Below are positions 1 to 64,000 of a stretch of DNA of 64,000 nucleotides, one piece after another. The number at the start of each line of letters is the position of its first letter. Position 1 is the first letter of the stretch. The stretch covers positions 3,038,001 to 3,102,000 of the forward strand of contig NZ_CP015579.1 in the NCBI RefSeq assembly GCF_002163585.1, in the 5' to 3' direction. Source of the DNA: Tatumella citrea. GTDB taxonomy: Bacteria; Pseudomonadota; Gammaproteobacteria; Enterobacterales; Enterobacteriaceae. The position numbers were made by a program, and so were the translations under genes. The notes beneath the pieces are model-generated. The model searched no databases. It saw only the letters and a list, made by a program, of their open reading frames with translations, and was not told where the DNA came from.

Positions 1-390
1 ATGCTGATTATCAGGAGCCTGCACCACTCGGGTCAGCATTGGCTCTGGTTTTCCGGAGTCAGGTTTGTTATCCCCGGATTGATCATCCGGACTATTCAGC
101 ATGTCCGGAGGCGTTGTCGGTTCAGAGGTTTCACTGAACAGAGTGGCTGACCGGAGCAACTCCGGCCATCTGGCGGCCAGTTGGTTAAATCCTGACGGTC
201 CGTGCTGTTCGACCTGATCAGCGGCCAGGTCCAGCTGAGTAGTCAGTAACTGACGCGTCAGCCTCTGTTCCGGTGGCTCAGAACCCAACAAACTAAACCC
301 GAGCCACATAAACTGGCTAATCACCAGGAAAACCAGCATAAAGCCAAGCAACATTTTCCAGAACAGGCGTCCGGGATAGTCGTAGCTCAT
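1..390 (-). CDS. Sensor histidine kinase, N-terminal part only (runs off the left edge)
   Basis: The minus-strand frame starting with ATG at 390 stays open to the window edge (130 codons). It begins MSYDYPGRLFWKMLLGF, followed by a hydrophobic stretch at about residues 12-33 that looks like the first membrane segment, then a hydrophilic region rich in Pro, Ser and Asp that would be the periplasmic sensor domain. The start overlaps the stop of the upstream response regulator (ATGA, 387-390), so the two are probably translationally coupled. The kinase core (HAMP, His box, ATPase) lies outside the window, so the assignment rests on position and on the membrane segment; the signal sensed is unknown. 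Confidence 0.75.
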   Translation of the reverse strand, partial: MSYDYPGRLFWKMLLGFMLVFLVISQFMWLGFSLLGSEPPEQRLTRQLLTTQLDLAADQVEQHGPSGFNQLAARWPELLRSATLFSETSEPTTPPDMLNSPDDQSGDNKPDSGKPEPMLTRVVQAPDNQH

Positions 391-1067
391 CGGATGCGAT
401 AACCGATGCTGCGAACGGTTTCGATATTTAGCTGATCGTTGGTGAGCTTGCTCAGTTTCTGCCGGATATTACTAACGTGAACATCAACACTACGGTCGTA
501 GGCTTCACGTTGTCTGCCCAGGGCTTTCTCAGATAATTCATCCTTCGATACCACCCGATCACTGGCGGACATCAGTAGTTCCAGTAAATTGAATTCTGAA
601 GCGGTCAGATCGAAAGCTTCGCCTTTCCATGCTGATACCCGGGTGGCAGGATTAAGCGTCAGTTCACCCCGAATCAGAATATCTTTTTTCTCCGCCGGAG
701 CAGGTTGCTCGTCAAAACGGCGCATCACCGAGCGCAACCGGGCCACCAACTCCCGGGGATAACAGGGTTTAGGCACATAATCATCTGCCCCCATTTCCAG
801 ACCAATGACCCGGTCAATGTTATCGCCTTTTGCAGTCAGCATAATCACCGGCAAACGACTGCGTTGCCGGATTTGCCGCAGCACATCAATGCCACTCATA
901 TCCGGCAGCATAATATCCAGAATCATTGCGCTGTACTGGCCGGATGCGGCACTACTGATCGCCTCTTTACCGGTAGTCACCAGCTCAGTGGTAAATCCTT
1001 CCCCTTCGAGGTACTGGCTAAGCATAGATCCCAGTTCATGATCGTCATCGACCAGCAAAATTTTCAT
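387..1067 (-). CDS. OmpR/PhoB-family response regulator, CpxR-like
   Basis: This 226-residue protein has an N-terminal receiver domain (MKILLVDDDHEL with the acidic pocket; phospho-acceptor Asp in LDIMLPDMSG; conserved Thr in IMLTAK; Lys in VPKP) and a C-terminal winged-helix domain ending in SVDVHVSNIRQKL and TVRSIGYRI, the OmpR/PhoB signature. It is expected to bind DNA when phosphorylated by the kinase encoded immediately downstream. The start at 1067 is chosen because the family begins MKILLVDDD and an AGAGAG ribosome site precedes it; a longer frame to 1136 adds 23 residues unlike the family. CpxR-like motifs are seen, but this is not at the cpx locus and target genes are unknown. Confidence 0.9.
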   Translation of the reverse strand: MKILLVDDDHELGSMLSQYLEGEGFTTELVTTGKEAISSAASGQYSAMILDIMLPDMSGIDVLRQIRQRSRLPVIMLTAKGDNIDRVIGLEMGADDYVPKPCYPRELVARLRSVMRRFDEQPAPAEKKDILIRGELTLNPATRVSAWKGEAFDLTASEFNLLELLMSASDRVVSKDELSEKALGRQREAYDRSVDVHVSNIRQKLSKLTNDQLNIETVRSIGYRIR

Positions 1068-1190
1068 GAAACACTCTCTTCTGTAAATTGACACTATTCT
1101 GACCGCAGAATCTGGCAGTTGCTGCAGGATTTTCACTATCCTTACATCATTATTGACCAGTACCGGATAAATCAGTTAATCGCTGAGTGA

Positions 1191-2075
1191 TTATTCATAA
1201 ATTCCGGTAGAAAGATAACGGTCGCCGCGATCACAGATAATGGCCACGACCCGGGATCCCGGCTCATCAACGGCAATCTGCAGTGCCCCGGCAACCGCAC
1301 CGCCGGAACTTACACCACAGAAAATACCTTCTTTTCGTGCCAGTTGGCGCATTGTTTCAGTTGCTAATGCTTCAGACATATCAATAGTACGATCTACCCA
1401 TTGAGGTTGAAAAATTCCAGGCCGGTAAGCCTCAGACCAACGCCGGATACCCGGGATTTGTGCACCATCTTCAGGTTGCAACCCCACGACCTGCACTGCA
1501 GGGTTTTGCTCTTTCAGATACCGCCCCACTCCACTGATGGTCCCGGTGGTCCCCATACTGGAAACGAAGTGTGTCAGTTCTCCCCGCGACTGCTGCCAGA
1601 TTTCCGGCCCGGTGGTCTGATAATGGCCCAGTGGGTTATCGGGATTATTGAATTGATCGAGTATTTTCCCTTCCCCGCGCGCTGCCATTTCAGCAGCAAT
1701 ATCTCTGGCCCCTTCCATCCCGCCTTGTTGCTGGCTGACCAAAACCAGGCTGGCGCCATAGGCTTTCATGGATGCCTGACGTTCCATGCTCATATTGTCA
1801 GGCATCAATAGCGTCAGGTGATAACCTTTCATTGCAGCAATCATCGCCAGAGCAATTCCGGTGTTACCACTGGTTGCTTCTATCAGCGTATCTCCGGGCG
1901 CAATTTCACCCCGCAATTCAGCCTGGTGAATCATTGAAAACGCCGCCCGATCTTTAACCGATCCGGCTGGATTATTTCCTTCCAGTTTTACCCAGACTTC
2001 ACTGCCATTATCAACCACCAGCCGCTGCAGACGAACCAGCGGGGTATTACCTATAGTATTTTCCAGTGTAATCAC
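1191..2075 (-). CDS. cysM: Cysteine synthase B (O-acetylserine sulfhydrylase B)
   Basis: A PLP enzyme that makes cysteine from O-acetylserine and sulfide, or S-sulfocysteine from thiosulfate. At 294 residues it is close to the family length (about 300). It shows the PLP lysine in NPAGSVKDRA (Lys41), the phosphate loop ATSGNTGIA and the C-terminal GVSSGGAVAGA loop. It is the last gene of a cysP-T-W-A-M order on the minus strand, as in E. coli, but 84 bp separate it from cysA. The thiosulfate-preferring CysM identity is supported by this position beside the thiosulfate transporter. Confidence 0.96.
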   Translation of the reverse strand: MITLENTIGNTPLVRLQRLVVDNGSEVWVKLEGNNPAGSVKDRAAFSMIHQAELRGEIAPGDTLIEATSGNTGIALAMIAAMKGYHLTLLMPDNMSMERQASMKAYGASLVLVSQQQGGMEGARDIAAEMAARGEGKILDQFNNPDNPLGHYQTTGPEIWQQSRGELTHFVSSMGTTGTISGVGRYLKEQNPAVQVVGLQPEDGAQIPGIRRWSEAYRPGIFQPQWVDRTIDMSEALATETMRQLARKEGIFCGVSSGGAVAGALQIAVDEPGSRVVAIICDRGDRYLSTGIYE

Positions 2076-2159
2076 GGGGAGATCCCTGTATGCAGAAACG
2101 AAAACAGCCTGTTCGCTGTGATAGCGCCAGGCTGTTTTACAGACGATGGAATGAAAATA

Positions 2160-3248
2160 TCAGGCAGTTTTGGCAAAGGCAACAGGCTGAACTAACTGTT
2201 CGCCCTGATAGACTCTGGCTTTATCTACTCCGATATACAGTTTATCGCCACGAACCGGAGGGTGATCTTCATGCTCATAGACCAGGGTCAAATCGCTGCC
2301 TGACCAGCCTTCCGGCTGAACCACCAGCTGCCAGAAATGGCCACGCGGGCTCACTTCTACAACTTTCACTGCCAGAGGCGTAGCCTGGCTCTGGCTGCGA
2401 CTGATATCGGTTTCCCACGGACGCAGAAACAGATCCACTTCACCCTGGGTGGCAGGAGTAAAGTCCAGTGGCCACTGGTATCCGGCGACCTGCAGTTTAT
2501 TACCGACAATCTGACCTTCCAGCCGGTTAATTTCCCCGAGAAACTCAAGTACAAACCGTGAGGCAGGTTCCTTCCAGACTTGTTCCGGCGTACCGGTTTG
2601 TTCTACATTCCCCTGGCTCATCACCACAATACGGTCTGCCACTTCCATTGCCTCTTCCTGGTCATGGGTGACAAAGACACTGGTGAACTGTAACTCTTCA
2701 TGCAGTTGTCGTAACCAGCGACGTAACTCTTTGCGCACCTGAGCATCCAGTGCCCCGAAAGGTTCATCCAGCAACAGGATATGTGGGTCAACCGCCAGTG
2801 CTCTTGCCAGTGCTACCCTCTGTTTTTGTCCGCCGGATAACTGTGCAGGATAACGCCCCGCCAGGTGGGATAACTGAACCATTTCCAGCAGATTAAGGAC
2901 CTTCTTACGAATATCTGCCGAAGAAGGACGTTCACGACGAGGTAAGACCGTCAGACCAAACGCAATGTTGTCGAACACCGTCATATGCCGGAACAGTGCA
3001 TAATGCTGGAACACAAAGCCAACATGCCGATCGCGGGCATGTAACTGGCTGACATCACGGTCATGGAATGAAATCCGACCACTGTTTTGATGCTCCAGTC
3101 CGGCAATAATGCGTAATAAGGTCGTTTTCCCGGAACCCGAAGGCCCCAGTAAGGCCACCATCTCTCCTGAAGCAATATTAAGGTCAATATCCTTCAGTAC
3201 CGATGTTTTGCCGAAAGACTTATTAATCTGATGAATATTAATGCTCAT
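2160..3248 (-). CDS. cysA: Sulfate/thiosulfate ABC transporter ATP-binding subunit
   Basis: ATPase that powers CysTW import of sulfate and thiosulfate. The 362-residue protein has Walker [10 protein letters not shown] at 35-43, the signature [15 protein letters not shown], Walker [13 protein letters not shown] and the switch His in [10 protein letters not shown], followed by a C-terminal TOBE-like domain from about residue 235. It overlaps the end of cysW by 11 bp, indicating operon coupling. Length and order match E. coli CysA (365 residues). Confidence 0.97.
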
Positions 3249-4113
3249 AGTTGCCGTCCTGTTGCTGACGCTGTTGCTGACGTTCCAGTCGCCATTGCAG
3301 TGCGCTTTTCAAAAATAACGTGACAATGGCCATCAGGGCCAGTAATGCCGCAGCGGTAAACGCCCCGACTTCATTGTAATCCTGGTGCATCAGTTCAACC
3401 TGCAATGGCAAAGTATAGGTTTCACCGCGAATCGATCCGGATACTACGGAAACAGCACCAAATTCGCCTAATGCACGGGCATTGGTCAGGACCAGTCCAT
3501 ACAACAATGCCCAACGGATGTTGGGTAGTGTCACCCGACGGAACATCTGCCAGCCACTGGCCCCTAACAGGATAGCAGCCTCATCTTCCTGACTCCCCTG
3601 GCTCAGCATCACCGGAACCAGTTCACGAATAACAAACGGGCAACTGATGAAAATGGTCACTAAAACCATCCCGGGCCAGGCGAACATAATCTGAATGTTA
3701 TGGGCATCCAGCCAGTGTCCCAGAGGACCATTCACTCCCCAGCACAACAGATAAAGCAGGCCGACCACTACCGGAGAAATAGCAAACGGGATATCGAACA
3801 GCGTAAGTAATAACTGACGGCCCGGAAAATTAAACCGGCTCACCAGCCATGCCAGTAACGTTCCGAACACCAGATTCACCGGCACGGTAATCAGTGCAAT
3901 CAACACGGTCATCCAGATAGCATGTAACATATCCGGATCGGTCAGGCTGTGTAACGACGCCATCACCCCTTTGCCCAATGCCTGCCAGAATATTGAGATC
4001 AAAGGAACAATCAGCATCAGAAACGAGAGCAGAACCCCGAGGCTAATCAGCAGAAAACGGCCCCAGCGGAACTTTGATTTAACGGCAAAATTTCCGGAAG
4101 TTAATTCAGTCAT
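3238..4113 (-). CDS. cysW: Sulfate/thiosulfate ABC transporter permease CysW
   Basis: Inner-membrane permease half of the sulfate/thiosulfate importer; 291 residues with about six hydrophobic segments starting near residue 19. The EAA-loop region that contacts CysA is visible ([21 protein letters not shown]). It starts at the last base of the cysT stop codon (TAATG-type one-base overlap at 4113) and overlaps cysA by 11 bp. The C-terminal Gln/Arg-rich tail ([11 protein letters not shown]) is cytoplasmic by inference. Confidence 0.96.
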
Positions 4114-4946
4114 TAGTGGCCTCCCAGACGACGGCCATAACGGCTCTGCAGAACATTAATCCCGAACAACAGCAGCAACGATGCCGCCATAATGACTGAA
4201 GCAATTGCTGTAGATGCCGGAAAATCAAACTCCTGCTGACGGATAAAAATCATCAGCGAGATCACTTCGGTTTTCCAGGCGATATTCCCCGCAATAAAGA
4301 TAACTGCACCAAATTCACCCAGGCTACGGGTGAATGAAAGCGCGGTCCCTGCAAGCAAAGCCGGTGCGACTTCAGGCAAAATCACCCGATAAAAAGCCTG
4401 CCATGGTCTGGCACCCAGCGTTTCTGCTGCTTCTTCATATTCCGGCCCCAGTTCTTCCAGAACCGGTTGCACAGTACGAATAACAAAAGGAATACTGGTA
4501 AACGCCATGGCAACGGCAATCCCCAGCCAGGTGTAGGAAACTTTAATCCCAAACTGGGCCAGCCATTCTCCGTACCAACCCGTGGTTGAGAAAATACCGG
4601 CCAGAGTCAGACCAGCCACCGCGGTGGGCAAAGCAAACGGCAGGTCCATTAATCCGTTGAGCAGGGTTTTCCCCGGAAACTGATAGCGGGTCAGTATCCA
4701 GGCCATCAGCAGTCCAAACACAGCATTAAATGCCGATGCCAGTGCGGCAGATAAAATAGTGACTTTATACGCGGCTACCAGTTCCGGCTCAGTCACTACA
4801 TGCCAGTAATCCGCCCAGGTCATTTTTGACAGCTGAATGACCAGGGCACTCATCGGCAGCAACAATACCAGGCAGGTAAAAAACAGGCTGGTACCCAGAC
4901 TTAATCCAAATCCGGGTAACACCCGCTTATGACGCATAGATTTCAT
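4113..4946 (-). CDS. cysT: Sulfate/thiosulfate ABC transporter permease CysT (CysU)
   Basis: Second inner-membrane permease of the sulfate/thiosulfate importer; 277 residues with about six hydrophobic segments and the coupling loop EEAAETLGARPWQAFYRVILPEVAPALLAG seen in shortened form as EEAAETLGA..ILPEV. It pairs with CysW. One-base overlaps with cysP (4946) and cysW (4113) place it in the middle of a tightly packed operon. Confidence 0.96.
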   Translation of the reverse strand: MKSMRHKRVLPGFGLSLGTSLFFTCLVLLLPMSALVIQLSKMTWADYWHVVTEPELVAAYKVTILSAALASAFNAVFGLLMAWILTRYQFPGKTLLNGLMDLPFALPTAVAGLTLAGIFSTTGWYGEWLAQFGIKVSYTWLGIAVAMAFTSIPFVIRTVQPVLEELGPEYEEAAETLGARPWQAFYRVILPEVAPALLAGTALSFTRSLGEFGAVIFIAGNIAWKTEVISLMIFIRQQEFDFPASTAIASVIMAASLLLLFGINVLQSRYGRRLGGH

Positions 4947-5959
4947 TACTCATGTCCTGCTGACTGCAATTTATCAAATTCTCCGCCATTGGCGAATTGA
5001 GTCTTCATGGCCTGATCCCAGCTGCCAAAGACATCTTCAACACGGAACAACGATACGTCCGGGAAGCGTGATTTGTTCTCAGCCATCAGTTTTGGATCAT
5101 TAACACGGTAGTAGAAGCCAAGGATCACCTTGCGGGCTTCCGGAGTGTAGAGGAATTGCAGATATTGTTTTGCTGCCTCCTCAGTGCCATTTTCTTTGAC
5201 GTTTTTATCTACCCAGGCAACCGGGAATTCTGCAAGAATGTTGGTTTTCGGAACCACCACTTCAAAGTCTGATTTTGGGTATTGCAGGCGAATATTATTG
5301 ACCTCTGATTCAAAACTGATCAGTACATCTCCCAATCCTCGTTCTGCAAAGGTCGTGGTCGCGCCCCGGCCGCCGGTATCAAATACCGCGACGTTTTTCA
5401 CAAACTGCGTCATAAACGCTTCTGTTTTTGCCTGATCATTACCATCGGCTTTGGCAGCGGCACCCCAGGCAGCAAGCCATGTATAACGGCCATTACCGGA
5501 GGTTTTTGGATTAGGAAATACCAACTGAACACCGCTGCGGGTTAAATCAGCCCAGTCATGGATATGTTTTGGGTTTCCTTTACGTACAAGGAACGCCATG
5601 GTGGAGTAAAACGGTGAACTATTATTTGGCAAACGGGTTTGCCAGTTTGCCGGGATAAGATTGCCACGGTCATGCAGAATCTGAACATCTGATACCTGAT
5701 TGTAGGTCACCACGTCTGCACGCAATCCCTGCAAAATTGCCAGAGCCTGTTTTGATGAGCCACCATGGGACTGGCGGATCGTCAGTTTATCGCCTGGATG
5801 GGCCTGATCCCATTGCTTCTCGAATAACGGATTCAGCGCAGTGAATAGCTCACGGGAAACGTCATAAGAACTGTTAAGTAAAGTTGTCGCATTGGCTGCA
5901 CCGGCCGTCATCAGCGTTAGTAATGCCGCACCGATCCATTTTTTACCCGAAATATTCAT
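4946..5959 (-). CDS. cysP: Thiosulfate/sulfate periplasmic binding protein
   Basis: Periplasmic receptor that delivers thiosulfate or sulfate to CysTWA. The 337-residue precursor has a Sec signal peptide ([20 protein letters not shown], cleavage probably after ANA at about 24), then the mature start [15 protein letters not shown] typical of CysP/Sbp proteins, and the ligand-loop motif [10 protein letters not shown]. It is the first gene of the cysPTWAM operon and would be under CysB control; a possible promoter lies at 6020-6075. Confidence 0.96.
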
Positions 5960-6024
5960 TGGCTAACCCCTGAGCTCAGAAGCGGCACCCGTTAGCCGCA
6001 TAATTAGTGTATTTATTTCTCAGG

Positions 6025-6075
6025 GTAAAGCTGTAGCGGTTTTATATACCGTTTATTGCTTTAAAAGTTTAAAAA
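6025..6075 (-). promoter_or_regulatory. Possible cysP promoter / CysB-binding region
   Basis: The AT-rich stretch upstream of cysP reads on the minus strand AATAAACGGTATATAAAACC, with a TATATA element flanked by the inverted halves CGGT and ACCG (6037-6051). CysB sites are poorly conserved, so CysB binding is inferred only from the operon identity and the position about 70-110 bp upstream of the start. Confidence 0.35.
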
Positions 6076-6144
6076 TGCATAAGGGCCTGAAATGACTTTC
6101 TGGTGGCTGGCTTTCCGGCACTTCACCGGGCGGGGATCCGCAGC

Positions 6145-6185
6145 AATGGCCGCCCACGCCGTGGCGAAAAATACCGGCGGCCATT
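6145..6185 (-). repeat. Inverted repeat downstream of yfeX
   Basis: AATGGCCGCC (6145-6154) and GGCGGCCATT (6176-6185) form a perfect 10-bp stem, with a small inner repeat CACGCCGTG in the 21-nt loop. It follows the yfeX stop at 6200, so it may end or stabilise the yfeX transcript, but no T-run follows in either direction. A REP-like element is an alternative. Confidence 0.6.
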
Positions 6186-6199
6186 ACCGTTAGCTGAAA

Positions 6200-7099
6200 T
6201 TAAAGACGGGTTAACTGACTCAAAGAAGGTGCGTAGAAGTAGCTGCCGCTGACGGGTTTAGAAAAACGTAATAAACCGTCGTACTTACCATCAGTTTCGC
6301 CAAACATACTCAGCAATTGCTGCTCAATATTATGCAGACGCGCGCAGTAGGCAATAAAGTAGAGTCCATGAGTACCGCTGACGGAACCATAAGGCAAACT
6401 CTGACGCAAAATTTTCAGACCCGCCCCATCCTCTTTCAGGTCGACCCTGCTCAGATGAGAAGTCACCGGTCGCGATTCGGCGGACAGCTCCTCATTAGCC
6501 TGCTTTGTCCGGCCAATGATTGCTTCCTGCTTCTCAACCGGTAATTTATTCCACGGCTTCAGATTATGTATCCAGCGCTGAGCAAGCACATAGCTGCCCC
6601 CGGCATCTTCACCATCGGCAATAATAGCGACCTGATGACGTTTTTCACCCTGAGGATTTTCAGTACCATCAATAAAACCACTCAGATCGCGATCTTCGAC
6701 CCAACGAAATCCCTGGGTTTCTTCACGGATATCAAGCAATGGCCCTAACAGCTCCATAGCAATCTGACCCAGAGAAAAATTGACATCCTGACGTTGTGAC
6801 TGAATATGAATCAGCACATCGCTCTGGGTCGCCGGCGCCATCCCTTTACCCAGCGCCCGGAACGGCTTTAACTCAGGGGCGGATGCTGATGAAGAGTTTA
6901 ACTGACGCCATAACTGATCACCAAAAGCTATCACACTGCCCAGGCGGGCATCAGGATACTTTTGCTGCAATTCTGCCTGGCGTTCGAGGAATAAACGTAT
7001 TTGCGGCCCGGCCTGTCCTATATCAGCCTTAAAATAACCTTCCAGCCAAAGGCCAGCACGACAATGTTCGGGCAAAATGCCGCTTTGATAGTCCGCCAC
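6200..7099 (-). CDS. yfeX: Dye-decolorizing-type heme peroxidase YfeX
   Basis: Cytoplasmic DyP-type peroxidase of 299 residues, the length of E. coli YfeX. It carries the family GXXDG motif in [10 protein letters not shown] (residues 141-150, with the catalytic Asp) and a likely proximal heme His at 215 (TSHLSRVD). E. coli YfeX oxidises porphyrinogens and has been argued to act in heme iron use, although that role is disputed. The gene heads a minus-strand cluster with yfeY, yfeZ and ypeA as in E. coli. The coproporphyrinogen oxidase gene hemF is close by on the other strand. Confidence 0.95.
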
Positions 7100-7223
7100 T
7101 GCTCACATCTCCGGAATTAAGTAAAAACTATTTATTTTTACCTGATTATACCGGAAATGTGATTCAGAAACCTGTTACGGATCAGAAGATTATTTCACCG
7201 GAATGGTGAAGAATTATTCGCGG

Positions 7224-7841
7224 CTATTGCTGCCAGATAATTCGCGATACAGTCCAGTTTTTTAGCGTATCATCAGCTGGCATAATCCCCTGCGGACCAC
7301 GCCATTCACCATGATACTCAAGAAGAATATGCTGGCTACCAGGTGCACGGCAACTGACAACATCGCCATTCGAAGTTGGCTGGCAATTGCCAAAGGCTTT
7401 GCTGTAAACCTGTGAGAATTTGCTACCAATTTTTACCCCACCAGCAGTGGCCACATCAGGGTCAGATACTTCAATCCGGGAAACGGTGCTTTGCCCCTGG
7501 ATATTCATCATCACCTGGCCGTCTTTTAATGCCTGCCAGAAAGTCACAATCTCACCTTTTTCAGTGCGCATTCCTTCCCGCAACTGATAATGACTGCCTA
7601 GTCCTCCACGAATACCGGATTCAGTCATCGGGGTCATGCTGTTTAACCCGTCGACACCATTCTCAGTTACAGTCAGTGAAGATCCGAACCAGTGCCAGGG
7701 TAATGCAGATGACCAGGAATAGGTCAGCGGGTTCCACCATTTAACACTATCGCTGCTGCTACTGTTTTGCGCAGATCCGGCGCAACCGCTTATTACCAGC
7801 ACACCGGTGAGCAGTGTGGTTTTCAATAATTTCATCGACAT
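7224..7841 (-). CDS. yfeY: RpoE-regulated lipoprotein YfeY
   Basis: A 205-residue lipoprotein: the leader MSMKLLKTTLLTGVLVISGC ends in a lipobox (VISGC) and the mature part begins AGSAQNSSSS. The body carries stretches shared with E. coli YfeY (PWHWFGSSL, GVKIGSKFSQVYSKAFGNCQ, PADDTLKNWTVSRIIW). The start at 7841 is preferred because AAAGGGA lies 5 nt upstream; a longer frame starts at 7862. The function is unknown. A sigma-E promoter is known for E. coli yfeY, but I did not confirm one here. Confidence 0.93.
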   Translation of the reverse strand: MSMKLLKTTLLTGVLVISGCAGSAQNSSSSDSVKWWNPLTYSWSSALPWHWFGSSLTVTENGVDGLNSMTPMTESGIRGGLGSHYQLREGMRTEKGEIVTFWQALKDGQVMMNIQGQSTVSRIEVSDPDVATAGGVKIGSKFSQVYSKAFGNCQPTSNGDVVSCRAPGSQHILLEYHGEWRGPQGIMPADDTLKNWTVSRIIWQQ

Positions 7842-7898
7842 TTCTGTCCCTTTCACATTCATTCAATGCCAGCTTGGAGTCATAAAACCGCAAAAAGT

Positions 7899-8354
7899 TT
7901 ATTCAGCGGTTGAAGAGTCAGGAATAAAACAGTCCCGTAATCTACGGTTAGCCACCAGCCAGTAGGCAGATAACAAATCAAAGATCAGTAAAATGACCGG
8001 CAATGGAGATTGTTCTAACAGAGAATAATCAAGTTGTGTCAGCTGCCAGCCAAACGTCAACAGTGAACTGGCTACCAGCACCCAACGCCATGCCGACCAG
8101 AGCCGCACCATTCGCTGGCGATACCCACTGAGTAAAAATGCTGCCACAGCCACCAACCCCAGTGCCAGACCAGGATAAAAACCTTGCCTGTCCGGATAAA
8201 ATAAGCTGAGTAGTGTCTCACCCTGTTGTCTTGATGCGCCGGCAATCACTAGCACTATCCAGGTACGTGCCTGCAATATCAGAATCAGCCAGAACAAAAA
8301 AGGAAGTTTAAGCTGGCCTTTACTGTCGTAATTTTCGGGAGAATAGTGAATCAA
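7899..8354 (-). CDS. yfeZ: Inner membrane protein YfeZ (DUF2919 family)
   Basis: A 151-residue protein with four hydrophobic segments (about 17-42, 61-77, 87-106 and 117-135), matching the DUF2919/YfeZ family in length and order. It starts MIHYSPENYDSKGQLKLP, typical of the family. It sits 57 bp upstream of yfeY in the same direction. No function is established. Confidence 0.9.
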   Translation of the reverse strand: MIHYSPENYDSKGQLKLPFLFWLILILQARTWIVLVIAGASRQQGETLLSLFYPDRQGFYPGLALGLVAVAAFLLSGYRQRMVRLWSAWRWVLVASSLLTFGWQLTQLDYSLLEQSPLPVILLIFDLLSAYWLVANRRLRDCFIPDSSTAE

Positions 8355-8400
8355 TGTTAATCAGATATCCTGGTACAGCGAAAAAATTCCACGCTTTATC

Positions 8401-8826
8401 TTAATATTCCCGATCTTCAATCAGCCGCTTGCCTAAAAGAACGGAATCAACGACTTCGTAATCCAGTTTTTCATAAAAGCCCATGACTACGTCATTCTCT
8501 TCCCGCACCATCAGATGAATCTTGGGGCAGCCTCTGGCAATGAGTTTTTTCTCCAGCCGGTTCATCAGAGCATTTGCATAGCCACGACCACGAAAATCCG
8601 GATCCACGCCAAGATAATAGGCTGAACCACGATGGCCGTCGTAGCCGCCCATCAGAGTGGCAACTACCTGCCCTCCGGCAACAGCTACCAGAAAAAGATC
8701 CGGGTCATGCTGCATTTTTCTTTCAATATCCATTTCAGGATCATTCCAGGGGCGTAATAAATCACAACGCTCCCATAGGGTAATGACCTCATCAAAATCT
8801 TCCTGGCGAAATCCACGAATTTCCAT
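8401..8826 (-). CDS. ypeA: GNAT-family acetyltransferase YpeA
   Basis: A 141-residue N-acetyltransferase nearly collinear with E. coli Ype[21 protein letters not shown] at the start, the acetyl-CoA loop [13 protein letters not shown] (about residues 76-88) and KRLIEDREY at the end. The substrate is unknown. It is the first gene of the ypeA-yfeZ-yfeY minus-strand run and is divergent from amiA across a 226-bp spacer that must hold both promoters. Confidence 0.94.
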
Positions 8827-9052
8827 CGCGTTGCCCCTGTAGTAACTGATATTGGCTGATTATGGCGTTTTACACTTTATCTGCAACCCTGTCAGACTAA
8901 CAAAAGCAGAAAAAACTGCCATTTGTAAAGAACAGAACTGCAATACTCGGTAAAACGCTGAAATATTTGGCAGGTCGCAATAATCCGAATGTTACGATAT
9001 AACAAAGGAGTGACGATTTACTTTTTTAATCCGGACGGAGATGGAACTGCAG

Positions 9053-9916
9053 ATGAAAAAAATGTCCCTACTGAAACAACTGGTCAATCGCCGCCAGTTA
9101 ATCTTTTCCGGCCTGGCGCTGGCCGTGTTGTCTCCACGAGCCGTATTAGCCCGCGAGTCATCAATTAAATCAACGCCAGCCAGTAAATCTGCGACGAAAA
9201 AACCTACTAACGGTAAGTTTATTGTCATGATCGACCCTGGTCACGGCGGAATTGATTCCGGCGCTGTCGGAGAAGAAGGTTCCATGGAGAAACATGTGGT
9301 GCTGGAAATTGCCGGTACCATTCGCCAGTTACTGAGTAACCATCCGCATATAGAAGCACGCCTGACCCGCGACAGCGATCATTTCATCCCGCTTTATCAG
9401 CGAGTGGAAATCGCCAGCCAGCATGGGGCGAATCTGTTTATGTCTATTCATGCTGACGGTTACACAAGCCCTGAAGCCCATGGAGCGTCGGTCTTTGCAC
9501 TGTCAAACCGTGGAGCTACCAGTGCTATGGCCCGTTATCTCTCTGAACGTGAAAATGCGGCAGATGATGTTGCCGGATTAAAAGTGCAGGAAAAAGATCA
9601 CTATCTGCAGCAGATCCTTTTTGACTTAGTTCAGACCAACACCATCAAAAACAGCCTGACTCTGGGTAAACATGTCCTGGACAAAATTCGCCCGGTGCAT
9701 CATCTGCACAGTCAGCACACTGAACAGGCTGCATTTGCGGTACTCAAATCACCTTCAATCCCTTCCGTACTGGTAGAAACCTCATTTATTACCAATCCGG
9801 CAGAAGAGAAATTGCTCGGTTCCACCGCTTTCCGGCACAAGATTGCTACAGCGATTACCGAAGGGATTGTGAATTATTATAATGAATCCGCTATCCACAA
9901 CCGGCGGGTAAGTTAG
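9053..9916 (+). CDS. amiA: N-acetylmuramoyl-L-alanine amidase AmiA, Tat-exported
   Basis: Periplasmic zinc amidase that cleaves peptidoglycan cross-wall for daughter-cell separation. With the ATG at 9053 it has 287 residues (E. coli AmiA 289). The leader has a twin-arginine motif (NRRQLIFSG, residues 12-20) and hydrophobic core, as in E. coli AmiA. Zinc ligands of the Amidase_3 fold are visible: His64 in DPGHGG, Glu79 in SMEKHVV, His133 in SIHADG and the catalytic Glu242 in LVETSF. An in-frame ATG at 9041 directly abuts the GGAG ribosome site, so it is less likely. Confidence 0.95.
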   Translation: MKKMSLLKQLVNRRQLIFSGLALAVLSPRAVLARESSIKSTPASKSATKKPTNGKFIVMIDPGHGGIDSGAVGEEGSMEKHVVLEIAGTIRQLLSNHPHIEARLTRDSDHFIPLYQRVEIASQHGANLFMSIHADGYTSPEAHGASVFALSNRGATSAMARYLSERENAADDVAGLKVQEKDHYLQQILFDLVQTNTIKNSLTLGKHVLDKIRPVHHLHSQHTEQAAFAVLKSPSIPSVLVETSFITNPAEEKLLGSTAFRHKIATAITEGIVNYYNESAIHNRRVS

Positions 9917-9946
9917 GTATAATCGGTAAAACCCCACAATATATGA

Positions 9947-10861
<915 letters not shown>

Positions 10862-10874
10862 TTGTTACCTTTCT

Positions 10875-10905
10875 GCGGGAGGATTCGCTTTCACAGCTCT
10901 CCCGC
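10875..10905 (+). terminator. Hairpin after hemF, possible terminator
   Basis: GCGGGAG (10875-10881) pairs with CTCCCGC (10899-10905) across a 17-nt loop, 14 nt past the hemF stop. The tail CTCTGTTTCC is only moderately T-rich. Confidence 0.5.
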
Positions 10906-11060
10906 CTCTGTTTCCGCACTTTTCATCCGCTTGCCTCTCACTATTATCGGAGAAAACATATTTTCTTCGCGCACAAATTCCGGCAGAGTGTTAAATTCCT
11001 GTTATAGATTGTTCCGTTTGCAGTGGAATAATTTGCTCATAAAGGATGAGAAGCCGTTTC

Positions 11061-12011
11061 ATGAATCAGCTCGATGCGTTAAAACAATTCACAACCGTAG
11101 TCGCTGACAGTGGGGATATACAGTCAATTCGCGATTACCAGCCTCAGGATGCAACCACTAATCCTTCTCTGGTCCTGAAAGCCGCAGTACTACCTGCCTG
11201 CCAGCCATTAATTGATGATGCTATCCAGTACGCTAATCTGCAGGGTGGAAATAAAGAGACCCGAATCATTAATGCCAGCGATCGTGTAGCTGTCAATCTG
11301 GGTGTTGAAATTCTCAAAAGCATCCCGGGTCGAATCTCAACAGAAGTTGATGCACGTTTGTCATTTAACCGGGGAATGTGCGTTGCCAAAGCAGAAAAAC
11401 TGGTCAGGATGTATGAAGAGCAAAATATTGACCGCTCACGAATTCTGATTAAGTTGGCCTCCACCTGGGAAGGTATCAAGGCCGCAGAAGAACTGGAGCA
11501 GCTGGGCATTAACTGTAATCTTACCCTGCTATTTTCTTTTGCTCAGGCACGGGCTTGTGCTGAGGCGGGAGTTTATCTGATTTCGCCGTTTGTCGGCCGC
11601 ATCTCAGACTGGTACCACAGCCGAAACCCTGAAACCGCTTATCAGGCAGATGAAGACCCGGGAGTTAAGTCGGTTCGCAATATTTACGACTATTATAAGA
11701 AGCATCGTTACCCGACTATCATTATGGGTGCCAGTTTTCGCAATACCGGACAGGTTCTTGCCCTTGCCGGTTGTGATCGTTTAACTATTTCTCCGGAATT
11801 ACTCCATGCTCTTAAAAACAGCGATGCTCCGGTAGAACAAAAACTTCAGGCATCGGTTGAAGCATTTCATCAGCCAGCACCACTGTCAGAAGATGAATTT
11901 CGCTGGCAACACAACCAGGACGCCATGGCGGTAGATAAACTGGCGGAAGGTATCCGACAGTTCGCCACAGACCAGCAAAAGCTGGAAGATATGCTGGTAG
12001 CCCGGCTTTAG
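11061..12011 (+). CDS. talA: Transaldolase A
   Basis: Non-oxidative pentose phosphate enzyme that moves a three-carbon unit from sedoheptulose-7-phosphate to glyceraldehyde-3-phosphate. The 316-residue protein has the Schiff-base Lys131 in [10 protein letters not shown], the family motif DATTNPSL and [16 protein letters not shown]. The start [20 protein letters not shown] matches TalA; a longer frame from 11046 adds only MRSRF. The TalA rather than TalB call comes from the adjacent transketolase, as in the E. coli talA-tktB pair. Confidence 0.95.
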
Positions 12012-12055
12012 TTGCTTCATTTCATATAATTATCTTTAATCAGGTGGAAAGAAAC

Positions 12056-14047
12056 ATGCCCTCACATAAAGAACTCGCCAACGCGATTCGCGCTCTCAGT
12101 ATGGATGCCGTTCAGAAGGCCAAATCGGGCCACCCTGGCGCCCCTATGGGTATGGCAGATATCGCCGAAGTGTTATGGCGCGATTACCTGAACCATAACC
12201 CGCAGAACCCGTCATGGAGTGATCGCGACCGCTTTGTGCTGTCTAACGGCCACGGCTCAATGCTGATTTACAGCCTGCTGCACCTGACAGGTTACGACCT
12301 GCCGATTCAGGAACTGGCCAACTTCCGTCAGCTGCACTCACGTACCCCGGGTCACCCGGAATACGGCTACACCCCAGGCGTGGAAACCACCACCGGTCCT
12401 CTGGGACAGGGGATTGCCAATGCAGTCGGTTTCGCGATTGCTGAACGTACCCTGGCTGCACAGTTTAACCGCCCTGGTCATGACATCGTCGATCACCACA
12501 CTTACGTGTTTATGGGTGACGGCTGCATGATGGAAGGGATTTCTCACGAAGTCTGCTCACTGGCAGGTACCCTGAAACTCGGCAAACTGATGGCGTTCTA
12601 CGATGACAACGGTATCTCTATCGATGGTCACGTTGACGGCTGGTTTACTGATGACACCGGACTGCGCTTTGAAGCCTATGGCTGGCACGTAATCCGCGGA
12701 ATCGACGGTCACGACAGTGAAGCCGTGCGTCAAGCGATTGAAGAAGCCCGCAGCGTAACAGACAAGCCGTCACTGCTGATGTGTAAAACCGTGATTGGTT
12801 TCGGCTCACCGAACAAAGCCGGAACTCATGATGCCCACGGCGCGGCTCTGGGTAATGACGAAATTGCACTGACCCGTAAACAGCTGGGCTGGAACTACCC
12901 TCCGTTTGAAATCCCTGCTGATATTTATGCAGCCTGGGATGCCAAGGCTGCCGGCCAGGAAAAAGAGCAGGCGTGGAACCAGAAATTTGCGGCTTACCGC
13001 GAAGCCTTCCCTGAACTGGCAAAAGAGTACCAGCGTCGTACCACCGGCCAGCTGCCGGCAAACTGGCAGGCCGAATCTCAGAAATATGTTGAGCAGCTGC
13101 AGGCAAATCCGGCAAATATCGCCAGCCGTAAAGCCTCACAGAATGCCATTGAAGCTTTCGGCAAACTGCTGCCGGAATATCTGGGCGGCTCAGCTGACCT
13201 GGCACCAAGTAACCTGACCATGTGGTCCGGCTCCAAACCGCTTAACGAAGACCCGGCCGGTAACTACATCCATTACGGTGTCCGTGAATTCGGTATGACC
13301 GCGATTGCCAACGGTCTGGCCCTGCACGGTGGTTTCCTGCCGTACACCGCGACCTTCCTGATGTTTGTCGAATATGCCCGTAATGCGGCGCGTATGGCAG
13401 CACTGATGAAAATCCGCCAGATCATGGTGTATACCCATGACTCTATCGGTCTGGGTGAAGACGGCCCGACTCACCAGCCGGTTGAACAGCTGGCCAGTCT
13501 GCGTACCACGCCTAACATGAGCACCTGGCGTCCGTGTGACCAGGTGGAATCTGCAGTGGCCTGGAAATATGCGATTGAACGTCAGGACGGCCCGAGTGCG
13601 CTGATTTTCTCCCGTCAGAACCTGACCCAGCAGCCGCGCAGTGCAGAGCAGCTGGCGAACGTGGCCCGTGGCGGTTATATCCTGAAAGACAGCGACGGCC
13701 AGCCGGAACTGATCCTGATTGCCACCGGTTCAGAAGTTTCTCTGGCGGTGGACGCGGCGGACAAACTGACTGCTGAAGGACGTAAAGTGCGTGTGGTTTC
13801 TATGCCATCCACCGATGCCTTCGACAAACAGGATGCGGCTTACCGTGAATCTGTACTGCCTGCGGCCGTCAGCGCCCGTGTGGCAGTGGAAGCAGGCATT
13901 GCCGACTACTGGTTCAAATACACCGGCCTGAAAGGTGAGATTGTAGGGATGACCACTTTCGGTGAGTCTGCCCCGGCAGATCTGCTGTTTAAAGAGTTCG
14001 GCTTTACCGTGGATAACGTGGTAGCGAAAGCAAAAGCCATTCTGTAA
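12056..14047 (+). CDS. tktB: Transketolase (TktB position)
   Basis: Thiamin-diphosphate enzyme that transfers two-carbon units in the pentose phosphate pathway. The 663-residue protein shows the N-terminal substrate His in [14 protein letters not shown], the ThDP/metal motif GDGCMMEG and the pyrimidine-binding region [19 protein letters not shown]. The start is set at 12056 ([10 protein letters not shown]) after AGGTGG; the frame from 12044 adds MERN. The 44-bp gap after talA indicates co-transcription. TktB rather than TktA is inferred from synteny with E. coli. Confidence 0.95.
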
Positions 14048-14055
14048 CGCTCACG

Positions 14056-14085
14056 GCCCCCTGCTCATTGCAGGGGGCTGGTTTA
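14056..14085 (+). terminator. Intrinsic terminator of tktB
   Basis: GCCCCCTGC (14056-14064), loop TCATT, GCAGGGGGC (14070-14078), then TGGTTT. The stem is strong and lies 9 nt past the tktB stop. Confidence 0.85.
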
Positions 14086-14195
14086 AAAGCGTAACGATTC
14101 TCATATCAGGAAACATAAAAAGCGTTATTGTCCCCTTTTCGTTAGCCATAAACTCTTTAAAATATCCCTTTTCATTTTCCCACGGACACTCTCGA

Positions 14196-15335
14196 TTGAA
14201 AAAGCGCTCTTCTTTGCTGTTAGCTCTGGTTGTTTCACTGTATTCAATGTCTGGCATTGCCGGGGTCACCACCTCTCCTGAACTGACATCACAGATTGTC
14301 GACCGTTATGCTAACCATATTTTTTATGGTAGCGGCGCCAGCGGCATGGCCATGGTAGTCATTGATGGCAACCAGCGGGTGTTTACTGGTCTGGGGGAAA
14401 CCCGTCCCGGAAATAATATCCGGCCGCAGAAAGATTCAGTGATCAGGATAGCCTCACTGAGTAAATTAATGACCACCGAAGTGTTGGTTAAATTATCCAG
14501 GGCTGGCACTGTCAAACTCAATGATCCGTTAAGCCGTTATGCACCGAGAGGTGCTGTGGTTCCGACATGGCACGGTAACAGTATTCGGTTAATTAACCTC
14601 GCAACACATAGCGCTGGTTTGCCACGCGAAATGCCAGGAGGTAAAGCTCACCGTCCGGTATTTGTCTGGCCGGTGCGCAGCCAGCGCTGGGCCTGGCTGG
14701 CACATGCAAGACTGAAATATGCGCCGGGAACTGAAGTTTCCTATTCTAACCTGGGCTTCGATTTTCTGGCTGATGCCCTCTCCCGGGCGGCAGCTAAACC
14801 TTACCCGCAGTTATTACAACAACTGGTTACCCGGCCACTGGGGATGAAAGATACCACTTTCACTCCATCACCGGATCAGTGCCAACGTCTGATGGTACCG
14901 GAACAAAGTGCCAGCCCTTGTAATAACACCCTGGCAGCCATCGGCAGCGGAGGTGTTTATTCCACCCCTGATGACATGGGACGCTGGATGCAACAATTCC
15001 TGAATTCGGTCGGCCATCCGCGCAACCCACTGGCGGGTGAATTGCAAAGAATGGTCTATCCGCGCTCCTCATTATTACGGGTTAATGGCATGGATGTGGC
15101 GGGCCATGCGGATGCTATCGGAATGGGTTGGCTACATATGGCTGCCACCGACGACTCACCTGCTCTGATTGAGAAAACCGGGGGTGGAGGTGGCTTTATG
15201 ACCTATATCGCCATGTCGCCGCAAAATAACGTTGGGGTCTTTATTGTGGTTGCCCGTTCATCGTTAAGCCATTTCTCACCAATGAGCAACGGAGTTAACG
15301 AACTCATTGCTGAACTGGTGCGCAACCACCGTTAA
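14196..15335 (+). CDS. ampH: AmpH-type serine peptidoglycan DD-carboxypeptidase/endopeptidase
   Basis: Class C beta-lactamase-fold penicillin-binding protein of 379 residues (E. coli AmpH 385). After a signal peptide (about residues 1-22) it has the active-site SLSK (Ser87, Lys90), the YSN triad (183-185) and a late KTGG box. Many stretches match AmpH: VDRYANHIFYGSGASGMAMV, SPDQCQRLM, ASPCNNTLAAIGSGGVYSTP. The start codon is TTG at 14196; no in-frame ATG precedes it. It overlaps the convergent DUF1176 gene by 4 bp. In E. coli ampH lies elsewhere, so the location is specific to this lineage. Confidence 0.94.
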   Translation: MKKRSSLLLALVVSLYSMSGIAGVTTSPELTSQIVDRYANHIFYGSGASGMAMVVIDGNQRVFTGLGETRPGNNIRPQKDSVIRIASLSKLMTTEVLVKLSRAGTVKLNDPLSRYAPRGAVVPTWHGNSIRLINLATHSAGLPREMPGGKAHRPVFVWPVRSQRWAWLAHARLKYAPGTEVSYSNLGFDFLADALSRAAAKPYPQLLQQLVTRPLGMKDTTFTPSPDQCQRLMVPEQSASPCNNTLAAIGSGGVYSTPDDMGRWMQQFLNSVGHPRNPLAGELQRMVYPRSSLLRVNGMDVAGHADAIGMGWLHMAATDDSPALIEKTGGGGGFMTYIAMSPQNNVGVFIVVARSSLSHFSPMSNGVNELIAELVRNHR

Positions 15336-16390
15336 AAATGGTTTCCTGCGGGGGCAGAAACTTCCGCAGGGGCTGCTGACCAGATGACCGGCCAGTGGTC
15401 TGCAGAATGCCAGCGATCGCAAACACTTTCGCTGGCAAACTGTTTCAGGACAAACTGTTGACCATCAAATTGCCAGCGACTCATCGTTCCGCAATCCGAC
15501 ACTGAACGACCCCACAACACTGTAGTCAGCATCCTGGTGTGTGGATCATAACCGGCGTTAGTTAATTCAAAATTATCCCCCGCCTGAGTGCTCTGAGAAA
15601 AAGGCAAACGGAAGGTCAGTTGACGCGCCTGCAACGGGAAATTGCGACTCATCAGCCATGCCTGGTAGAACGTGTTATAGGCAGCACTTTCACAACTAAT
15701 CAGCAGCAATGCCTGAGTATCACTTACCGGCGCCACTTTAATCTGCCGGAATACCGGTTCCAGCGAACAGGACTGCACACTGATTTGCGAAATACCGTAG
15801 TTAACAAAATAGTTTATTTCATCGCGGGAAAGAGCTGTCGGTGTTGGCGGCGTTAATCCCGATTCAACCACCAGAGTGGATGGTGATGTTTCCATCCCCT
15901 GAGTTTCACTACTCAGACTGGCCCGGATTTCTGATGCTTTTTCGAGAAACGCGGGTAATGAAGTTAAAGACAGGCTGACATGAGTATCCTCGCCAACACT
16001 TATCTGAGCCGCGTGACTCAGAATGTCGAGCAGGCTTTGTGCCATCTGAGGATCATCGGTAACGACTGAGCGGGCATCACTCTGAATATCTGGCTTTGGC
16101 CAGGGCTGGCCATCAATCAATAACCGTTGGGCCAGCGGCGGCTGATTATCTGCCGCAGATATCTGTGAAGGATGATAATCAATCCGTAGCTCATGAATGT
16201 TTGCTTCACCCGCCGACCGGTAAAAGCTGATAACCAGCCCACTGCCATGATCAATATTTCTGGCCTGGCAGGATGCAAAATTATCACAGCTTAATTCCCA
16301 GCCAGAAAATACCTTTTGTACCGGTTGTGCCGATACGCGGCCAGTCGCAGATATTAGCAGCAATAACAACATTGCTTTGGGTAGTTGCAT
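15332..16390 (-). CDS. DUF1176 family exported protein
   Basis: A 352-residue protein with a signal peptide (MQLPKAMLLLLLISATGRVSA, shown by its hydrophobic core LLLLLI, cleavage probably after VSA) and a mature part starting QPVQKVFSGWELSCDNFASC. The opening GWELSCDNFASCQAR and later CSLEPVF, LISCES and CDRWHSADHWPVIW suggest several periplasmic disulfides, as in DUF1176 proteins. The start at 16390 is preferred over 16483 because it gives a clean signal peptide, although no good ribosome site is visible. The function is unknown. Confidence 0.82.
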   Translation of the reverse strand: MQLPKAMLLLLLISATGRVSAQPVQKVFSGWELSCDNFASCQARNIDHGSGLVISFYRSAGEANIHELRIDYHPSQISAADNQPPLAQRLLIDGQPWPKPDIQSDARSVVTDDPQMAQSLLDILSHAAQISVGEDTHVSLSLTSLPAFLEKASEIRASLSSETQGMETSPSTLVVESGLTPPTPTALSRDEINYFVNYGISQISVQSCSLEPVFRQIKVAPVSDTQALLLISCESAAYNTFYQAWLMSRNFPLQARQLTFRLPFSQSTQAGDNFELTNAGYDPHTRMLTTVLWGRSVSDCGTMSRWQFDGQQFVLKQFASESVCDRWHSADHWPVIWSAAPAEVSAPAGNHF

Positions 16391-16562
16391 AACGAAGATA
16401 CCGGGAGAAGGCTGTGCGGCGCTGTTACTGGCCAGAATACCTGTTAAAACATTTATCATCCTGAATGACTTCATGAGGCTCAATCAGAATCTTCGGACTA
16501 TTCCCGCTCTGTGACATAAATATACTTTCACACTCTCGCTATTGCCGGCTCAGATTACGGAT

Positions 16563-16594
16563 AAAAAAATACCCTGCCAGGCAGGGTATTTTTA
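16563..16594. terminator. Bidirectional intrinsic terminator downstream of ansP
   Basis: AATACCCTGCC and GGCAGGGTATT form a near-perfect palindrome with A-rich sequence on the left and T-rich on the right. It lies 18 bp past the ansP stop (minus strand) and would also work on the plus strand. Confidence 0.88.
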
Positions 16595-16611
16595 ACAACC
16601 ATTAGCGGTAG

Positions 16612-18078
16612 CTATTCAGCATCATGTTGAATGTCATCATGCTGCCGTGCAGTAATGGCCTGCACCCGTTTGCGAACACCATACCAGCCAATAATCAGCA
16701 GAATGATAATCAGCGGAATAGACGCAACGGTATATGTCCCGGTAGGGTAATCAAATGCCATCAGCACAATAACGCTAAACAGGAACAGCAACGTCAGCCA
16801 GGAGGTAAACGGTGCCCCCGGTAATTTGAAGCTGATATCATCCGCTTTGCCTTCTTTAATAGCCTGACGTAGTTTCAGCTGGCAAAGCACGATGAATGCC
16901 CACGAACAAACGATACCCAGAGACGCGAAATTCAGCACGATTTCGAAGACCTGGCTCGGTACATAATAGTTCAGGACAACCCCAATGACGTAGACTCCGA
17001 TAGTTACCAGGATACCGGCGAAAGGTACCTGCTGGCGGCTCATCTTAGACATAAATTTCGGTGCAGAACCGCCCATCGACATTGAGCGTAAAATACGACC
17101 GGTAGTGTACAGACCTGAGTTCAGGCTGGACAAGGCCGCTGTCAGTACCACAATATTCATGATACTGCCGATGTAGGGAACACCCAGCTTAGAGAAGAAA
17201 GTCACGAACGGACTTTGCCCCGCCTGATATGCATTCCATGGTAACAGCAATACCAGCAGTACCACTGAACCCACATAAAACAGGCCGATACGCCAGATAA
17301 CGCTGTTAATGGCTTTCGGGACCATAATCTTCGGATTTTTACATTCACCAGCCGCAGTGCCAACGAATTCGATAGAAGCGAAGGCAAAGACAACCCCCTG
17401 AATCAGTACCAGCGCCGCTAACAGGCCGTGAGGGAAAATCCCCCCATTATCACTGATCAGATGGAAGCCGGTCTGTACGCCATCCAGAGGTTTACCGCTT
17501 CCCAGGAACACGACACCGACAATCAGGAAAATAACGATAGCCAGCACTTTTACCAGAGCGAACCAGAATTCCATTTCGGCGAACCACTTTACACCGATCA
17601 TGTTCATGGTACCCACCAGAGCCAGGGCCGCCAGAGCTATCACCCACTGTGGAATATCACCAAAAGCTCCCCAGTAATGCATGTAAAGTGCAACTGCCGT
17701 AATATCCACAATTCCGGTCATTGCCCAGTTAACAAAGTACATCCACCCTGCAACAAACGAGGCTTTCTCTCCCATAAATTCACGGGCATATGAGACAAAA
17801 CTCCCACTGGATGGACGGTGCATAACCAGCTCACCCAGAGCTCGCAGAATAAAGAAAGAGAAGATACCGCATACCAGATACACTAACGCAAGTGCCGGTC
17901 CTGCCGCTTGTAAACGGGAACCAGCCCCCAGAAATAACCCGGTACCAATTGCACCACCAATTGCAATCATTTGAACCTGGCGGTTACCCATCTCTTTACG
18001 GTAGCCGCTGTCATGTGAATTAAGCCATTTGCGTCTTGCCGCACGTAGCTCTTCAGCTGTTTTTTTTGTATTTTTCAT
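16612..18078 (-). CDS. ansP: L-asparagine permease
   Basis: Amino acid/proton symporter of the APC superfamily in the inner membrane. The 488-residue protein matches E. coli AnsP (499) over nearly its whole length: MGNRQVQMIAIGGAIGTGLF at residues 30-49 (the GAIGTGLF substrate motif), WMYFVNWAMTGIVDITAVAL, FASIEFVGTAAGECKNP and FKLPGAPFTSW. About 12 membrane segments are visible. The start at 18078 (MKNTKKTAEE) has AGGA 7 nt upstream; the longer frame from 18111 lacks this. It is a single-gene unit with its own terminator. Confidence 0.95.
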   Translation of the reverse strand: MKNTKKTAEELRAARRKWLNSHDSGYRKEMGNRQVQMIAIGGAIGTGLFLGAGSRLQAAGPALALVYLVCGIFSFFILRALGELVMHRPSSGSFVSYAREFMGEKASFVAGWMYFVNWAMTGIVDITAVALYMHYWGAFGDIPQWVIALAALALVGTMNMIGVKWFAEMEFWFALVKVLAIVIFLIVGVVFLGSGKPLDGVQTGFHLISDNGGIFPHGLLAALVLIQGVVFAFASIEFVGTAAGECKNPKIMVPKAINSVIWRIGLFYVGSVVLLVLLLPWNAYQAGQSPFVTFFSKLGVPYIGSIMNIVVLTAALSSLNSGLYTTGRILRSMSMGGSAPKFMSKMSRQQVPFAGILVTIGVYVIGVVLNYYVPSQVFEIVLNFASLGIVCSWAFIVLCQLKLRQAIKEGKADDISFKLPGAPFTSWLTLLFLFSVIVLMAFDYPTGTYTVASIPLIIILLIIGWYGVRKRVQAITARQHDDIQHDAE

Positions 18079-18643
18079 ATTTTTCCTGTTTGTCCTGACC
18101 ACCCGCAACACATAGTAATCGTTTGCGTAATTATGGGAGGTTTATCTCTTCAACCCTACGCAGCCATACGATTTTGCCATAAGAAAAACCGGGCGTTGAA
18201 TCCTACCCGCTAAAGACAGTTGTCGTAAAGCCCTGTAAATCAAGGTGAAGGCTTTCTTATGATGAATATCAAAAACAACGTCATAAGTTATTGTTATGAA
18301 ATGTAACCTACCTGTCCCTTAATGCCGCAGTGTGCAACAGCATTTCTGGTAATCACAGAACGTGACAACTTCCAGACGACAGCGGATTTTGCCTTGGATT
18401 AGCCATTTTTTCAGTAAAAATTTTGCCTGCAACAGAGGATTCTGCCTGATTTGTAACTCAGATAGCATATTTATCCGGCATCTGCGGGTCTTTGCCAGCT
18501 TCACCTTTGCCGGGAAAACCTTCGCCACAGTGGATCAAAGCAGGTGTTTACGGCATTATCACTGACATACAACAAAAGCACCGCCACCGATCAGCGGGCC
18601 CGACCACGCTGGTGACACTCTCTTTGACAGGTAGTCGTATTAA
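18079..18643. other. Long spacer between ansP and yffB
   Basis: No gene could be supported in this 565-bp stretch; short frames on both strands have no family-like sequence or ribosome sites. Besides the PurR-like site, it holds an inverted repeat CTTATGA...TCATAAG (about 18257-18289), with AT-rich sequence after it, and a looser pair AAAGCC...GGCTTT (about 18227-18254). These are likely part of the divergent promoters. Confidence 0.5.
18113..18128 (-). promoter_or_regulatory. PurR-box-like site upstream of ansP
   Basis: The minus strand reads ACGCAAACGATTACTA. The left half ACGCAAACG is identical to the PurR consensus ACGCAAACGTTTTCGT; the right half is weaker. It lies 35-50 nt before the ansP start. 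PurR or another LacI-family repressor could bind; this is inference from sequence only. Confidence 0.4.
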
Positions 18644-19027
18644 ATGATGAACAGTGATACCCCCTCCCGCCTGACGATGTATGGCATTAAAAATTGCGAT
18701 ACGATTCGTAAAGCCCGACGTTTCCTGGAAGATCAGGGCGTGGAATACCATTTTCACGATTACCGGGCCGACGGACTGGACAGTACGCTGTTGCGTACCT
18801 TTATTGATACTCTGGGCTATAAAACCCTGCTGAATACCCGCGGAACCACCTGGCGTAAACTGTCGGAAGAGACCCGGGCAGCCGTTACCGATAATCAGAG
18901 CGCCATGCAGGTAATGCTGGAAAATCCTGCTGTGATTAAACGTCCGCTGCTGTGTGCAGCAAACAATGCCATGCTGACCGGCTTTGACCCGGCCGCCTAC
19001 CAGACGTTTATCCAGGAGAATCTCTGA
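18644..19027 (+). CDS. yffB: ArsC/Spx-family protein YffB
   Basis: A 127-residue thioredoxin-fold protein of the ArsC/Spx family. The N-terminal [17 protein letters not shown] has the conserved Cys at about position 18 with the CDT(I)RKA motif, and RGTTWRKL and AVIKRPLLC follow, as in E. coli YffB. It may use glutathione, but no activity is established. Its stop overlaps the dapE start (TGATG at 19025-19029), the same yffB-dapE coupling as in E. coli. ATG codons at 18644 and 18647 are both possible starts; no strong ribosome site is seen. Confidence 0.93.
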
Positions 19028-20154
19028 TGTTTTGTCCGGTAATTGAGCTTACACAACAACTGATACGTTGCCCTTCAGTCAGCCCGGAAGATGCGGGTTG
19101 CCAGGCGTTGCTGATCGACAGATTGCAGGCAATTGGCTTTAAGATTGAGCAAATGAATTTTGGTGACACCCGTAATTTTTGGGCGACCCGCGGAGAAGGC
19201 GAAACTCTGGCGTTTGCCGGCCATACGGACGTAGTGCCACCAGGCGAAGCACGCCACTGGATTAATCCCCCTTTTGAACCGACGATCCGTGACGGTATGT
19301 TGTTTGGTCGTGGCGCAGCGGATATGAAAGGATCGCTGGCAGCCATGGTGGTCGCAGCAGAACGCTTTGTCACTATGCACCCTTACCACCGCGGTCGTCT
19401 GGCCTTTCTGATCACTTCTGACGAAGAAGCCAGTGGCATCAACGGCACAGTGAAAGTCGTTGAAGCTCTGATGGCCCGCAAGGAACGGATGGATTACTGT
19501 CTGGTCGGGGAACCCTCCAGTACTGAAGTGGTTGGCGATGTGGTCAAAAATGGCCGTCGAGGTTCCATCACTGCAAATCTGACCGTACACGGGGTACAGG
19601 GCCATGTTGCTTATCCGCATCTTGCCGATAATCCGGTGCACCGTGCCATGCCGGCACTGAATGAGTTGGTTGCGACACAGTGGGATAACGGCAACGAATT
19701 TTTCCCGCCAACCAGCATGCAAATTGCCAATGTCCAGGCGGGGACAGGTAGCAACAATGTGATCCCGGGGGATCTGTTTGTTCAGTTTAACTTCCGGTTC
19801 AGTACCGAACTGACCGACACCATGATTCGTGAACAGGTTGAAGCACTACTGAATCGCCACCAGCTCCGCTACAGTCTGGAGTGGAATTTATCCGGTCAAC
19901 CTTTCCTGACTGCACAAGGTAAACTGGTAAATGCGGTAGTTAAGGCCGTTCAGCACTATAATGAGATTAAGCCTCAGCTGCTGACCACCGGAGGTACCTC
20001 TGATGGCCGGTTTATTGCCCGAATGGGCACACAGGTGGTTGAACTGGGGCCGGTAAATGCCACGATCCACAAAATCAATGAGTGTGTAAAAGCATCCGAT
20101 CTGCAACTGCTGAGCCGGATGTATCAACGGATCATGGATCAACTTGTTGCCTGA
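19027..20154 (+). CDS. dapE: Succinyl-diaminopimelate desuccinylase
   Basis: Dinuclear zinc hydrolase of the lysine/diaminopimelate pathway; releases succinate from N-succinyl-LL-DAP. The 375-residue protein has the metal motifs GHTDVVP (His66), GRGAADMKG (Asp99), SDEEASG (Glu133/Glu134) and a C-terminal His in ATIHKINE. It supplies meso-DAP for peptidoglycan together with dapA in this window. Confidence 0.97.
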
Positions 20155-20174
20155 TCACTGAAGGAGCTACAGTC

Positions 20175-20363
20175 ATGGAATGGTTGAAACACTATTGGTG
20201 GGTCATTGTTATCCTGTTTATGATCGGAATTCTGATGAACGTTTATAAAGATTTGAAACGTGTCGATCCGAAAAAATATCTGGATAACAAACCCGAACTG
20301 CCCCCACATCGTGATTTTAACGATAAGTGGGACGATGATGATGACTGGCCGGCTAAAAAGTAA
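20175..20363 (+). CDS. ypfN: Small single-span membrane protein YpfN
   Basis: A 62-residue protein: [20 protein letters not shown] gives one membrane segment, followed by a charged tail with [20 protein letters not shown] and an Asp run before WPAKK. Size, sequence and place after dapE match E. coli YpfN (UPF0370). AAGGAG at 20161 sits 8 nt before the ATG. The function is unknown. Confidence 0.94.
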
Positions 20364-20432
20364 TCCGCTGTAGTTGATGCAGCTGACCTCCGGACTCCGG
20401 GGGCAGCTGCATACAGTTGCAAAACTTAAGCT

Positions 20433-21128
20433 TTAGATCATCGGGATGACATCATCCTGCCCCGGAGTACCGCCACTCAACGCCTCATCGAAATAACGCT
20501 TTGGGATCGTGTATTTCAGATGATTAATTGCCAGTTGCAGGCTTTTCTCATCGATGGCATGAGGTAAATCTTCCACACAATCCAGAGTCACATCTCCCCC
20601 TGCCCCGGTTATCCATTCTGCCGCCTGCTCCGCCTTCTGATAGGGGATGACTTCATCTTCATCACCATGTATCAGATGGAAAGTCGCAGCCAGAGAAACA
20701 GCCACCGGCGGTGTATTATAGCTTCCTGACAATACCACTGCCCTGCCAGCCAAATCGGGAATGGTTTTCAGGGCCTCAAGGATCATAGTTCCTCCCTGAG
20801 AAAATCCGATTAATGCTGTTGCTGCGGCCGTCACTCCGGTCTGAATTTGCCACTCCTTAACCAGTCGGGTGAATTGCGGCATGACCTTATCGATATCATT
20901 TTGTCTCAGAGTGGTCGAACAGTCCTGTTCACTAAACCATTCGCTGCCTCCGGTCATCAGTTGATGAGGACCACCGACAGAGACCACGTGTGACTGCGGG
21001 AATGCCTGTGCAAACCACCGGCCAATCTGGGCCATTGCAGCAGGATTATCACCACTGCGATGAAATAATAAAAACAGCTGAGTCCCCGGGCCTGCGGGTG
21101 ACTGCACAACTACCTGTTCAATATCCAT
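20433..21128 (-). CDS. ypfH: Carboxylesterase YpfH
   Basis: Alpha/beta-hydrolase of 231 residues. The nucleophile elbow is GFSQGG, the acid is in LIHGDEDEVIP and the catalytic His is in DLPHAID. E. coli YpfH hydrolyses short acyl esters. It is convergent with ypfN and lies 70 bp downstream of tmcA, as in E. coli. Confidence 0.93.
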   Translation of the reverse strand: MDIEQVVVQSPAGPGTQLFLLFHRSGDNPAAMAQIGRWFAQAFPQSHVVSVGGPHQLMTGGSEWFSEQDCSTTLRQNDIDKVMPQFTRLVKEWQIQTGVTAAATALIGFSQGGTMILEALKTIPDLAGRAVVLSGSYNTPPVAVSLAATFHLIHGDEDEVIPYQKAEQAAEWITGAGGDVTLDCVEDLPHAIDEKSLQLAINHLKYTIPKRYFDEALSGGTPGQDDVIPMI

Positions 21129-21198
21129 AATCTCCTCCTGCTAAATACTATAGCCTGCCGGCCGGATACTCTCACGCGGAAGATTTTGACCATAATCG

Positions 21199-23202
21199 TC
21201 AAATTTTCCGCAACTGTTCCAGCTTCTGCTGCCACTGTACAGACTGTTGAGGGTCAAGGTTGGTTAATTGCCGGGCAATCTGCTGTCTTAATTGCTGCAA
21301 CCAGGCTTTACGCCCACCGGCTGCCACAATACTTTGATTCTGTACTTCAGCGCCGTCGCACGCCTCCAGCAATGTCGGAGGGTGTGAAGATAAGGCACGT
21401 AGCCGCATCAGTACCGGATATGAGGTTTCAAATGGTCGGTTACCCCAGGCAAATCCGGCCAGCTCCTGCCAGTCAGCTTCATTCAACGGATCCATATCCG
21501 GCTCTGTTGACTGACAAACACCTGATGGTAATTCGGCAAGCCATGAGGATGCGCCAGACGCCAGATTCCTCTGCAATCGATGTTCAGCCTGCCTGGTAAA
21601 ATGCATTGCTCTGTCACTTAATGGCAATACTGCCATGGCGGTATAACACCCGCTGCTGGCCTCCCGCTGGTTACCAATTCTGACCAGGCGAAATCCGCAG
21701 GAGTACCAGAACTGCCAAAGTTCGTCGGTCAGCCCGAAACTTACCGACAAGTAATCACAGTCAGAACCAGCATCGCTGATCACCGTGCTGACCAGGGCTC
21801 TGCCAATACCTTGTCTTCTGACCTGTGGATGAACAGCCACCCGGCTAATACGCAATGAGCGCATCATCGCCGCCTCAGGAAAACCGCCATGGGCTGCCAG
21901 CGACTGAGCGACCAGATTACCCTTGGGACGACGGAAACCTGCCCATACGGCTTCACTGAGCAAGCGGCTGAGCCCTCCCTCTTCAAGCAACCATAATGCT
22001 CCGTGGATCTCAGTGGCTGTTTCTGCCAGCCAGAAATGCATACCGGGTGCATCCATCATCCGGCGTAGATCCAGCGGAGTCGTCCGGTAATGAGCACTGC
22101 TTAACAACTGATATACAGCCCGGGCTTTTTCCACCGACGTCTGCCAGCAATCCTGCGGCAACCGGTGTATCTCCCGGTGATTTTCAGACAGGGGCACAAT
22201 CTCTTCATCAAACAAAAACAGCCGGTTAATCATCCGCTCCAGCGGATCGTCTGCGGCCCAGCGTAAAGGCTCAGACAAACTAAAGAATTGTACCTCAGGC
22301 AATGAGGCACAGAATTTCAGCAGGAATCCCCGGCCCGTGCCTTCATAACCCTGTACCGTAGTCACTAATAAAACATGCCGGAAGTGGCTAATCATTTGCC
22401 GCAATACAGGCGCAGGAATAGCTGCGGCTTCATCAACAATCAGCCAGTCACCGTCAGATGGCGGATCGGCAAGTAATGCATCAGGAGCGACAAAACAAAA
22501 TGTTTCTCCCGCATACTGTCTCAACACATCAACAGAGGTTTTTGCCGGTGCAGTAATCAATGTCCCCGGACGGCTTTTGGCCAGCATGCCAGCCAGTGCA
22601 GATTTTCCTCTGCCACGAGGTGCTGTTACAACTGCAACTCCCCCCGGAAGTGCCTGCAGTTGCTGCAGAATAACACTTTGTTGCTCACCGGCTGAGGAGT
22701 GCCAACAAGCGGTCACAGCCAGCGGACGGATATCCGGTAACTGATGCTGATGCCAGTAACTAATATCGCTGTCGCTGCCCAGAACAGTCTTTAAGTGTTG
22801 CATAAAATAAGGGGCTGCAATTGCCTGAGACGTGTCCGCCCAGCGCAAACTGTCCTGGCAGAGACGACGGCCCCATTGCTCCACAGGTGGTAATAATAAC
22901 AGCAACCAGCTGCCAGGTAACAACGTTCCGGCAAGGCAGGCCAGTGCTTCTGCATGAAAACCCTGCCTCGCATCGAAAATAGCATGCATAAACTCACGGC
23001 CCAGCAGACCTTTAACCGCTGAAGGGAGTAAACAAGGAGAAGGAGCCTGTGGATCCGGACTGACAGTCAGCCAGTCACCGGACATTGATTGCCGGATATC
23101 GCTGGCGGCAGTGATAACCCAGTCATCACTGCCGCAGATAACGCAAATGCGCCGGACTCCCGCCCGGCGCATCAGTTCACTACCAGATTGCCAGTTGGTC
23201 AT
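21199..23202 (-). CDS. tmcA: tRNA(Met) cytidine acetyltransferase
   Basis: Makes N4-acetylcytidine at the wobble position of elongator tRNA-Met, using ATP and acetyl-CoA. The 667-residue protein has an RNA-helicase-like ATPase module with Walker [13 protein letters not shown] and Walker [12 protein letters not shown], then a GNAT domain with [18 protein letters not shown]. The length matches E. coli TmcA (671). It overlaps the end of ypfJ by 4 bp. Confidence 0.95.
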
Positions 23203-24086
23203 CCGGCAGAGAAAGTATTACATTGCGCAGGATTGCCGCTGTCAAAACCACGTTTGAACCAGCTGTAGCGCTGTTGAGAGGTACCATGGGTGAAACTATC
23301 CGGCACTATACGCCCCTGACTTTGTTGTTGCAGTTTATCATCGCCAATCGCTTCTGCAGCATTAAGAGCCTCCTGCAGATCACCGGCTTCCAGCACATTT
23401 TGCTGTTGCATATAATGTCCCCAGACGCCGGCAAAACAGTCTGCCTGAAGTTCGAGTTTCACGGATAAATGGTTCGCTTCCGTCTGAGTACTGTGTTGCT
23501 GCTGCTCTCTGACTTTTTCTTCGATTCCCAGCAGTTTTTGTACATGATGCCCTACTTCATGAGCGATGACATAACCATCAGCAAAATCGCCACCAGCCCC
23601 GAGTTTATTTTTCAGCTCATCATAAAACGACAGATCAATATACACTGTTTGATCTGCAGGGCAATAAAAGGGCCCCATCACTGACTGCCCGGTGCCACAT
23701 CCGGTAGTGGTCTGCCCGCGGTACATCACCAGTTTTGGGTTCACATAATGTTTGCCCATTTTCTGGAAAATTTCACTCCAGGTATCTTCCGTTGAGGCCA
23801 GAATAACGGAAGTAAACTTAGCAGCCTCCGCATCAGAGGAGCTTTGTGCATGGCTCTGTCCCTGGCTGTGGGACTGTGTGGTTGTCACACTACTGCTGCC
23901 TCCGCCGCCGAGCAACGGAGTCAGGTCATAACCATAATAACCCGCAACCACCACAACGATCAGAATAACTATCCCACCTTTACCTCGTGGAATCCGAATT
24001 CCACCCCCGCCCATACCACCACTGCCTGAAGACTGATCGCGACGATCTTCCACATTGTCGCTTTCACGACGCCCTTGCCAACGCAT
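23199..24086 (-). CDS. ypfJ: Neutral zinc metallopeptidase family membrane protein YpfJ
   Basis: A 295-residue protein: a polar, Gly/Ser-rich cytoplasmic N-terminus, one membrane segment (about residues 37-55), a Ser/Gln/His-rich linker and a soluble domain with the zinc motif [10 protein letters not shown] followed by [13 protein letters not shown]. This is the YpfJ/Zn_peptidase family (PF04228). The substrate is not known. Its stop overlaps the tmcA start, so the two genes are coupled. Confidence 0.92.
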
Positions 24087-24263
24087 CTGTTACCTCTGTC
24101 ATTTTTTTTTACATCCTGATGATTTTAGTTGCGTATCCGGCAGATCACCAGCACCGCTATCTGAAACTCAGAGGGAATAACAAAACCGGGGAGATAAAAA
24201 CAGAAACGCCGGCCAGACAGAAACTCTGCCCGGCCGGCGTTTGGAAGAATCGCGGAAAAAAAC

Positions 24264-24977
24264 TTAGTCCAGTGGTACACCTAAACGGTGAGCAACTTCT
24301 TCGTAAGCCTCAACCACACCGCCAAGGCTCTGACGAAAACGGTCTTTATCCATTTTGGCCATGGTGGTTTTATCCCACAGGCGTGCACCGTCCGGGGAGA
24401 ATTCATCACCCAGTACGACTTCACCGTTGAATAATCCGAATTCCAGTTTGAAGTCCACCAGAATCAGCCCGGCGTCGTCAAACAGACGGCTCAACACTTC
24501 ATTTGCCTTAAAAGTCAGTTCACGCATCCGTGCCAGATGCTGTTGGCTGACCCAGCCAAAGGTTTCACAGTAAGATTCATTGATCATCGGGTCATGATGC
24601 GCATCATCTTTCAGGAACAGATCAAATACCGGTGGGTTCAGGACAATACCTTCTTCCACACCCAGTCTCTTTACCAGAGACCCGGCGGCACGGTTACGAA
24701 CCACACACTCTACCGGTACCATATCCAGTTTTTTTACCAGCGCTTCGGTATCTGAAAGCAATGCTTCCATCTGAGTCGGGATGCCGGCCTGCTGCAATTT
24801 TTGCATAATAAAATAGTTAAACTTGTTATTAACCATTCCCTTACGGTCAAATTGCTCGATTCTGGCTCCGTCTCCTGCTGATGTATCATTGCGGAATTCA
24901 AGTATCAGCAAATCAGGATTATCGGTACTGAATACTGTTTTAGCCTTGCCGCGATACAACTCAGCTTGCTTTTGCAT
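24264..24977 (-). CDS. purC: SAICAR synthase
   Basis: Phosphoribosylaminoimidazole-succinocarboxamide synthase; joins CAIR and aspartate using ATP in purine synthesis. The 237-residue protein equals the E. coli length and shows [42 protein letters not shown] and LVDFKLEFG. The start at 24977 ([10 protein letters not shown]) has GGAG 8 nt upstream; the longer frame from 24995 adds MFGVNK. A PurR box overlaps its promoter. Confidence 0.97.
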
Positions 24978-25019
24978 CTTGTTAACTCCAAACATGAAAG
25001 AACTTACGCACGGTTACTG

Positions 25020-25057
25020 ATTTTAGCTAAACGATTACCCTACGCAATCGTTTACCT
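25020..25057 (-). promoter_or_regulatory. purC promoter with PurR operator
   Basis: On the minus strand AGGTAAACGATTGCGT (25042-25057) is a good PurR box; the opposite strand reads ACGCAATCGTTTACCT. It overlaps a -35-like TTGCGT (25042-25047), which is 16 bp from a -10-like TAAAAT (25020-25025). PurR repression of purC is established in E. coli; here it is inferred from the site. Confidence 0.8.
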
Positions 25058-25087
25058 GCCAGCGACTATTATGCCAAATTAAAAACA

Positions 25088-25114
25088 AAAAGGCCGGAGA
25101 ATCTCCGGCCTTTT
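25088..25114. terminator. Bidirectional terminator of bamC
   Basis: AAAAGGCCGGAG and CTCCGGCCTTTT form a 12-bp stem with a 3-nt loop just past the bamC stop. It would work on both strands. Confidence 0.9.
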
Positions 25115-25118
25115 CAAT

Positions 25119-26147
25119 TTATTTGTTAAATGCCGCCTGAAGAACAGGCACCAGCGCATCATTCTGCGACTGAGTCAGGACATGTCCTTTCGGATCGATG
25201 AACTGCAGGCTACTGCGGTTACCCAAATCACCTAACTGCAACTTGTAGTCACCCTTAGCCAGTCCGGGATCTTTCGCTCCAAGAGCATCCCATGCAGAAC
25301 TGCCAGGTTCTTTATAAGAAACTTTCAGGCTACCGTCTGAACGGTCTTTATCCGATACCGTCATCCCGATACGCAGCAATGCTGCCGGCAGACGCTGCCA
25401 TGTAGCAGTATAAGGTGCACGGATAATCAAATCAGGTAATCCGGTATCATCCGCACCACTTTGCACGTCAATAGTGCCGACTCTGTTGTTTCCGGCATTT
25501 TCACGGGCCATTTCCTGAGCATTCAGCCCGGTGGTAATCGCATTCAGCAATTGTGCAGTATAACGCTGAACCTCACCGGTAGAAGTTACCGCAACCCCTT
25601 TCTGTTGCAGTTCCAGTGAACGCACAGTTAACACGGTCTGATAGCTTTGTTTCTGAATCGAAACCTGATAACGCCCGCGATACTGAATATCTTCATCCGG
25701 TCGGTTCCAGTTGATCCAGTCAGTTGTCAGTTGCTGTGCTGCATCATTGCGATCGGCAATCTTAAATTTATCCGCTTCCAGGACGTTAATCACCTGGGTC
25801 CACAGATCGGGTTGCTGAGTTTCAAGGATCAGTGCTGCACTGTTTCCGCTAACCTGAGTACGGGTTCCATTCAACAATGCCAGTGGCTGTGCCGGTGGCC
25901 GGATATCCAGCATCTTACCGGTCGCGCCCTGAGCGGTTGTCGGTGGCACCTGATACTGCCCGTTCTCCAGCGGTAAAATCATCCCGGAAGGAACGTTCAG
26001 TTCATGTAAACCAGAAGCTTTCAGATAGTCTTCATTCCCGTTGATTTGCCGCTTGTAATGCTGATCGTTAGAGCAGGCTGCCAGTAATAAAACCACTGAT
26101 AAACCCGCTACTTTTGCGACTGCAGAACTCTTAACTGAGTAAGCCAT
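25119..26147 (-). CDS. bamC: Outer membrane protein assembly lipoprotein BamC
   Basis: Lipoprotein subunit of the BAM complex that inserts beta-barrel proteins. The 342-residue precursor has a lipobox VLLLAAC with the lipidated Cys25, an unstructured N-terminal stretch and two helix-grip domains. Stretches such as YLKASGLHELNVPSGMILP and DKFKIADRNDAAQQLTTDWI are typical of BamC. It follows dapA by 14 bp on the same strand, as in E. coli. Confidence 0.95.
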   Translation of the reverse strand: MAYSVKSSAVAKVAGLSVVLLLAACSNDQHYKRQINGNEDYLKASGLHELNVPSGMILPLENGQYQVPPTTAQGATGKMLDIRPPAQPLALLNGTRTQVSGNSAALILETQQPDLWTQVINVLEADKFKIADRNDAAQQLTTDWINWNRPDEDIQYRGRYQVSIQKQSYQTVLTVRSLELQQKGVAVTSTGEVQRYTAQLLNAITTGLNAQEMARENAGNNRVGTIDVQSGADDTGLPDLIIRAPYTATWQRLPAALLRIGMTVSDKDRSDGSLKVSYKEPGSSAWDALGAKDPGLAKGDYKLQLGDLGNRSSLQFIDPKGHVLTQSQNDALVPVLQAAFNK

Positions 26148-26161
26148 TCAAACTCCCTAAA

Positions 26162-27040
26162 TTATCGCAAACCTGCATCACGCAATGCCTTTTCAACCAC
26201 CGGCGCTGCATTCGCAGTCAGCGGGGTCATGGGCAGGCGTAATGTGTCGTTCGCGATCAACCCCAGCTGTTTCGCTGCCCACTTAACGGGGATCGGATTG
26301 GGTTCACAAAATAACGTATGATGTAATACCATCAGACGCTGATTCAGATGCCGGGCTTCAGCATAATTACCTTGTTCGGCCAGCCGACATAACTCTGCCA
26401 TTACGCGGGCAGCAATGTTAGCTGTGACTGAAATTACGCCCGAACCACCCAGTTGCATAAAGTCTAACGCACTGGCGTCATCGCCGCTCAGTAAAATAAA
26501 CTTGTCATCAACCAGCTCTTGGATCTGACTAACGCGTGATAAGTTCCCTGTCGCTTCTTTTATTCCGATAATATTTTTTATTTCGGCTAAACGGGCGACC
26601 GTTTCAGGCAACATGTCACAACCAGTACGCGACGGAACATTATACAGGATTTGCGGCAATGCGCTGCTTTCTGCAATGGCTTTGAAGTGCTGATACATCC
26701 CTTCCTGAGTCGGACGGTTGTAGTAAGGAACCACGGTCAGGCAACCAACGACTCCGCTATCTTCAAAGTGACGGGTTAATTCAATGCCTTCCGCTGTTGC
26801 ATTGGTACCGGTACCGGCGATTACCGGAATACGTCCTTCAGCCAGTTCAACGGTTGCTTTCACCACTTCCACATGCTCAGCATGGCTGAGTGTTGCCGAT
26901 TCGCCGGTTGTTCCGACAGAAACGATGGCAGAAGTTCCACTATCAATATGATAATTAATTAATTTTTTCAGGCTGTCACGGCAAAGATCACCGTTTTCAT
27001 CCATTGGTGTAACCAGCGCAACAATACTTCCGGTAAACAT
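26162..27040 (-). CDS. dapA: 4-hydroxy-tetrahydrodipicolinate synthase
   Basis: First committed enzyme of the DAP/lysine pathway; condenses pyruvate with aspartate semialdehyde. The 292-residue TIM barrel has the Schiff-base Lys161 in IIGIKEATG, the Thr44-Thr45 pair in VGTTGES and Tyr133 in [10 protein letters not shown], all at E. coli positions. It forms an operon with bamC and is divergent from gcvR. Confidence 0.97.
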
Positions 27041-27182
27041 TAGTGATCCCCTCAGCTGACGATTACTTCATGGTAAGGTTTAGTTCAGGTGAAAAGCAAG
27101 CAAGCCAGTCGCTTCCTGTGCTTGTCAGCAGTTTTTTTTATGTTTACCTTAAGGTTATTAGTAAAAAACAGGAAAGACGACA

Positions 27183-27761
27183 TTGCCGCAATCACAGCAA
27201 CACCATCTGGTTATTACCGCACTCGGTGCTGACCGGCCGGGGATCGTGAATACTATCACCCGCCATGTCAGCCGTTGCGGGTGCAATATTGACGACAGCC
27301 GCCTCGCCCTGCTTGGAGATGAGTTTACCTTTATTATGCTGCTTTCCGGCAGCTGGAATGCTATTGGTTTGATTGAGTCTACTCTGCCGCTGAAAGGGGC
27401 AGAACTCGAACTATTAATAATAATGAAGCGAACCCGGGTTGATGCACATCCCCCGCGACCGGAAACGACCTGGATTGAAGTCGAAGTTGCCGATACTCCG
27501 GGTATCATTGAACGTTTTACTGACCTGCTTGATCAACATCAGATGAATATTGCGGAACTAGTCTCACGGATAAAACCAGCACAGGAAAATTCGCCGCCAA
27601 CCCTGTATATACAGATGACCGCGCACAGCGCTGTCCTGCGGCAACGCAACTTATTTGAGCAGGCGTTTCATCAGCTCTGTACAGAACTGAAAGCACAAGG
27701 CAGTATACGGCTGTACAGCATGCTGGACAGTGACGCATCAGAGACATTCCCTGCACAATGA
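27183..27761 (+). CDS. gcvR: Glycine cleavage system regulator GcvR
   Basis: ACT-domain protein that binds GcvA and turns it into a repressor of the glycine-cleavage operon when glycine is low. The 192-residue protein has two ACT domains (HHLVITALGADRPGIVNTIT at about 7-26, and WIEVEVADTPGIIERFTDLL near 100). The start is TTG at 27183 with AGGA about 9 nt upstream; it gives the family N-terminus and no ATG fits. It is divergent from dapA. Confidence 0.94.
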   Translation: MPQSQQHHLVITALGADRPGIVNTITRHVSRCGCNIDDSRLALLGDEFTFIMLLSGSWNAIGLIESTLPLKGAELELLIIMKRTRVDAHPPRPETTWIEVEVADTPGIIERFTDLLDQHQMNIAELVSRIKPAQENSPPTLYIQMTAHSAVLRQRNLFEQAFHQLCTELKAQGSIRLYSMLDSDASETFPAQ

Positions 27762-27930
27762 GTGACCCCGGTTGCCATTGAAATCTTCTGACTGCGTCAG
27801 CGTGTTTATCTGCAGTAATAAGCATTTTCCGCACTTGCTCTGCGGCCGTTTATTACCGAAGGTAATGCAGTCTGATAAAATTAATGTTAACGGGCTGATT
27901 CAGCCAAAAGATAAGAATCGGAGAGTTGTG

Positions 27931-28395
27931 ATGAATCCACTGAAAGCCGGCGATAGTGCCCCATTGTTTAGCTTGCCAGATCAGGATGGAGAGCAAGTGA
28001 ACCTGAGCGACTTCCAGGGAGAACGGGTACTCATTTATTTTTATCCTAAAGCGATGACCCCGGGATGTACTGTGCAAGCCTGTGGCTTACGGGACAACAT
28101 GGCAGCACTGAACAATGCCGGAGTACAGGTACTGGGCATCAGCACTGATAAACCCGAGAAACTTTCCCGTTTTGCCGAGAAAGAGCTGCTGAACTTTACG
28201 CTGTTATCTGATGAAGATCATCAGGTCTGCGAACAGTTTGGTATCTGGGGAGAAAAGAACTTCATGGGCAAGACCTATGACGGGATCCATCGTACAACTT
28301 TCCTGGTTGGAACTGACGGAAAAATCGAAAAAGTGTTTGATGATTTTAAAACCTCAAACCATCACGATGTTGTCCTTAGTTACCTGCAAGCCTGA
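27931..28395 (+). CDS. bcp: Thioredoxin-dependent thiol peroxidase Bcp
   Basis: Peroxiredoxin of the BCP/PrxQ class that reduces hydroperoxides with thioredoxin. The 154-residue protein is close to E. coli Bcp, with the peroxidatic Cys46 in AMTPGCTVQAC and resolving Cys51. The start is 27931 (MNPLKAGDSAP) with GGAG upstream; a frame from 27772 would add 53 unrelated residues. Confidence 0.96.
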   Translation: MNPLKAGDSAPLFSLPDQDGEQVNLSDFQGERVLIYFYPKAMTPGCTVQACGLRDNMAALNNAGVQVLGISTDKPEKLSRFAEKELLNFTLLSDEDHQVCEQFGIWGEKNFMGKTYDGIHRTTFLVGTDGKIEKVFDDFKTSNHHDVVLSYLQA

Positions 28396-28605
28396 TTTTT
28401 CGCTATTCTCTGCCGTCGGAGACGGTTCCGGCGGCGTCTTCCTTTCTCTTCACGCCAGAAACACTCTGCTATACTGCATGGCGAGTCGCTGTCAGACACA
28501 TCAAAGGATCTGCCGGATGACGACGACACGCAGCAGGTCACTTTCCGTGAACCTCCGGCCAGTATCAGAGTCAAAAATTTCGTGGCCGACGAACAGGGAG
28601 AAGTG

Positions 28606-30084
28606 ATGAGATACTCATTCAACAAAACGCTGGCAGCTTTGATGTTAGTAACCTCAGTATCCGGGGCAATACCGGCATCTTTAGCCGATGTGACGGATAC
28701 ACTGCCGGATATTGGAACCACGGCCGGGGCGACGCTGTCAATCAATCAGGAATTGCAGATTGGGGATTTTTACGTCCGCGAACTGCGTGGAAGCTCGCCA
28801 CTGATTAACGATCCATTGCTGACCGGATATATCAATAGTATTGGTCAGAGGCTGGTTGCTCATGCCTGGTCAGTCAAAACACCCTTTCATTTTTATCTGA
28901 TTCAAAATGATGAACTGAATGCTTTCGCTTTTTTTGGCGGAAATGTCGTGCTGCATTCAGCGATATTTCGCTATACCGATAATGAAAGTCAGCTTGCTTC
29001 AGTGATGGCCCACGAAATTTCGCACGTTACCCAACGGCATTTAGCCAGAGCAATGGAAGCGCAAAAACGCAGTGCTCCGCTTACCTGGGTAGGTGCTTTA
29101 GGTTCAATATTACTGGCCATTGCCAATCCTGAAGCCGGAATGGCGGCATTAACCGGCACTCTGGCCGGGACGCAGCAGGGAATGATCAGTTTTACTCAGG
29201 AAAATGAGAAGGAAGCGGACCGCATAGGAATACAGGTACTGCAACGTTCAGGTTTTGACCCGCAAGCCATGCCGGCTTTCTTACAGAAACTTGCCGACCA
29301 GACCCGCTATGCTTCGAAACCTCCGGAAATTCTGCTAACTCACCCACTTCCTGACAGCCGTCTGGCTGATGCCCGCGACAGGGCTAACCAGATGCCACGG
29401 GTAGTTGCTCACTCTTCACAGGATTTCTTTTTTGCCAAAGTTCGTATCATGGGAATGTACGGAACTTCTCAGCTCCCGGACAGCAGCGGCCTGCTGGATG
29501 ACGTACTGGCACAATATGCCAGGGGTAATGTCCGTCAGCAACTGGCGGCAAAATACGGTAAAGCGGTACAGTTCCTTGAGGCAAAGAAATTCCAGGATGC
29601 GAAAAATATCATCCAGCCACTGCTACAAAGTCAGCCGTCTAATCCGTGGTTTCTGGATATCATGACCGATATTGATATTGGACTGAAACAACCAGCCGCC
29701 GCCGTCAGTATGTTGACTTCAGCCAGCAGTCCGCAGAAGAACCCGGTGATTCAGTTAAACCTGGCCAATGCTTATTTGCAGGCCGGACAGCCAGCTAATG
29801 CCAGTAAACTACTAAACCGCTATACCTGGTCTTACCCGGATGATCCTAACGGCTGGGATTTACTGGGGCAGGCCAATGCCGCCCAGGGACTCAGTGATGA
29901 AGTGCTGTTTGACCAGGCACAGGGGCTGGCACTTAATGGTCAGCTTGATCAGGCGATAAGAGCACTGAGCAGCGCCAGCGCACAGTCGCCGGTTGGCAGC
30001 CTGAAACAGGCACGTTATGATGCCCGGATCGACCAGCTCCGCCAGCTGCAACAACGCTTCCGACAGTATCAGAAAGGATCGTAA
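28606..30084 (+). CDS. bepA: Periplasmic chaperone/zinc protease BepA
   Basis: Assists LptD maturation and BAM quality control in the periplasm. The 492-residue precursor has a signal peptide (cleavage near residue 27, SLADVTDTL), the M48 metalloprotease motif MAHEISH (His136, Glu137, His140), a downstream Glu in NEKEADR, and C-terminal TPR repeats from about residue 310. The start 28606 follows GGGAG. In E. coli perM lies between bcp and bepA; it is absent here. Confidence 0.95.
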
Positions 30085-30087
30085 ATA

Positions 30088-30444
30088 ATGACGATACAAA
30101 TTTATCATAATCCCCGTTGTTCAAAGAGCCGCGAAACACTGCAACTGTTGCAACAACAAGGTATTACCCCGGAAGTTATCCTTTATCTGGATAACCCGCC
30201 AGAGGTTGCTACGCTGAAAAACCTGCTAAAAAAACTAGGATTCTCTGAACCGCGTCAGTTAATGCGCAAAGGGGAAGAGGTATATAAACAGCTCGGACTG
30301 GCTTCACCCACATTAAGTGATGAAGCCCTGCTGACTGCGATGGCAGAACATCCCAAACTGATTGAGCGCCCCATTGTCGTGAATGGCGATCAGGCCAGAC
30401 TTGGCAGGCCACCGGAGAATGTTCTGACTATCCTGCAGGACTAA
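30088..30444 (+). CDS. yfgD: ArsC-family arsenate reductase-like protein YfgD
   Basis: A 118-residue glutaredoxin-dependent ArsC family protein with the catalytic Cys in [11 protein letters not shown] (Cys11), the LMRKGEE loop and IERPIVV. It starts 3 nt after bepA, so the two form an operon as in E. coli. Its 3' end overlaps the convergent hda gene by 4 bp. Arsenate activity is not established for YfgD. Confidence 0.93.
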
Positions 30445-31142
30445 AGTCCGAGGGTCTCTTTTACAAACGGAATGGTTAGTTTGCGCTGGGCAGTGATCGA
30501 AGCATGATCCAGTCTGTCCAGCGTTTCAAACAAAGTACGCATTTCTCTGTCGAGTCGTTTTAACAGAAACCGCCCGACATCTTCCGGTAATTCAAACCCC
30601 CGCAATCCTGAACGAAGTTGCAGTGCCTGTAATTTTTCTTCATCGGATAATGGCTGCAGACGGTAGATTTGCCCCCAGTCCAGCCGTGAGGCGAGATCAG
30701 CCAGTTTAAGACTCAGCTGCCGTGGAGGTCGATCGCCGGTAATCAGCAACCGGGTTTTTCCGGTTTCCAGTATCCGGTTATACAGGTCAAATATGGCCAT
30801 CTCCCAGGCTTCATCACCGGCAATACACTCAATATTATCAATGCATACCAGTGCCAGATGTTCCATTCCTTCCAGCACTTCCGGTACAAACCAGGTTCGT
30901 TTATCCAGAGGCACATATCCTACCGCTTCGTCACGGGATGAGATTTCCGTACACGCAGCATGCAGCAAATGGCTTCTGCCCCCACCTTCGCGGGACCAAA
31001 AATAGATATAACCACCATGCTGCTGATCGAGCGCTCCTTTGAGCGCAGCCAGTAAAGACGAATTTGAACCCGGCCAGAAGCTGGCGAAGGTTTCGTCGTC
31101 TGGCAAATAAAGTGGCAATGACAATTGCGCCGGCGTGTTCAG
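30441..31142 (-). CDS. hda: DnaA inactivator Hda, CTG start codon
   Basis: AAA+ protein that, with the sliding clamp, stimulates DnaA-ATP hydrolysis after initiation. With a CTG start at 31142 the protein has 233 residues and begins [19 protein letters not shown], so the clamp-binding motif QLSLPLYL is intact. GAGG lies 5 nt before the CTG. A TTG at 31124 would delete the Q of the clamp motif and has no proper ribosome site. The DnaA-like core ([36 protein letters not shown]) is clear. E. coli hda is known to start at CTG. Confidence 0.94.
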
Positions 31143-31244
31143 GTATACCTCAGCATAACTCGCAAGAAACTATTCGAGTTTATCACAACTTCCCTGTCGA
31201 TATGAATCAGGCAACTCAGGGTTGCCTGCTTTAACACTCAGACG

Positions 31245-32513
31245 CTACACCGCGGCGTCATCTTCCTCGTCAGGGCGAACCAGACTTATTACATGGAAGA
31301 TCACACTCAGTACCACACCGACCACAGTTGCCAGCGCCATACCTTTAAGTTCCACGGCTCCAATCTGAATTTTCGCCCCACTCACTCCGATAATTAAAAT
31401 AATCGCAGTCAGCATCAGGTTTTTCGCCTTGCTGTAATCCACTTTAGAGTCAATCAGCACACGAATCCCGGAAGCGCCAATCACTCCGTACAACAGCAGG
31501 GAGACACCGCCCATCACGGGAACCGGAATCGCCTGAATAATTGCCGCCAGTTTTCCGATGCATGACAGGCAGATAGCAATGACAGCGGCACCGCCAATAA
31601 CCCAGGTACTGTAGACACGGGTAATGGCCATTACACCGATGTTTTCACCATAAGTGGTATTTGGAGTGGAACCGAAAAATCCGGAAATCACCGTAGACAG
31701 GCCGTTAGCAAACATTGAACGATGCAGACCAGGATCTTTAATCAAATCACGCTTAACGATGTTTGCGGTGACCACCAGATGTCCGACATGCTCAGCAATA
31801 ACGACTAATGCGGCAGGAAGTACTGTCAGCATTGCCGCCCATTCAAAACGGGGTTTATAAAAGGTAGGTAAGGCAAACCAGTGTGCCTGCTCAACGCCGG
31901 TCCAGTTCACCATTCCCATAAAGGAGGCAACAACGTAACCCACTACGACACCAATCAGAATGGGAATAATCGCCAGAAAACCACGGAACAGTACTGAACC
32001 AAAAACCGTTACAGCTAAGGTTACCAGTGAAACAATCACCGTTTTGCTGTCTACAGCAACACCGTTAGCTGGCAGTAAGCCAGCCATACCTGCCGCTACG
32101 CTGGCCAGTTCCAGACCAATAATAGCAACGATGGCCCCCATTGCCGCCGGAGGGAACATCACATTCAGCCAGCCGGTACCTGCTTTTTTAACAATCAGTC
32201 CGACCAGGCAAAACAAGACTCCACACAATATAAAGCCACCTAAAGCAACCTCATATCCCTGAGGCAACAGCAGCAATACCGGAGAAATAAACGCAAAACT
32301 GGATCCCAGATAGGCGGGTATCTTTCCTTTACAGATAAACAGATACAGCAAAGTGCCAATTCCGTTAAACAGCAGAATTGTCGCCGGATTTACATGAAAT
32401 AAAATAGGCACCAACACCGTTGCACCAAACATTGCGAACAGGTGCTGCAGGCTGAGCGGTATGGTCTGAAGTAACGGAGGTCTTTCATCCACTGCAATAG
32501 TACGCCGGGTCAT
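31245..32513 (-). CDS. uraA: Uracil:proton symporter UraA
   Basis: Inner-membrane NCS2 transporter for uracil; 422 residues and about 14 membrane segments. The start MTRRTIAVDERPPL at 32513 has AAGGGGA 7 nt upstream; the frame from 32579 runs through a terminator hairpin and is not the start. The motifs AEHVGHLVVTANIV and FFGSTPNTTYGENIG (with the substrate and proton Glu residues) match UraA. It lies downstream of upp with two terminators in between (see leader ORF). Confidence 0.96.
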   Translation of the reverse strand: MTRRTIAVDERPPLLQTIPLSLQHLFAMFGATVLVPILFHVNPATILLFNGIGTLLYLFICKGKIPAYLGSSFAFISPVLLLLPQGYEVALGGFILCGVLFCLVGLIVKKAGTGWLNVMFPPAAMGAIVAIIGLELASVAAGMAGLLPANGVAVDSKTVIVSLVTLAVTVFGSVLFRGFLAIIPILIGVVVGYVVASFMGMVNWTGVEQAHWFALPTFYKPRFEWAAMLTVLPAALVVIAEHVGHLVVTANIVKRDLIKDPGLHRSMFANGLSTVISGFFGSTPNTTYGENIGVMAITRVYSTWVIGGAAVIAICLSCIGKLAAIIQAIPVPVMGGVSLLLYGVIGASGIRVLIDSKVDYSKAKNLMLTAIILIIGVSGAKIQIGAVELKGMALATVVGVVLSVIFHVISLVRPDEEDDAAV

Positions 32514-32526
32514 GCTGTATATCCCC

Positions 32527-32730
32527 TTAAAATGATACGGACATAAAAAAACCGACAAAATGTCGGTCCTGAAATACACACTGCTGCTGGTATCTTCCGG
32601 CGAAAAAAAACGGTGACATCACCGTTATTTTAAATGCAGTGTTGCTATCAGCGGGCAATGGCAGAAAAGACAGTAACCACGAGTCACCGTTACAGCGGAG
32701 TAAACTGCTGTTCAAACGCCGGGTATGCAT
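32527..32730 (-). CDS. Putative uraA leader peptide spanning an attenuator
   Basis: A 67-residue minus-strand ORF starts with ATG at 32730, 30 nt after the upp stop, and ends with TAA at 32527-32529, 13 nt before the uraA ATG. A GTG at 32748 is an alternative start. The ORF reads without a stop through both terminator hairpins; their U-tracts are translated as SPFFFAGR and RHFVGFFMS. A weak GGGG element lies about 10 nt before the ATG. This is the layout of the pyrL leader of pyrBI, but the peptide sequence is different. Expression is inferred, not shown. Confidence 0.55.
   Translation of the reverse strand: MHTRRLNSSLLRCNGDSWLLSFLPLPADSNTAFKITVMSPFFFAGRYQQQCVFQDRHFVGFFMSVSF
32545..32567 (-). 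terminator. Intrinsic terminator/attenuator immediately before uraA
   Basis: On the minus strand ACCGACA, loop TTT, TGTCGGT, followed by a T-run (seven T including the stem end). It ends 31 nt before the uraA ATG and lies inside the leader ORF. Confidence 0.85.
32603..32626 (-). terminator. First U-tract hairpin in the upp-uraA gap (terminator or pause hairpin)
   Basis: On the minus strand AACGGTG, loop ATGT, CACCGTT, and a run of eight T. It lies 35 nt upstream of the second hairpin. It could end the upp transcript or act as the pause site of an attenuator. The 5' arm AACGGTGA also occurs once more upstream (about 32683-32690), so alternative pairing is possible. Confidence 0.8.
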
Positions 32731-32759
32731 CTCTGTATTGCCCCACACAGATTTATTGA

Positions 32760-33386
32760 TTATTTAGTACCAAAGATTTTATCACCGGCATCACCCAGTC
32801 CCGGGATAATATAGCCATGCTCATTTAATCCCTGGTCAATAGAGGCCGTATACAACTCGACATCCGGATGTGCTTTTTCCAACGCAGCAATACCTTCCGG
32901 AGCCGCCACCAGTACCAGCACTTTGATAGCAAAACAGCCAGATTTCTTAAGCAGATCAATAGTGGCAATCATTGATCCCCCGGTCGCCAGCATCGGGTCC
33001 ACCACCAGCGCCATACGCTCATCCATATTGGAGGCCAGTTTCTGAAAATACGGTACCGGCTCAAGAGTTTTCTCATCGCGGTACACGCCGACTACGCTGA
33101 TTCTTGCGCTTGGAACATGTTCCAGAACCCCGTTCATCATCCCAAGCCCGGCACGTAAAATCGGAACTACAGTGATTTTCTTGCCTTTAATTTGATCAAT
33201 TTCGACAGGACCGTTCCATCCTTCGATTGTCACGGTTTCTGTTTCCAGATCAGCAGTCGCTTCATAGGTCAGCAAACTGCCAACTTCAGATGCGAGTTCG
33301 CGAAAACGTTTGGTGCTGACATCATGCTCACGCATCAGGCCCAGTTTATGTCTGACCAGCGGGTGTCTGACTTCCACGATCTTCAT
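32760..33386 (-). CDS. upp: Uracil phosphoribosyltransferase
   Basis: Salvages uracil to UMP using PRPP. The 208-residue protein has the E. coli length and the PRPP motif [12 protein letters not shown] plus the uracil-binding C-terminus [16 protein letters not shown]. Upstream of uraA on the same strand, so uptake and salvage are paired. The promoter region carries the UTP-sensing start sequence described separately. Confidence 0.97.
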
Positions 33387-33413
33387 TATTCTTCTCCCGG
33401 AATGTGTTGAGCT

Positions 33414-33457
33414 AAAAAAAATCGCCGGATTATAGCGCTTTTTTACCAGTGCTAATA
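33414..33457 (-). promoter_or_regulatory. upp promoter with UTP-sensitive T-tract start
   Basis: Minus strand: a perfect TATAAT (33429-33434), five bases CCGGC, then GATTTTTTTTA (33423 down to 33413). A -35-like TTAGCA or TATTAG lies upstream. In E. coli upp the initial transcript GAUUUUUUUU allows UTP-dependent slippage and start-site switching, so low UTP raises expression. The same sequence here suggests the same control. Confidence 0.82.
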
Positions 33458-33548
33458 CTGCTATACATCAAACAGCTACAATTTTTTATTGCTGTTACGG
33501 GGAATGGACTCAAACCTGCAGACAGATAATTTCCGCTGCACATCAGAC

Positions 33549-33564
33549 TCGCAAACGTTTGCCT
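33549..33564 (+). promoter_or_regulatory. PurR operator of purMN
   Basis: TCGCAAACGTTTGCCT is nearly palindromic and fits the PurR consensus. A -10-like TAGAAT (33572-33577) follows. It lies 64 bp upstream of purM, where E. coli also has a PurR site. Confidence 0.85.
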
Positions 33565-33627
33565 GCACTGATAGAATAGCCCCGCTCTATTTAAACCACC
33601 AACCGCAATTCGCGTGGGGATTCTGCA

Positions 33628-34668
33628 GTGACCGACAAAACCACTCTCAGTTATAAAGATGCCGGTGTTGATATTGATGCCGGGAATGATCTGGTTGATC
33701 GCATTAAAGGCGTAGTTAAAAAAACCCGCCGTCCGGAAGTGATGGGCGGACTCGGTGGTTTTGGTGCACTGTGCGCCTTACCACAAAAATACCGTGAACC
33801 GATTCTGGTTTCAGGCACAGATGGCGTAGGCACTAAACTGCGTTTAGCCATGGATCTGAAACGTCATGACCATATCGGTATTGATCTGGTGGCAATGTGT
33901 GTCAATGACCTGGTTGTACAGGGTGCTGAACCACTGTTTTTCCTGGATTATTACGCTACCGGCAAACTGGATGTTGACACCGCTGCTGCAGTTATCAGCG
34001 GAATTGCCGAAGGCTGTTCACAGTCTGGTTGTGCTCTGGTCGGTGGCGAGACCGCTGAAATGCCAGGTATGTATCACGGTGAAGATTACGATGTTGCTGG
34101 TTTCTGTGTCGGAGTGGTTGAGAAATCAGAAATTATTGATGGCAGCAAAGTCAGTGACGGTGATGTTCTTCTGGCTCTGGGCTCAAGTGGGCCTCATTCC
34201 AACGGATACTCACTGGTTCGCAAAATCCTTGAAGTCAGTCAGACCGATCCGGAAGTAAAACAGCTGGAAGGCAAATCATTAGCCGACCACCTGCTGACCC
34301 CAACCCGTATCTACGTCAAAAATATCCTGAGTCTGATTGAGCAGGTTGACGTTCATGCGATTGCGCATCTGACCGGTGGTGGTTTCTGGGAAAATATCCC
34401 ACGTGTGTTACCAGAAAATACCCGTGCAGTCATTGACGAATCCAGCTGGCAGTGGCCGGCAGTATTCAGTTGGCTGCAACAGGCAGGTAATGTCAGCCGT
34501 CATGAAATGTACCGTACCTTTAACTGTGGTGTGGGTATGGTCATCGCACTGAGCCCGGACAACGCCGATAAAGCACTGCAACTGCTGCAGGATGCGGGTG
34601 AAAAAGCCTGGAAAATTGGTGTGATTGAATCCGCTCCGGCTGATGGTGAGCAGGTAATTATTAAGTGA
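33628..34668 (+). CDS. purM: Phosphoribosylformylglycinamidine cyclo-ligase (AIR synthetase)
   Basis: ATP-dependent ring closure of FGAM to AIR in purine synthesis. The 346-residue protein matches E. coli PurM throughout: [26 protein letters not shown] (ATP-grasp-like loop of the PurM family), [18 protein letters not shown] and [11 protein letters not shown]. It starts with GTG at 33628, giving the family N-terminus MTDKT. Its stop overlaps purN (TGATG). Confidence 0.97.
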
Positions 34669-35321
34669 TGAAAAAGCTGGTGATCCTGATTTCCGGCACC
34701 GGCACCAACCTGCAGGCAATCATTGATGCCTGCAGGTCTGGCCAGCTGAACGGCAGCGCGGAAATTGTTGCGGTAATCAGTAATAAAGCAAGCGCCGGTG
34801 GCCTCGAACTTGCCAGACAGGCCGGTATCCCTGCCCGTTCACTGGCACAGTCAGACTTTGCAGATCGTCAGCAATTCGATCAGCAACTGATGAGCATCGC
34901 TGATGAGTATTCTCCGGATTTGATTGTCCTCGCAGGTTATATGCGCATTCTCAGTGAAGGATTTGTTCGCCACTATAGTGGACGGATGATCAATATCCAC
35001 CCTTCCCTGTTACCCGCCTACCCGGGTCTCAATACTCATCGTCAGGTTTTAGAAAATGGTGATGCCGAACATGGCCCTTCAGTTCATTTCGTGACCGAAC
35101 AGCTGGATGGTGGCCCTGTTATTCTGCAATCCCGCATCGCGGTGCTGCCGGAAGAAACTGAATCTCAGTTACAGGAACGGGTACGCCAGCAGGAACACAT
35201 TATTTATCCGCAGGTCATCCACTGGTTTGCACAAAATCGTCTCGAACTGAAGAATCACCAGGCATGGCTGGATGGCGCACTGCTTCCTGTCGGGGGATTT
35301 CAGCCCGGGACTATCGGTTAA
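34668..35321 (+). CDS. purN: Phosphoribosylglycinamide formyltransferase 1
   Basis: Transfers formyl from 10-formyl-tetrahydrofolate to GAR. The 217-residue protein has the phosphate loop LISGTGTNLQA and the catalytic Asn109 and His111 in MINIHPSLLPAYPG, with the conserved Asp in EQLDGGPVI. The ATG at 34668 overlaps the purM stop; the frame also opens one codon earlier at GTG 34665. Confidence 0.96.
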   Translation: MKKLVILISGTGTNLQAIIDACRSGQLNGSAEIVAVISNKASAGGLELARQAGIPARSLAQSDFADRQQFDQQLMSIADEYSPDLIVLAGYMRILSEGFVRHYSGRMINIHPSLLPAYPGLNTHRQVLENGDAEHGPSVHFVTEQLDGGPVILQSRIAVLPEETESQLQERVRQQEHIIYPQVIHWFAQNRLELKNHQAWLDGALLPVGGFQPGTIG

Positions 35322-35325
35322 TCTA

Positions 35326-35351
35326 CAGACGCTGTAGAAGAACAGCGTCTG
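35326..35351 (+). terminator. Terminator-like hairpin after purN
   Basis: CAGACGCTGT (35326-35335), loop AGAAGA, ACAGCGTCTG (35342-35351), 5 nt after the purN stop. The tail CCTTGTCATTGTTT is only partly T-rich. Confidence 0.7.
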
Positions 35352-35480
35352 CCTTGTCATTGTTTCCTGTTAAATACCTCTTTTTATTGCCCGTCCGGCA
35401 ATGGACATTTCTGCCATATTCTCGCCATAATGATATGAGAGACTGAAGCTTTAGTTCTGTCACAGCGAAATGGAGTCAGG

Positions 35481-37541
35481 ATGGGTCAGGAAAAACTATA
35501 TATAGAAAAAGAATTAAGCTGGTTATCATTTAATGAACGGGTACTGCAGGAAGCTGCTGACAAACTCAACCCGTTGATCGAAAGAATGCGTTTCCTTGGT
35601 ATTTACTCCAGTAACCTCGACGAATTTTATAAAGTCCGCTTTGCTGAACTGAAACGTCGTATCCTGATTGGTGAAGAGCAAGGCTCCGTAACCGTCCCCC
35701 GCCATCTACTAAAAAAAATTCAACAGCGGGTAATGCGGGCCGACCAGGAATTTGATCTTCTCTACAATGAACTGCTACTGGAGATGGCCCGTAATCAGAT
35801 TTTCCTGATTAATGAACGCCAGCTTTCGGTCAATCAGCAAATCTGGCTGCGTGACTATTTTCGCCAGCATCTGCGCCCGCATGTGACGCCAATCCTGATT
35901 AACAGTGATACTGACCTGGCTCAGTTCCTTAAGGACGATTACACCTATCTGGCCGTTGAAGTCATCCGTGGTGAAGACACCCACTATGCACTGCTGGAAA
36001 TTCCGTCAGATAAAGTTCCGCGTTTTATTAATCTGCCTGCTGAGCCGCCACGCAGAAAGAAACCAATGATATTGCTGGATAACATCCTCAGATATTGTCT
36101 GGACGATATCTTCAAAGGTTTTTTTGATTATGATGAGCTGAATGCTTATTCGATGAAGATGACCCGTGATGCCGAGTATGACCTGGTCACGGAAATGGAA
36201 TCGAGTTTGCTGGAACTGATGTCTTCCAGCCTGAAACAGCGACTGACCGCTGAACCGGTACGTTTTGTATACCAGCGGGATATGCCCACCGCTATGGTCG
36301 AAATGTTATGTGAAAAGCTGTCGGTTTCAAACTACGACTCCATCCTGGCAGGCGGTCGTTATCACAATTTTAAAGACTTTATTCAGTTCCCGAATGTCGG
36401 CCAGCGGAACCTGGAAAATAAACCACTGCCGCAAATTCGTCACCTCGGATTTGACGCTTACCGTAACGGATTTGATGCCGTACGGGCCAGGGATATCCTG
36501 CTTTATTACCCTTACCACACCTTTGAACATGTGCTCGAATTTTTGCGTCAGGCCTCCTTTGACCCGGCGGTTTTATCAATCAAAATCAATATTTATCGGG
36601 TAGCCAAAAACTCCCGCATCATGGATGCCATGATCCACGCAGCCCATAATGGTAAAAAAGTCACGGTGGTTGTGGAATTACAGGCAAGATTCGATGAAGC
36701 CGCGAATATTCACTGGGCCAAACAGCTGACGGAAGCCGGAGTACATGTCATATTTTCAGCACCGGGCCTGAAAATCCACGCTAAACTATTTTTAATCTCC
36801 CGGAGAGAAGGTGAAGAAGTTGTCCGTTATGCGCATATCGGTACCGGTAATTTCAATGAGAAAACCGCCCGTCTGTATACCGACTACTCTCTGCTGACAT
36901 CCGATGCCCGGATTACTAATGAAGTTCGCCGGGTATTCAGCTTTATTGAAAACCCTTACCGCCCGGTGTCGTTTGACTATCTGATGGTCTCTCCGCAAAA
37001 TTCGCGGCGCATGCTTTACCAGTTAGTGGACCAGGAAATTTCCAATGCACAGCAAGGTCTTCCGGCCGGCATTACATTGAAAATTAATAACCTGGTTGAT
37101 AAGGGACTGATTGATCGCCTGTACGCCGCTTCCAGCGCAGGGGTGAAAGTTAATCTGCTGGTCAGAGGAATGTGTTCGCTGATTCCTGATTTACCCGGCA
37201 TCAGCACCAATATCCGGGTGATCAGTATTCTGGATCGTTATCTGGAACATGACAGAGTCTATATTTTCGAAAATAATGGTGACAAGAAAGTTTACCTGTC
37301 GTCAGCAGACTGGATGACCAGAAATATCGATTATCGTATTGAAGTCGCGGTGATCATTCTCGACCCACAGATAAAGCAACGTATTCTTGAGATGATTGGT
37401 ATTTTGTTCAGCGATACCGTTAAAGCAAGAATCATTGATAAAGAGCTGAGTAATCGTTATGTGCCAAGGGGTAACCGCCGCAAAGTTCGCGGACAACTGG
37501 CCATCTATGACTACATCAAAAACCTGGAACAACCTGAATAA
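35481..37541 (+). CDS. ppk: Polyphosphate kinase 1
   Basis: Membrane-associated kinase that polymerises ATP gamma-phosphate into polyphosphate. The 686-residue protein has the E. coli length (688): N-terminal [33 protein letters not shown], and the phospholipase-D-like catalytic His motifs [11 protein letters not shown] and [24 protein letters not shown] lies 5 nt before the ATG. Its stop overlaps ppx by one base, so kinase and phosphatase are coupled. Confidence 0.97.
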
Positions 37542-39073
37542 TGCCTATGACAACTACAGCCAGTAAAGCAGATAAACCTCAGGAATTCGCGGCGATAGAC
37601 CTCGGTTCTAACAGTTTTCATATGGTGATTGCCCGCGTAGTGGACGGGGCATTACAGGTTCTCAGCCGGTTAAAACAACGGGTTCATCTGGCTGATGCCA
37701 TCGATCCGAAAAATCAGCTGACAGAAGAAGGTATCCAGCGGGGCCTGGCCTGCCTGGCATTATTTGCCGAGCGCCTTCAAGGCTTTAATCCTGAGAATGT
37801 TTCTATCGTGGGTACCCACACTCTCAGAGTCGTGGATAACGCCGAAGAGTTTTTGCAGCGCGCTGCAGAAATCATTCCTTACCCGATAGAGATCATTCCG
37901 GGTAATGAAGAAGCCCGCCTGATTTTTATGGGGGTTGAACATACTCAGCCTGAAAAAGGCCGCAAACTGGTAATTGATATCGGTGGCGGTTCCACAGAAC
38001 TGGTCATCGGTGAAGACTTTGAACCGCAGTTAGTAGAAAGTCGTCGCATGGGTTGCGTCAGTTTTTCCAATATCTACTTCCCTGGCGGTGTCATTTCTCC
38101 GGAGAATTTTCGCCGTGCACGGCTGGCTTCAGTCCAGAAGCTGGAAACTCTGGCCTGGCAGTTTCGTTTACAGGGCTGGAAATATGCTCTGGGTGCTTCC
38201 GGAACGATTAAAGCCGCCTGCGAGGTTCTGGAAGCCTTAGGTGAAAAAGAAAAAACTATTACACCGGAAGGCCTGGACCGTTTGTATGACGAAGTGATTA
38301 AGTTTAAATCCTTTGATGAATTGAGCTTGCCCGGATTGGCCGACGATCGTAAAACCGTGTTTATTCCGGGGCTAGCCATTTTACGTGGTGTATTTGATTC
38401 TCTGGGGATCCGCGAGTTGTTGTATTCAGATGGTGCCCTACGCGAAGGGGTTCTGTATGAAATGGAAGGTCGTTTCCGCCATCAGGATATCCGTACCCGT
38501 ACAGCACAAAGCCTGGCAAACCATTATGCAATTGACAGCGAACAGGCCAACCGTGTTCTGAAAACAACACAGCATTTGCACAGCCAGTGGCAGGAACAAA
38601 ACCAGAAACTGGCTGACCCTCAGTTAACAGCAGTGCTGCAATGGGCGGCAATGTTGCATGAGGTCGGGCTGTCGATAAATCACAGCGGCATGCAGCGCCA
38701 CTCCGCATATATACTGCAAAACTCCAATATGCCTGGCTTTAGTCAGGCACAACAACTGTTGCTGTCCACCATGGTCCGCTATCATCGTAAAGGTATAAAA
38801 GCCGAGGAATTTCCGCGGTTTATGTCTTTTAAAAAGAAACAGTTTCTGCCGTTGATCTTTATTTTGCGGCTGGCTGCGTTACTCAGTAACCAGCGCCAGG
38901 CGACGACACATCCTGAATCTTTGATACTGGATACAGATGACGGGCACTGGACACTGACCTTTCCTTCCGGATTTTTTAGCCAGAACACCCTGGTCCAGCT
39001 GGATCTGGAACGTGAACAACAGTACTGGCAGGATGTTGCCGGCTGGCAACTGAATCTGAAAGAAGAAGAGTAA
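37541..39073 (+). CDS. ppx: Exopolyphosphatase
   Basis: Hydrolyses terminal phosphates of polyphosphate; also related to pppGpp phosphatases. The 510-residue protein has the ASKHA phosphate loops [17 protein letters not shown] and [14 protein letters not shown], the catalytic Glu near [13 protein letters not shown] and the C-terminal HD-like region ([21 protein letters not shown]). It starts in the TAATG overlap with ppk. Confidence 0.97.
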
Positions 39074-39089
39074 CAGGAGCAGAATAATC

Positions 39090-39713
39090 ATGGATGCACC
39101 GCTGACGCAGAGCGGGTTACAGCCCGATAACTATTATGCGGATAAATACCAGCTTTCGCTGCCTCACTCTGAGCTTCGTGAGGCGTTAGCACATTTAACC
39201 TCGGGTAAAGCGCTCGATATCGGTTGTGGCCGTGGGCGTAACAGCCTGTACCTGAACAGCCATGGTTTTGATGTAACCGGATGGGATAACAACCCTGGTA
39301 GTCTGGCTCATTTGCAGCACATTATTGACCAGGAACAACTGACAGGAATCCGCTGCTCATCGGTCGATCTCAACCAGCACCGTTTCAACGGCAGTTATCA
39401 GTTGATACTTTCAACGGTAGTCATGATGTTTCTGCAACCAGAAACCATCCCGCAACTGATAGCCGATATGCAGGCGGCTACCGCAAAAGATGGGTTCAAT
39501 CTGATTGTTTGTGCCATGAACACCACGGATACCCCCTGCCCGCTGGATTTTCCTTTTACCTTCCAGTCCGGGGAACTGAGCCATTATTACCGTAACTGGC
39601 ATATCATTAAATATAATGAGCACCACGGGGAGTTACATAAAACCGATGCTAACGGACAACGTATCAGGATGCGTTTTGCAACCCTGCTGGCCCGTAAGAC
39701 CCCGGTAAAATAA
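39090..39713 (+). CDS. tehB: TehB-like SAM-dependent methyltransferase
   Basis: A 207-residue class I methyltransferase with SAM motif LDIGCGRGRNSLYL and the TehB-specific NYYADKYQLSLPHSEL, STVVMMFL, NTTDTPCPLDFPF and ELHKTDANGQRIRMRFAT. E. coli TehB methylates tellurite and related oxyanions when overexpressed. The partner tehA is absent; the gene sits 16 bp after ppx and may be co-transcribed with ppk-ppx, a setting unlike E. coli. Confidence 0.92.
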   Translation: MDAPLTQSGLQPDNYYADKYQLSLPHSELREALAHLTSGKALDIGCGRGRNSLYLNSHGFDVTGWDNNPGSLAHLQHIIDQEQLTGIRCSSVDLNQHRFNGSYQLILSTVVMMFLQPETIPQLIADMQAATAKDGFNLIVCAMNTTDTPCPLDFPFTFQSGELSHYYRNWHIIKYNEHHGELHKTDANGQRIRMRFATLLARKTPVK

Positions 39714-39740
39714 TTCCCTGTCCTGCCAGTTGTTACCAGG

Positions 39741-39764
39741 TTAAGCCCCCGCCCGGGAGCTTAA
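39741..39764. terminator. Inverted repeat between tehB and mgtE, possible terminator
   Basis: TTAAGC (39741-39746) pairs with GCTTAA (39759-39764), with CCC/GGG pairing inside. No clear T-run follows, so termination is uncertain. The remaining 150 bp before mgtE are probably its promoter; no M-box could be recognised. Confidence 0.4.
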
Positions 39765-39911
39765 TCGATCTGATTTTGCTGAATCGCGACGTTTTCGGGA
39801 GGCGCTTGCGACTGACTGATAAATTCTCTGCCCCGGCCTGCCAGTTTTCGGTTATGGTTATTCTCAACTGTCTCAGGTAAACCACTGTGGTTTCCCAACA
39901 GAGGATGCTTT

Positions 39912-41342
39912 ATGCCAGCACCAGAAAACCGAACATTGCAGCAAAAACGTCAACAAATCATCAGCAGATTGCTGAACTCTCCTGCGCTGGTTAACGGTCT
40001 GTTAGCGCACCCTGACAAAGCTGCAGCCTTCGATAACCCGCAGCTGAATGCATATTGCCAGCAACTCATTTCTGATATCAGCACACTTCATGCGGCAGAT
40101 ATTGCAGACATTCTGGAGTCATTGCCGGAAGATGCCCGACAGGCACTGTGGCAGTTGGTGCCGGTGGAAAGTCGTGGCCAGGTGTTAGTGGAAGCTTCAG
40201 AAACAGTCTGGGAAAGTCTGACAGAGAATATGTCAGATAAAGCCATTCTCAAAGCTATCGAACCACTGGATATTGATGACCAGGCCTGGCTGGCCCGGTT
40301 TTTGCCACGTAACCTGACAGGGAGGCTGCTAACCTCTCTGGCTCCCCGCCAGCGCTCTGACCTGCTGAACATCATCAAAAATGATGTTGACGGTGTAGCC
40401 AGAGTCATGGACTTTAACTTTCTCACTGCCCGCCATGATGTCCGGCTGGGCGTCGTTCAGCGTTTTTTGCGCCGCAAAGGAAAAATTCCTGCCGGCACCG
40501 ATAAACTCTTTATCACCGACAGCAATAACACCCTGTTAGGTGAACTGATGCTGACAGATATCTTAGTGAATGCCCCGCATTGTCTGGTCAGTCAGGTAAT
40601 GAATGACTCACCCGTCACCTTCCGGTTACAGGATAAAGCGGAAGATGCTGCCAGTGCCTTTGAAAGATACAACCTGATATCTGCCGCAGTCACAGACCAG
40701 CAGCAGCGATTGATTGGCAGGATTGCCATCGAAGATATTATCGATCTTGTAAATCAGGAGAACGAAAATAATATTCGTAAGATGGGCGGGATACGCCAGG
40801 AAGAGGATGTTTTTGCACCGGTAAGTAAGGCGGTAAAAAACCGCTGGGCCTGGCTGGCACTCAATTTGTGTACTGCATTTATAGCGTCGCGGGTGATTGG
40901 CTTATTTGAGAACACTATTGCACATCTGGTGGCACTGGCGACTCTGATGCCAATTGTTGCCGGTATTGGTGGTAATACCGGTAATCAGACCATCACTATG
41001 ATAGTCCGTGCCCTTGCCCTGCATCAGGTTGAGCCTGGTAATTTTTCCTTCCTGTTTCTCAGAGAAGTGGGAGTGGCATTGATTAACGGGATATTCTGGG
41101 GCGGGATTATGGGTGGAATTACCTGGCTTATGTATCACAACCTGGCAATGGGTGGCGTAATGATGCTGGCGATGATTCTTAACCTGCTGCTTGCCGCCTG
41201 TATGGGGGTACTGATTCCGTTGATAATGACAAAACTGAAACGCGATCCTGCCATTGGATCCAGTGTATTAATTACTGCGATGACAGATACCGGAGGGTTC
41301 TTTATCTTTCTGGGACTAGCTACGTTATTCTTACTGCATTAA
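39912..41342 (+). CDS. mgtE: Magnesium transporter MgtE
   Basis: Mg2+ channel of the inner membrane, 476 residues. Order: MgtE N-domain (superhelical, about 30-150), a CBS pair (about 165-290, with LMLTDILV and RIAIEDIIDLVNQENENNI), then five membrane segments from about 315. The selectivity-filter region GGNTGNQTITMIVRAL and the C-terminal ITAMTDTGGFFIFLGLATLFL are typical. It starts with ATG at 39912 after AGAGGA. Confidence 0.94.
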   Translation: MPAPENRTLQQKRQQIISRLLNSPALVNGLLAHPDKAAAFDNPQLNAYCQQLISDISTLHAADIADILESLPEDARQALWQLVPVESRGQVLVEASETVWESLTENMSDKAILKAIEPLDIDDQAWLARFLPRNLTGRLLTSLAPRQRSDLLNIIKNDVDGVARVMDFNFLTARHDVRLGVVQRFLRRKGKIPAGTDKLFITDSNNTLLGELMLTDILVNAPHCLVSQVMNDSPVTFRLQDKAEDAASAFERYNLISAAVTDQQQRLIGRIAIEDIIDLVNQENENNIRKMGGIRQEEDVFAPVSKAVKNRWAWLALNLCTAFIASRVIGLFENTIAHLVALATLMPIVAGIGGNTGNQTITMIVRALALHQVEPGNFSFLFLREVGVALINGIFWGGIMGGITWLMYHNLAMGGVMMLAMILNLLLAACMGVLIPLIMTKLKRDPAIGSSVLITAMTDTGGFFIFLGLATLFLLH

Positions 41343-41345
41343 AAC

Positions 41346-41369
41346 TTCTGCCCCCTTGCGGGGGCAGAA
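41346..41369. terminator. Bidirectional terminator between mgtE and gcd
   Basis: TTCTGCCCCC, loop TTGC, GGGGGCAGAA form a perfect 10-bp stem between the two convergent genes. The minus-strand side is followed by GTTTTAA; the plus-strand side by ATTG. Confidence 0.85.
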
Positions 41370-41379
41370 ATTGCACAGA

Positions 41380-43815
41380 TTATTTATCCAGTGCGTAGGC
41401 AATTACATAATCACCACGGTCTGGTGACTGACGGGCACCACCGGCAGAAATAAGAATGTATTGTTTGCCGGTTTTCGGCGATACATAGCTCATTGGTCCA
41501 CCCTGGCTTCCGACAGGTAAACGAGCTTTCCAGACTTCTTTTCCGGTTGAGCTGTCAAATGCACGCAGGTAGTAATCCTGAGTCCCGGCAATAAATACCA
41601 GGCCGCCCTGCGTTGCCAGAGTACCACCCAGTGTTGGCATGCCGATTGGCATTTTCACACCCATCTTGATACCAAAAGGCCCGGTATCCTGAACAGTACC
41701 TACTGGTACCTGCCAGACGATTTTCTGAGTGGTCATATCAATAGCACTCAGCGTACCAAATGGCGGTGCCTGACATGGAATACCCAGTGGGGACATGAAG
41801 CGGTTTTTGTTCACAGAGTAAGGCGCACCTTTCATCGGAACCGCACCCATACCGGTGTTCACAGCTTCACCGCCAGTATTTACGCCAGTTTTAGCATTTG
41901 GATCAGCCGGTACCAACTGCTGCCACAGGCCCAGGCGCATATCATTAACAAAGATATAGTGGTTTACCGGATCGGTAGACAGGCTGCCCCAGTTCATGCC
42001 ACCCAGAGATCCCGGGAAGCTCAGCGATATATCAGTGCCCGGAGCGGTGTACAGCCCGTTATAGCGCATTGATTTAAAGCTGATACGACAAGCCAGTTGG
42101 TCAAACGGTGTCGCACCCCACATGTCAGACTCTTTCAGAGTCTGCGCACCAATCTGCGGCATGCCGACAGAACGTGGCTGGGTAAAGCTATATTGTTCAC
42201 CAGGAATTCCGCCGCCTTTCACTGCGACATTTTCCACTTTAGTCAGAGGCTGACCAGTCAGACGATCCAGTACATAGATCTGTCCTGCTTTGGTGCCGAT
42301 AACTACTGCAGGTTTTTCAGTACCATCGCTGGTTTTGAAATTAATCAGGCTTGGTTGCATCGGGACATCGAAATCCCACAGGTCATTATGGACCGTCTGA
42401 TAATCCCATTTTTCTTTCCCTGTTGTTGCATCAACAGCAAGGATAGAAGCACCATATTTATGGTCCAGAGCAGTACGGTTAGCACCCCAGATATCTACTG
42501 AAGAACTACCCATCGGCATGAATACAGTATTCATTGACGGGTCATACGACATTGGTGCCCAGGAGTTCGGGGTACTTCTGACATAATGCTCGCCCGGTTT
42601 CAGCACTGCATTCGGATCCTGATTACCGGTATCGAATGACCAACGTAACTGACCAGTGATCACGTCAAAACCACGAATCACACCACCAGGCATATCAACA
42701 CTAACGTTATCTGACACGCGCCCGCCAACCACGACGGTAGTACCAGCCAGCGTTGGTGCGGAGGTTAATACATATTGTGGATCTGGTGCACTACCCATTC
42801 CGGTCAACAAATTAACGGTACCTTTGTCACCGAAATCCTGGCAGAACTCACCGTTGTCCGCATTCAGAGCAATCAGGCGGTCATCGATGGTGTTCATCAG
42901 AATACGACGTTCACAACCACCCGCATTTACAGCAGCTACTGGTGCCGGAGGAGTACTGCCCGGTACGGTTGGCTGAGGTAATGGTTTGGTCGCATCAAAG
43001 TAAGCCAGACCACGGCAACGCATCCATACAGAAGATTTTGCGTTAATATCCGCTTTCCAGATTTGCTTACCGGTATCCGCGTCTACCGCAATCACATTGT
43101 TGTGTGGAGTACACAGGAACACTTTATCGCCTACCTGCAGCGGAGTTTCCTGATCTTCAGCACCATTTCCGGTTGGGCTAATCGGAATATCACCCGTGTG
43201 GAATGTCCAGGCTGGTTTCAGTTCAGACACGTTGTTACGGTTAATCTGGTCCAGCGCGACAAAACGACTGCCGCCCGGAGTATTACCGTAGTTATCCCAG
43301 TTTTTCTGCATCTGGTCTTTGTCCACCGGAACCAGTGGTTTTTCCTGACCAGAAAAAGCGACCGGATCATGAGGAACGAACATATAACCAAAGGCAACGG
43401 CGAAAGCCACAATCGACAGTACCGCTAACACATAGGATCCTTTCCATTCTGAACCACGTTCTTCATAACGGCGCAGAGATGGCAGGAGCAGGAAAGCCAG
43501 AATAGCCAGGCCCCCCGGATACATCAGACGTGAAATTAACGGCCAGAAATTAAGCCCGGCGTCTGACAGTGCCCAGATTATCGTACCAATCATGGTCACT
43601 ATATAAAGTACTGCACCGGCAGAACGACTCCGCAGGAACAGGTATCCGCTGATCAGCATCAGAACGCCGGAGATCAGGAAGTACCAGCTACCGCCTAACG
43701 TAACCAGTTTTACACCGCCATAGATAAACGCTATAGCGGTCAGAACAAGAATGATCCCTAGTAAGAAACTACATACTCTTAGCCATAAAGGCTTTTGTTT
43801 TAATGAAGAGGCCAT
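41380..43815 (-). CDS. gcd: Membrane-bound PQQ-dependent glucose dehydrogenase (glucose/quinate/shikimate family)
   Basis: Oxidises an aldose in the periplasm, passing electrons to ubiquinone. The 811-residue protein has five N-terminal membrane segments (up to about residue 145), then an eight-bladed quinoprotein propeller: repeats such as VDADTGKQIWKADI, FDVITGQLRWSFDTG, VDATTGKEKWDYQT and FDSSTGKEVWKARL. The family signature WDFDVPMQPSLI and YILISAGGARQSPDRGDYVIAYALD are present. Glucose is the most likely substrate; quinate or shikimate cannot be excluded. No PQQ synthesis genes are in the window. Confidence 0.88.
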   Translation of the reverse strand: MASSLKQKPLWLRVCSFLLGIILVLTAIAFIYGGVKLVTLGGSWYFLISGVLMLISGYLFLRSRSAGAVLYIVTMIGTIIWALSDAGLNFWPLISRLMYPGGLAILAFLLLPSLRRYEERGSEWKGSYVLAVLSIVAFAVAFGYMFVPHDPVAFSGQEKPLVPVDKDQMQKNWDNYGNTPGGSRFVALDQINRNNVSELKPAWTFHTGDIPISPTGNGAEDQETPLQVGDKVFLCTPHNNVIAVDADTGKQIWKADINAKSSVWMRCRGLAYFDATKPLPQPTVPGSTPPAPVAAVNAGGCERRILMNTIDDRLIALNADNGEFCQDFGDKGTVNLLTGMGSAPDPQYVLTSAPTLAGTTVVVGGRVSDNVSVDMPGGVIRGFDVITGQLRWSFDTGNQDPNAVLKPGEHYVRSTPNSWAPMSYDPSMNTVFMPMGSSSVDIWGANRTALDHKYGASILAVDATTGKEKWDYQTVHNDLWDFDVPMQPSLINFKTSDGTEKPAVVIGTKAGQIYVLDRLTGQPLTKVENVAVKGGGIPGEQYSFTQPRSVGMPQIGAQTLKESDMWGATPFDQLACRISFKSMRYNGLYTAPGTDISLSFPGSLGGMNWGSLSTDPVNHYIFVNDMRLGLWQQLVPADPNAKTGVNTGGEAVNTGMGAVPMKGAPYSVNKNRFMSPLGIPCQAPPFGTLSAIDMTTQKIVWQVPVGTVQDTGPFGIKMGVKMPIGMPTLGGTLATQGGLVFIAGTQDYYLRAFDSSTGKEVWKARLPVGSQGGPMSYVSPKTGKQYILISAGGARQSPDRGDYVIAYALDK

Positions 43816-44047
43816 AATCAGACACCCTGAGTTAAAATGAGCCGAGATTATACATATGAAAAACAGAAACGAAACATTTGGAAAATAACCGAATCAGTTA
43901 TTTATACCTTTTCGCAATAAAAACATCCCAAATGATTATTTTTCATACCAGTCAGCAGCTGAATCTGCAGCCGGTTTAAAGAAATGTGACACTCCTGTGG
44001 TACTATTTAGCAACATTGTTAGCCGCCATATACCGAAAAAATTGAAT

Positions 44048-44407
44048 ATGTCACTTCCTGTCTCCGGTTTTCGCAGCCGAAAATTTTACCTGTTACTGAT
44101 CCTCGTTATCGCCATCGTTGCCTGGTGGTGGCCGAAAAAAGTGGAACCACAGACAATGGATTACTATCAGTCGCTATTGTGTGCCGTGGTTAAAGGACCA
44201 GAGCACACATCAGAAACAGATTTCACCCAGGTACTGAAAAGAACCGTTGAAGGTTCTAATTCTGATTACTCTTTAAGAAAGTACCATTACGACAGCAATG
44301 CAGGGGATGCAGTCATCCGCCAATGGAACAAGCTTTCTGTGAGCCAACAGCTGCAGGCAAGAAATGATAGCCATCAGTGTCTGCAGCTGATGCGATCTGT
44401 CGCATAA
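44048..44407 (+). CDS. Small single-span membrane protein, unknown function
   Basis: Not recognised. A 119-residue protein with one membrane segment (FYLLLILVIAIVAWWW, about 13-28) close to the N-terminus after RSRK, and a soluble part with two Cys (LLCAVVKG, HQCLQLM) that would be periplasmic by the positive-inside rule. The start at 44048 is the first ATG; GTG at 43997 and TTG at 44042 are alternatives and no good ribosome site is seen. It is divergent from gcd. Confidence 0.6.
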   Translation: MSLPVSGFRSRKFYLLLILVIAIVAWWWPKKVEPQTMDYYQSLLCAVVKGPEHTSETDFTQVLKRTVEGSNSDYSLRKYHYDSNAGDAVIRQWNKLSVSQQLQARNDSHQCLQLMRSVA

Positions 44408-44497
44408 AACCAGCCATTAATTTTCTGTCAGCACTCTGTCCACCGAAAATATTCATAATACTGAACAGTTCCGGTGGGCAGTATTCAAACATTAAAC

Positions 44498-44516
44498 GAT
44501 AATGATAATCAATAAC
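44498..44516. promoter_or_regulatory. Fur-box-like site
   Basis: GATAATGATAATCAATAAC matches the 19-bp Fur consensus GATAATGATAATCATTATC at 16 or more positions. It lies 120 bp upstream of the disrupted LysR-type gene and downstream of the small membrane protein gene. Iron control of whatever is transcribed rightward is inferred. Confidence 0.72.
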
Positions 44517-44635
44517 ATTATTTTTGTTATAGATTTTTTATTTATCGTTACCCCGCAACGATGCTCCTGACAGGGTTAGTACAACGCTGACTGACTGTGC
44601 TATAACTCAGAAAAATTCGCTGATGAACCGGAAAA

Positions 44636-45618
44636 ATGAAGTATCCAGATCTGAATCTGATTATCGCGCTTGATGCACTGCTGGAAGAAGGTTCAGTCAC
44701 CGGAGCCGCGAGACGTATGAATCTCAGCCCACCAGCGATGAGCCGCACACTGACCCGAATCCGTGATCAGCTGGGGGATGCTATTCTGGTAAAAAATGGC
44801 CGGAAAATGGTCCCTACCCCCAGAGCCCTTGCGCTGCGTGAACAGATTCATCAAACCATGGAAAATGCCATTCAGGTGTTGCAGCCAGAATCAGCGCTGG
44901 ATTTAGCCTCACTGGACCGCACATTCTCTTTACACGCAAATGATGTATTTATCAGTGCATTTGGCGGACAGTTACTGGAGCGATTACGACAGCAGGCACC
45001 GAATGTCGGACTCCGGTTTACAGCAGAGAATGGCAGTGATGAGGACAGTCTGCGGGACGGTAAGGTCGATCTGTATATCAGTGCAATGCGACCAATGCCT
45101 GAAGATATTCATGTTCAGTCACTGTTTTCCACCCGTTTTATGGGGCTGGCTCGTGAAGATCACCCTATTTTTTCGGCGCCGGTCACCCTCAGCGTTTTGC
45201 TGCCTATGAGCAAATCAGTGTTTCGCGACGCGGCCGCGCCAGAGGGCCAATGGATAAATGCCTGGCTGAAGCCGGGCTGGTACGAACGGTTTCACTGGTA
45301 GTACCAACATTTCATTCTGGCGTTTTCTCGTTGGGCAATTCAGACCTGATTCTGCCGTTACCGGAACATGTTGTAAGTGCCGTATTGCGGATGGGAATAA
45401 AAACCCGTGCTTTCTCGCTGCCTTTAGCACTGGAGCCCATTCCGGTTATCCAGGCCTGACATCCGCGCTTTCAAAAAGAGGCTGCTCATCGTTGGTTAAG
45501 ACGGATCATTTATGAGCTCTGTCTTTCGGCGTCAGATATTATTTTGCTGCTGACCAACAGGCCGCTGAAACGCTGGCATCGTCACTGGTTTGAGCATCAG
45601 ACAGCCCGGGCGGGTTGA
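44636..45618 (+). pseudogene. LysR-type regulator, disrupted by a frameshift and a nonsense codon
   Basis: The intact part (44636 to about 45190) starts MKYPDLNLIIALDALLEEGS and has the LysR wing-HTH (SVTGAARRMNLSPPAMSRTL) and part of the effector domain. About 45190 the frame is lost, consistent with a one-base deletion: after PVTL the natural continuation RFAAYEQISVSRRGRARGP is read in another frame, through VSLVVPTFHSGVFSLGNSDL. That frame then meets TGA at 45457-45459 where LysR proteins of this type have Trp (HPRFQKEAAHRWLRR follows), and runs on to TGA at 45616. Two lesions make sequencing error an unlikely full explanation. Confidence 0.88.
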
Positions 45619-45638
45619 GGCAACCCGCCTTGACCCGC

Positions 45639-46151
45639 CTATGATAACGCCAGCAGACCTTTGTCGGCTAACCGGCTGGCTTCTTTGCTGATATTGACCT
45701 GCATGGTTGCTACAGCAACCTCAGCAAGCCACTGAGGAATCTGATAATTCCCCCGCAACTGTAACCAACTGAGGATATCTGTCAGATGCCATAACGAGGT
45801 TTTACCTTCATGGACCGGAGAAGGAAAGTTTCCTGGATAAGCGAGCATCAGTTTCCGCATATTTTGTCGTGAAACTCCAACCAGCTCTGCAACATCCGTT
45901 AATCCCACCAGATCGGGGGCAGCTTCAGTCAACAGTGCTGAAGGCACAACGTTTTTTATCCCGGTGATAGCCTGCCGGATTGCCTGTACTGCACTTTCAG
46001 ACTCTGTTGTAAATTCAAGGGCCAACCTGCCAGGCAGACCAACACCGATGACGGCATCATCACATCCTGCAGCAATCAGCCTCCCGACGATATTATGTTG
46101 GTTAGCATCCAGTTCAGACAGTTGGTATCTCAGCGTGAAGATAAATTCCAT
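45639..46151 (-). CDS. Two-domain HTH DNA-binding protein, candidate antitoxin/regulator of a two-gene module
   Basis: A 170-residue protein. Residues 1-70 form an alpha/beta domain (MEFIFTLRYQL..., CDDAVIGVGLPGRLALEFTTE) and the second part carries a MerR/AlpA-like helix-turn-helix (LVGLTDVAELVGVSRQNMRKLM, shown in part; then FPSPVHEGKTSLWHLTDILSWL). AAGGAG lies 5 nt before the ATG and the start is only 9 nt after the upstream 87-residue gene. Pairs of this kind are seen in other Proteobacteria, but I know of no characterised function. By layout it could be the autoregulator or antitoxin. Confidence 0.75.
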   Translation of the reverse strand: MEFIFTLRYQLSELDANQHNIVGRLIAAGCDDAVIGVGLPGRLALEFTTESESAVQAIRQAITGIKNVVPSALLTEAAPDLVGLTDVAELVGVSRQNMRKLMLAYPGNFPSPVHEGKTSLWHLTDILSWLQLRGNYQIPQWLAEVAVATMQVNISKEASRLADKGLLALS

Positions 46152-46160
46152 TTCAACTCC

Positions 46161-46424
46161 TTAATGTTCCGTGCAACGGCCTTTGCCAGGATATGCACAT
46201 CTGTCTACAATCCGGCGAAGTGCTCTGGCATGATTATGCGGGTTCTTTGGAGTGCACCACACACAGAGAATACAAAATTCGCCACAACGACAATATTTAT
46301 TATTTTCAGGGCAATACATTTTCCCCCAGGCATGGCTGCCTCCTGTCACAATCTTCCATCCATGAGCTTCTGCATACAAAAGCGCTTGTTCAATCTCTTT
46401 GTGTGGGTGTTTCGCCCTGCTCAT
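46161..46424 (-). CDS. Cys-rich 87-residue protein, candidate HicA-like toxin
   Basis: First gene of a two-gene unit. The protein is basic and short: an N-terminal helix (HPHKEIEQALLYAEAHGW), then KIVTGGSHAWGKMYC, a Cys cluster YCPENNKYCRCGEFC with two more Cys (ILCVWC), and HARALRRIVDRC. The GW..GGSH..G pattern resembles the strand-turn with the catalytic His of HicA mRNA interferases, but the Cys cluster is extra and may bind metal. GAGGA lies 7 nt before ATG 46424. The HicA link is an inference from a short pattern. Confidence 0.65.
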   Translation of the reverse strand: MSRAKHPHKEIEQALLYAEAHGWKIVTGGSHAWGKMYCPENNKYCRCGEFCILCVWCTPKNPHNHARALRRIVDRCAYPGKGRCTEH

Positions 46425-46426
46425 AA

Positions 46427-46794
46427 CTCTTCCTCAAGCATATTGATCTCCCCCCCGGGTTGTCAATTGACAACCATGATATTAATTTCCTCTGATTCTT
46501 CCTGGTCCAGCGGTAGTACCGGAAACTTGCAGGATCTAATCCACTCAGGTAATCAACAAATGTTGCCGTGAAAAGTTGTAGGGAGGCTCGTAAATCATCG
46601 CTACATCTGGCAGGGTTTTGGCGGCACGCAGCGAGGTGTTACGCTAAACTAAATTAACTCCGGGGTGAGCCTTCTGACTTGTACGCCTTCACACTTAGGA
46701 CTCTCCTGCTGGTTTCAAACGATAATTGCCCTCTGGTCACTTCGCCACATGTGGTCAGAATCCTGTTAAACACTTGCCGCAGACAGTTATGTAA
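46427..46794. other. Divergent promoter region between the two-gene module and the AraC remnant
   Basis: This 368-bp stretch has no supportable gene. It holds the 18-bp palindrome with a TTGACA element and a smaller palindrome CCACATGTGG near 46746, close to the AraC-type gene. Short frames present here on both strands look like noise. Confidence 0.5.
46458..46475. promoter_or_regulatory. Perfect 18-bp palindrome, probable operator
   Basis: GGTTGTCAATTGACAACC is self-complementary over all 18 bases and ends 34 bp upstream of the 87-residue gene. It contains a consensus -35 (TTGACA on the minus strand, 46461-46466), so a bound protein would block that promoter. The HTH protein of the same unit is the obvious candidate ligand. 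Confidence 0.7.
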
Positions 46795-47661
46795 ATGAAC
46801 AAGAATAACGTGATAAATGACTGGGTTAACATTCGACGTGACCACCAGACTGGCATTGAAAGTATCCATGCTCATTTTTGCGGCCATGCCTACGACGCAC
46901 ATGATCATGATGAAGTTTTGGTCGGAGTAACCCAACAAGGACTGCAGCGTTTTCATTGTCATCGTACACTGCATACCAGCCATCCCGGCCGGGCAATTTT
47001 AATTGAACCCGGAGCTGTTCATGACGGACATGCTATCGAAAGTGAGGGTTTTACTTATCTGATGCTCTACTTACCCCAGACCTGGGTTAGTGGAAATATG
47101 CAACGCAGAGGGCTGGGTGACATCTCCGATCTGGGAGCGGCATTCAGCCACACCCTTACGGATGATCAGATGCTGATCACTGCGATCCGTCAGGCTTTTT
47201 TTGCGATTCATCACCAGGAAGGACGGCTCGCGCGTGACCAGTCACTCGATGAACTTATCTTTTTGCTTTCCCGCCATATCAGTCAGGTTTCCTCTGCCGG
47301 GCATGCAGATGATTCACTCAGAAAAATCTACCAGGTCAGAGATTTTTTGCACGACAACATGGAGCTGGATATTAGTCTGGAGGAGTTATCTGCGCAGACT
47401 GGTATTGACCGGTTCCGCTTAAGCCGGCAATTCAAAAAAGTTTTTGGCCAGTCTCCGCATGCCTGGCGGGTACGGCTGCGTCTGAAAACAGCCCGCAGTA
47501 TGCTGGCTCGCGGAATCGAGCCTGCGGTGGTTGCTTAAGCCGTTGGTTTTGCAGATCAAAGCCATATGGGCCGCTGGTTTCAGCGTGCATATCGCATGAG
47601 CCCTGCACAATATCAACGAAGTGCACAAATCTTCCAGAACGGATATCGGACAATTTCATAA
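46795..47661 (+). pseudogene. AraC-family regulator interrupted by a stop codon in the second HTH
   Basis: Reading starts MNKNNVINDWVNIRRDHQTG with an AraC-type cupin domain (HAHFCGHAYDAHDHDEVLVGV; GRAILIEPGAVHDGH). The first HTH (LEELSAQTGIDRFRLSRQFK) is complete. At 47536-47538 a TAA interrupts the second HTH; the same frame then continues AVGFADQSHMGRWFQRAYRM and SPAQYQRSAQ to TAA at 47659. A Gln or Glu codon changed to TAA is the simplest explanation. The 247-residue product would lack the last DNA-binding helix-turn-helix, so it is probably inactive. Confidence 0.85.
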
Positions 47662-47697
47662 GATGCTTCTTCAGAAATGTTTGGAGTACAGGCAACC

Positions 47698-48105
47698 ATG
47701 TTCGATACCAAAATTGTTTTTGTCATTCGTGAAGATCTTGCCGTCTGGCAAAAACTCAACGTCACAGCGTTTCTCGCCACTGGCATTGCAGCAGATTCCC
47801 CGGAGATTATGGGACAACCCTATGTAGATTCCGGCGGGCGTCAGTACGGAAAACTCGCTGGTCAGCCAATAATGATCTTCTCAGCAGATACTGAAGGATT
47901 AAGGAAAGTACAGGCCAGGGGATTTGATCGGGAGCTGGTTATGATGCCATACGTTTATCCGATGTTTTCAACGGGAAATGATGAGGCTAACAGAGAAATA
48001 TTTCAGGCAGAGCCTGCAGAAAATATGGACCTGGTAGGGCTGGCCATGCGCGGTCCGAAAAAAATTATCGACAAAGTCATTAAGGGACTCTCGCTGCACC
48101 AATAA
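47698..48105 (+). CDS. DUF2000 family protein
   Basis: A 135-residue protein matching DUF2000 (peptidyl-tRNA hydrolase PTH2-like fold): FDTKIVFVIREDLAVWQKLN, AFLATGIAADSPEIMGQPYVD, QPIMIFSADTEGLRKVQARG and DLVGLAMRGPKKIIDKV. The start at 47698 is supported by the AGG about 6 nt upstream; a frame from 47677 adds 7 residues. DUF2000 genes often sit beside AraC-type regulators, as here. No activity is known. Confidence 0.85.
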   Translation: MFDTKIVFVIREDLAVWQKLNVTAFLATGIAADSPEIMGQPYVDSGGRQYGKLAGQPIMIFSADTEGLRKVQARGFDRELVMMPYVYPMFSTGNDEANREIFQAEPAENMDLVGLAMRGPKKIIDKVIKGLSLHQ

Positions 48106-48437
48106 CCGGTGAAGTAAACCTTGCCGGTAAACAGTTTGCTTCATTTCTGCCACAGTCTCCTCCGTTCTTAGCTAAGAGCCTGTGGCTAAACCATAGCGTT
48201 ACTCACCGCTGCCTGCCTATGTTCTGCCTGTCTGTAATCATTCTAATAACCCATGACAATGTAAGGATTTTATACTGTTTATGAAATCTTTAATCACAAT
48301 ATTCTGCTGTTTAATTCTCGACCTTGAGCCGTTTCTCGTTCAATCTGGCTACTATTAACAGATGCAGTTAATTATTCAGGGAAAGGAATGTAACGTCCCT
48401 GACCGCAGTTTTTTCGTGCAGAAATACGGAGCGTATT
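48106..48437. other. Spacer before the molybdenum/cytochrome b operon
   Basis: No gene could be supported in these 332 bp. After the DUF2000 stop an imperfect stem GAAGTAAAC...GTTTGCTTC (about 48112-48142) may terminate that transcript. A 12-bp palindrome TCTTAGCTAAGA lies at 48166-48177. Further right the sequence becomes AT-rich and probably holds the operon promoter; CAGGGA...TCCCTG near 48377-48402 can form a small hairpin in the leader. Confidence 0.5.
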
Positions 48438-49058
48438 ATGATGAAATCTTCACGTCTTGCTGGCCTGCTACTTTCTACACTGTTACTAAGCAGTGGTGCA
48501 TTCGCGGCCGATGCAGGGCATATCATTAAGCCAACCCGTGGAACCATTGATTCCGTGACAGCCACGGAGCTTCACCTGACTACCCGTCAGGGCGAAAAGC
48601 TGGATGTCAAACTCACCCCTGAAACTAAAGTCACTGAAGTGACTACCGGTAAAATGTCCGATATCAAACCTGACAGCTTTATCGGTACTGCAGCGGTTCC
48701 ACAGGCTAACGGTACTCTGAAAGCTCTGGAAGTGCATGTTTTTGCCCCAAGCCTGCGCGGCAGTGGTGAAGGTTTCAATCCGTTCGAATCCCCGGACGGA
48801 AAAGTCAACACAATGACTAACGGTACCGTTGGTAAACTGGTCAATGCTAATGGCCGGACCCTGACCGTGAAATATCAGAATGGTCAGAAAACCGTAGTCG
48901 TCCCGGATGATGTTCCGGTCGTACTGTTGGCTCCGGGTGATCGTAGCCTTCTGAAACCTGGCGCACATATTATTCTCTTCCCGGCAAAAGACGCTTCAGG
49001 TGCCCTGGTTGCCAACCGCATTTCGGCAGGCAAAGACGGCGTTACTCCACCGATGTAA
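48438..49058 (+). CDS. Exported protein with two DUF5666-like repeats
   Basis: A 206-residue precursor with a signal peptide (MMKSSRLAGLLLSTLLLSSG, cleavage after AFA near 23). The mature protein has two similar beta-rich repeats: GTIDSVTATELHLTTRQGEK ... (about 35-105) and GTVGKLVNANGRTLTVKYQN ... (about 128-198), the pattern of DUF5666/OB-like periplasmic proteins. GGAG lies 6 nt before the ATG. It heads an operon with a cytochrome b and a molybdopterin enzyme, so a role in that redox system is inferred; no activity is known. Confidence 0.82.
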   Translation: MMKSSRLAGLLLSTLLLSSGAFAADAGHIIKPTRGTIDSVTATELHLTTRQGEKLDVKLTPETKVTEVTTGKMSDIKPDSFIGTAAVPQANGTLKALEVHVFAPSLRGSGEGFNPFESPDGKVNTMTNGTVGKLVNANGRTLTVKYQNGQKTVVVPDDVPVVLLAPGDRSLLKPGAHIILFPAKDASGALVANRISAGKDGVTPPM

Positions 49059-49136
49059 CTTAACAGCTTCGGACTACCATCCATTTACCCTCCATAGCAA
49101 CGGTGGTCCGAAGCTTTTTCCGGCAAGGGAATATTC

Positions 49137-49763
49137 ATGCGCAAATCCACTGTCCACCCCTGGCCTGTCCGGTTATGTCACTGGCTTAATGTGCCGGTGA
49201 TGGTTGGCATGGTGATGAGTGGCTGGGGGATCTATAACGCCGATCCGCTATTTAGTTTCAGCTTCCCGCAAAAAGCTACCCTTGGTGGCTGGCTGGGTGG
49301 GAATATTGCCTGGCATCTTGCTGTAATGTGGGTACTGGGTCTCAACGGGTTAATTTACCTGAGTTGGGGGATACTGAGCGGCCACTTCCGGCGGCGCTTT
49401 TTTCCGTTAACTGCCGGCGCTGTTGGCCAGGATATTTCTCTGGCGCTGCGCTTTCGCCTGCCTCACCGTTCCCGCAGCTATAATGCAGTACAAAAACTGA
49501 TGTACCTGTTGGTCTTACTGGCAGGCGTCTTATTAGTGCTTTCCGGGCTATCTATCTGGAAACCCGTCCAGTTCAGTTCTCTGGTCGCTCTGATGGGGGG
49601 ATTTGCTACCGCCCGTTATGTGCACTTTTTTGCCATGAGTACGATTGTGGTGTTTGTGTGTATCCATGTTTTGATGGTGATACTGGTACCCAAAACACTG
49701 CCTGCAATGATCACCGGCGGGCAGGCATCTCCTGAAAATGCCCCGGAACAGAACCATGACTGA
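49137..49763 (+). CDS. Cytochrome b561-type membrane protein
   Basis: A 208-residue integral membrane protein of the b561/Ni-hydrogenase b family with four hydrophobic segments. Candidate heme-axial His residues lie in HPWPVRLCHWLNVPVM (His8, His16), NIAWHLAVMW, RYVHFFAMS and VCIHVLMVIL. It would pass electrons between the quinone pool and a periplasmic partner, here most likely the molybdoenzyme that overlaps its 3' end by 8 bp. Confidence 0.88.
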   Translation: MRKSTVHPWPVRLCHWLNVPVMVGMVMSGWGIYNADPLFSFSFPQKATLGGWLGGNIAWHLAVMWVLGLNGLIYLSWGILSGHFRRRFFPLTAGAVGQDISLALRFRLPHRSRSYNAVQKLMYLLVLLAGVLLVLSGLSIWKPVQFSSLVALMGGFATARYVHFFAMSTIVVFVCIHVLMVILVPKTLPAMITGGQASPENAPEQNHD

Positions 49764-50520
49764 GAAGAAAAAACCTGCAAAATTAATCGCTGAGCCAGAT
49801 CAAAGGCGATTGTTGGTCAATCTTGAACGCCGTCTGATGATTAAATCCGGGCTGACGCTTGGGGCTGTTTCTATGTTGACTGGCTGTAACATGCAGGACG
49901 GCGATGACGTTGATAAAGTCTTGTGGGCGATGTCGCGCTGGAATGACAGAGTACAGAGCTGGTTATTCAGTGGTCAGAAGATGGCCCAAACTTATCGTCC
50001 TGATCAACTGACCAAACCTTTTCGCTTTAATGCTTATTACCCCGAATACAATGTCCCTGATATTGATATCCCTAACTACCGGCTGGAAGTTTCAGGAAAA
50101 GTCCGTCACACCACGCCCTGGACTCTGGAGCAACTCAGGGGCCTTCCGCAAAACAGCCAGATAACACGGCTTATCTGTATAGAAGGATGGAGTTGTATCG
50201 GCCAATGGGCGGGTATTCCGCTGAAGACTTTTTTAGAACATATCGGTGCCTATTTGACCTGCAAATATGTCGGATTCAAATGTGATGACCGCTATTACAC
50301 CAGTATCGATATGGCGACCGCCCTGCATCCACAAACCATTCTGGCCCTTGATTTTGATGGACAGGCATTGCCTCCGGATTTCGGCTATCCGCTACGACTG
50401 AGGGTTCCTACAAAACTCGGTTTTAAAAATGCCAAACATATTGCGGCTATTTTTGTGACTGATAATTACCCGGGTGGCTACTGGGAAGATCAGGGCTATA
50501 ACTGGTTTAGCGGTGTCTGA
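49756..50520 (+). CDS. Molybdopterin-dependent oxidoreductase (sulfite oxidase family), probable Tat lipoprotein
   Basis: A 254-residue protein of the sulfite oxidase/MsrP molybdopterin family. The N-terminus has RRLMIKSGLTLGAVSMLTGC: a twin-arginine followed by a hydrophobic core and a lipobox-like LTGC, suggesting Tat export and lipid anchoring. The Mo-pocket region ITRLICIEGWSCIGQWAGIP includes the expected Mo-ligand Cys (in LICIEGW). C-terminal LRVPTKLGFKNAKHIAAI and WEDQGYNWF fit the family. The ATG at 49756 overlaps the cytochrome stop. The substrate is unknown. Confidence 0.86.
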   Translation: MTEKKKPAKLIAEPDQRRLLVNLERRLMIKSGLTLGAVSMLTGCNMQDGDDVDKVLWAMSRWNDRVQSWLFSGQKMAQTYRPDQLTKPFRFNAYYPEYNVPDIDIPNYRLEVSGKVRHTTPWTLEQLRGLPQNSQITRLICIEGWSCIGQWAGIPLKTFLEHIGAYLTCKYVGFKCDDRYYTSIDMATALHPQTILALDFDGQALPPDFGYPLRLRVPTKLGFKNAKHIAAIFVTDNYPGGYWEDQGYNWFSGV

Positions 50521-50555
50521 TTTTTCGCCTGATAAATGAATTTAGGAGAGTAAAG

Positions 50556-51449
50556 ATGGTTTCCCGACAACAAAAAACTGCCCTCATCGGGCCAGGTGCA
50601 ATTGGTACAACAATTGCTGCTGCATTGTTTGAAAAAGGCCACCACCTGCAGATATTTGGTCGTACCGCCCACCCTCACCTTGAATTACGTCATGATGATG
50701 GAAGTATCATTGTGCCTGGTCCGGTAAAGACGGATCCATCGGAAGCTGAAGGTCCGTTTGATATTATCTTTGTCGCCGTTAAGCAGACACAGACAGAAGC
50801 TATCACTCCCTGGCTTAAAAAAATGTGCGGACCAGAGACTGTTGTCTGTGTACTGCAAAACGGAGTTGAGCAAAAAGAGCAATTCGCCCCCCTTACCGGG
50901 CAGGCGACAGTATTACCTTCCGTCGTCTGGTTTCCGGCCCAACGGGAATCCGATACGCTGGTCTGGTTGCGGGATAATGCACGGCTCACTCTGCCGGACA
51001 CGCCTCAGGCCCGTCAGGTACAAGTTCTATTGCAGGATACCCGTTGTGCTGTCGATCTTTCCGATGATTTTGTCTCTGTAGCATGGCGAAAACTGCTGCA
51101 AAATGCGGTTGCCGGACTGATGGTATTAAGCCTGCGTCGTGCCGGAATGTTCAGACGTGACGATATCATCGCCCTGGCTGAGCGTTATATTGAAGAGGGA
51201 CTGAAAGTTGCCCGGGCAGAAGGTGCCACTCTTGCTGACACAGTTTCTCAGGATATTATCAACAGATTTCGTCTGGCACCGACCGATCTGGGAACATCTA
51301 TTCTTGCCGATCGCCAGGCAGGTCATCCTCTGGAATGGGATTGCCGTAACGGGGTTATTCAGCGCCGTGGTAAACAGCACGGAATTCCGACCCCAGTCAG
51401 TGACGTCGTCGTACCGTTACTCGCCGCTGCCGGTGAAGGACCGGGCTGA
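50556..51449 (+). CDS. 2-dehydropantoate 2-reductase-like (PanE/ApbA family) oxidoreductase
   Basis: A 297-residue NAD(P)H-dependent reductase. The Rossmann loop is TALIGPGAIGTTIAAALFEKG with the family GxGxxG; the catalytic Lys is likely the one in VAVKQTQT or AWRKLLQNAV, and VLQNGVEQ is the ketopantoate-family motif. It is not at the E. coli panE locus and may act on another keto acid. AGGAG lies about 7 nt before the ATG. It is 35 bp after the molybdoenzyme gene and could share its transcript. Confidence 0.83.
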   Translation: MVSRQQKTALIGPGAIGTTIAAALFEKGHHLQIFGRTAHPHLELRHDDGSIIVPGPVKTDPSEAEGPFDIIFVAVKQTQTEAITPWLKKMCGPETVVCVLQNGVEQKEQFAPLTGQATVLPSVVWFPAQRESDTLVWLRDNARLTLPDTPQARQVQVLLQDTRCAVDLSDDFVSVAWRKLLQNAVAGLMVLSLRRAGMFRRDDIIALAERYIEEGLKVARAEGATLADTVSQDIINRFRLAPTDLGTSILADRQAGHPLEWDCRNGVIQRRGKQHGIPTPVSDVVVPLLAAAGEGPG

Positions 51450-51475
51450 GTTGAGGCAATAGTTAAAGCCCCCCG

Positions 51476-51512
51476 CTGTCCCTCATCCGTGTCATTGTGC
51501 AATGCGGGACAG
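51476..51512. repeat. Nested inverted repeat between convergent genes
   Basis: CTGTCCC (51476-51482) pairs with GGGACAG (51506-51512), with an inner CATTG/CAATG stem. It may end the plus-strand transcript, but no T-run follows. Confidence 0.5.
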
Positions 51513-51548
51513 TCTCAGTAATGGCTGGTTAAGGCTTGCGGAAATCGC

Positions 51549-52475
51549 TTAATAGCCCCGAACCGTATCTAACTGCCCGGATACCGGTAGCCCGGCTTCT
51601 AATGCCACAATTTTCTGCGCGATTTGCCCGACGGAATTTTCAATCAGCGTCGCTGCGGCAATGTGTGGAGTAACCACGACTTTAGGATGCTGCCAGAACG
51701 GATGCTCTGCCGGTAGTGGCTCCTGCTGAAAAACATCCAGAGTTGCTCCTGCAATCTTCCCGTTATCCAGAGCGGCAAGCAGATCATCTTCCTGCAGATG
51801 CCCTCCTCTGCCAACATTGATAATGTAAGAACCCTGCGGCATGTGAGAGAAATTTTTGGCGCACAAAATCCCCCGGGTGGCCGGAGTTAATGGCAATAAA
51901 CAAACCACCATTCGGCTGGCTACCAGAAAATCCTCAAGCTGCTCATCTCCGACATAACAGGTAACACCTTGTTGTGTCTGCCCGGTTCTGGTCCAGGCAT
52001 TGACCCGAAACCCGAGATGGCACAGGCTATGCGCCACTGCCTTGCCCATAATGCCAAACCCCAGGATTCCTACCGGGAAATCATCTTTCCTGCGTGGTGC
52101 CAGGCTTTTCCAGACCTGTGTTACTGCCTGGCGGGCATAGCTGTCCATCTCACGGAAATGATGTAATACCGCCTGGCAGACATAATCGCTCATCTGCTCA
52201 GCCATACCGGCATCTTCAAGACGGAAAACAGGAACATTACCGGACAAATTAATATGACGGAAAGCATCAACTCCGGCACCGGCATTAAATACCGCTTTCA
52301 GTCCGGGTTGCTGTTCAAAAAGTTCTGCTGAAGGCTGCCAGACAATAGCAAAATCTGCCGCCGCCATCCCTCGTTCCCAGACATTCACCGTTGCCCCGGG
52401 CAGAGCCTGTTGCAGATGTTCCGCCCAAAGGCGGGCTAATTCAGTATCATCACCAAACTGGCAAATTATCTTCAT
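51549..52475 (-). CDS. ghrA: Glyoxylate/hydroxypyruvate reductase A-like protein
   Basis: D-2-hydroxyacid dehydrogenase of 308 residues (E. coli GhrA 312). The NAD(P) loop is VGILGFGIMGKAV; the catalytic Arg is in INVGRGGHLQEDDLLAALD, the Glu in DVFQQEPLPAEHPFW and the His in VVTPHIAAAT. Other shared parts are LKAVFNAGAGVDA and the C-terminal QLDTVRGY. It reduces glyoxylate or hydroxypyruvate by family; exact substrate is inferred. Confidence 0.86.
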   Translation of the reverse strand: MKIICQFGDDTELARLWAEHLQQALPGATVNVWERGMAAADFAIVWQPSAELFEQQPGLKAVFNAGAGVDAFRHINLSGNVPVFRLEDAGMAEQMSDYVCQAVLHHFREMDSYARQAVTQVWKSLAPRRKDDFPVGILGFGIMGKAVAHSLCHLGFRVNAWTRTGQTQQGVTCYVGDEQLEDFLVASRMVVCLLPLTPATRGILCAKNFSHMPQGSYIINVGRGGHLQEDDLLAALDNGKIAGATLDVFQQEPLPAEHPFWQHPKVVVTPHIAAATLIENSVGQIAQKIVALEAGLPVSGQLDTVRGY

Positions 52476-52672
52476 TGCAGAAAATCTCTATACAGGCCAA
52501 AGAGGCGCCATCTCTGTTTAGTACAACCGGATATGTCACCTAAATTCAGCGCTACACCTTAGGATAATTACCGGATAAAAGCACCTGATTTATGGGCAAA
52601 TAGCGGCTCATTTATGCCCCAGTAATGAAGAATGATTTTGGCTGCCAGAAGTTGCGTGATAGTAGAAATTGC

Positions 52673-53503
52673 TCAACGATCGTAGCTTAAATGAAAATGT
52701 TTACCCTGTTTTCGGATCATCCCAAATCCGGCATCGGCGAAATGCATACCTGCCACTGACAACTGCTCCGCACTCACCTGTTCCAGTAACCGTAACCGGG
52801 TGTCAGCAGCCAGCTGTGGATCCTGATCAAATGCAATACTTACTCCGGGGTGGCTAATCTGGATTTCCGGGAAGTGAACAATATCGCCCCAAATCAGTAA
52901 TCCCTGGTCACCAGAATTCAGTGAATAGCCACAATGGCCCGCCGTATGTCCCGGCAGATGTAATGCCGTAATTCCGGGCAACACTTCCCCTGCGTTAAAC
53001 GTACGTATATTTGGCCGGTATAACTCAAAAATATTACGGGCAAACAGGAAATTACCACGGGCACGTTCTGCTGCACGACTCAGGCAGGCATCGTCCTGCC
53101 AGAAATCAATTTCCTGCTGATGAACCACCAACTCTGCCTGCGGAAACAGCGCTTGTCCTGCTTCATCAGTCAGACCACCGATATGGTCAGGGTGTGCATG
53201 AGTAAGAAGGATACAGTCAATGTCAGAAGGCAAAACCCCCGCACCCGCCAGGCTGGCTGTCATCTTTCCTCCCCACTGTTTAAACCCACCAGCACCGGCG
53301 TCTATCAGCACGGTCCGCCCGTGGCCACGCACCAGATAACTGTTAATGTGTACTGAAGAAGGATCGGTAATTCCTGCCTGGAGCTGTAAATCGACCGCCT
53401 GTTCAGGAGTAATGCCGGAAAGGAGCTCCGGACTAATAGAGAGGAATCCATCACTGAGAGCGGTTATCGTGAATTCACCTACCTGTTTTACCACTGATTC
53501 CAT
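52673..53503 (-). CDS. Metallo-beta-lactamase-fold hydrolase
   Basis: A 276-residue MBL-fold protein with the metal motif LLTHAHPDHIGG, a second His in HLPGHTAGHCGYSL and Asp in IWGDIVHFPEI. It resembles MBL proteins acting on lactones or thioesters, but no substrate can be named. The start 53503 has AAGGT 8 nt upstream; the frame from 53518 starts at a TTG overlapping that site. No signal peptide, so cytoplasmic. Confidence 0.85.
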   Translation of the reverse strand: MESVVKQVGEFTITALSDGFLSISPELLSGITPEQAVDLQLQAGITDPSSVHINSYLVRGHGRTVLIDAGAGGFKQWGGKMTASLAGAGVLPSDIDCILLTHAHPDHIGGLTDEAGQALFPQAELVVHQQEIDFWQDDACLSRAAERARGNFLFARNIFELYRPNIRTFNAGEVLPGITALHLPGHTAGHCGYSLNSGDQGLLIWGDIVHFPEIQISHPGVSIAFDQDPQLAADTRLRLLEQVSAEQLSVAGMHFADAGFGMIRKQGKHFHLSYDR

Positions 53504-53701
53504 CGTTATGACCTTCAATACAGATGTTGAGTTTTACGCGATCACCGGATGAATCTGAACACATCAGGCGATTCAGTCTGGTATCACTGCTTATGGCAAA
53601 GCCGAAAGTAGTTATCTGCAACAGCACACGCTGAGCCGCTATCAACTGCTCTGCTTATTCTGAGTCTCTGACTGGCTAACCCGGAATAGCCCTGCGTAAT
53701 A

Positions 53702-54232
53702 TCAGGCAGACATGACAAGCGGTGTCAGTTGGTCCGCCATGGGCTGATAACAAAATACTCCCTGAGATAACAGGTCCTGAATATCCGAAATTTCCTCACT
53801 GGCAACGGCTATCCAGCGCTGTGAGGGAAACTGATCCAGGGCGACCGCCTGCAAATACTCCGGAGATATGCCAGCTTTAAGTAGTGGTTCGGGCCCGGAT
53901 TCACTAATCAGCAAAAAGTGATTTTTTCTGACTGCGGGTGCCAGAGAGACTCCGGAGTAAATATTACGTCGCCAGTCAGTGATATGCGGTTGCCAGCGGG
54001 AAAAGTTACCCCCCCCTTTTTGACGATACTCCTCCCCATGCAACACCTCAGTGCTTCCGATAGTGTGAACTGCAAGATATTTCGGGCATCCGCCATCTGT
54101 CGCCCGAAAACGTTGAGAGGTCAAAAAACCACTGACCGAAATTAACGCCGGTAGCTTCTGTTGGCTGTAAAAATCATTCCATTCAGCTTCACTGCCCGGA
54201 TCCGAAAAACCACACTCCACAATATACAGCAT
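53702..54232 (-). CDS. Uncharacterised protein, possible dimeric alpha/beta-barrel fold
   Basis: Not firmly recognised. The 176-residue protein starts MLYIVECGFSDPGSEAEWND, and the pattern WNDFYSQQKLPALISVSGF with KYLAVHTI resembles ferredoxin-like (EthD/NIPSNAP-type) proteins, with a repeat-like second half (ALDQFPSQRWIAVASEE). GGAGGAGT precedes the ATG at 54232. It shares direction with the MBL gene, 198 bp away. No conserved catalytic residues could be named. Confidence 0.65.
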   Translation of the reverse strand: MLYIVECGFSDPGSEAEWNDFYSQQKLPALISVSGFLTSQRFRATDGGCPKYLAVHTIGSTEVLHGEEYRQKGGGNFSRWQPHITDWRRNIYSGVSLAPAVRKNHFLLISESGPEPLLKAGISPEYLQAVALDQFPSQRWIAVASEEISDIQDLLSQGVFCYQPMADQLTPLVMSA

Positions 54233-54383
54233 CACTCCTCCGTCACCGGTGATTCACACCAGCACCATATTGACTTCGGGTCATGGTAATAAACAGAAAT
54301 AGCAGTTTAAAACGATATTTTGGCACGCTTCAGTGATAAAAAATCAACCTGAACGATGTAATCACTATTCTGCATTTGTTCTC

Positions 54384-55256
54384 TTATGGAAGATATTGTG
54401 CCGAATAGAGTGCAGCCTGTTCCGTCAGCCAGCGTATCAATGTGTGGCAATGAGGATCGGCAATTTCATCATTTAACGTGATAACGGCCAGTGTCTGACC
54501 TTTCTGTCTGCCTCCCCATGGAATATGTAACCTTCCGGATGCCAGTTCCGCAGCAACATAAACCTCAGGAACCAGAGCAATACCAAGCCCGGCCAATGCT
54601 GCATCAATCAACATCGAATACAGATCAAATCTGGGTCCTGCCATTGTATTGGAGAGCGGTACCGGGTTGGATTGTGCATAGTCTCGCCACGCATTAGGAG
54701 TATTACGTTTATGCAATAACATCTGCGACGATAAACCATCAGGACGACAAACCGGTATCAGGTATTCATCAAATAAAGGGCGGAGATGGTGCCCCACCCA
54801 GGCAGGATGACTAAAATGCACAGCAGCATCAAAACCACTTCCTGCCAGTGGAAAGGGTTTTGTCCGTTCTGACAGATTCACAATGATATTCGGATACTGT
54901 TGTACAAAATCCGGCAGTCTTGGGATAAGCCAGCGATTGGCAAAGGTCGGGATAACTGCCAGTTCCAGTATTCTGCCATCTTCGGGTTGAGCAACCAGTC
55001 GCAGGCTTTCCTGTTCAAGTCGTCCCAGAATCTCCCTTATCTCTGCGGCATAACGCAGTCCTTGCCCGGATAATTCGACACGGTTTCCACGACGAAGAAA
55101 TAAGGTTGTACCTAACTGAGCTTCCAGCCGGGCAATCTGGCGACTGACAGCACCTTCTGAAATAAACAGTTCTGTTGCTGCCCGTGAAAAACTGCCATGC
55201 CGGGCGCTGGCTTCAAAAGCAATTAATGCCGGGGTCCCCGGAAGAATTCGTTTCAA
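54384..55256 (-). CDS. LysR-type transcriptional regulator, GcvA-like subgroup
   Basis: A 290-residue LTTR: N-terminal HTH (PALIAFEASARHGSFSRAAT; SEGAVSRQIARLEAQLGTTL) and a periplasmic-binding-like effector domain (ILELAVIPTFANRWLIPRLP, VNLSERTKPF, GLGIALVPEVYV). The motif LLHKRNTPNAWRDYA is typical of the GcvA subgroup. It is divergent from the MFS exporter gene 266 bp away, so it probably controls it. Confidence 0.88.
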   Translation of the reverse strand: MKRILPGTPALIAFEASARHGSFSRAATELFISEGAVSRQIARLEAQLGTTLFLRRGNRVELSGQGLRYAAEIREILGRLEQESLRLVAQPEDGRILELAVIPTFANRWLIPRLPDFVQQYPNIIVNLSERTKPFPLAGSGFDAAVHFSHPAWVGHHLRPLFDEYLIPVCRPDGLSSQMLLHKRNTPNAWRDYAQSNPVPLSNTMAGPRFDLYSMLIDAALAGLGIALVPEVYVAAELASGRLHIPWGGRQKGQTLAVITLNDEIADPHCHTLIRWLTEQAALYSAQYLP

Positions 55257-55522
55257 CGGGAGGATCTCCTGATGTTCAGTGGCGACATTCAGAATAACAT
55301 TTGATCAAGCTGGGGTGTTAAAAAGTCGTTTTTCAGACGGTACCAGGATGCATTACAGTCGCCAGACTCTTTTATAAATCGTCTGATATGCATAGGCAGA
55401 TTAATGGCTTATCGGTAAATGATCAGTCTGCCCTCTCAGCCAGTTCATTTCCAGCTTAATACTCAGCAGTTTGCTATTTCCTCAGCCGGACTGAATTATT
55501 CGACAGAAACCTGGTGTTCATC

Positions 55523-56902
55523 ATGAAACAAACAAAATCAGAGAAAATCATTAGCCTGACTATTATCTCGATGGGATTCTTTTTAGTCAGCCTGGATGTA
55601 ACAGTAGTGAATGTTGCATTAAGTCAGTTAAAACAGGATTTAGGGATCAGCATCAGTGGCCTGCAATGGGTGATTGATGCCTACACTCTCTCTTTTGCCA
55701 CCCTGTTATTAAGCGCCGGTAAAGCAGGAGATATTACAGGGCCCAAAAAAATCTTTTGCTGTGGGTTACTGTTATTCAGCGTAGCGTCACTGCTATGTGG
55801 CATTGCCCATTCACTGTCATTTCTGGTCATTGCCAGAATACTTCAGGGAACCGGTGCAGCACTGTTAGTTGCTAATTCACTGTCACTCATACAGGGTATT
55901 TTTAGCCAGCCGCCGGAACGAGCGAAGGCCTTTGGCATCTGGGGAGGCGTTGGGGGAATTGCGATTGCCATGGGCCCGGTGGCTGGAGGAATACTTATTT
56001 CCAGATTTGGCTGGCAGGCTGCATTTTTTCTCAACATCCCTGTCGGAGTTTTATCTCTGGCAATGGCCTTAAAATACCTCCCGGAGATCGCTACGGTTCC
56101 GCGAAAAATCAACCCACTGGCGCAACTGCTGATAGCTGTAGCACTGGCTTCTCTGGCCTGGGCCTTTATCACAGCAGGCTATGACGGTTGGCTCTCTGCA
56201 ACAGTGATTACTTCAGGTTTGTTGTGTATTGCTGCCATAACCGGGTTTATATTTTACGAAATAACATCAGAAATCCCGTTATTGCCTCGCGGGATCTTCC
56301 GGATAAAAAAATTTGCAGCAGCCACCAGTATCGGGCTGATTATTAACTCAGGGTTTTACGGGCAGTTATTTATTATCAGTTTGTATTTCCAGCAAATAAA
56401 ACACTATACCACCCTGCATTCAGGGCTGGCACTGCTGCCACAGGCAATCATCATGGCGGCTACCGCGTTCTGCTGCGGCCGAATCATTGCCAGAACCGGT
56501 CCGGGAATCCCGGTGCTGGCAGGACTGTCGGTTTCATTTATCGGATTGTTATGGCTATCGCTGATACCGACAAACAGTTCGTATATCGGCGTGATGATCC
56601 CAATGCTTCTGACCGGGATGGGAATGTCATTAACCGCTCCGGCCACTGTTGCAGCCTGTATGGCTGAAGCACCTTTAGGCCAGGGAGGAATTACCTCAGG
56701 TATTATTAATACCGCCAGACAAAGTGGCAGTGTGCTCGGTGTGGCAATGGCCGGGAGTTTTATGGGGGATCAAAATTTATCTCTGCACAGTATGCACCTT
56801 GCTTTACTGGCTACCTTACCATTTTATCTTCTGGCATGGTGCCTCGCTCTGCGTTGGCTGTTACCAAAGAGCACGTTTATTCCGCTCCCGGAACCGGAAT
56901 AA
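55523..56902 (+). CDS. MFS drug exporter, DHA2 family (14 segments)
   Basis: A 459-residue proton-driven exporter with about 14 hydrophobic segments. DHA2 motifs: LDVTVVNVALSQLKQDLG with the membrane Asp, LQWVIDAYTLSFATLLLSAGKAGD, the motif A-like RILQGTGAALLVANSLSLI and motif C GPVAGGILISRFGWQAAF. Substrate unknown. The start 55523 (MKQTKSEK) is preferred over GTG 55514. Divergent from the LysR gene. Confidence 0.88.
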   Translation: MKQTKSEKIISLTIISMGFFLVSLDVTVVNVALSQLKQDLGISISGLQWVIDAYTLSFATLLLSAGKAGDITGPKKIFCCGLLLFSVASLLCGIAHSLSFLVIARILQGTGAALLVANSLSLIQGIFSQPPERAKAFGIWGGVGGIAIAMGPVAGGILISRFGWQAAFFLNIPVGVLSLAMALKYLPEIATVPRKINPLAQLLIAVALASLAWAFITAGYDGWLSATVITSGLLCIAAITGFIFYEITSEIPLLPRGIFRIKKFAAATSIGLIINSGFYGQLFIISLYFQQIKHYTTLHSGLALLPQAIIMAATAFCCGRIIARTGPGIPVLAGLSVSFIGLLWLSLIPTNSSYIGVMIPMLLTGMGMSLTAPATVAACMAEAPLGQGGITSGIINTARQSGSVLGVAMAGSFMGDQNLSLHSMHLALLATLPFYLLAWCLALRWLLPKSTFIPLPEPE

Positions 56903-56941
56903 ACGGAGAAAAAGAACTTCCGGAAAGGCAAACTTCTTAAG

Positions 56942-57376
56942 CTAGCCCGCAGCACCCGACAGTCGTTTTATAAAGCGTTTTCTGACTTCACGGAACCCAT
57001 TTTTTTCGTAGAAATAGTGGGCGTTAATCCTTTTTTCGTTGCATGCCAGTTCTATTCTGCTGCATCCAGCCTCAAGGGCATAACGCTCCGTTTCCAGCAG
57101 CAACTGACGACCAATACCGGCACCGCGAGTGGCTTCATCAATCACCAGAGCGGAAATAACACACCATTGGCCTGCATCATGGAAAGGCGTTATAAAGTGG
57201 AAAGCTATAGCCCCGTGAAGGGTACCGGCAGATTCAGCTACCAGCAGGTGGCCATAGCTCCCCACTCCGTTTAATTTTTCCCCGACTTCCTCCCTGGTTA
57301 ACGCATAGCCAAGCTGGCTGAACAGAGCGCACAAACACTTATCGTCGTTCGGATTCGCTGTTCTGATAGTGATCAT
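56942..57376 (-). CDS. GNAT-family N-acetyltransferase
   Basis: A 144-residue acetyltransferase with the acetyl-CoA loop VIDEATRGAGIGRQLLLETE (about residues 77-96) and ELACNEKRINAHYFYEKNGF at the C-terminal motif B. It starts MITIRTANPNDDKCL, typical of GNAT. Substrate unknown. It is convergent with the MFS gene. Confidence 0.88.
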   Translation of the reverse strand: MITIRTANPNDDKCLCALFSQLGYALTREEVGEKLNGVGSYGHLLVAESAGTLHGAIAFHFITPFHDAGQWCVISALVIDEATRGAGIGRQLLLETERYALEAGCSRIELACNEKRINAHYFYEKNGFREVRKRFIKRLSGAAG

Positions 57377-57670
57377 CTGATAATACCTGCAGTGGCAAAG
57401 TGGTGATTAATATTGCCACAACAGATGCAGCAGTAGATATTTTCATCATTGTTTCCCGACAGATTTTTTGTGCACCGGATGGCAGGCTGATTAAGTTATC
57501 GACGGGTCACAACTCATTCTGATTGATGGCTAAATAACCGGTTAGCTATCTCTTTTTATATTAGGTAATGACTTAATCATCGTTATCAGTAAATATTAAT
57601 CAGCCTGGGTGTTATTGCATTCAACAGATGTCCTGCAAATGCTCAGAACATAACCCTGTGAGGATTACGC

Positions 57671-57826
57671 ATGCCCGTCACATTAAAAATTGCCATCCCT
57701 TTATTATGTATAAGCCTGGCATTCTGGCATCTTTCCGTTAAAAAGAATGAGAAGTCATATCGACGGATAGGAGCTCTGATGGCTGTCATATCACTGTCTT
57801 TGATTTGCTGGACTGCATGGAATTAG
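57671..57826 (+). CDS. Small two-span membrane protein (51 residues)
   Basis: ATG at 57671 with TGAGGA 8 nt upstream opens a frame of 51 codons ending in TAG at 57824. The product has two hydrophobic segments (KIAIPLLCISLAFWHL and ALMAVISLSLICWTAW) joined by a charged loop (KKNEKSYRR), with the charged loop probably cytoplasmic. It is not recognised as a known family. The 294-bp spacer to its left holds AT-rich sequence that can serve as its promoter. Confidence 0.6.
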   Translation: MPVTLKIAIPLLCISLAFWHLSVKKNEKSYRRIGALMAVISLSLICWTAWN

Positions 57827-57950
57827 CCTGCAACCTAATCCAGAGTTAGTTGCAGCATACAGTCACAAATTAACCAGTAAATCCTCCCTGAGTTTATCGG
57901 GTTGCTGTTCAGCAAACACCACTTATCATTACTGGTAGTTACCGGAATGA

Positions 57951-58727
57951 TCAGAGATTGCGACCAGCCATTACACCGCCGTCAACATCCCAGATAGCTC
58001 CCGTCACCCAGCCTGATTTTTCTGACAGCAGGAAGACTATTGTTTCTGCAATGTCCGGGGCAGTACCAGTACGCCCAAGGGGATGAAAACTGTTGAAGCT
58101 GTCCATCACCTGCTGAACATCCTCTTTGGTGATAAAACCTTCATATACCGGGGTGTGCACCACTGCCGGAGAAACTGCATTAACCCGGATTCCTTTTCCT
58201 GCCAGTTCAATCGCCAGATTTCGGGTGAATGCATGCAGCCCGGCTTTCGCCATTGAATAGGCTGATGAAGGCGTGGCTCCTATCGCCTGCTGTGCCCACA
58301 TCGAACCAATATTCACAATCGCCCCTTCCCTGCTCGCCTCAATCATATTGCGCACGACATCCCGGGTGATAAAGAAAATAGCGCGATTAAGATTCATATA
58401 AATATCGTAATCCGCAAAATCATGATCGATAAAAGGTTTAGGGAAAAAGACTCCTGCTGCATTGACCAGCAGGCTGATATCTTTATGTTCTGTATTCACC
58501 GCCTGCTGAACCTGTTTCATCCCTTGTTCAGTCAGCAGATCGGCAACAATTAATGATACCGGCCCGAGTTCGGCAAGCTCAGTGCGCGCCTGTTCCGCTT
58601 TGTGCTGGCGATTCCCCACCAGCACCACGCTTCCACCTTGTTTTAAAATCTGCCTTGCCGTGGCTAAGCCCATTCCACTGGTTCCACCGACAACTAATAA
58701 TTTTTTTCCGGAAAAACAGCTGTTCAT
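57951..58727 (-). CDS. Short-chain dehydrogenase/reductase
   Basis: A 258-residue classical SDR: cofactor loop [13 protein letters not shown] (TGxxxGxG type), NAAG motif LLVNAAGVF, catalytic Ser in IVNIGSMWA and YSMAK for the Tyr-Lys pair, with C-terminal [14 protein letters not shown]. The start 58727 has GGAG 6 nt upstream; the longer frame from 58739 overlaps that site. Divergent from a LysR gene. Substrate unknown. Confidence 0.88.
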
Positions 58728-58898
58728 TGCAAGCTCCATATCAGGTTCAACACTTTCAAATAAGCAGTACTCTGCTGGTTACGAATGGCAGAGTGACAGA
58801 CCTGTCCGGTTTTAACGAATCATAAGAATTCACTGTGCGACGAAGAAAATCTTTCCCGGTTGTTTATACTGTGGCTGATATTCATAAAAGGAGACATC

Positions 58899-59825
58899 AT
58901 GCGATCGCTTAACCGACTGAAGTGGCTGCATGCCTTCGAGGCCACTGCACGACACGGTAGTTTTACCGGCGCTGCACGAGAACTGGGAGTAACCCCCGCC
59001 GCGGTGGGCCAGTTAGTTCGCTCCCTTGAAGACTGGGTTGGTCATCCGTTGTTGCATCGCAGCAAATCCGGAAAAGAACGGCTCACACTGATGACTGACG
59101 CAGAAGACGCCTTAAAAGACATTGCCCGGGGGCTGGATAGCCTGGAAAGCGGACTGAATAAATTGCGCGGCCAGCGTGCCCGTCCGGTGGTGGTGGTGAC
59201 GGCTTCTCAGGTGCTGGTGATGAACTGGCTAATGGATAAACTTAACCGCTTCTCTGAAACTCATGAAAATATTGATTTACGCCTGAATGTAACTGAGAGG
59301 CTGATGGATCTGACTCATGGAGAGGCAGATATCGGTATTCGTTGCGGGAAAGGAGAGTGGCCAGGTCTGGATAAAACCTGGTTAATGGATGAAGAAGCAG
59401 TTCTGGTGTGTAGTCCGCGACTGTTGCCGACAGGCCGACAGCCTGGTCCGGACTGGCTGGGAACACAAAAACTGATCTTTGATGACAGCCCCCACCCTGG
59501 CGCCTCATTTCCGTCATGGGAAGAAGTTCTGAAAACGGTGGGAACCTCCCGCACAGATGAAAGCGGGCTGCATATCAACTCCACCGCAGCAGTTATTCTG
59601 TCGGCCTTAAGTGGTCGCGGAGTCGCTATTGTGCGCCGTGCGCTGGTGAAGCAGTTGACAGAAACCGGGCAGTTAATCCACTTATATCCTCAGCACCGCT
59701 GGCCACTGACATGGTCTTATTACCTGGTGACCAGCCATGACACTACTTTGCGCCCTGCGGCTAAATTATTTCATGACTGGCTTCGGGATGATGTGGTGGC
59801 CGAATCCCCAAAGCAGATAAGGTAA
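58899..59825 (+). CDS. LysR-type transcriptional regulator
   Basis: A 308-residue LTTR with HTH WLHAFEATARHGSFTGAARE and TPAAVGQLVRSLEDWVGHPL, then the effector domain (VVVVTASQVLVMNWLMDKLN; ADIGIRCGKGEWPGLDKTWL; ALSGRGVAIVRRALV). AAGGAG lies 5 nt before ATG 58899; the frame from 58860 is not used. It probably regulates the divergent SDR gene 171 bp away. Confidence 0.88.
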   Translation: MRSLNRLKWLHAFEATARHGSFTGAARELGVTPAAVGQLVRSLEDWVGHPLLHRSKSGKERLTLMTDAEDALKDIARGLDSLESGLNKLRGQRARPVVVVTASQVLVMNWLMDKLNRFSETHENIDLRLNVTERLMDLTHGEADIGIRCGKGEWPGLDKTWLMDEEAVLVCSPRLLPTGRQPGPDWLGTQKLIFDDSPHPGASFPSWEEVLKTVGTSRTDESGLHINSTAAVILSALSGRGVAIVRRALVKQLTETGQLIHLYPQHRWPLTWSYYLVTSHDTTLRPAAKLFHDWLRDDVVAESPKQIR

Positions 59826-59849
59826 GTGCACCGCACCGCTAAATTTGCG

Positions 59850-59881
59850 ATTTCACTTATTCTGTCAGGTGAAATTATTAT
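59850..59881 (+). terminator. Weak terminator-like hairpin after the LysR gene
   Basis: ATTTCAC (59850-59856) pairs with GTGAAAT (59869-59875), followed by TATTATT. Stability is modest. Confidence 0.45.
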
Positions 59882-60016
59882 TAAGCCCCTGCAGGCCGAT
59901 GGGCCTCTGGTCTGAACAGACGCTTTCTGTGAGATCTGTCATAGTTTAAGCCATGCATCACAGCCAGGAATACGCTATTACTGTTAGCCGGTGCAGCTCA
60001 GAGGATGCAGGACAAC

Positions 60017-60520
60017 ATGGCAATTGTGATACGTAGTGCAGAGAGCAGCGACGCTGAAGCCTTTCAGAGATTATCTTCGTTGCCACAGATTCAGGAAAAT
60101 ACCCTCGGAATGCCCTATCCTTCGCTGGAGCACTGGCAAAAACATCTGGCAGGTAATGGGATAGATGGCTGCTGGCACTTTACAGCAATGGCGGAGGATC
60201 AGGTTGCAGGTATTTTGACGATAGAAAATCCACAGCATCCGCGACTCAGACACAAAACGACGTTTGGTCTTTTTGTAGATCCCGCCCTTGCCGGCAAGAG
60301 TATCGGCTCAGCATTAATGGAGTTTTGTCTCAGCTATTCATTTGACTGGCTGGCGGCCCGTAAAATTGAGCTGGAAGTGTTTCCTGATAATGAAGCGGCG
60401 ATTGCACTGTATAAAAAGTTTGGTTTTGAACCTGAAGGACTGCGCAAAGCATCTGCATTGCGCAAAGGTCAGTTCGCCGATGTATTACTGATGGGTTTAA
60501 GCGCCCCAATCGTTGATTAA
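60017..60520 (+). CDS. GNAT-family acetyltransferase, YhhY-like
   Basis: A 167-residue GNAT protein: MAIVIRSAESSDAEAFQRLS start, DQVAGILTIENPQHPRLRHK, acetyl-CoA loop FVDPALAGKSIGSALMEFCL and EVFPDNEAAIALYKKFGFEP. The pattern is close to YhhY, an amino-acid acetyltransferase, but this is not its locus. The start 60017 has AGGA 5 nt upstream; 60005 is a less likely ATG. Confidence 0.84.
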   Translation: MAIVIRSAESSDAEAFQRLSSLPQIQENTLGMPYPSLEHWQKHLAGNGIDGCWHFTAMAEDQVAGILTIENPQHPRLRHKTTFGLFVDPALAGKSIGSALMEFCLSYSFDWLAARKIELEVFPDNEAAIALYKKFGFEPEGLRKASALRKGQFADVLLMGLSAPIVD

Positions 60521-60641
60521 GCTGCCAGTTACCGGGTCTTGTTGAAGTCGCTTCAGAGTTTTATGCCAACTGCCTGTATCGCACTGCTGCCGCAGGTTCC
60601 CCGGCGGGGGTTATCACAGCCCCGCTGCCAGGGTAAACAGA

Positions 60642-61475
60642 TTAGCCATCCGTCGACTGGCTGAGTGATTCCATTTCGTTCAGGCTTGTCTGCATACGGC
60701 TGATTTTGTCTCTGACCAGTCTGACCGCGTCGCTGCCCAACAGTAAAAACTCCGGAGGCTCCGGCATATTCACCAGCGTTAACAAAGCACGCGCCGCCTT
60801 ACGAGGGTCCCCGGGCTGATGGCCACTACGCTTTTCCCGGGTTTCCCGGATTGGCCCAAAACTCTGATCATAATCGCTGATTGAACGAGGAGAACGGACC
60901 ATCGAACGCCCGGCCCAGTCAGTCCGGAACGAACCGGGTTGCACCGCAGTCACCGCAATATTGAAGGGTTTCAGCTCTGCTGACAGTGTTTCAGAAATGC
61001 CCTGCAAGGCGAATTTACTGCCACAGTAATAACTGATACCGGGCATAGTAATAAATCCGCCCATCGAAGTGATATTCAGGATATGCCCTGCCCGACGCTG
61101 TCTAAAATAAGGCAGAAAAGCTTTAATCACCGCTACGGCACCAAACACATTGACGTTAAACTGGCGGAAAATATCTTCCATCGGAGACTCTTCCATTATC
61201 CCTTCATGGCCGTATCCGGCATTATTTACCAGCACATCCACGGCACCAATCTGTTGCTCAACTTCTTCCGCAATTGCCGGCAGTGCAGAAAAATCAGTAA
61301 CATCCAGCACGCGTCCATAAAACTGCCCCGGATAACGCTGTTCAAATTCTGCTTTTAGTGCTTCATCCCGCAAAGTTCCAATCACCCGATGTCCGGCGCT
61401 AATAGCTTCTTCGGTGAGTGCCCGGCCAAAGCCACTGCTGACACCGGTAATAAAAAATAATTTTGACGTACTCAT
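60642..61475 (-). CDS. Short-chain dehydrogenase/reductase, SDR-A/17-beta type
   Basis: A 277-residue SDR: FFITGVSSGFGRALTEEAIS cofactor loop, LDVTDFS, NNAGYGHEG, catalytic ITSMGGF and YYCGSKFALQGISETLSAEL with the YxxxK pair. The longer C-terminus with PEFLLLGSDAVRLVRDKI is typical of the oxidoreductases found beside AraC regulators. It is divergent from an AraC gene 155 bp away. Substrate unknown. Confidence 0.88.
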   Translation of the reverse strand: MSTSKLFFITGVSSGFGRALTEEAISAGHRVIGTLRDEALKAEFEQRYPGQFYGRVLDVTDFSALPAIAEEVEQQIGAVDVLVNNAGYGHEGIMEESPMEDIFRQFNVNVFGAVAVIKAFLPYFRQRRAGHILNITSMGGFITMPGISYYCGSKFALQGISETLSAELKPFNIAVTAVQPGSFRTDWAGRSMVRSPRSISDYDQSFGPIRETREKRSGHQPGDPRKAARALLTLVNMPEPPEFLLLGSDAVRLVRDKISRMQTSLNEMESLSQSTDG

Positions 61476-61630
61476 AAATTACCCTCTCTGTGATTAGTCA
61501 CTACAGACTACGCCTGGTAAGGGAGTGTCGATATCTCTGTTTCTCTCTAATGTTTGCCTGTTCCTATCAGACCAATGGACGTGACTTCTCACAGGTGCCA
61601 CACTGAGACAGGTTTAGTGAGGAAATGAGA

Positions 61631-62566
61631 ATGGAAGAACAAACAATCAGACAGATGGTGTCATTGCTGGGTAATCTCACCCCGGATGAAGGCTACAATC
61701 TCACAGTAATGCCGGACATTCGTTTTTTAAAAGTCAGTCACCCCATGGCCCAGGTCCCTGTATTGTATGAACCGGGAATAGTGATTGTTGTGCAGGGCGA
61801 AAAGCGCGGATTTCTGGGTAATGAGAGCTATGTATATGATGCCCGTCACTATCTGATGGTTTCAGTACCGGTACCCTTCACGATGGAAACCAATGCTTCT
61901 GTTGATAAACCCTTGCTGGCTGTTTATCTCAGGCTGGACTTTAGCCTGGCAGCTAAAGTTATCCTTGAACTGGATGAGAAAAACCCGCTAACTACTCCCC
62001 CTTCCCCCCGCAGCATGATGTCTACCCCCATGGAGCCGGCATTAAGATCCACGGTATTACGTTTTCTGCAAATTATGTCGTCCCCTGCCGATGCCGTTAT
62101 GCTGGGCCCCGCAATGGTCAGGGAAATTTACTACCGGGTACTGACCGGTCCTCAGGGTGCCATTATGCGCAGTACTCTGACCATGCAGGGGCAGTTTGGT
62201 AAAGTTGCCAGGGCCTTGCGGAAAATGCACACAGAATATGACACCAGCCTGGACGTCAATCGCTTAGCTAAAGAAGCCGGGATGAGCATTCCTGCTTTCC
62301 ACTCGCATTTCAAAACAGTAACCAACACTTCGCCGATACAATATCTGAAATCTACCAGGCTTCATCAGGCCAGATTACTGATGCTGCGAAACCACCTGAC
62401 GGCATCTGCAGCCTGTGCCAGCGTTGGCTATGAAAGCGTGTCACAATTTAGCCGGGAATTTAAACGTATGTTTGGACTCAGTCCGGTAAAAGAGGTTGAA
62501 CGGATGAAAAAGACCTTTTCAATGCCTGCACCACTTACTGCTTCAGAGTATATTTCATCGCATTAG
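61631..62566 (+). CDS. AraC-family transcriptional regulator (AraC_N type)
   Basis: A 311-residue regulator with an N-terminal AraC_N domain (SHPMAQVPVLYEPGIVIVVQ, YLMVSVPVPFTMET) and two C-terminal HTHs (DVNRLAKEAGMSIPAFHSHF; CASVGYESVSQFSREFKRMF). GAGGAA lies 6 nt before ATG 61631. It probably controls the divergent SDR gene, an arrangement common for this subgroup. Confidence 0.9.
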   Translation: MEEQTIRQMVSLLGNLTPDEGYNLTVMPDIRFLKVSHPMAQVPVLYEPGIVIVVQGEKRGFLGNESYVYDARHYLMVSVPVPFTMETNASVDKPLLAVYLRLDFSLAAKVILELDEKNPLTTPPSPRSMMSTPMEPALRSTVLRFLQIMSSPADAVMLGPAMVREIYYRVLTGPQGAIMRSTLTMQGQFGKVARALRKMHTEYDTSLDVNRLAKEAGMSIPAFHSHFKTVTNTSPIQYLKSTRLHQARLLMLRNHLTASAACASVGYESVSQFSREFKRMFGLSPVKEVERMKKTFSMPAPLTASEYISSH

Positions 62567-62774
62567 CTTTATTAAAAGCAAGGAATGGCCACACTGGTGT
62601 AACCATCCCCACTCTACTGACACTATTAAGCGCGGTACTTTTACTTGTGAAGAAAATAATCCGATATCCTCTGGCGAGAATTTTTCTGGATATTCACGGA
62701 AATATATCAATACTTCACTCCAGTAAATTAAATAGAAAATACTTTTCGGCATTAGAAATAATATTTAACAGGAC

Positions 62775-62806
62775 ACCGGAAGAATATATTCCGGTACCTT
62801 TTTTTA
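62775..62806 (+). terminator. Intrinsic terminator on the plus strand
   Basis: ACCGGAA (62775-62781) pairs with TTCCGGT (62789-62795), followed by ACCTTTTTTT. It lies 209 bp past the AraC stop and just before the convergent lactonase gene. The AT-rich 200 bp before it hold no supportable gene, so this would be a long 3' untranslated region or an unannotated small RNA. Confidence 0.8.
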
Positions 62807-62832
62807 GATACGAACACGCTTGGAACGGGGAG

Positions 62833-63963
62833 TTACTTGCTAAAATCCTCTGTAACAATCCAACAGGCATCCTGTGGCGAATTATCCTTACTGGCCATAA
62901 TTCTTTGATTAAAGGTTAGCTTTCCTGTCTGGTTAGTTATCCGATAAACGGAAACAAAATTACTTTTTTCACCTGAGGCAATTAGCCAGTGACCATCCGG
63001 AGAAACTGCGATTCCTCTTGGCTGTGTTTCTGTTTTCCATATACCAATCAAAGAAAGTTTACCGGTTGACTTATTAACTTTGTATCCGGAGAGCGTACTG
63101 GTTGTTCTCTCGGAAACATAAATATAATCACCATTAGGTGTAATTTTAATATCTGAAGCCCAGATCCTTGGCGTCGGATCACTATAATCGTCAGGCCGTT
63201 CTTTTCCATGTTCTAATTTGTATTTTTCTGCCACCGCAGAAGCTACATCGGCTACCCGTTTCAAAGAACCATCAGGTGCTCTGGAAAACTGACTGATAAT
63301 GCCCCCCATTTCTCCGATGTTATACACAAAGCGGTTATCCGGAGAAATCACAGAATGACGCGGACCATCACCTTCAACCGTCCCGACAGCTCCGGAGCCA
63401 ATGGGTGAAAGGCTACCATCCTTTGCCAGTGATAGCTGAAGAACTTTATCAACCCCGAGATTACCAACATACAATGATTTATTTGTTTTATCGACAATCA
63501 CCGAATGGGCATGTGGACCTGTAGGGAATACCGATATGGCTTTAGTTAACTGGCCGTTCTCAAGACGATAACTGACCACTACATTCTGACCATAAGAGGC
63601 ACCAAACAAATATTTCCCGGAATGATCAGTCGCAATATAGGCATAAGAATAATCAATCGGATTGACTTTTTTATCAGTTAAATCTCCATTAGTTGGATCA
63701 ATTTTCCATGAAACAATACTGTAAGGCTTAGAACGTGTTGCTGCATAAAAATATTTATGGTCCGGGCTTATGGCTGTAGGCATAACCTTTCCACCAGCTG
63801 TTATTTCGTCCAAAAATACCATCTTTCCGGCTTTTTCATTCAGCTCATAGTGGGATATTTTTCCTGAGCCTGCATTCGATACATAGACAAAAGTTTTAGC
63901 ATCACTGGCAAAAGACGCTGATAATGCAATAGCGCACAGTGAACTTAAAAATATTTTACGCAT
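62833..63963 (-). CDS. Exported lactonase-fold beta-propeller protein (PF10282-like)
   Basis: A 376-residue protein with a signal peptide (MRKIFLSSLCAIALSASFAS, cleavage near 22) and a seven-bladed propeller: repeats such as KTFVYVSNAGSGKISHYELN, MPTAISPDHKYFYAATRSK, HSVIVDKTNKSLYVGNLGVD, DIKITPNGDYIYVSERTTST and GIAVSPDGHWLIASGEKSNF. This is the family of 6-phosphogluconolactonase Pgl, but Pgl is cytoplasmic, so the exported form may act on unphosphorylated lactones or be non-enzymatic. The start at 63963 lies 37 bp from the right window edge; the promoter may be outside. Confidence 0.85.
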   Translation of the reverse strand: MRKIFLSSLCAIALSASFASDAKTFVYVSNAGSGKISHYELNEKAGKMVFLDEITAGGKVMPTAISPDHKYFYAATRSKPYSIVSWKIDPTNGDLTDKKVNPIDYSYAYIATDHSGKYLFGASYGQNVVVSYRLENGQLTKAISVFPTGPHAHSVIVDKTNKSLYVGNLGVDKVLQLSLAKDGSLSPIGSGAVGTVEGDGPRHSVISPDNRFVYNIGEMGGIISQFSRAPDGSLKRVADVASAVAEKYKLEHGKERPDDYSDPTPRIWASDIKITPNGDYIYVSERTTSTLSGYKVNKSTGKLSLIGIWKTETQPRGIAVSPDGHWLIASGEKSNFVSVYRITNQTGKLTFNQRIMASKDNSPQDACWIVTEDFSK

Positions 63964-64000
63964 TATTATTCCACAAGGTTAACAAGGTGTTTCATTGTGG

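What the first reader, a model, noticed from the sequence alone, without database searches (positions are those of the whole stretch)
32514..32760. pyrBI-like attenuator: a translated leader through two tandem terminators before uraA
The 246-bp gap between upp and uraA is much longer than a simple operon spacer. On the minus strand it holds two U-tract hairpins (stems at 32609-32626 and 32551-32567, 35 nt apart) and a 67-codon ORF (32730 to 32527) that starts 30 nt after upp, reads through both hairpins, encodes Phe runs at both U-tracts, and ends 13 nt before the uraA ATG. In E. coli pyrBI, a leader of this kind senses UTP: when UTP is low, RNA polymerase pauses in the U-tract, the ribosome catches up and blocks the terminator. 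uraA imports the pyrimidine precursor, so the same logic fits. I know of no description of such an element at uraA.
Basis: partly seen in the sequence, partly recalled or inferred. Interest (0 to 1): 0.82.

Follow-up and report, generated by a model that had tools for sequence, protein, structure and literature searches.

The report
Ribosome-gated terminator before uracil transporter gene
Between a uracil-recycling gene and the uracil importer gene, enteric bacteria carry a conserved transcription stop signal, and where extra DNA has pushed that signal away from the first gene a short open reading frame usually bridges the gap, which suggests an undescribed ribosome-controlled switch on uracil uptake.

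Summary
In this window alone the ORF is within chance (9% of shuffles match with ATG starts, 25% with any start). Comparison makes it interesting. All 224 of 226 distinct upp-uraA spacers with a called terminator have the same CCG..CGG hairpin; it is hairpin 2 here and is present in E. coli K-12. In 180 its stem starts 5-22 nt after the upp stop. In 44 it is 73 nt or more away; in 38 of these one ORF covers over 80% of the gap, against 3 of 40 stretches downstream of the terminator. An ATG at -4..+8 of the upp stop opens an ORF reaching the terminator in 12 of 19 insert clusters, 2.0 expected; this window's leader (ATG at +29) is not among them. Frame and position seem to matter, not the peptide. 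Best reading: a translation-coupled attenuator of the rph-pyrE/pyrBI kind. UTP as signal is inferred. Hairpin 1's stem is kept in 3 of 6 Tatumella, its U8 in 5, so it may be a pause tract. T. ptyseos has lost the leader. New member of a known kind.

The parts
33414..33434 (-). upp promoter -10 (TATAAT) and T8 initially transcribed run
   Evidence: Sequence; T run present upstream of upp in the relatives printed. PMC4448216 names upp-uraA of E. coli among cases of reiterative initiation (passage); the details are recalled.
32760..33386 (-). upp, uracil phosphoribosyltransferase; in most relatives its own stop codon abuts the terminator
   Evidence: ORF; Upp 92% identical to that of E. coli E69, L060
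32527..32730 (-). Leader ORF, 67 codons (alternative GTG start at 32748, absent from the sister), through both U-tracts; its stop overlaps the AAGGGGAT ahead of uraA
   Evidence: same frame and length, without indels, in sister L002, but 17 of 19 changed codons are nonsynonymous
32603..32626 (-). Hairpin 1 (stem 32626-32609) and U8 tract (32610-32603): weak terminator and/or pause tract
   Evidence: stem kept in 3 of 6 Tatumella, U8 in 5 of 6
32545..32570 (-). Hairpin 2: the conserved upp-uraA intrinsic terminator (ACCGACA-TTT-TGTCGGT plus U7)
31245..32513 (-). uraA, uracil:H+ symporter, the gene expected to be controlled
   Evidence: ORF; relatives; E. coli annotation of uraA next to upp

Best explanation
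The upp-uraA gap holds an intrinsic terminator whose strength is set by how close a translating ribosome is. In most of the Enterobacterales sampled the ribosome finishing upp does this directly, because the upp stop lies 5-22 nt before the stem (like rph before the pyrE attenuator). Where the terminator has been pushed away, as in Tatumella, an ORF beginning at or soon after the upp stop carries the ribosome on to, or through, the terminator (like pyrL before pyrBI). When RNA polymerase is slowed in U-rich stretches at low UTP, the ribosome keeps up, the stem cannot form and uraA is transcribed; when UTP is plentiful polymerase outruns the ribosome, the stem forms and transcription ends after upp. 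Shown by sequence: the terminator, its conservation, and the recurrence, placement and openness of the ORFs. Inferred: that the ORFs are translated, that translation prevents termination, and that UTP is the signal.
For: The CCG..CGG hairpin with a T tract is called in 224 of 226 distinct spacers; pairs 0-4 of the stem are standard in all 140 distinct windows (anchored on CCG/CGG, which fixes the first three) and the T tract is 8 long in 100 of 140. In the 44 displaced spacers: an ATG at -4..+8 of the upp stop whose ORF reaches stem-20 occurs in 12 of 19 insert clusters against 1.98 expected, P about 1e-9; 11 of 18 against 1.87 without the repeat cluster and with the least favourable members, P 7e-9. 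The two parts taken apart: ATG placement in 13 of 19 clusters against 30 of 180 undisplaced spacers (P 4e-6); openness in 12 of 13 against 4.8 expected (P 8e-6). ORF cover above 0.8 in 38 of 44 upstream inserts against 3 of 40 stretches downstream of the terminator. Indels between the Pantoea repeat-bearing relatives are 3, 6, 9 and 30 nt (pairs of 72% identity or more), while changed codons are mostly nonsynonymous. Geometry matches the attenuators read with the same script: E. coli pyrE stem GGCGACTGATGAGTCGCC+T8, pyrL stop 43 nt past its stem start; in this genome the rph stop lies 7 nt before the pyrE stem and open frames cross the pyrBI terminator behind a T8 run. uraA falls with pyrB, pyrI, pyrE, codB and carB in a Salmonella table of 13 genes in which upp is not named (PMC9239280, passages).
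Against: No transcription-termination or translation data were available. This window's own leader starts at +29 and fails the strict -4..+8 test, as do 12 of the 44 displaced spacers; in Tatumella alone the ORF is within chance and T. ptyseos lacks it. Ordinary E. coli terminators also sit close behind stop codons (5 of 6 within 25 nt in a 50-kb sample), so the close spacing in most species proves nothing. The largest insert family is a dispersed repeat: of 17 rows away from upp-uraA, 12 have no stop in the same frame (three of the 17 read the same tandem stretch). In the 32 spacers with such an ORF a second frame is also open in 21. Clusters may share ancestry that blastn no longer sees (several Erwinia ones begin alike), which would make the P values too small; the downstream control rows are not independent either. 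T-runs upstream of the stem are only modestly longer than in shuffles, and similarly so in undisplaced spacers. L266 differs from L254 and L256 by a 2-nt gap. In two expression studies upp and uraA move together.
Confidence: 0.6

Rival explanations
1. Fixed partial terminator: it lowers uraA relative to upp and tidies the upp 3' end; translation up to it only sets a constant read-through and there is no UTP sensing.
For: Terminators close behind genes are ordinary; U-run enrichment is weak; upp already has reiterative initiation at its promoter (passage of PMC4448216).
Against: By itself it does not explain why displaced terminators are so often approached by an ORF; the geometry matches the two known UTP attenuators.
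Confidence: 0.22
2. Anti-Rho cover: the ORFs are kept because a long untranslated gap would invite Rho-dependent termination before uraA; the intrinsic terminator is incidental.
For: The displaced stems lie 73-412 nt from the upp stop, long enough for Rho in most cases (Rho's needs recalled), and ORFs cover most of these gaps.
Against: Stretches of about 95-319 nt downstream of the terminator are mostly not covered by an ORF (37 of 40 at 0.8 cover or less), although Rho could cut uraA there too; 32 of 34 ORFs started at the upp stop reach to within 20 nt of the stem or beyond.
Confidence: 0.1
3. Chance: repeats and GC-rich inserts have few stops, and insertion at the upp stop codon happens to leave an ATG.
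For: Repeat copies elsewhere are mostly open in the same frame; a second frame is open in 21 of 32; Tatumella alone is not significant.
Against: The dinucleotide-shuffle tests and the downstream control reject it, also without the repeat cluster, if the clusters are taken as independent.
Confidence: 0.08

Closest known systems
rph-pyrE attenuator (E. coli; Bonekamp et al. 1984, seen only as cited in PMC2784333, passages)
   Same: The upstream gene is the translated leader; its stop lies just before a GC hairpin of 18 nt with U8; pyrimidine gene downstream. In this genome the rph stop is 7 nt before the stem.
   Different: Would control a transporter, not a biosynthetic enzyme; the leader is upp; in Tatumella the gap is bridged by a separate ORF; UTP response not measured.
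pyrL-pyrBI attenuator (E. coli; annotation of pyrL, mechanism recalled)
   Same: A short ORF reads across the terminator, U-run ahead of the stem, stop 40 (here) against 43 nt (pyrL) past the stem start, structural gene soon after.
   Different: Lies between two genes and not behind the promoter; the leader starts 29 nt after another gene's stop; a second U-tract hairpin in some species; not conserved as a peptide.
Reiterative initiation at upp (passage of PMC4448216; UTP dependence recalled)
   Same: Same operon; the T8 initial run is present here.
   Different: Acts at initiation on both genes; the element described here would act only on uraA.

Membership tests
UTP-modulated translation-coupled attenuators (pyrE/pyrBI kind) | Intrinsic terminator between leader and structural gene | tested here: met
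   By sequence: hairpin 2 plus U7; 224 of 226 spacers
UTP-modulated translation-coupled attenuators (pyrE/pyrBI kind) | Open reading frame that brings a ribosome to, or through, the terminator | tested here: met
   By sequence only: upp stop 5-22 nt before the stem in 180 of 226; ORF started at the upp stop (ATG/GTG, -4..+8) in 32 of 44 displaced; in this window an ORF from +29
UTP-modulated translation-coupled attenuators (pyrE/pyrBI kind) | U-rich pause stretch ahead of the terminator | tested here: inconclusive
   T8 present here; 8 of 19 insert clusters and 40 of 180 undisplaced spacers have a T run of 5 or more in the 80 nt upstream of the stem
UTP-modulated translation-coupled attenuators (pyrE/pyrBI kind) | Read-through rises when UTP is low and depends on leader translation | not testable with these tools
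   Needs reporter or term-seq data; only indirect co-regulation seen
rph-pyrE type proper | Stop codon of the upstream gene lies just before the stem | tested here: not met
   In this window the upp stop is 190 nt before the called stem; met in 180 of 226 spacers of relatives, E. coli K-12 included (18 nt)
pyrL-pyrBI type proper | Leader is the promoter-proximal ORF of the operon | tested here: not met
   upp precedes the leader

The most novel reading that the evidence does not exclude
Enterobacterales, E. coli included, control uracil uptake with an undescribed UTP attenuator that uses upp as the leader; when DNA displaces the terminator, selection has repeatedly kept or rebuilt a ribosome track, making de novo leader ORFs out of inserted DNA, with frame and not peptide under selection.
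Probability: 0.45. Interest if true: 0.75.

Novelty: new member of a known kind. Interest (0 to 1): 0.62.

Why it matters
It would add the uracil importer to the small set of genes controlled by ribosome-polymerase coupling, in E. coli itself, where it can be tested at once. It would also give a natural series of replacement leader ORFs, a rare case in which selection for translation as such, without a peptide, can be followed.

Tried and rejected
Tandem double terminator as the conserved unit: hairpin 1's stem is missing in 3 of 6 Tatumella. A conserved leader peptide: 17 of 19 changed codons nonsynonymous between sisters, unrelated peptides in other clusters. The Tatumella insert as a repeat: single copy. 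Close spacing to the upp stop as proof: 5 of 6 terminators in an E. coli sample do the same. Known RNA family: none at Rfam gathering scores.

Literature: eight searches listed no paper whose title or abstract start describes termination between upp and uraA. Searches matched too many papers to list in full. The three papers that print 'upp-uraA' were opened at those passages: they give expression ratios, a promoter list and a remark on reiterative initiation. The primary papers on uraA and pyrE and the 2008 pyrimidine-regulation review are not held, and EcoCyc/RegulonDB could not be consulted, so 'undescribed' is limited to these searches.

Rows dropped: of 294 loci, 257 had upp and uraA together; 226 remained after removing identical spacers and Upp below 85% identity; 2 of these had no terminator called: L023 (a sister of L021 with one stem base changed, just missed by the caller) and L030 (a UraA-like gene only 39% identical). 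The family search found uraA in 246 of 392 genomes; only part of these was fetched. The first terminator caller missed some sites and was loosened; the L003 site was set by hand to the conserved hairpin. In one search frames were not corrected for gaps.

Full report
WHAT IS THERE. On the minus strand upp (33386-32760) is followed after 246 nt by uraA (32513-31245). The gap holds two U-tract hairpins, 32626-32609 and 32570-32548, and a 67-codon ORF from ATG 32730 to TAA 32527, ending 13 nt before the uraA ATG; its stop overlaps the AAGGGGAT ahead of uraA. The upp promoter carries a T8 initial run; PMC4448216 names upp-uraA of E. coli among cases of reiterative initiation (passage). The genome is a Tatumella by inference: genome G005 of the same genus has the same spacer as the named T. 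ptyseos contig (L004 and L031). The insert is unique in the genome.

IS IT MORE THAN CHANCE HERE? Not alone. An ORF reaching hairpin 2 from within 50 nt of the upp stop arises in 9% of dinucleotide shuffles of this insert with ATG starts and in 25% with ATG/GTG/TTG; for the sister 14% and 29%. The sister L002 keeps length, frame and stop over 29 substitutions in the spacer, but 17 of 19 changed codons are nonsynonymous. Among six Tatumella, five have an ATG-started ORF from within 50 nt of the upp stop to the terminator (L001, L002, L003, L005, L006, in differing frames and starts); T. ptyseos (L004) does not. ORF cover of the gap is 0.91, 0.81, 0.60, 0.50, 0.93 and 0.96 in L001-L006. Hairpin 2 is kept in all six; hairpin 1's stem in L001, L002 and L006, its U8 in five.

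THE CONSERVED TERMINATOR. I collected 294 loci; 257 hold upp and uraA together, giving 226 distinct spacers with Upp at least 85% identical. A terminator was called in 224, each with a CCG..CGG stem. In 180 the first G-C pair of the stem is 5-22 nt after the upp stop; in 44 it is 73 nt or more away. E. coli K-12 is in the first group, at 18 nt (15 nt if its A-U pairs are counted). Hairpin 2 of this window is the same element. Over 140 distinct windows anchored on CCG/CGG the inner five pairs are standard throughout, one of them varying between A-T, G-T and G-C, and the T tract is exactly 8 in 100 of 140. The close spacing is not evidence of control: 5 of 6 terminators in a 50-kb E. coli sample also lie within 25 nt of a stop.

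WHAT HAPPENS WHEN IT IS DISPLACED. In many of the 44 displaced spacers a start codon sits at the upp stop (TAATG, TAAATG, TAACGATG and so on) and its ORF runs to, or through, the terminator. Thirty-four of 44 have an ATG or GTG at -4..+8, and 32 of these 34 reach stem-20. The 12 without are L001, L002, L003, L004, L044, L053, L054, L175, L207, L272, L276 and L277, so this window's own leader, starting at +29, is among the 12. Grouped by blastn into 19 clusters, 12 first members qualify with ATG, against 1.98 expected (P about 1e-9); with the least favourable members and the repeat cluster left out it is 11 of 18 against 1.87. Placement and openness are each significant: ATG in 13 of 19 clusters against 30 of 180 undisplaced spacers (P 4e-6), and 12 of 13 open against 4.8 expected (P 8e-6). 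As a within-locus control, stretches of 95 nt or more downstream of the terminator rarely carry a covering ORF: 3 of 40 above 0.8 cover, against 38 of 44 upstream (P 1.5e-12; one upstream insert per cluster 2e-7). The six upstream inserts at 0.8 or less are L003, L004, L044, L175, L272 and L276. Some exceptions are near misses: L277's ORF stops 23 nt before the stem (read from the sequence printed), and L175 has a leader behind AAGGAGA starting 48-51 nt after the stop.

CAUTIONS. The largest cluster (16 spacers, in Pantoea, Erwinia, Yersinia and one unnamed genus) contains a dispersed repeat. Searched in three genomes, 12 of 17 rows away from upp-uraA have no stop in the same frame (three rows read one tandem stretch), so openness there is weak evidence. 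Among the Pantoea members compared (pairs of 72% identity or more) the indels ahead of the stem are 3, 6, 9 and 30 nt, whereas 6 of those 17 rows align with gaps of 1, 2 or 5 bases. One Erwinia member (L266) does differ by 2 nt from L254 and L256. In 21 of the 32 ORF-bearing spacers a second frame is open too. Clusters may share old ancestry; if so, retention of start and frame over sequence that has diverged beyond recognition would itself point to selection, but the P values would be too small. The 40 control stretches are not independent of one another either.

HOW IT PROBABLY WORKS. The same script reads the two known UTP attenuators: E. coli pyrE has GGCGACTGATGAGTCGCC+T8, and pyrL ends 43 nt past the start of its stem. 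In this Tatumella the rph stop lies 7 nt before the pyrE stem, and open frames cross the pyrBI terminator behind a T8 run. The uraA leader here ends 40 nt past the called stem start, with the U8 of hairpin 1 about 35 nt ahead of the stem. I therefore propose rph-pyrE-like control by upp in most species and pyrBI-like control by a leader ORF in displaced ones. For rph-pyrE, PMC2784333 (passages) says that translation is linked to attenuation and that regulation of pyrE by uracil level is achieved by moving the rph stop of MG1655 closer to the attenuator, but also that raised pyrE expression was not seen in the evolved strains.

EXPRESSION DATA SEEN IN PASSING. For: a Salmonella mutant table lists uraA (-1.3 log2) with pyrB, pyrI, pyrE, codB and carB, and does not name upp (PMC9239280, passages); under palladium uraA is in E. 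coli's list of most changed genes (-59) while upp is only named as down-regulated (PMC8533678, passages); in an HU study most values of the two genes run alike but in one column uraA is 0.07 and upp 0.39 (PMC2634741, passage; the column was not identified). Against a separate response: Upp and UraA fall together in a YohP proteome (PMC12719787, passage), and both are in the same down-regulated hub list (PMC9501238, passages). None of these isolates termination. T-run enrichment ahead of the stem is modest, so UTP sensing remains the weakest step.

NOVELTY. No paper in the searches was seen to describe termination control between upp and uraA (passages); the passages seen of a 2026 review on nucleotide supply (12 of 19) mention none (PMC13328217). 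The primary papers were not available. I class it as a new member of a known kind, with repeated replacement of the leader as the unusual part.

Noticed in passing
L138, L254, L010, L053 and relatives, upp-uraA spacer: A dispersed repeat of about 120 bp lies in the same place and orientation at the upp stop in Pantoea, Erwinia, Yersinia and one unnamed genus, and is mostly open in one frame at other sites of three genomes searched.
   Followed up: partly
L175, spacer positions 30-170: A leader with a strong AAGGAGA ribosome site, a T5 run and a terminator inside the ORF: the closest in looks to pyrL of the spacers I read.
   Followed up: no
L029 (same order, other family, UraA-like about 39% identical): A different hairpin with U5 lies 4 nt after the upp stop and about 20 nt before the aligned transporter start, so the arrangement may exist beyond the family.
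   Followed up: no
Own genome, L317 (upstream of pyrB): The pyrBI leader region has a T8 run and a terminator crossed by open frames, one of which ends just inside the pyrB start.
   Followed up: partly
Genome G504, uraA at C1:1110081-1111328: The uraA match carries an internal TAG stop, a possible recent loss of the gene.
   Followed up: no
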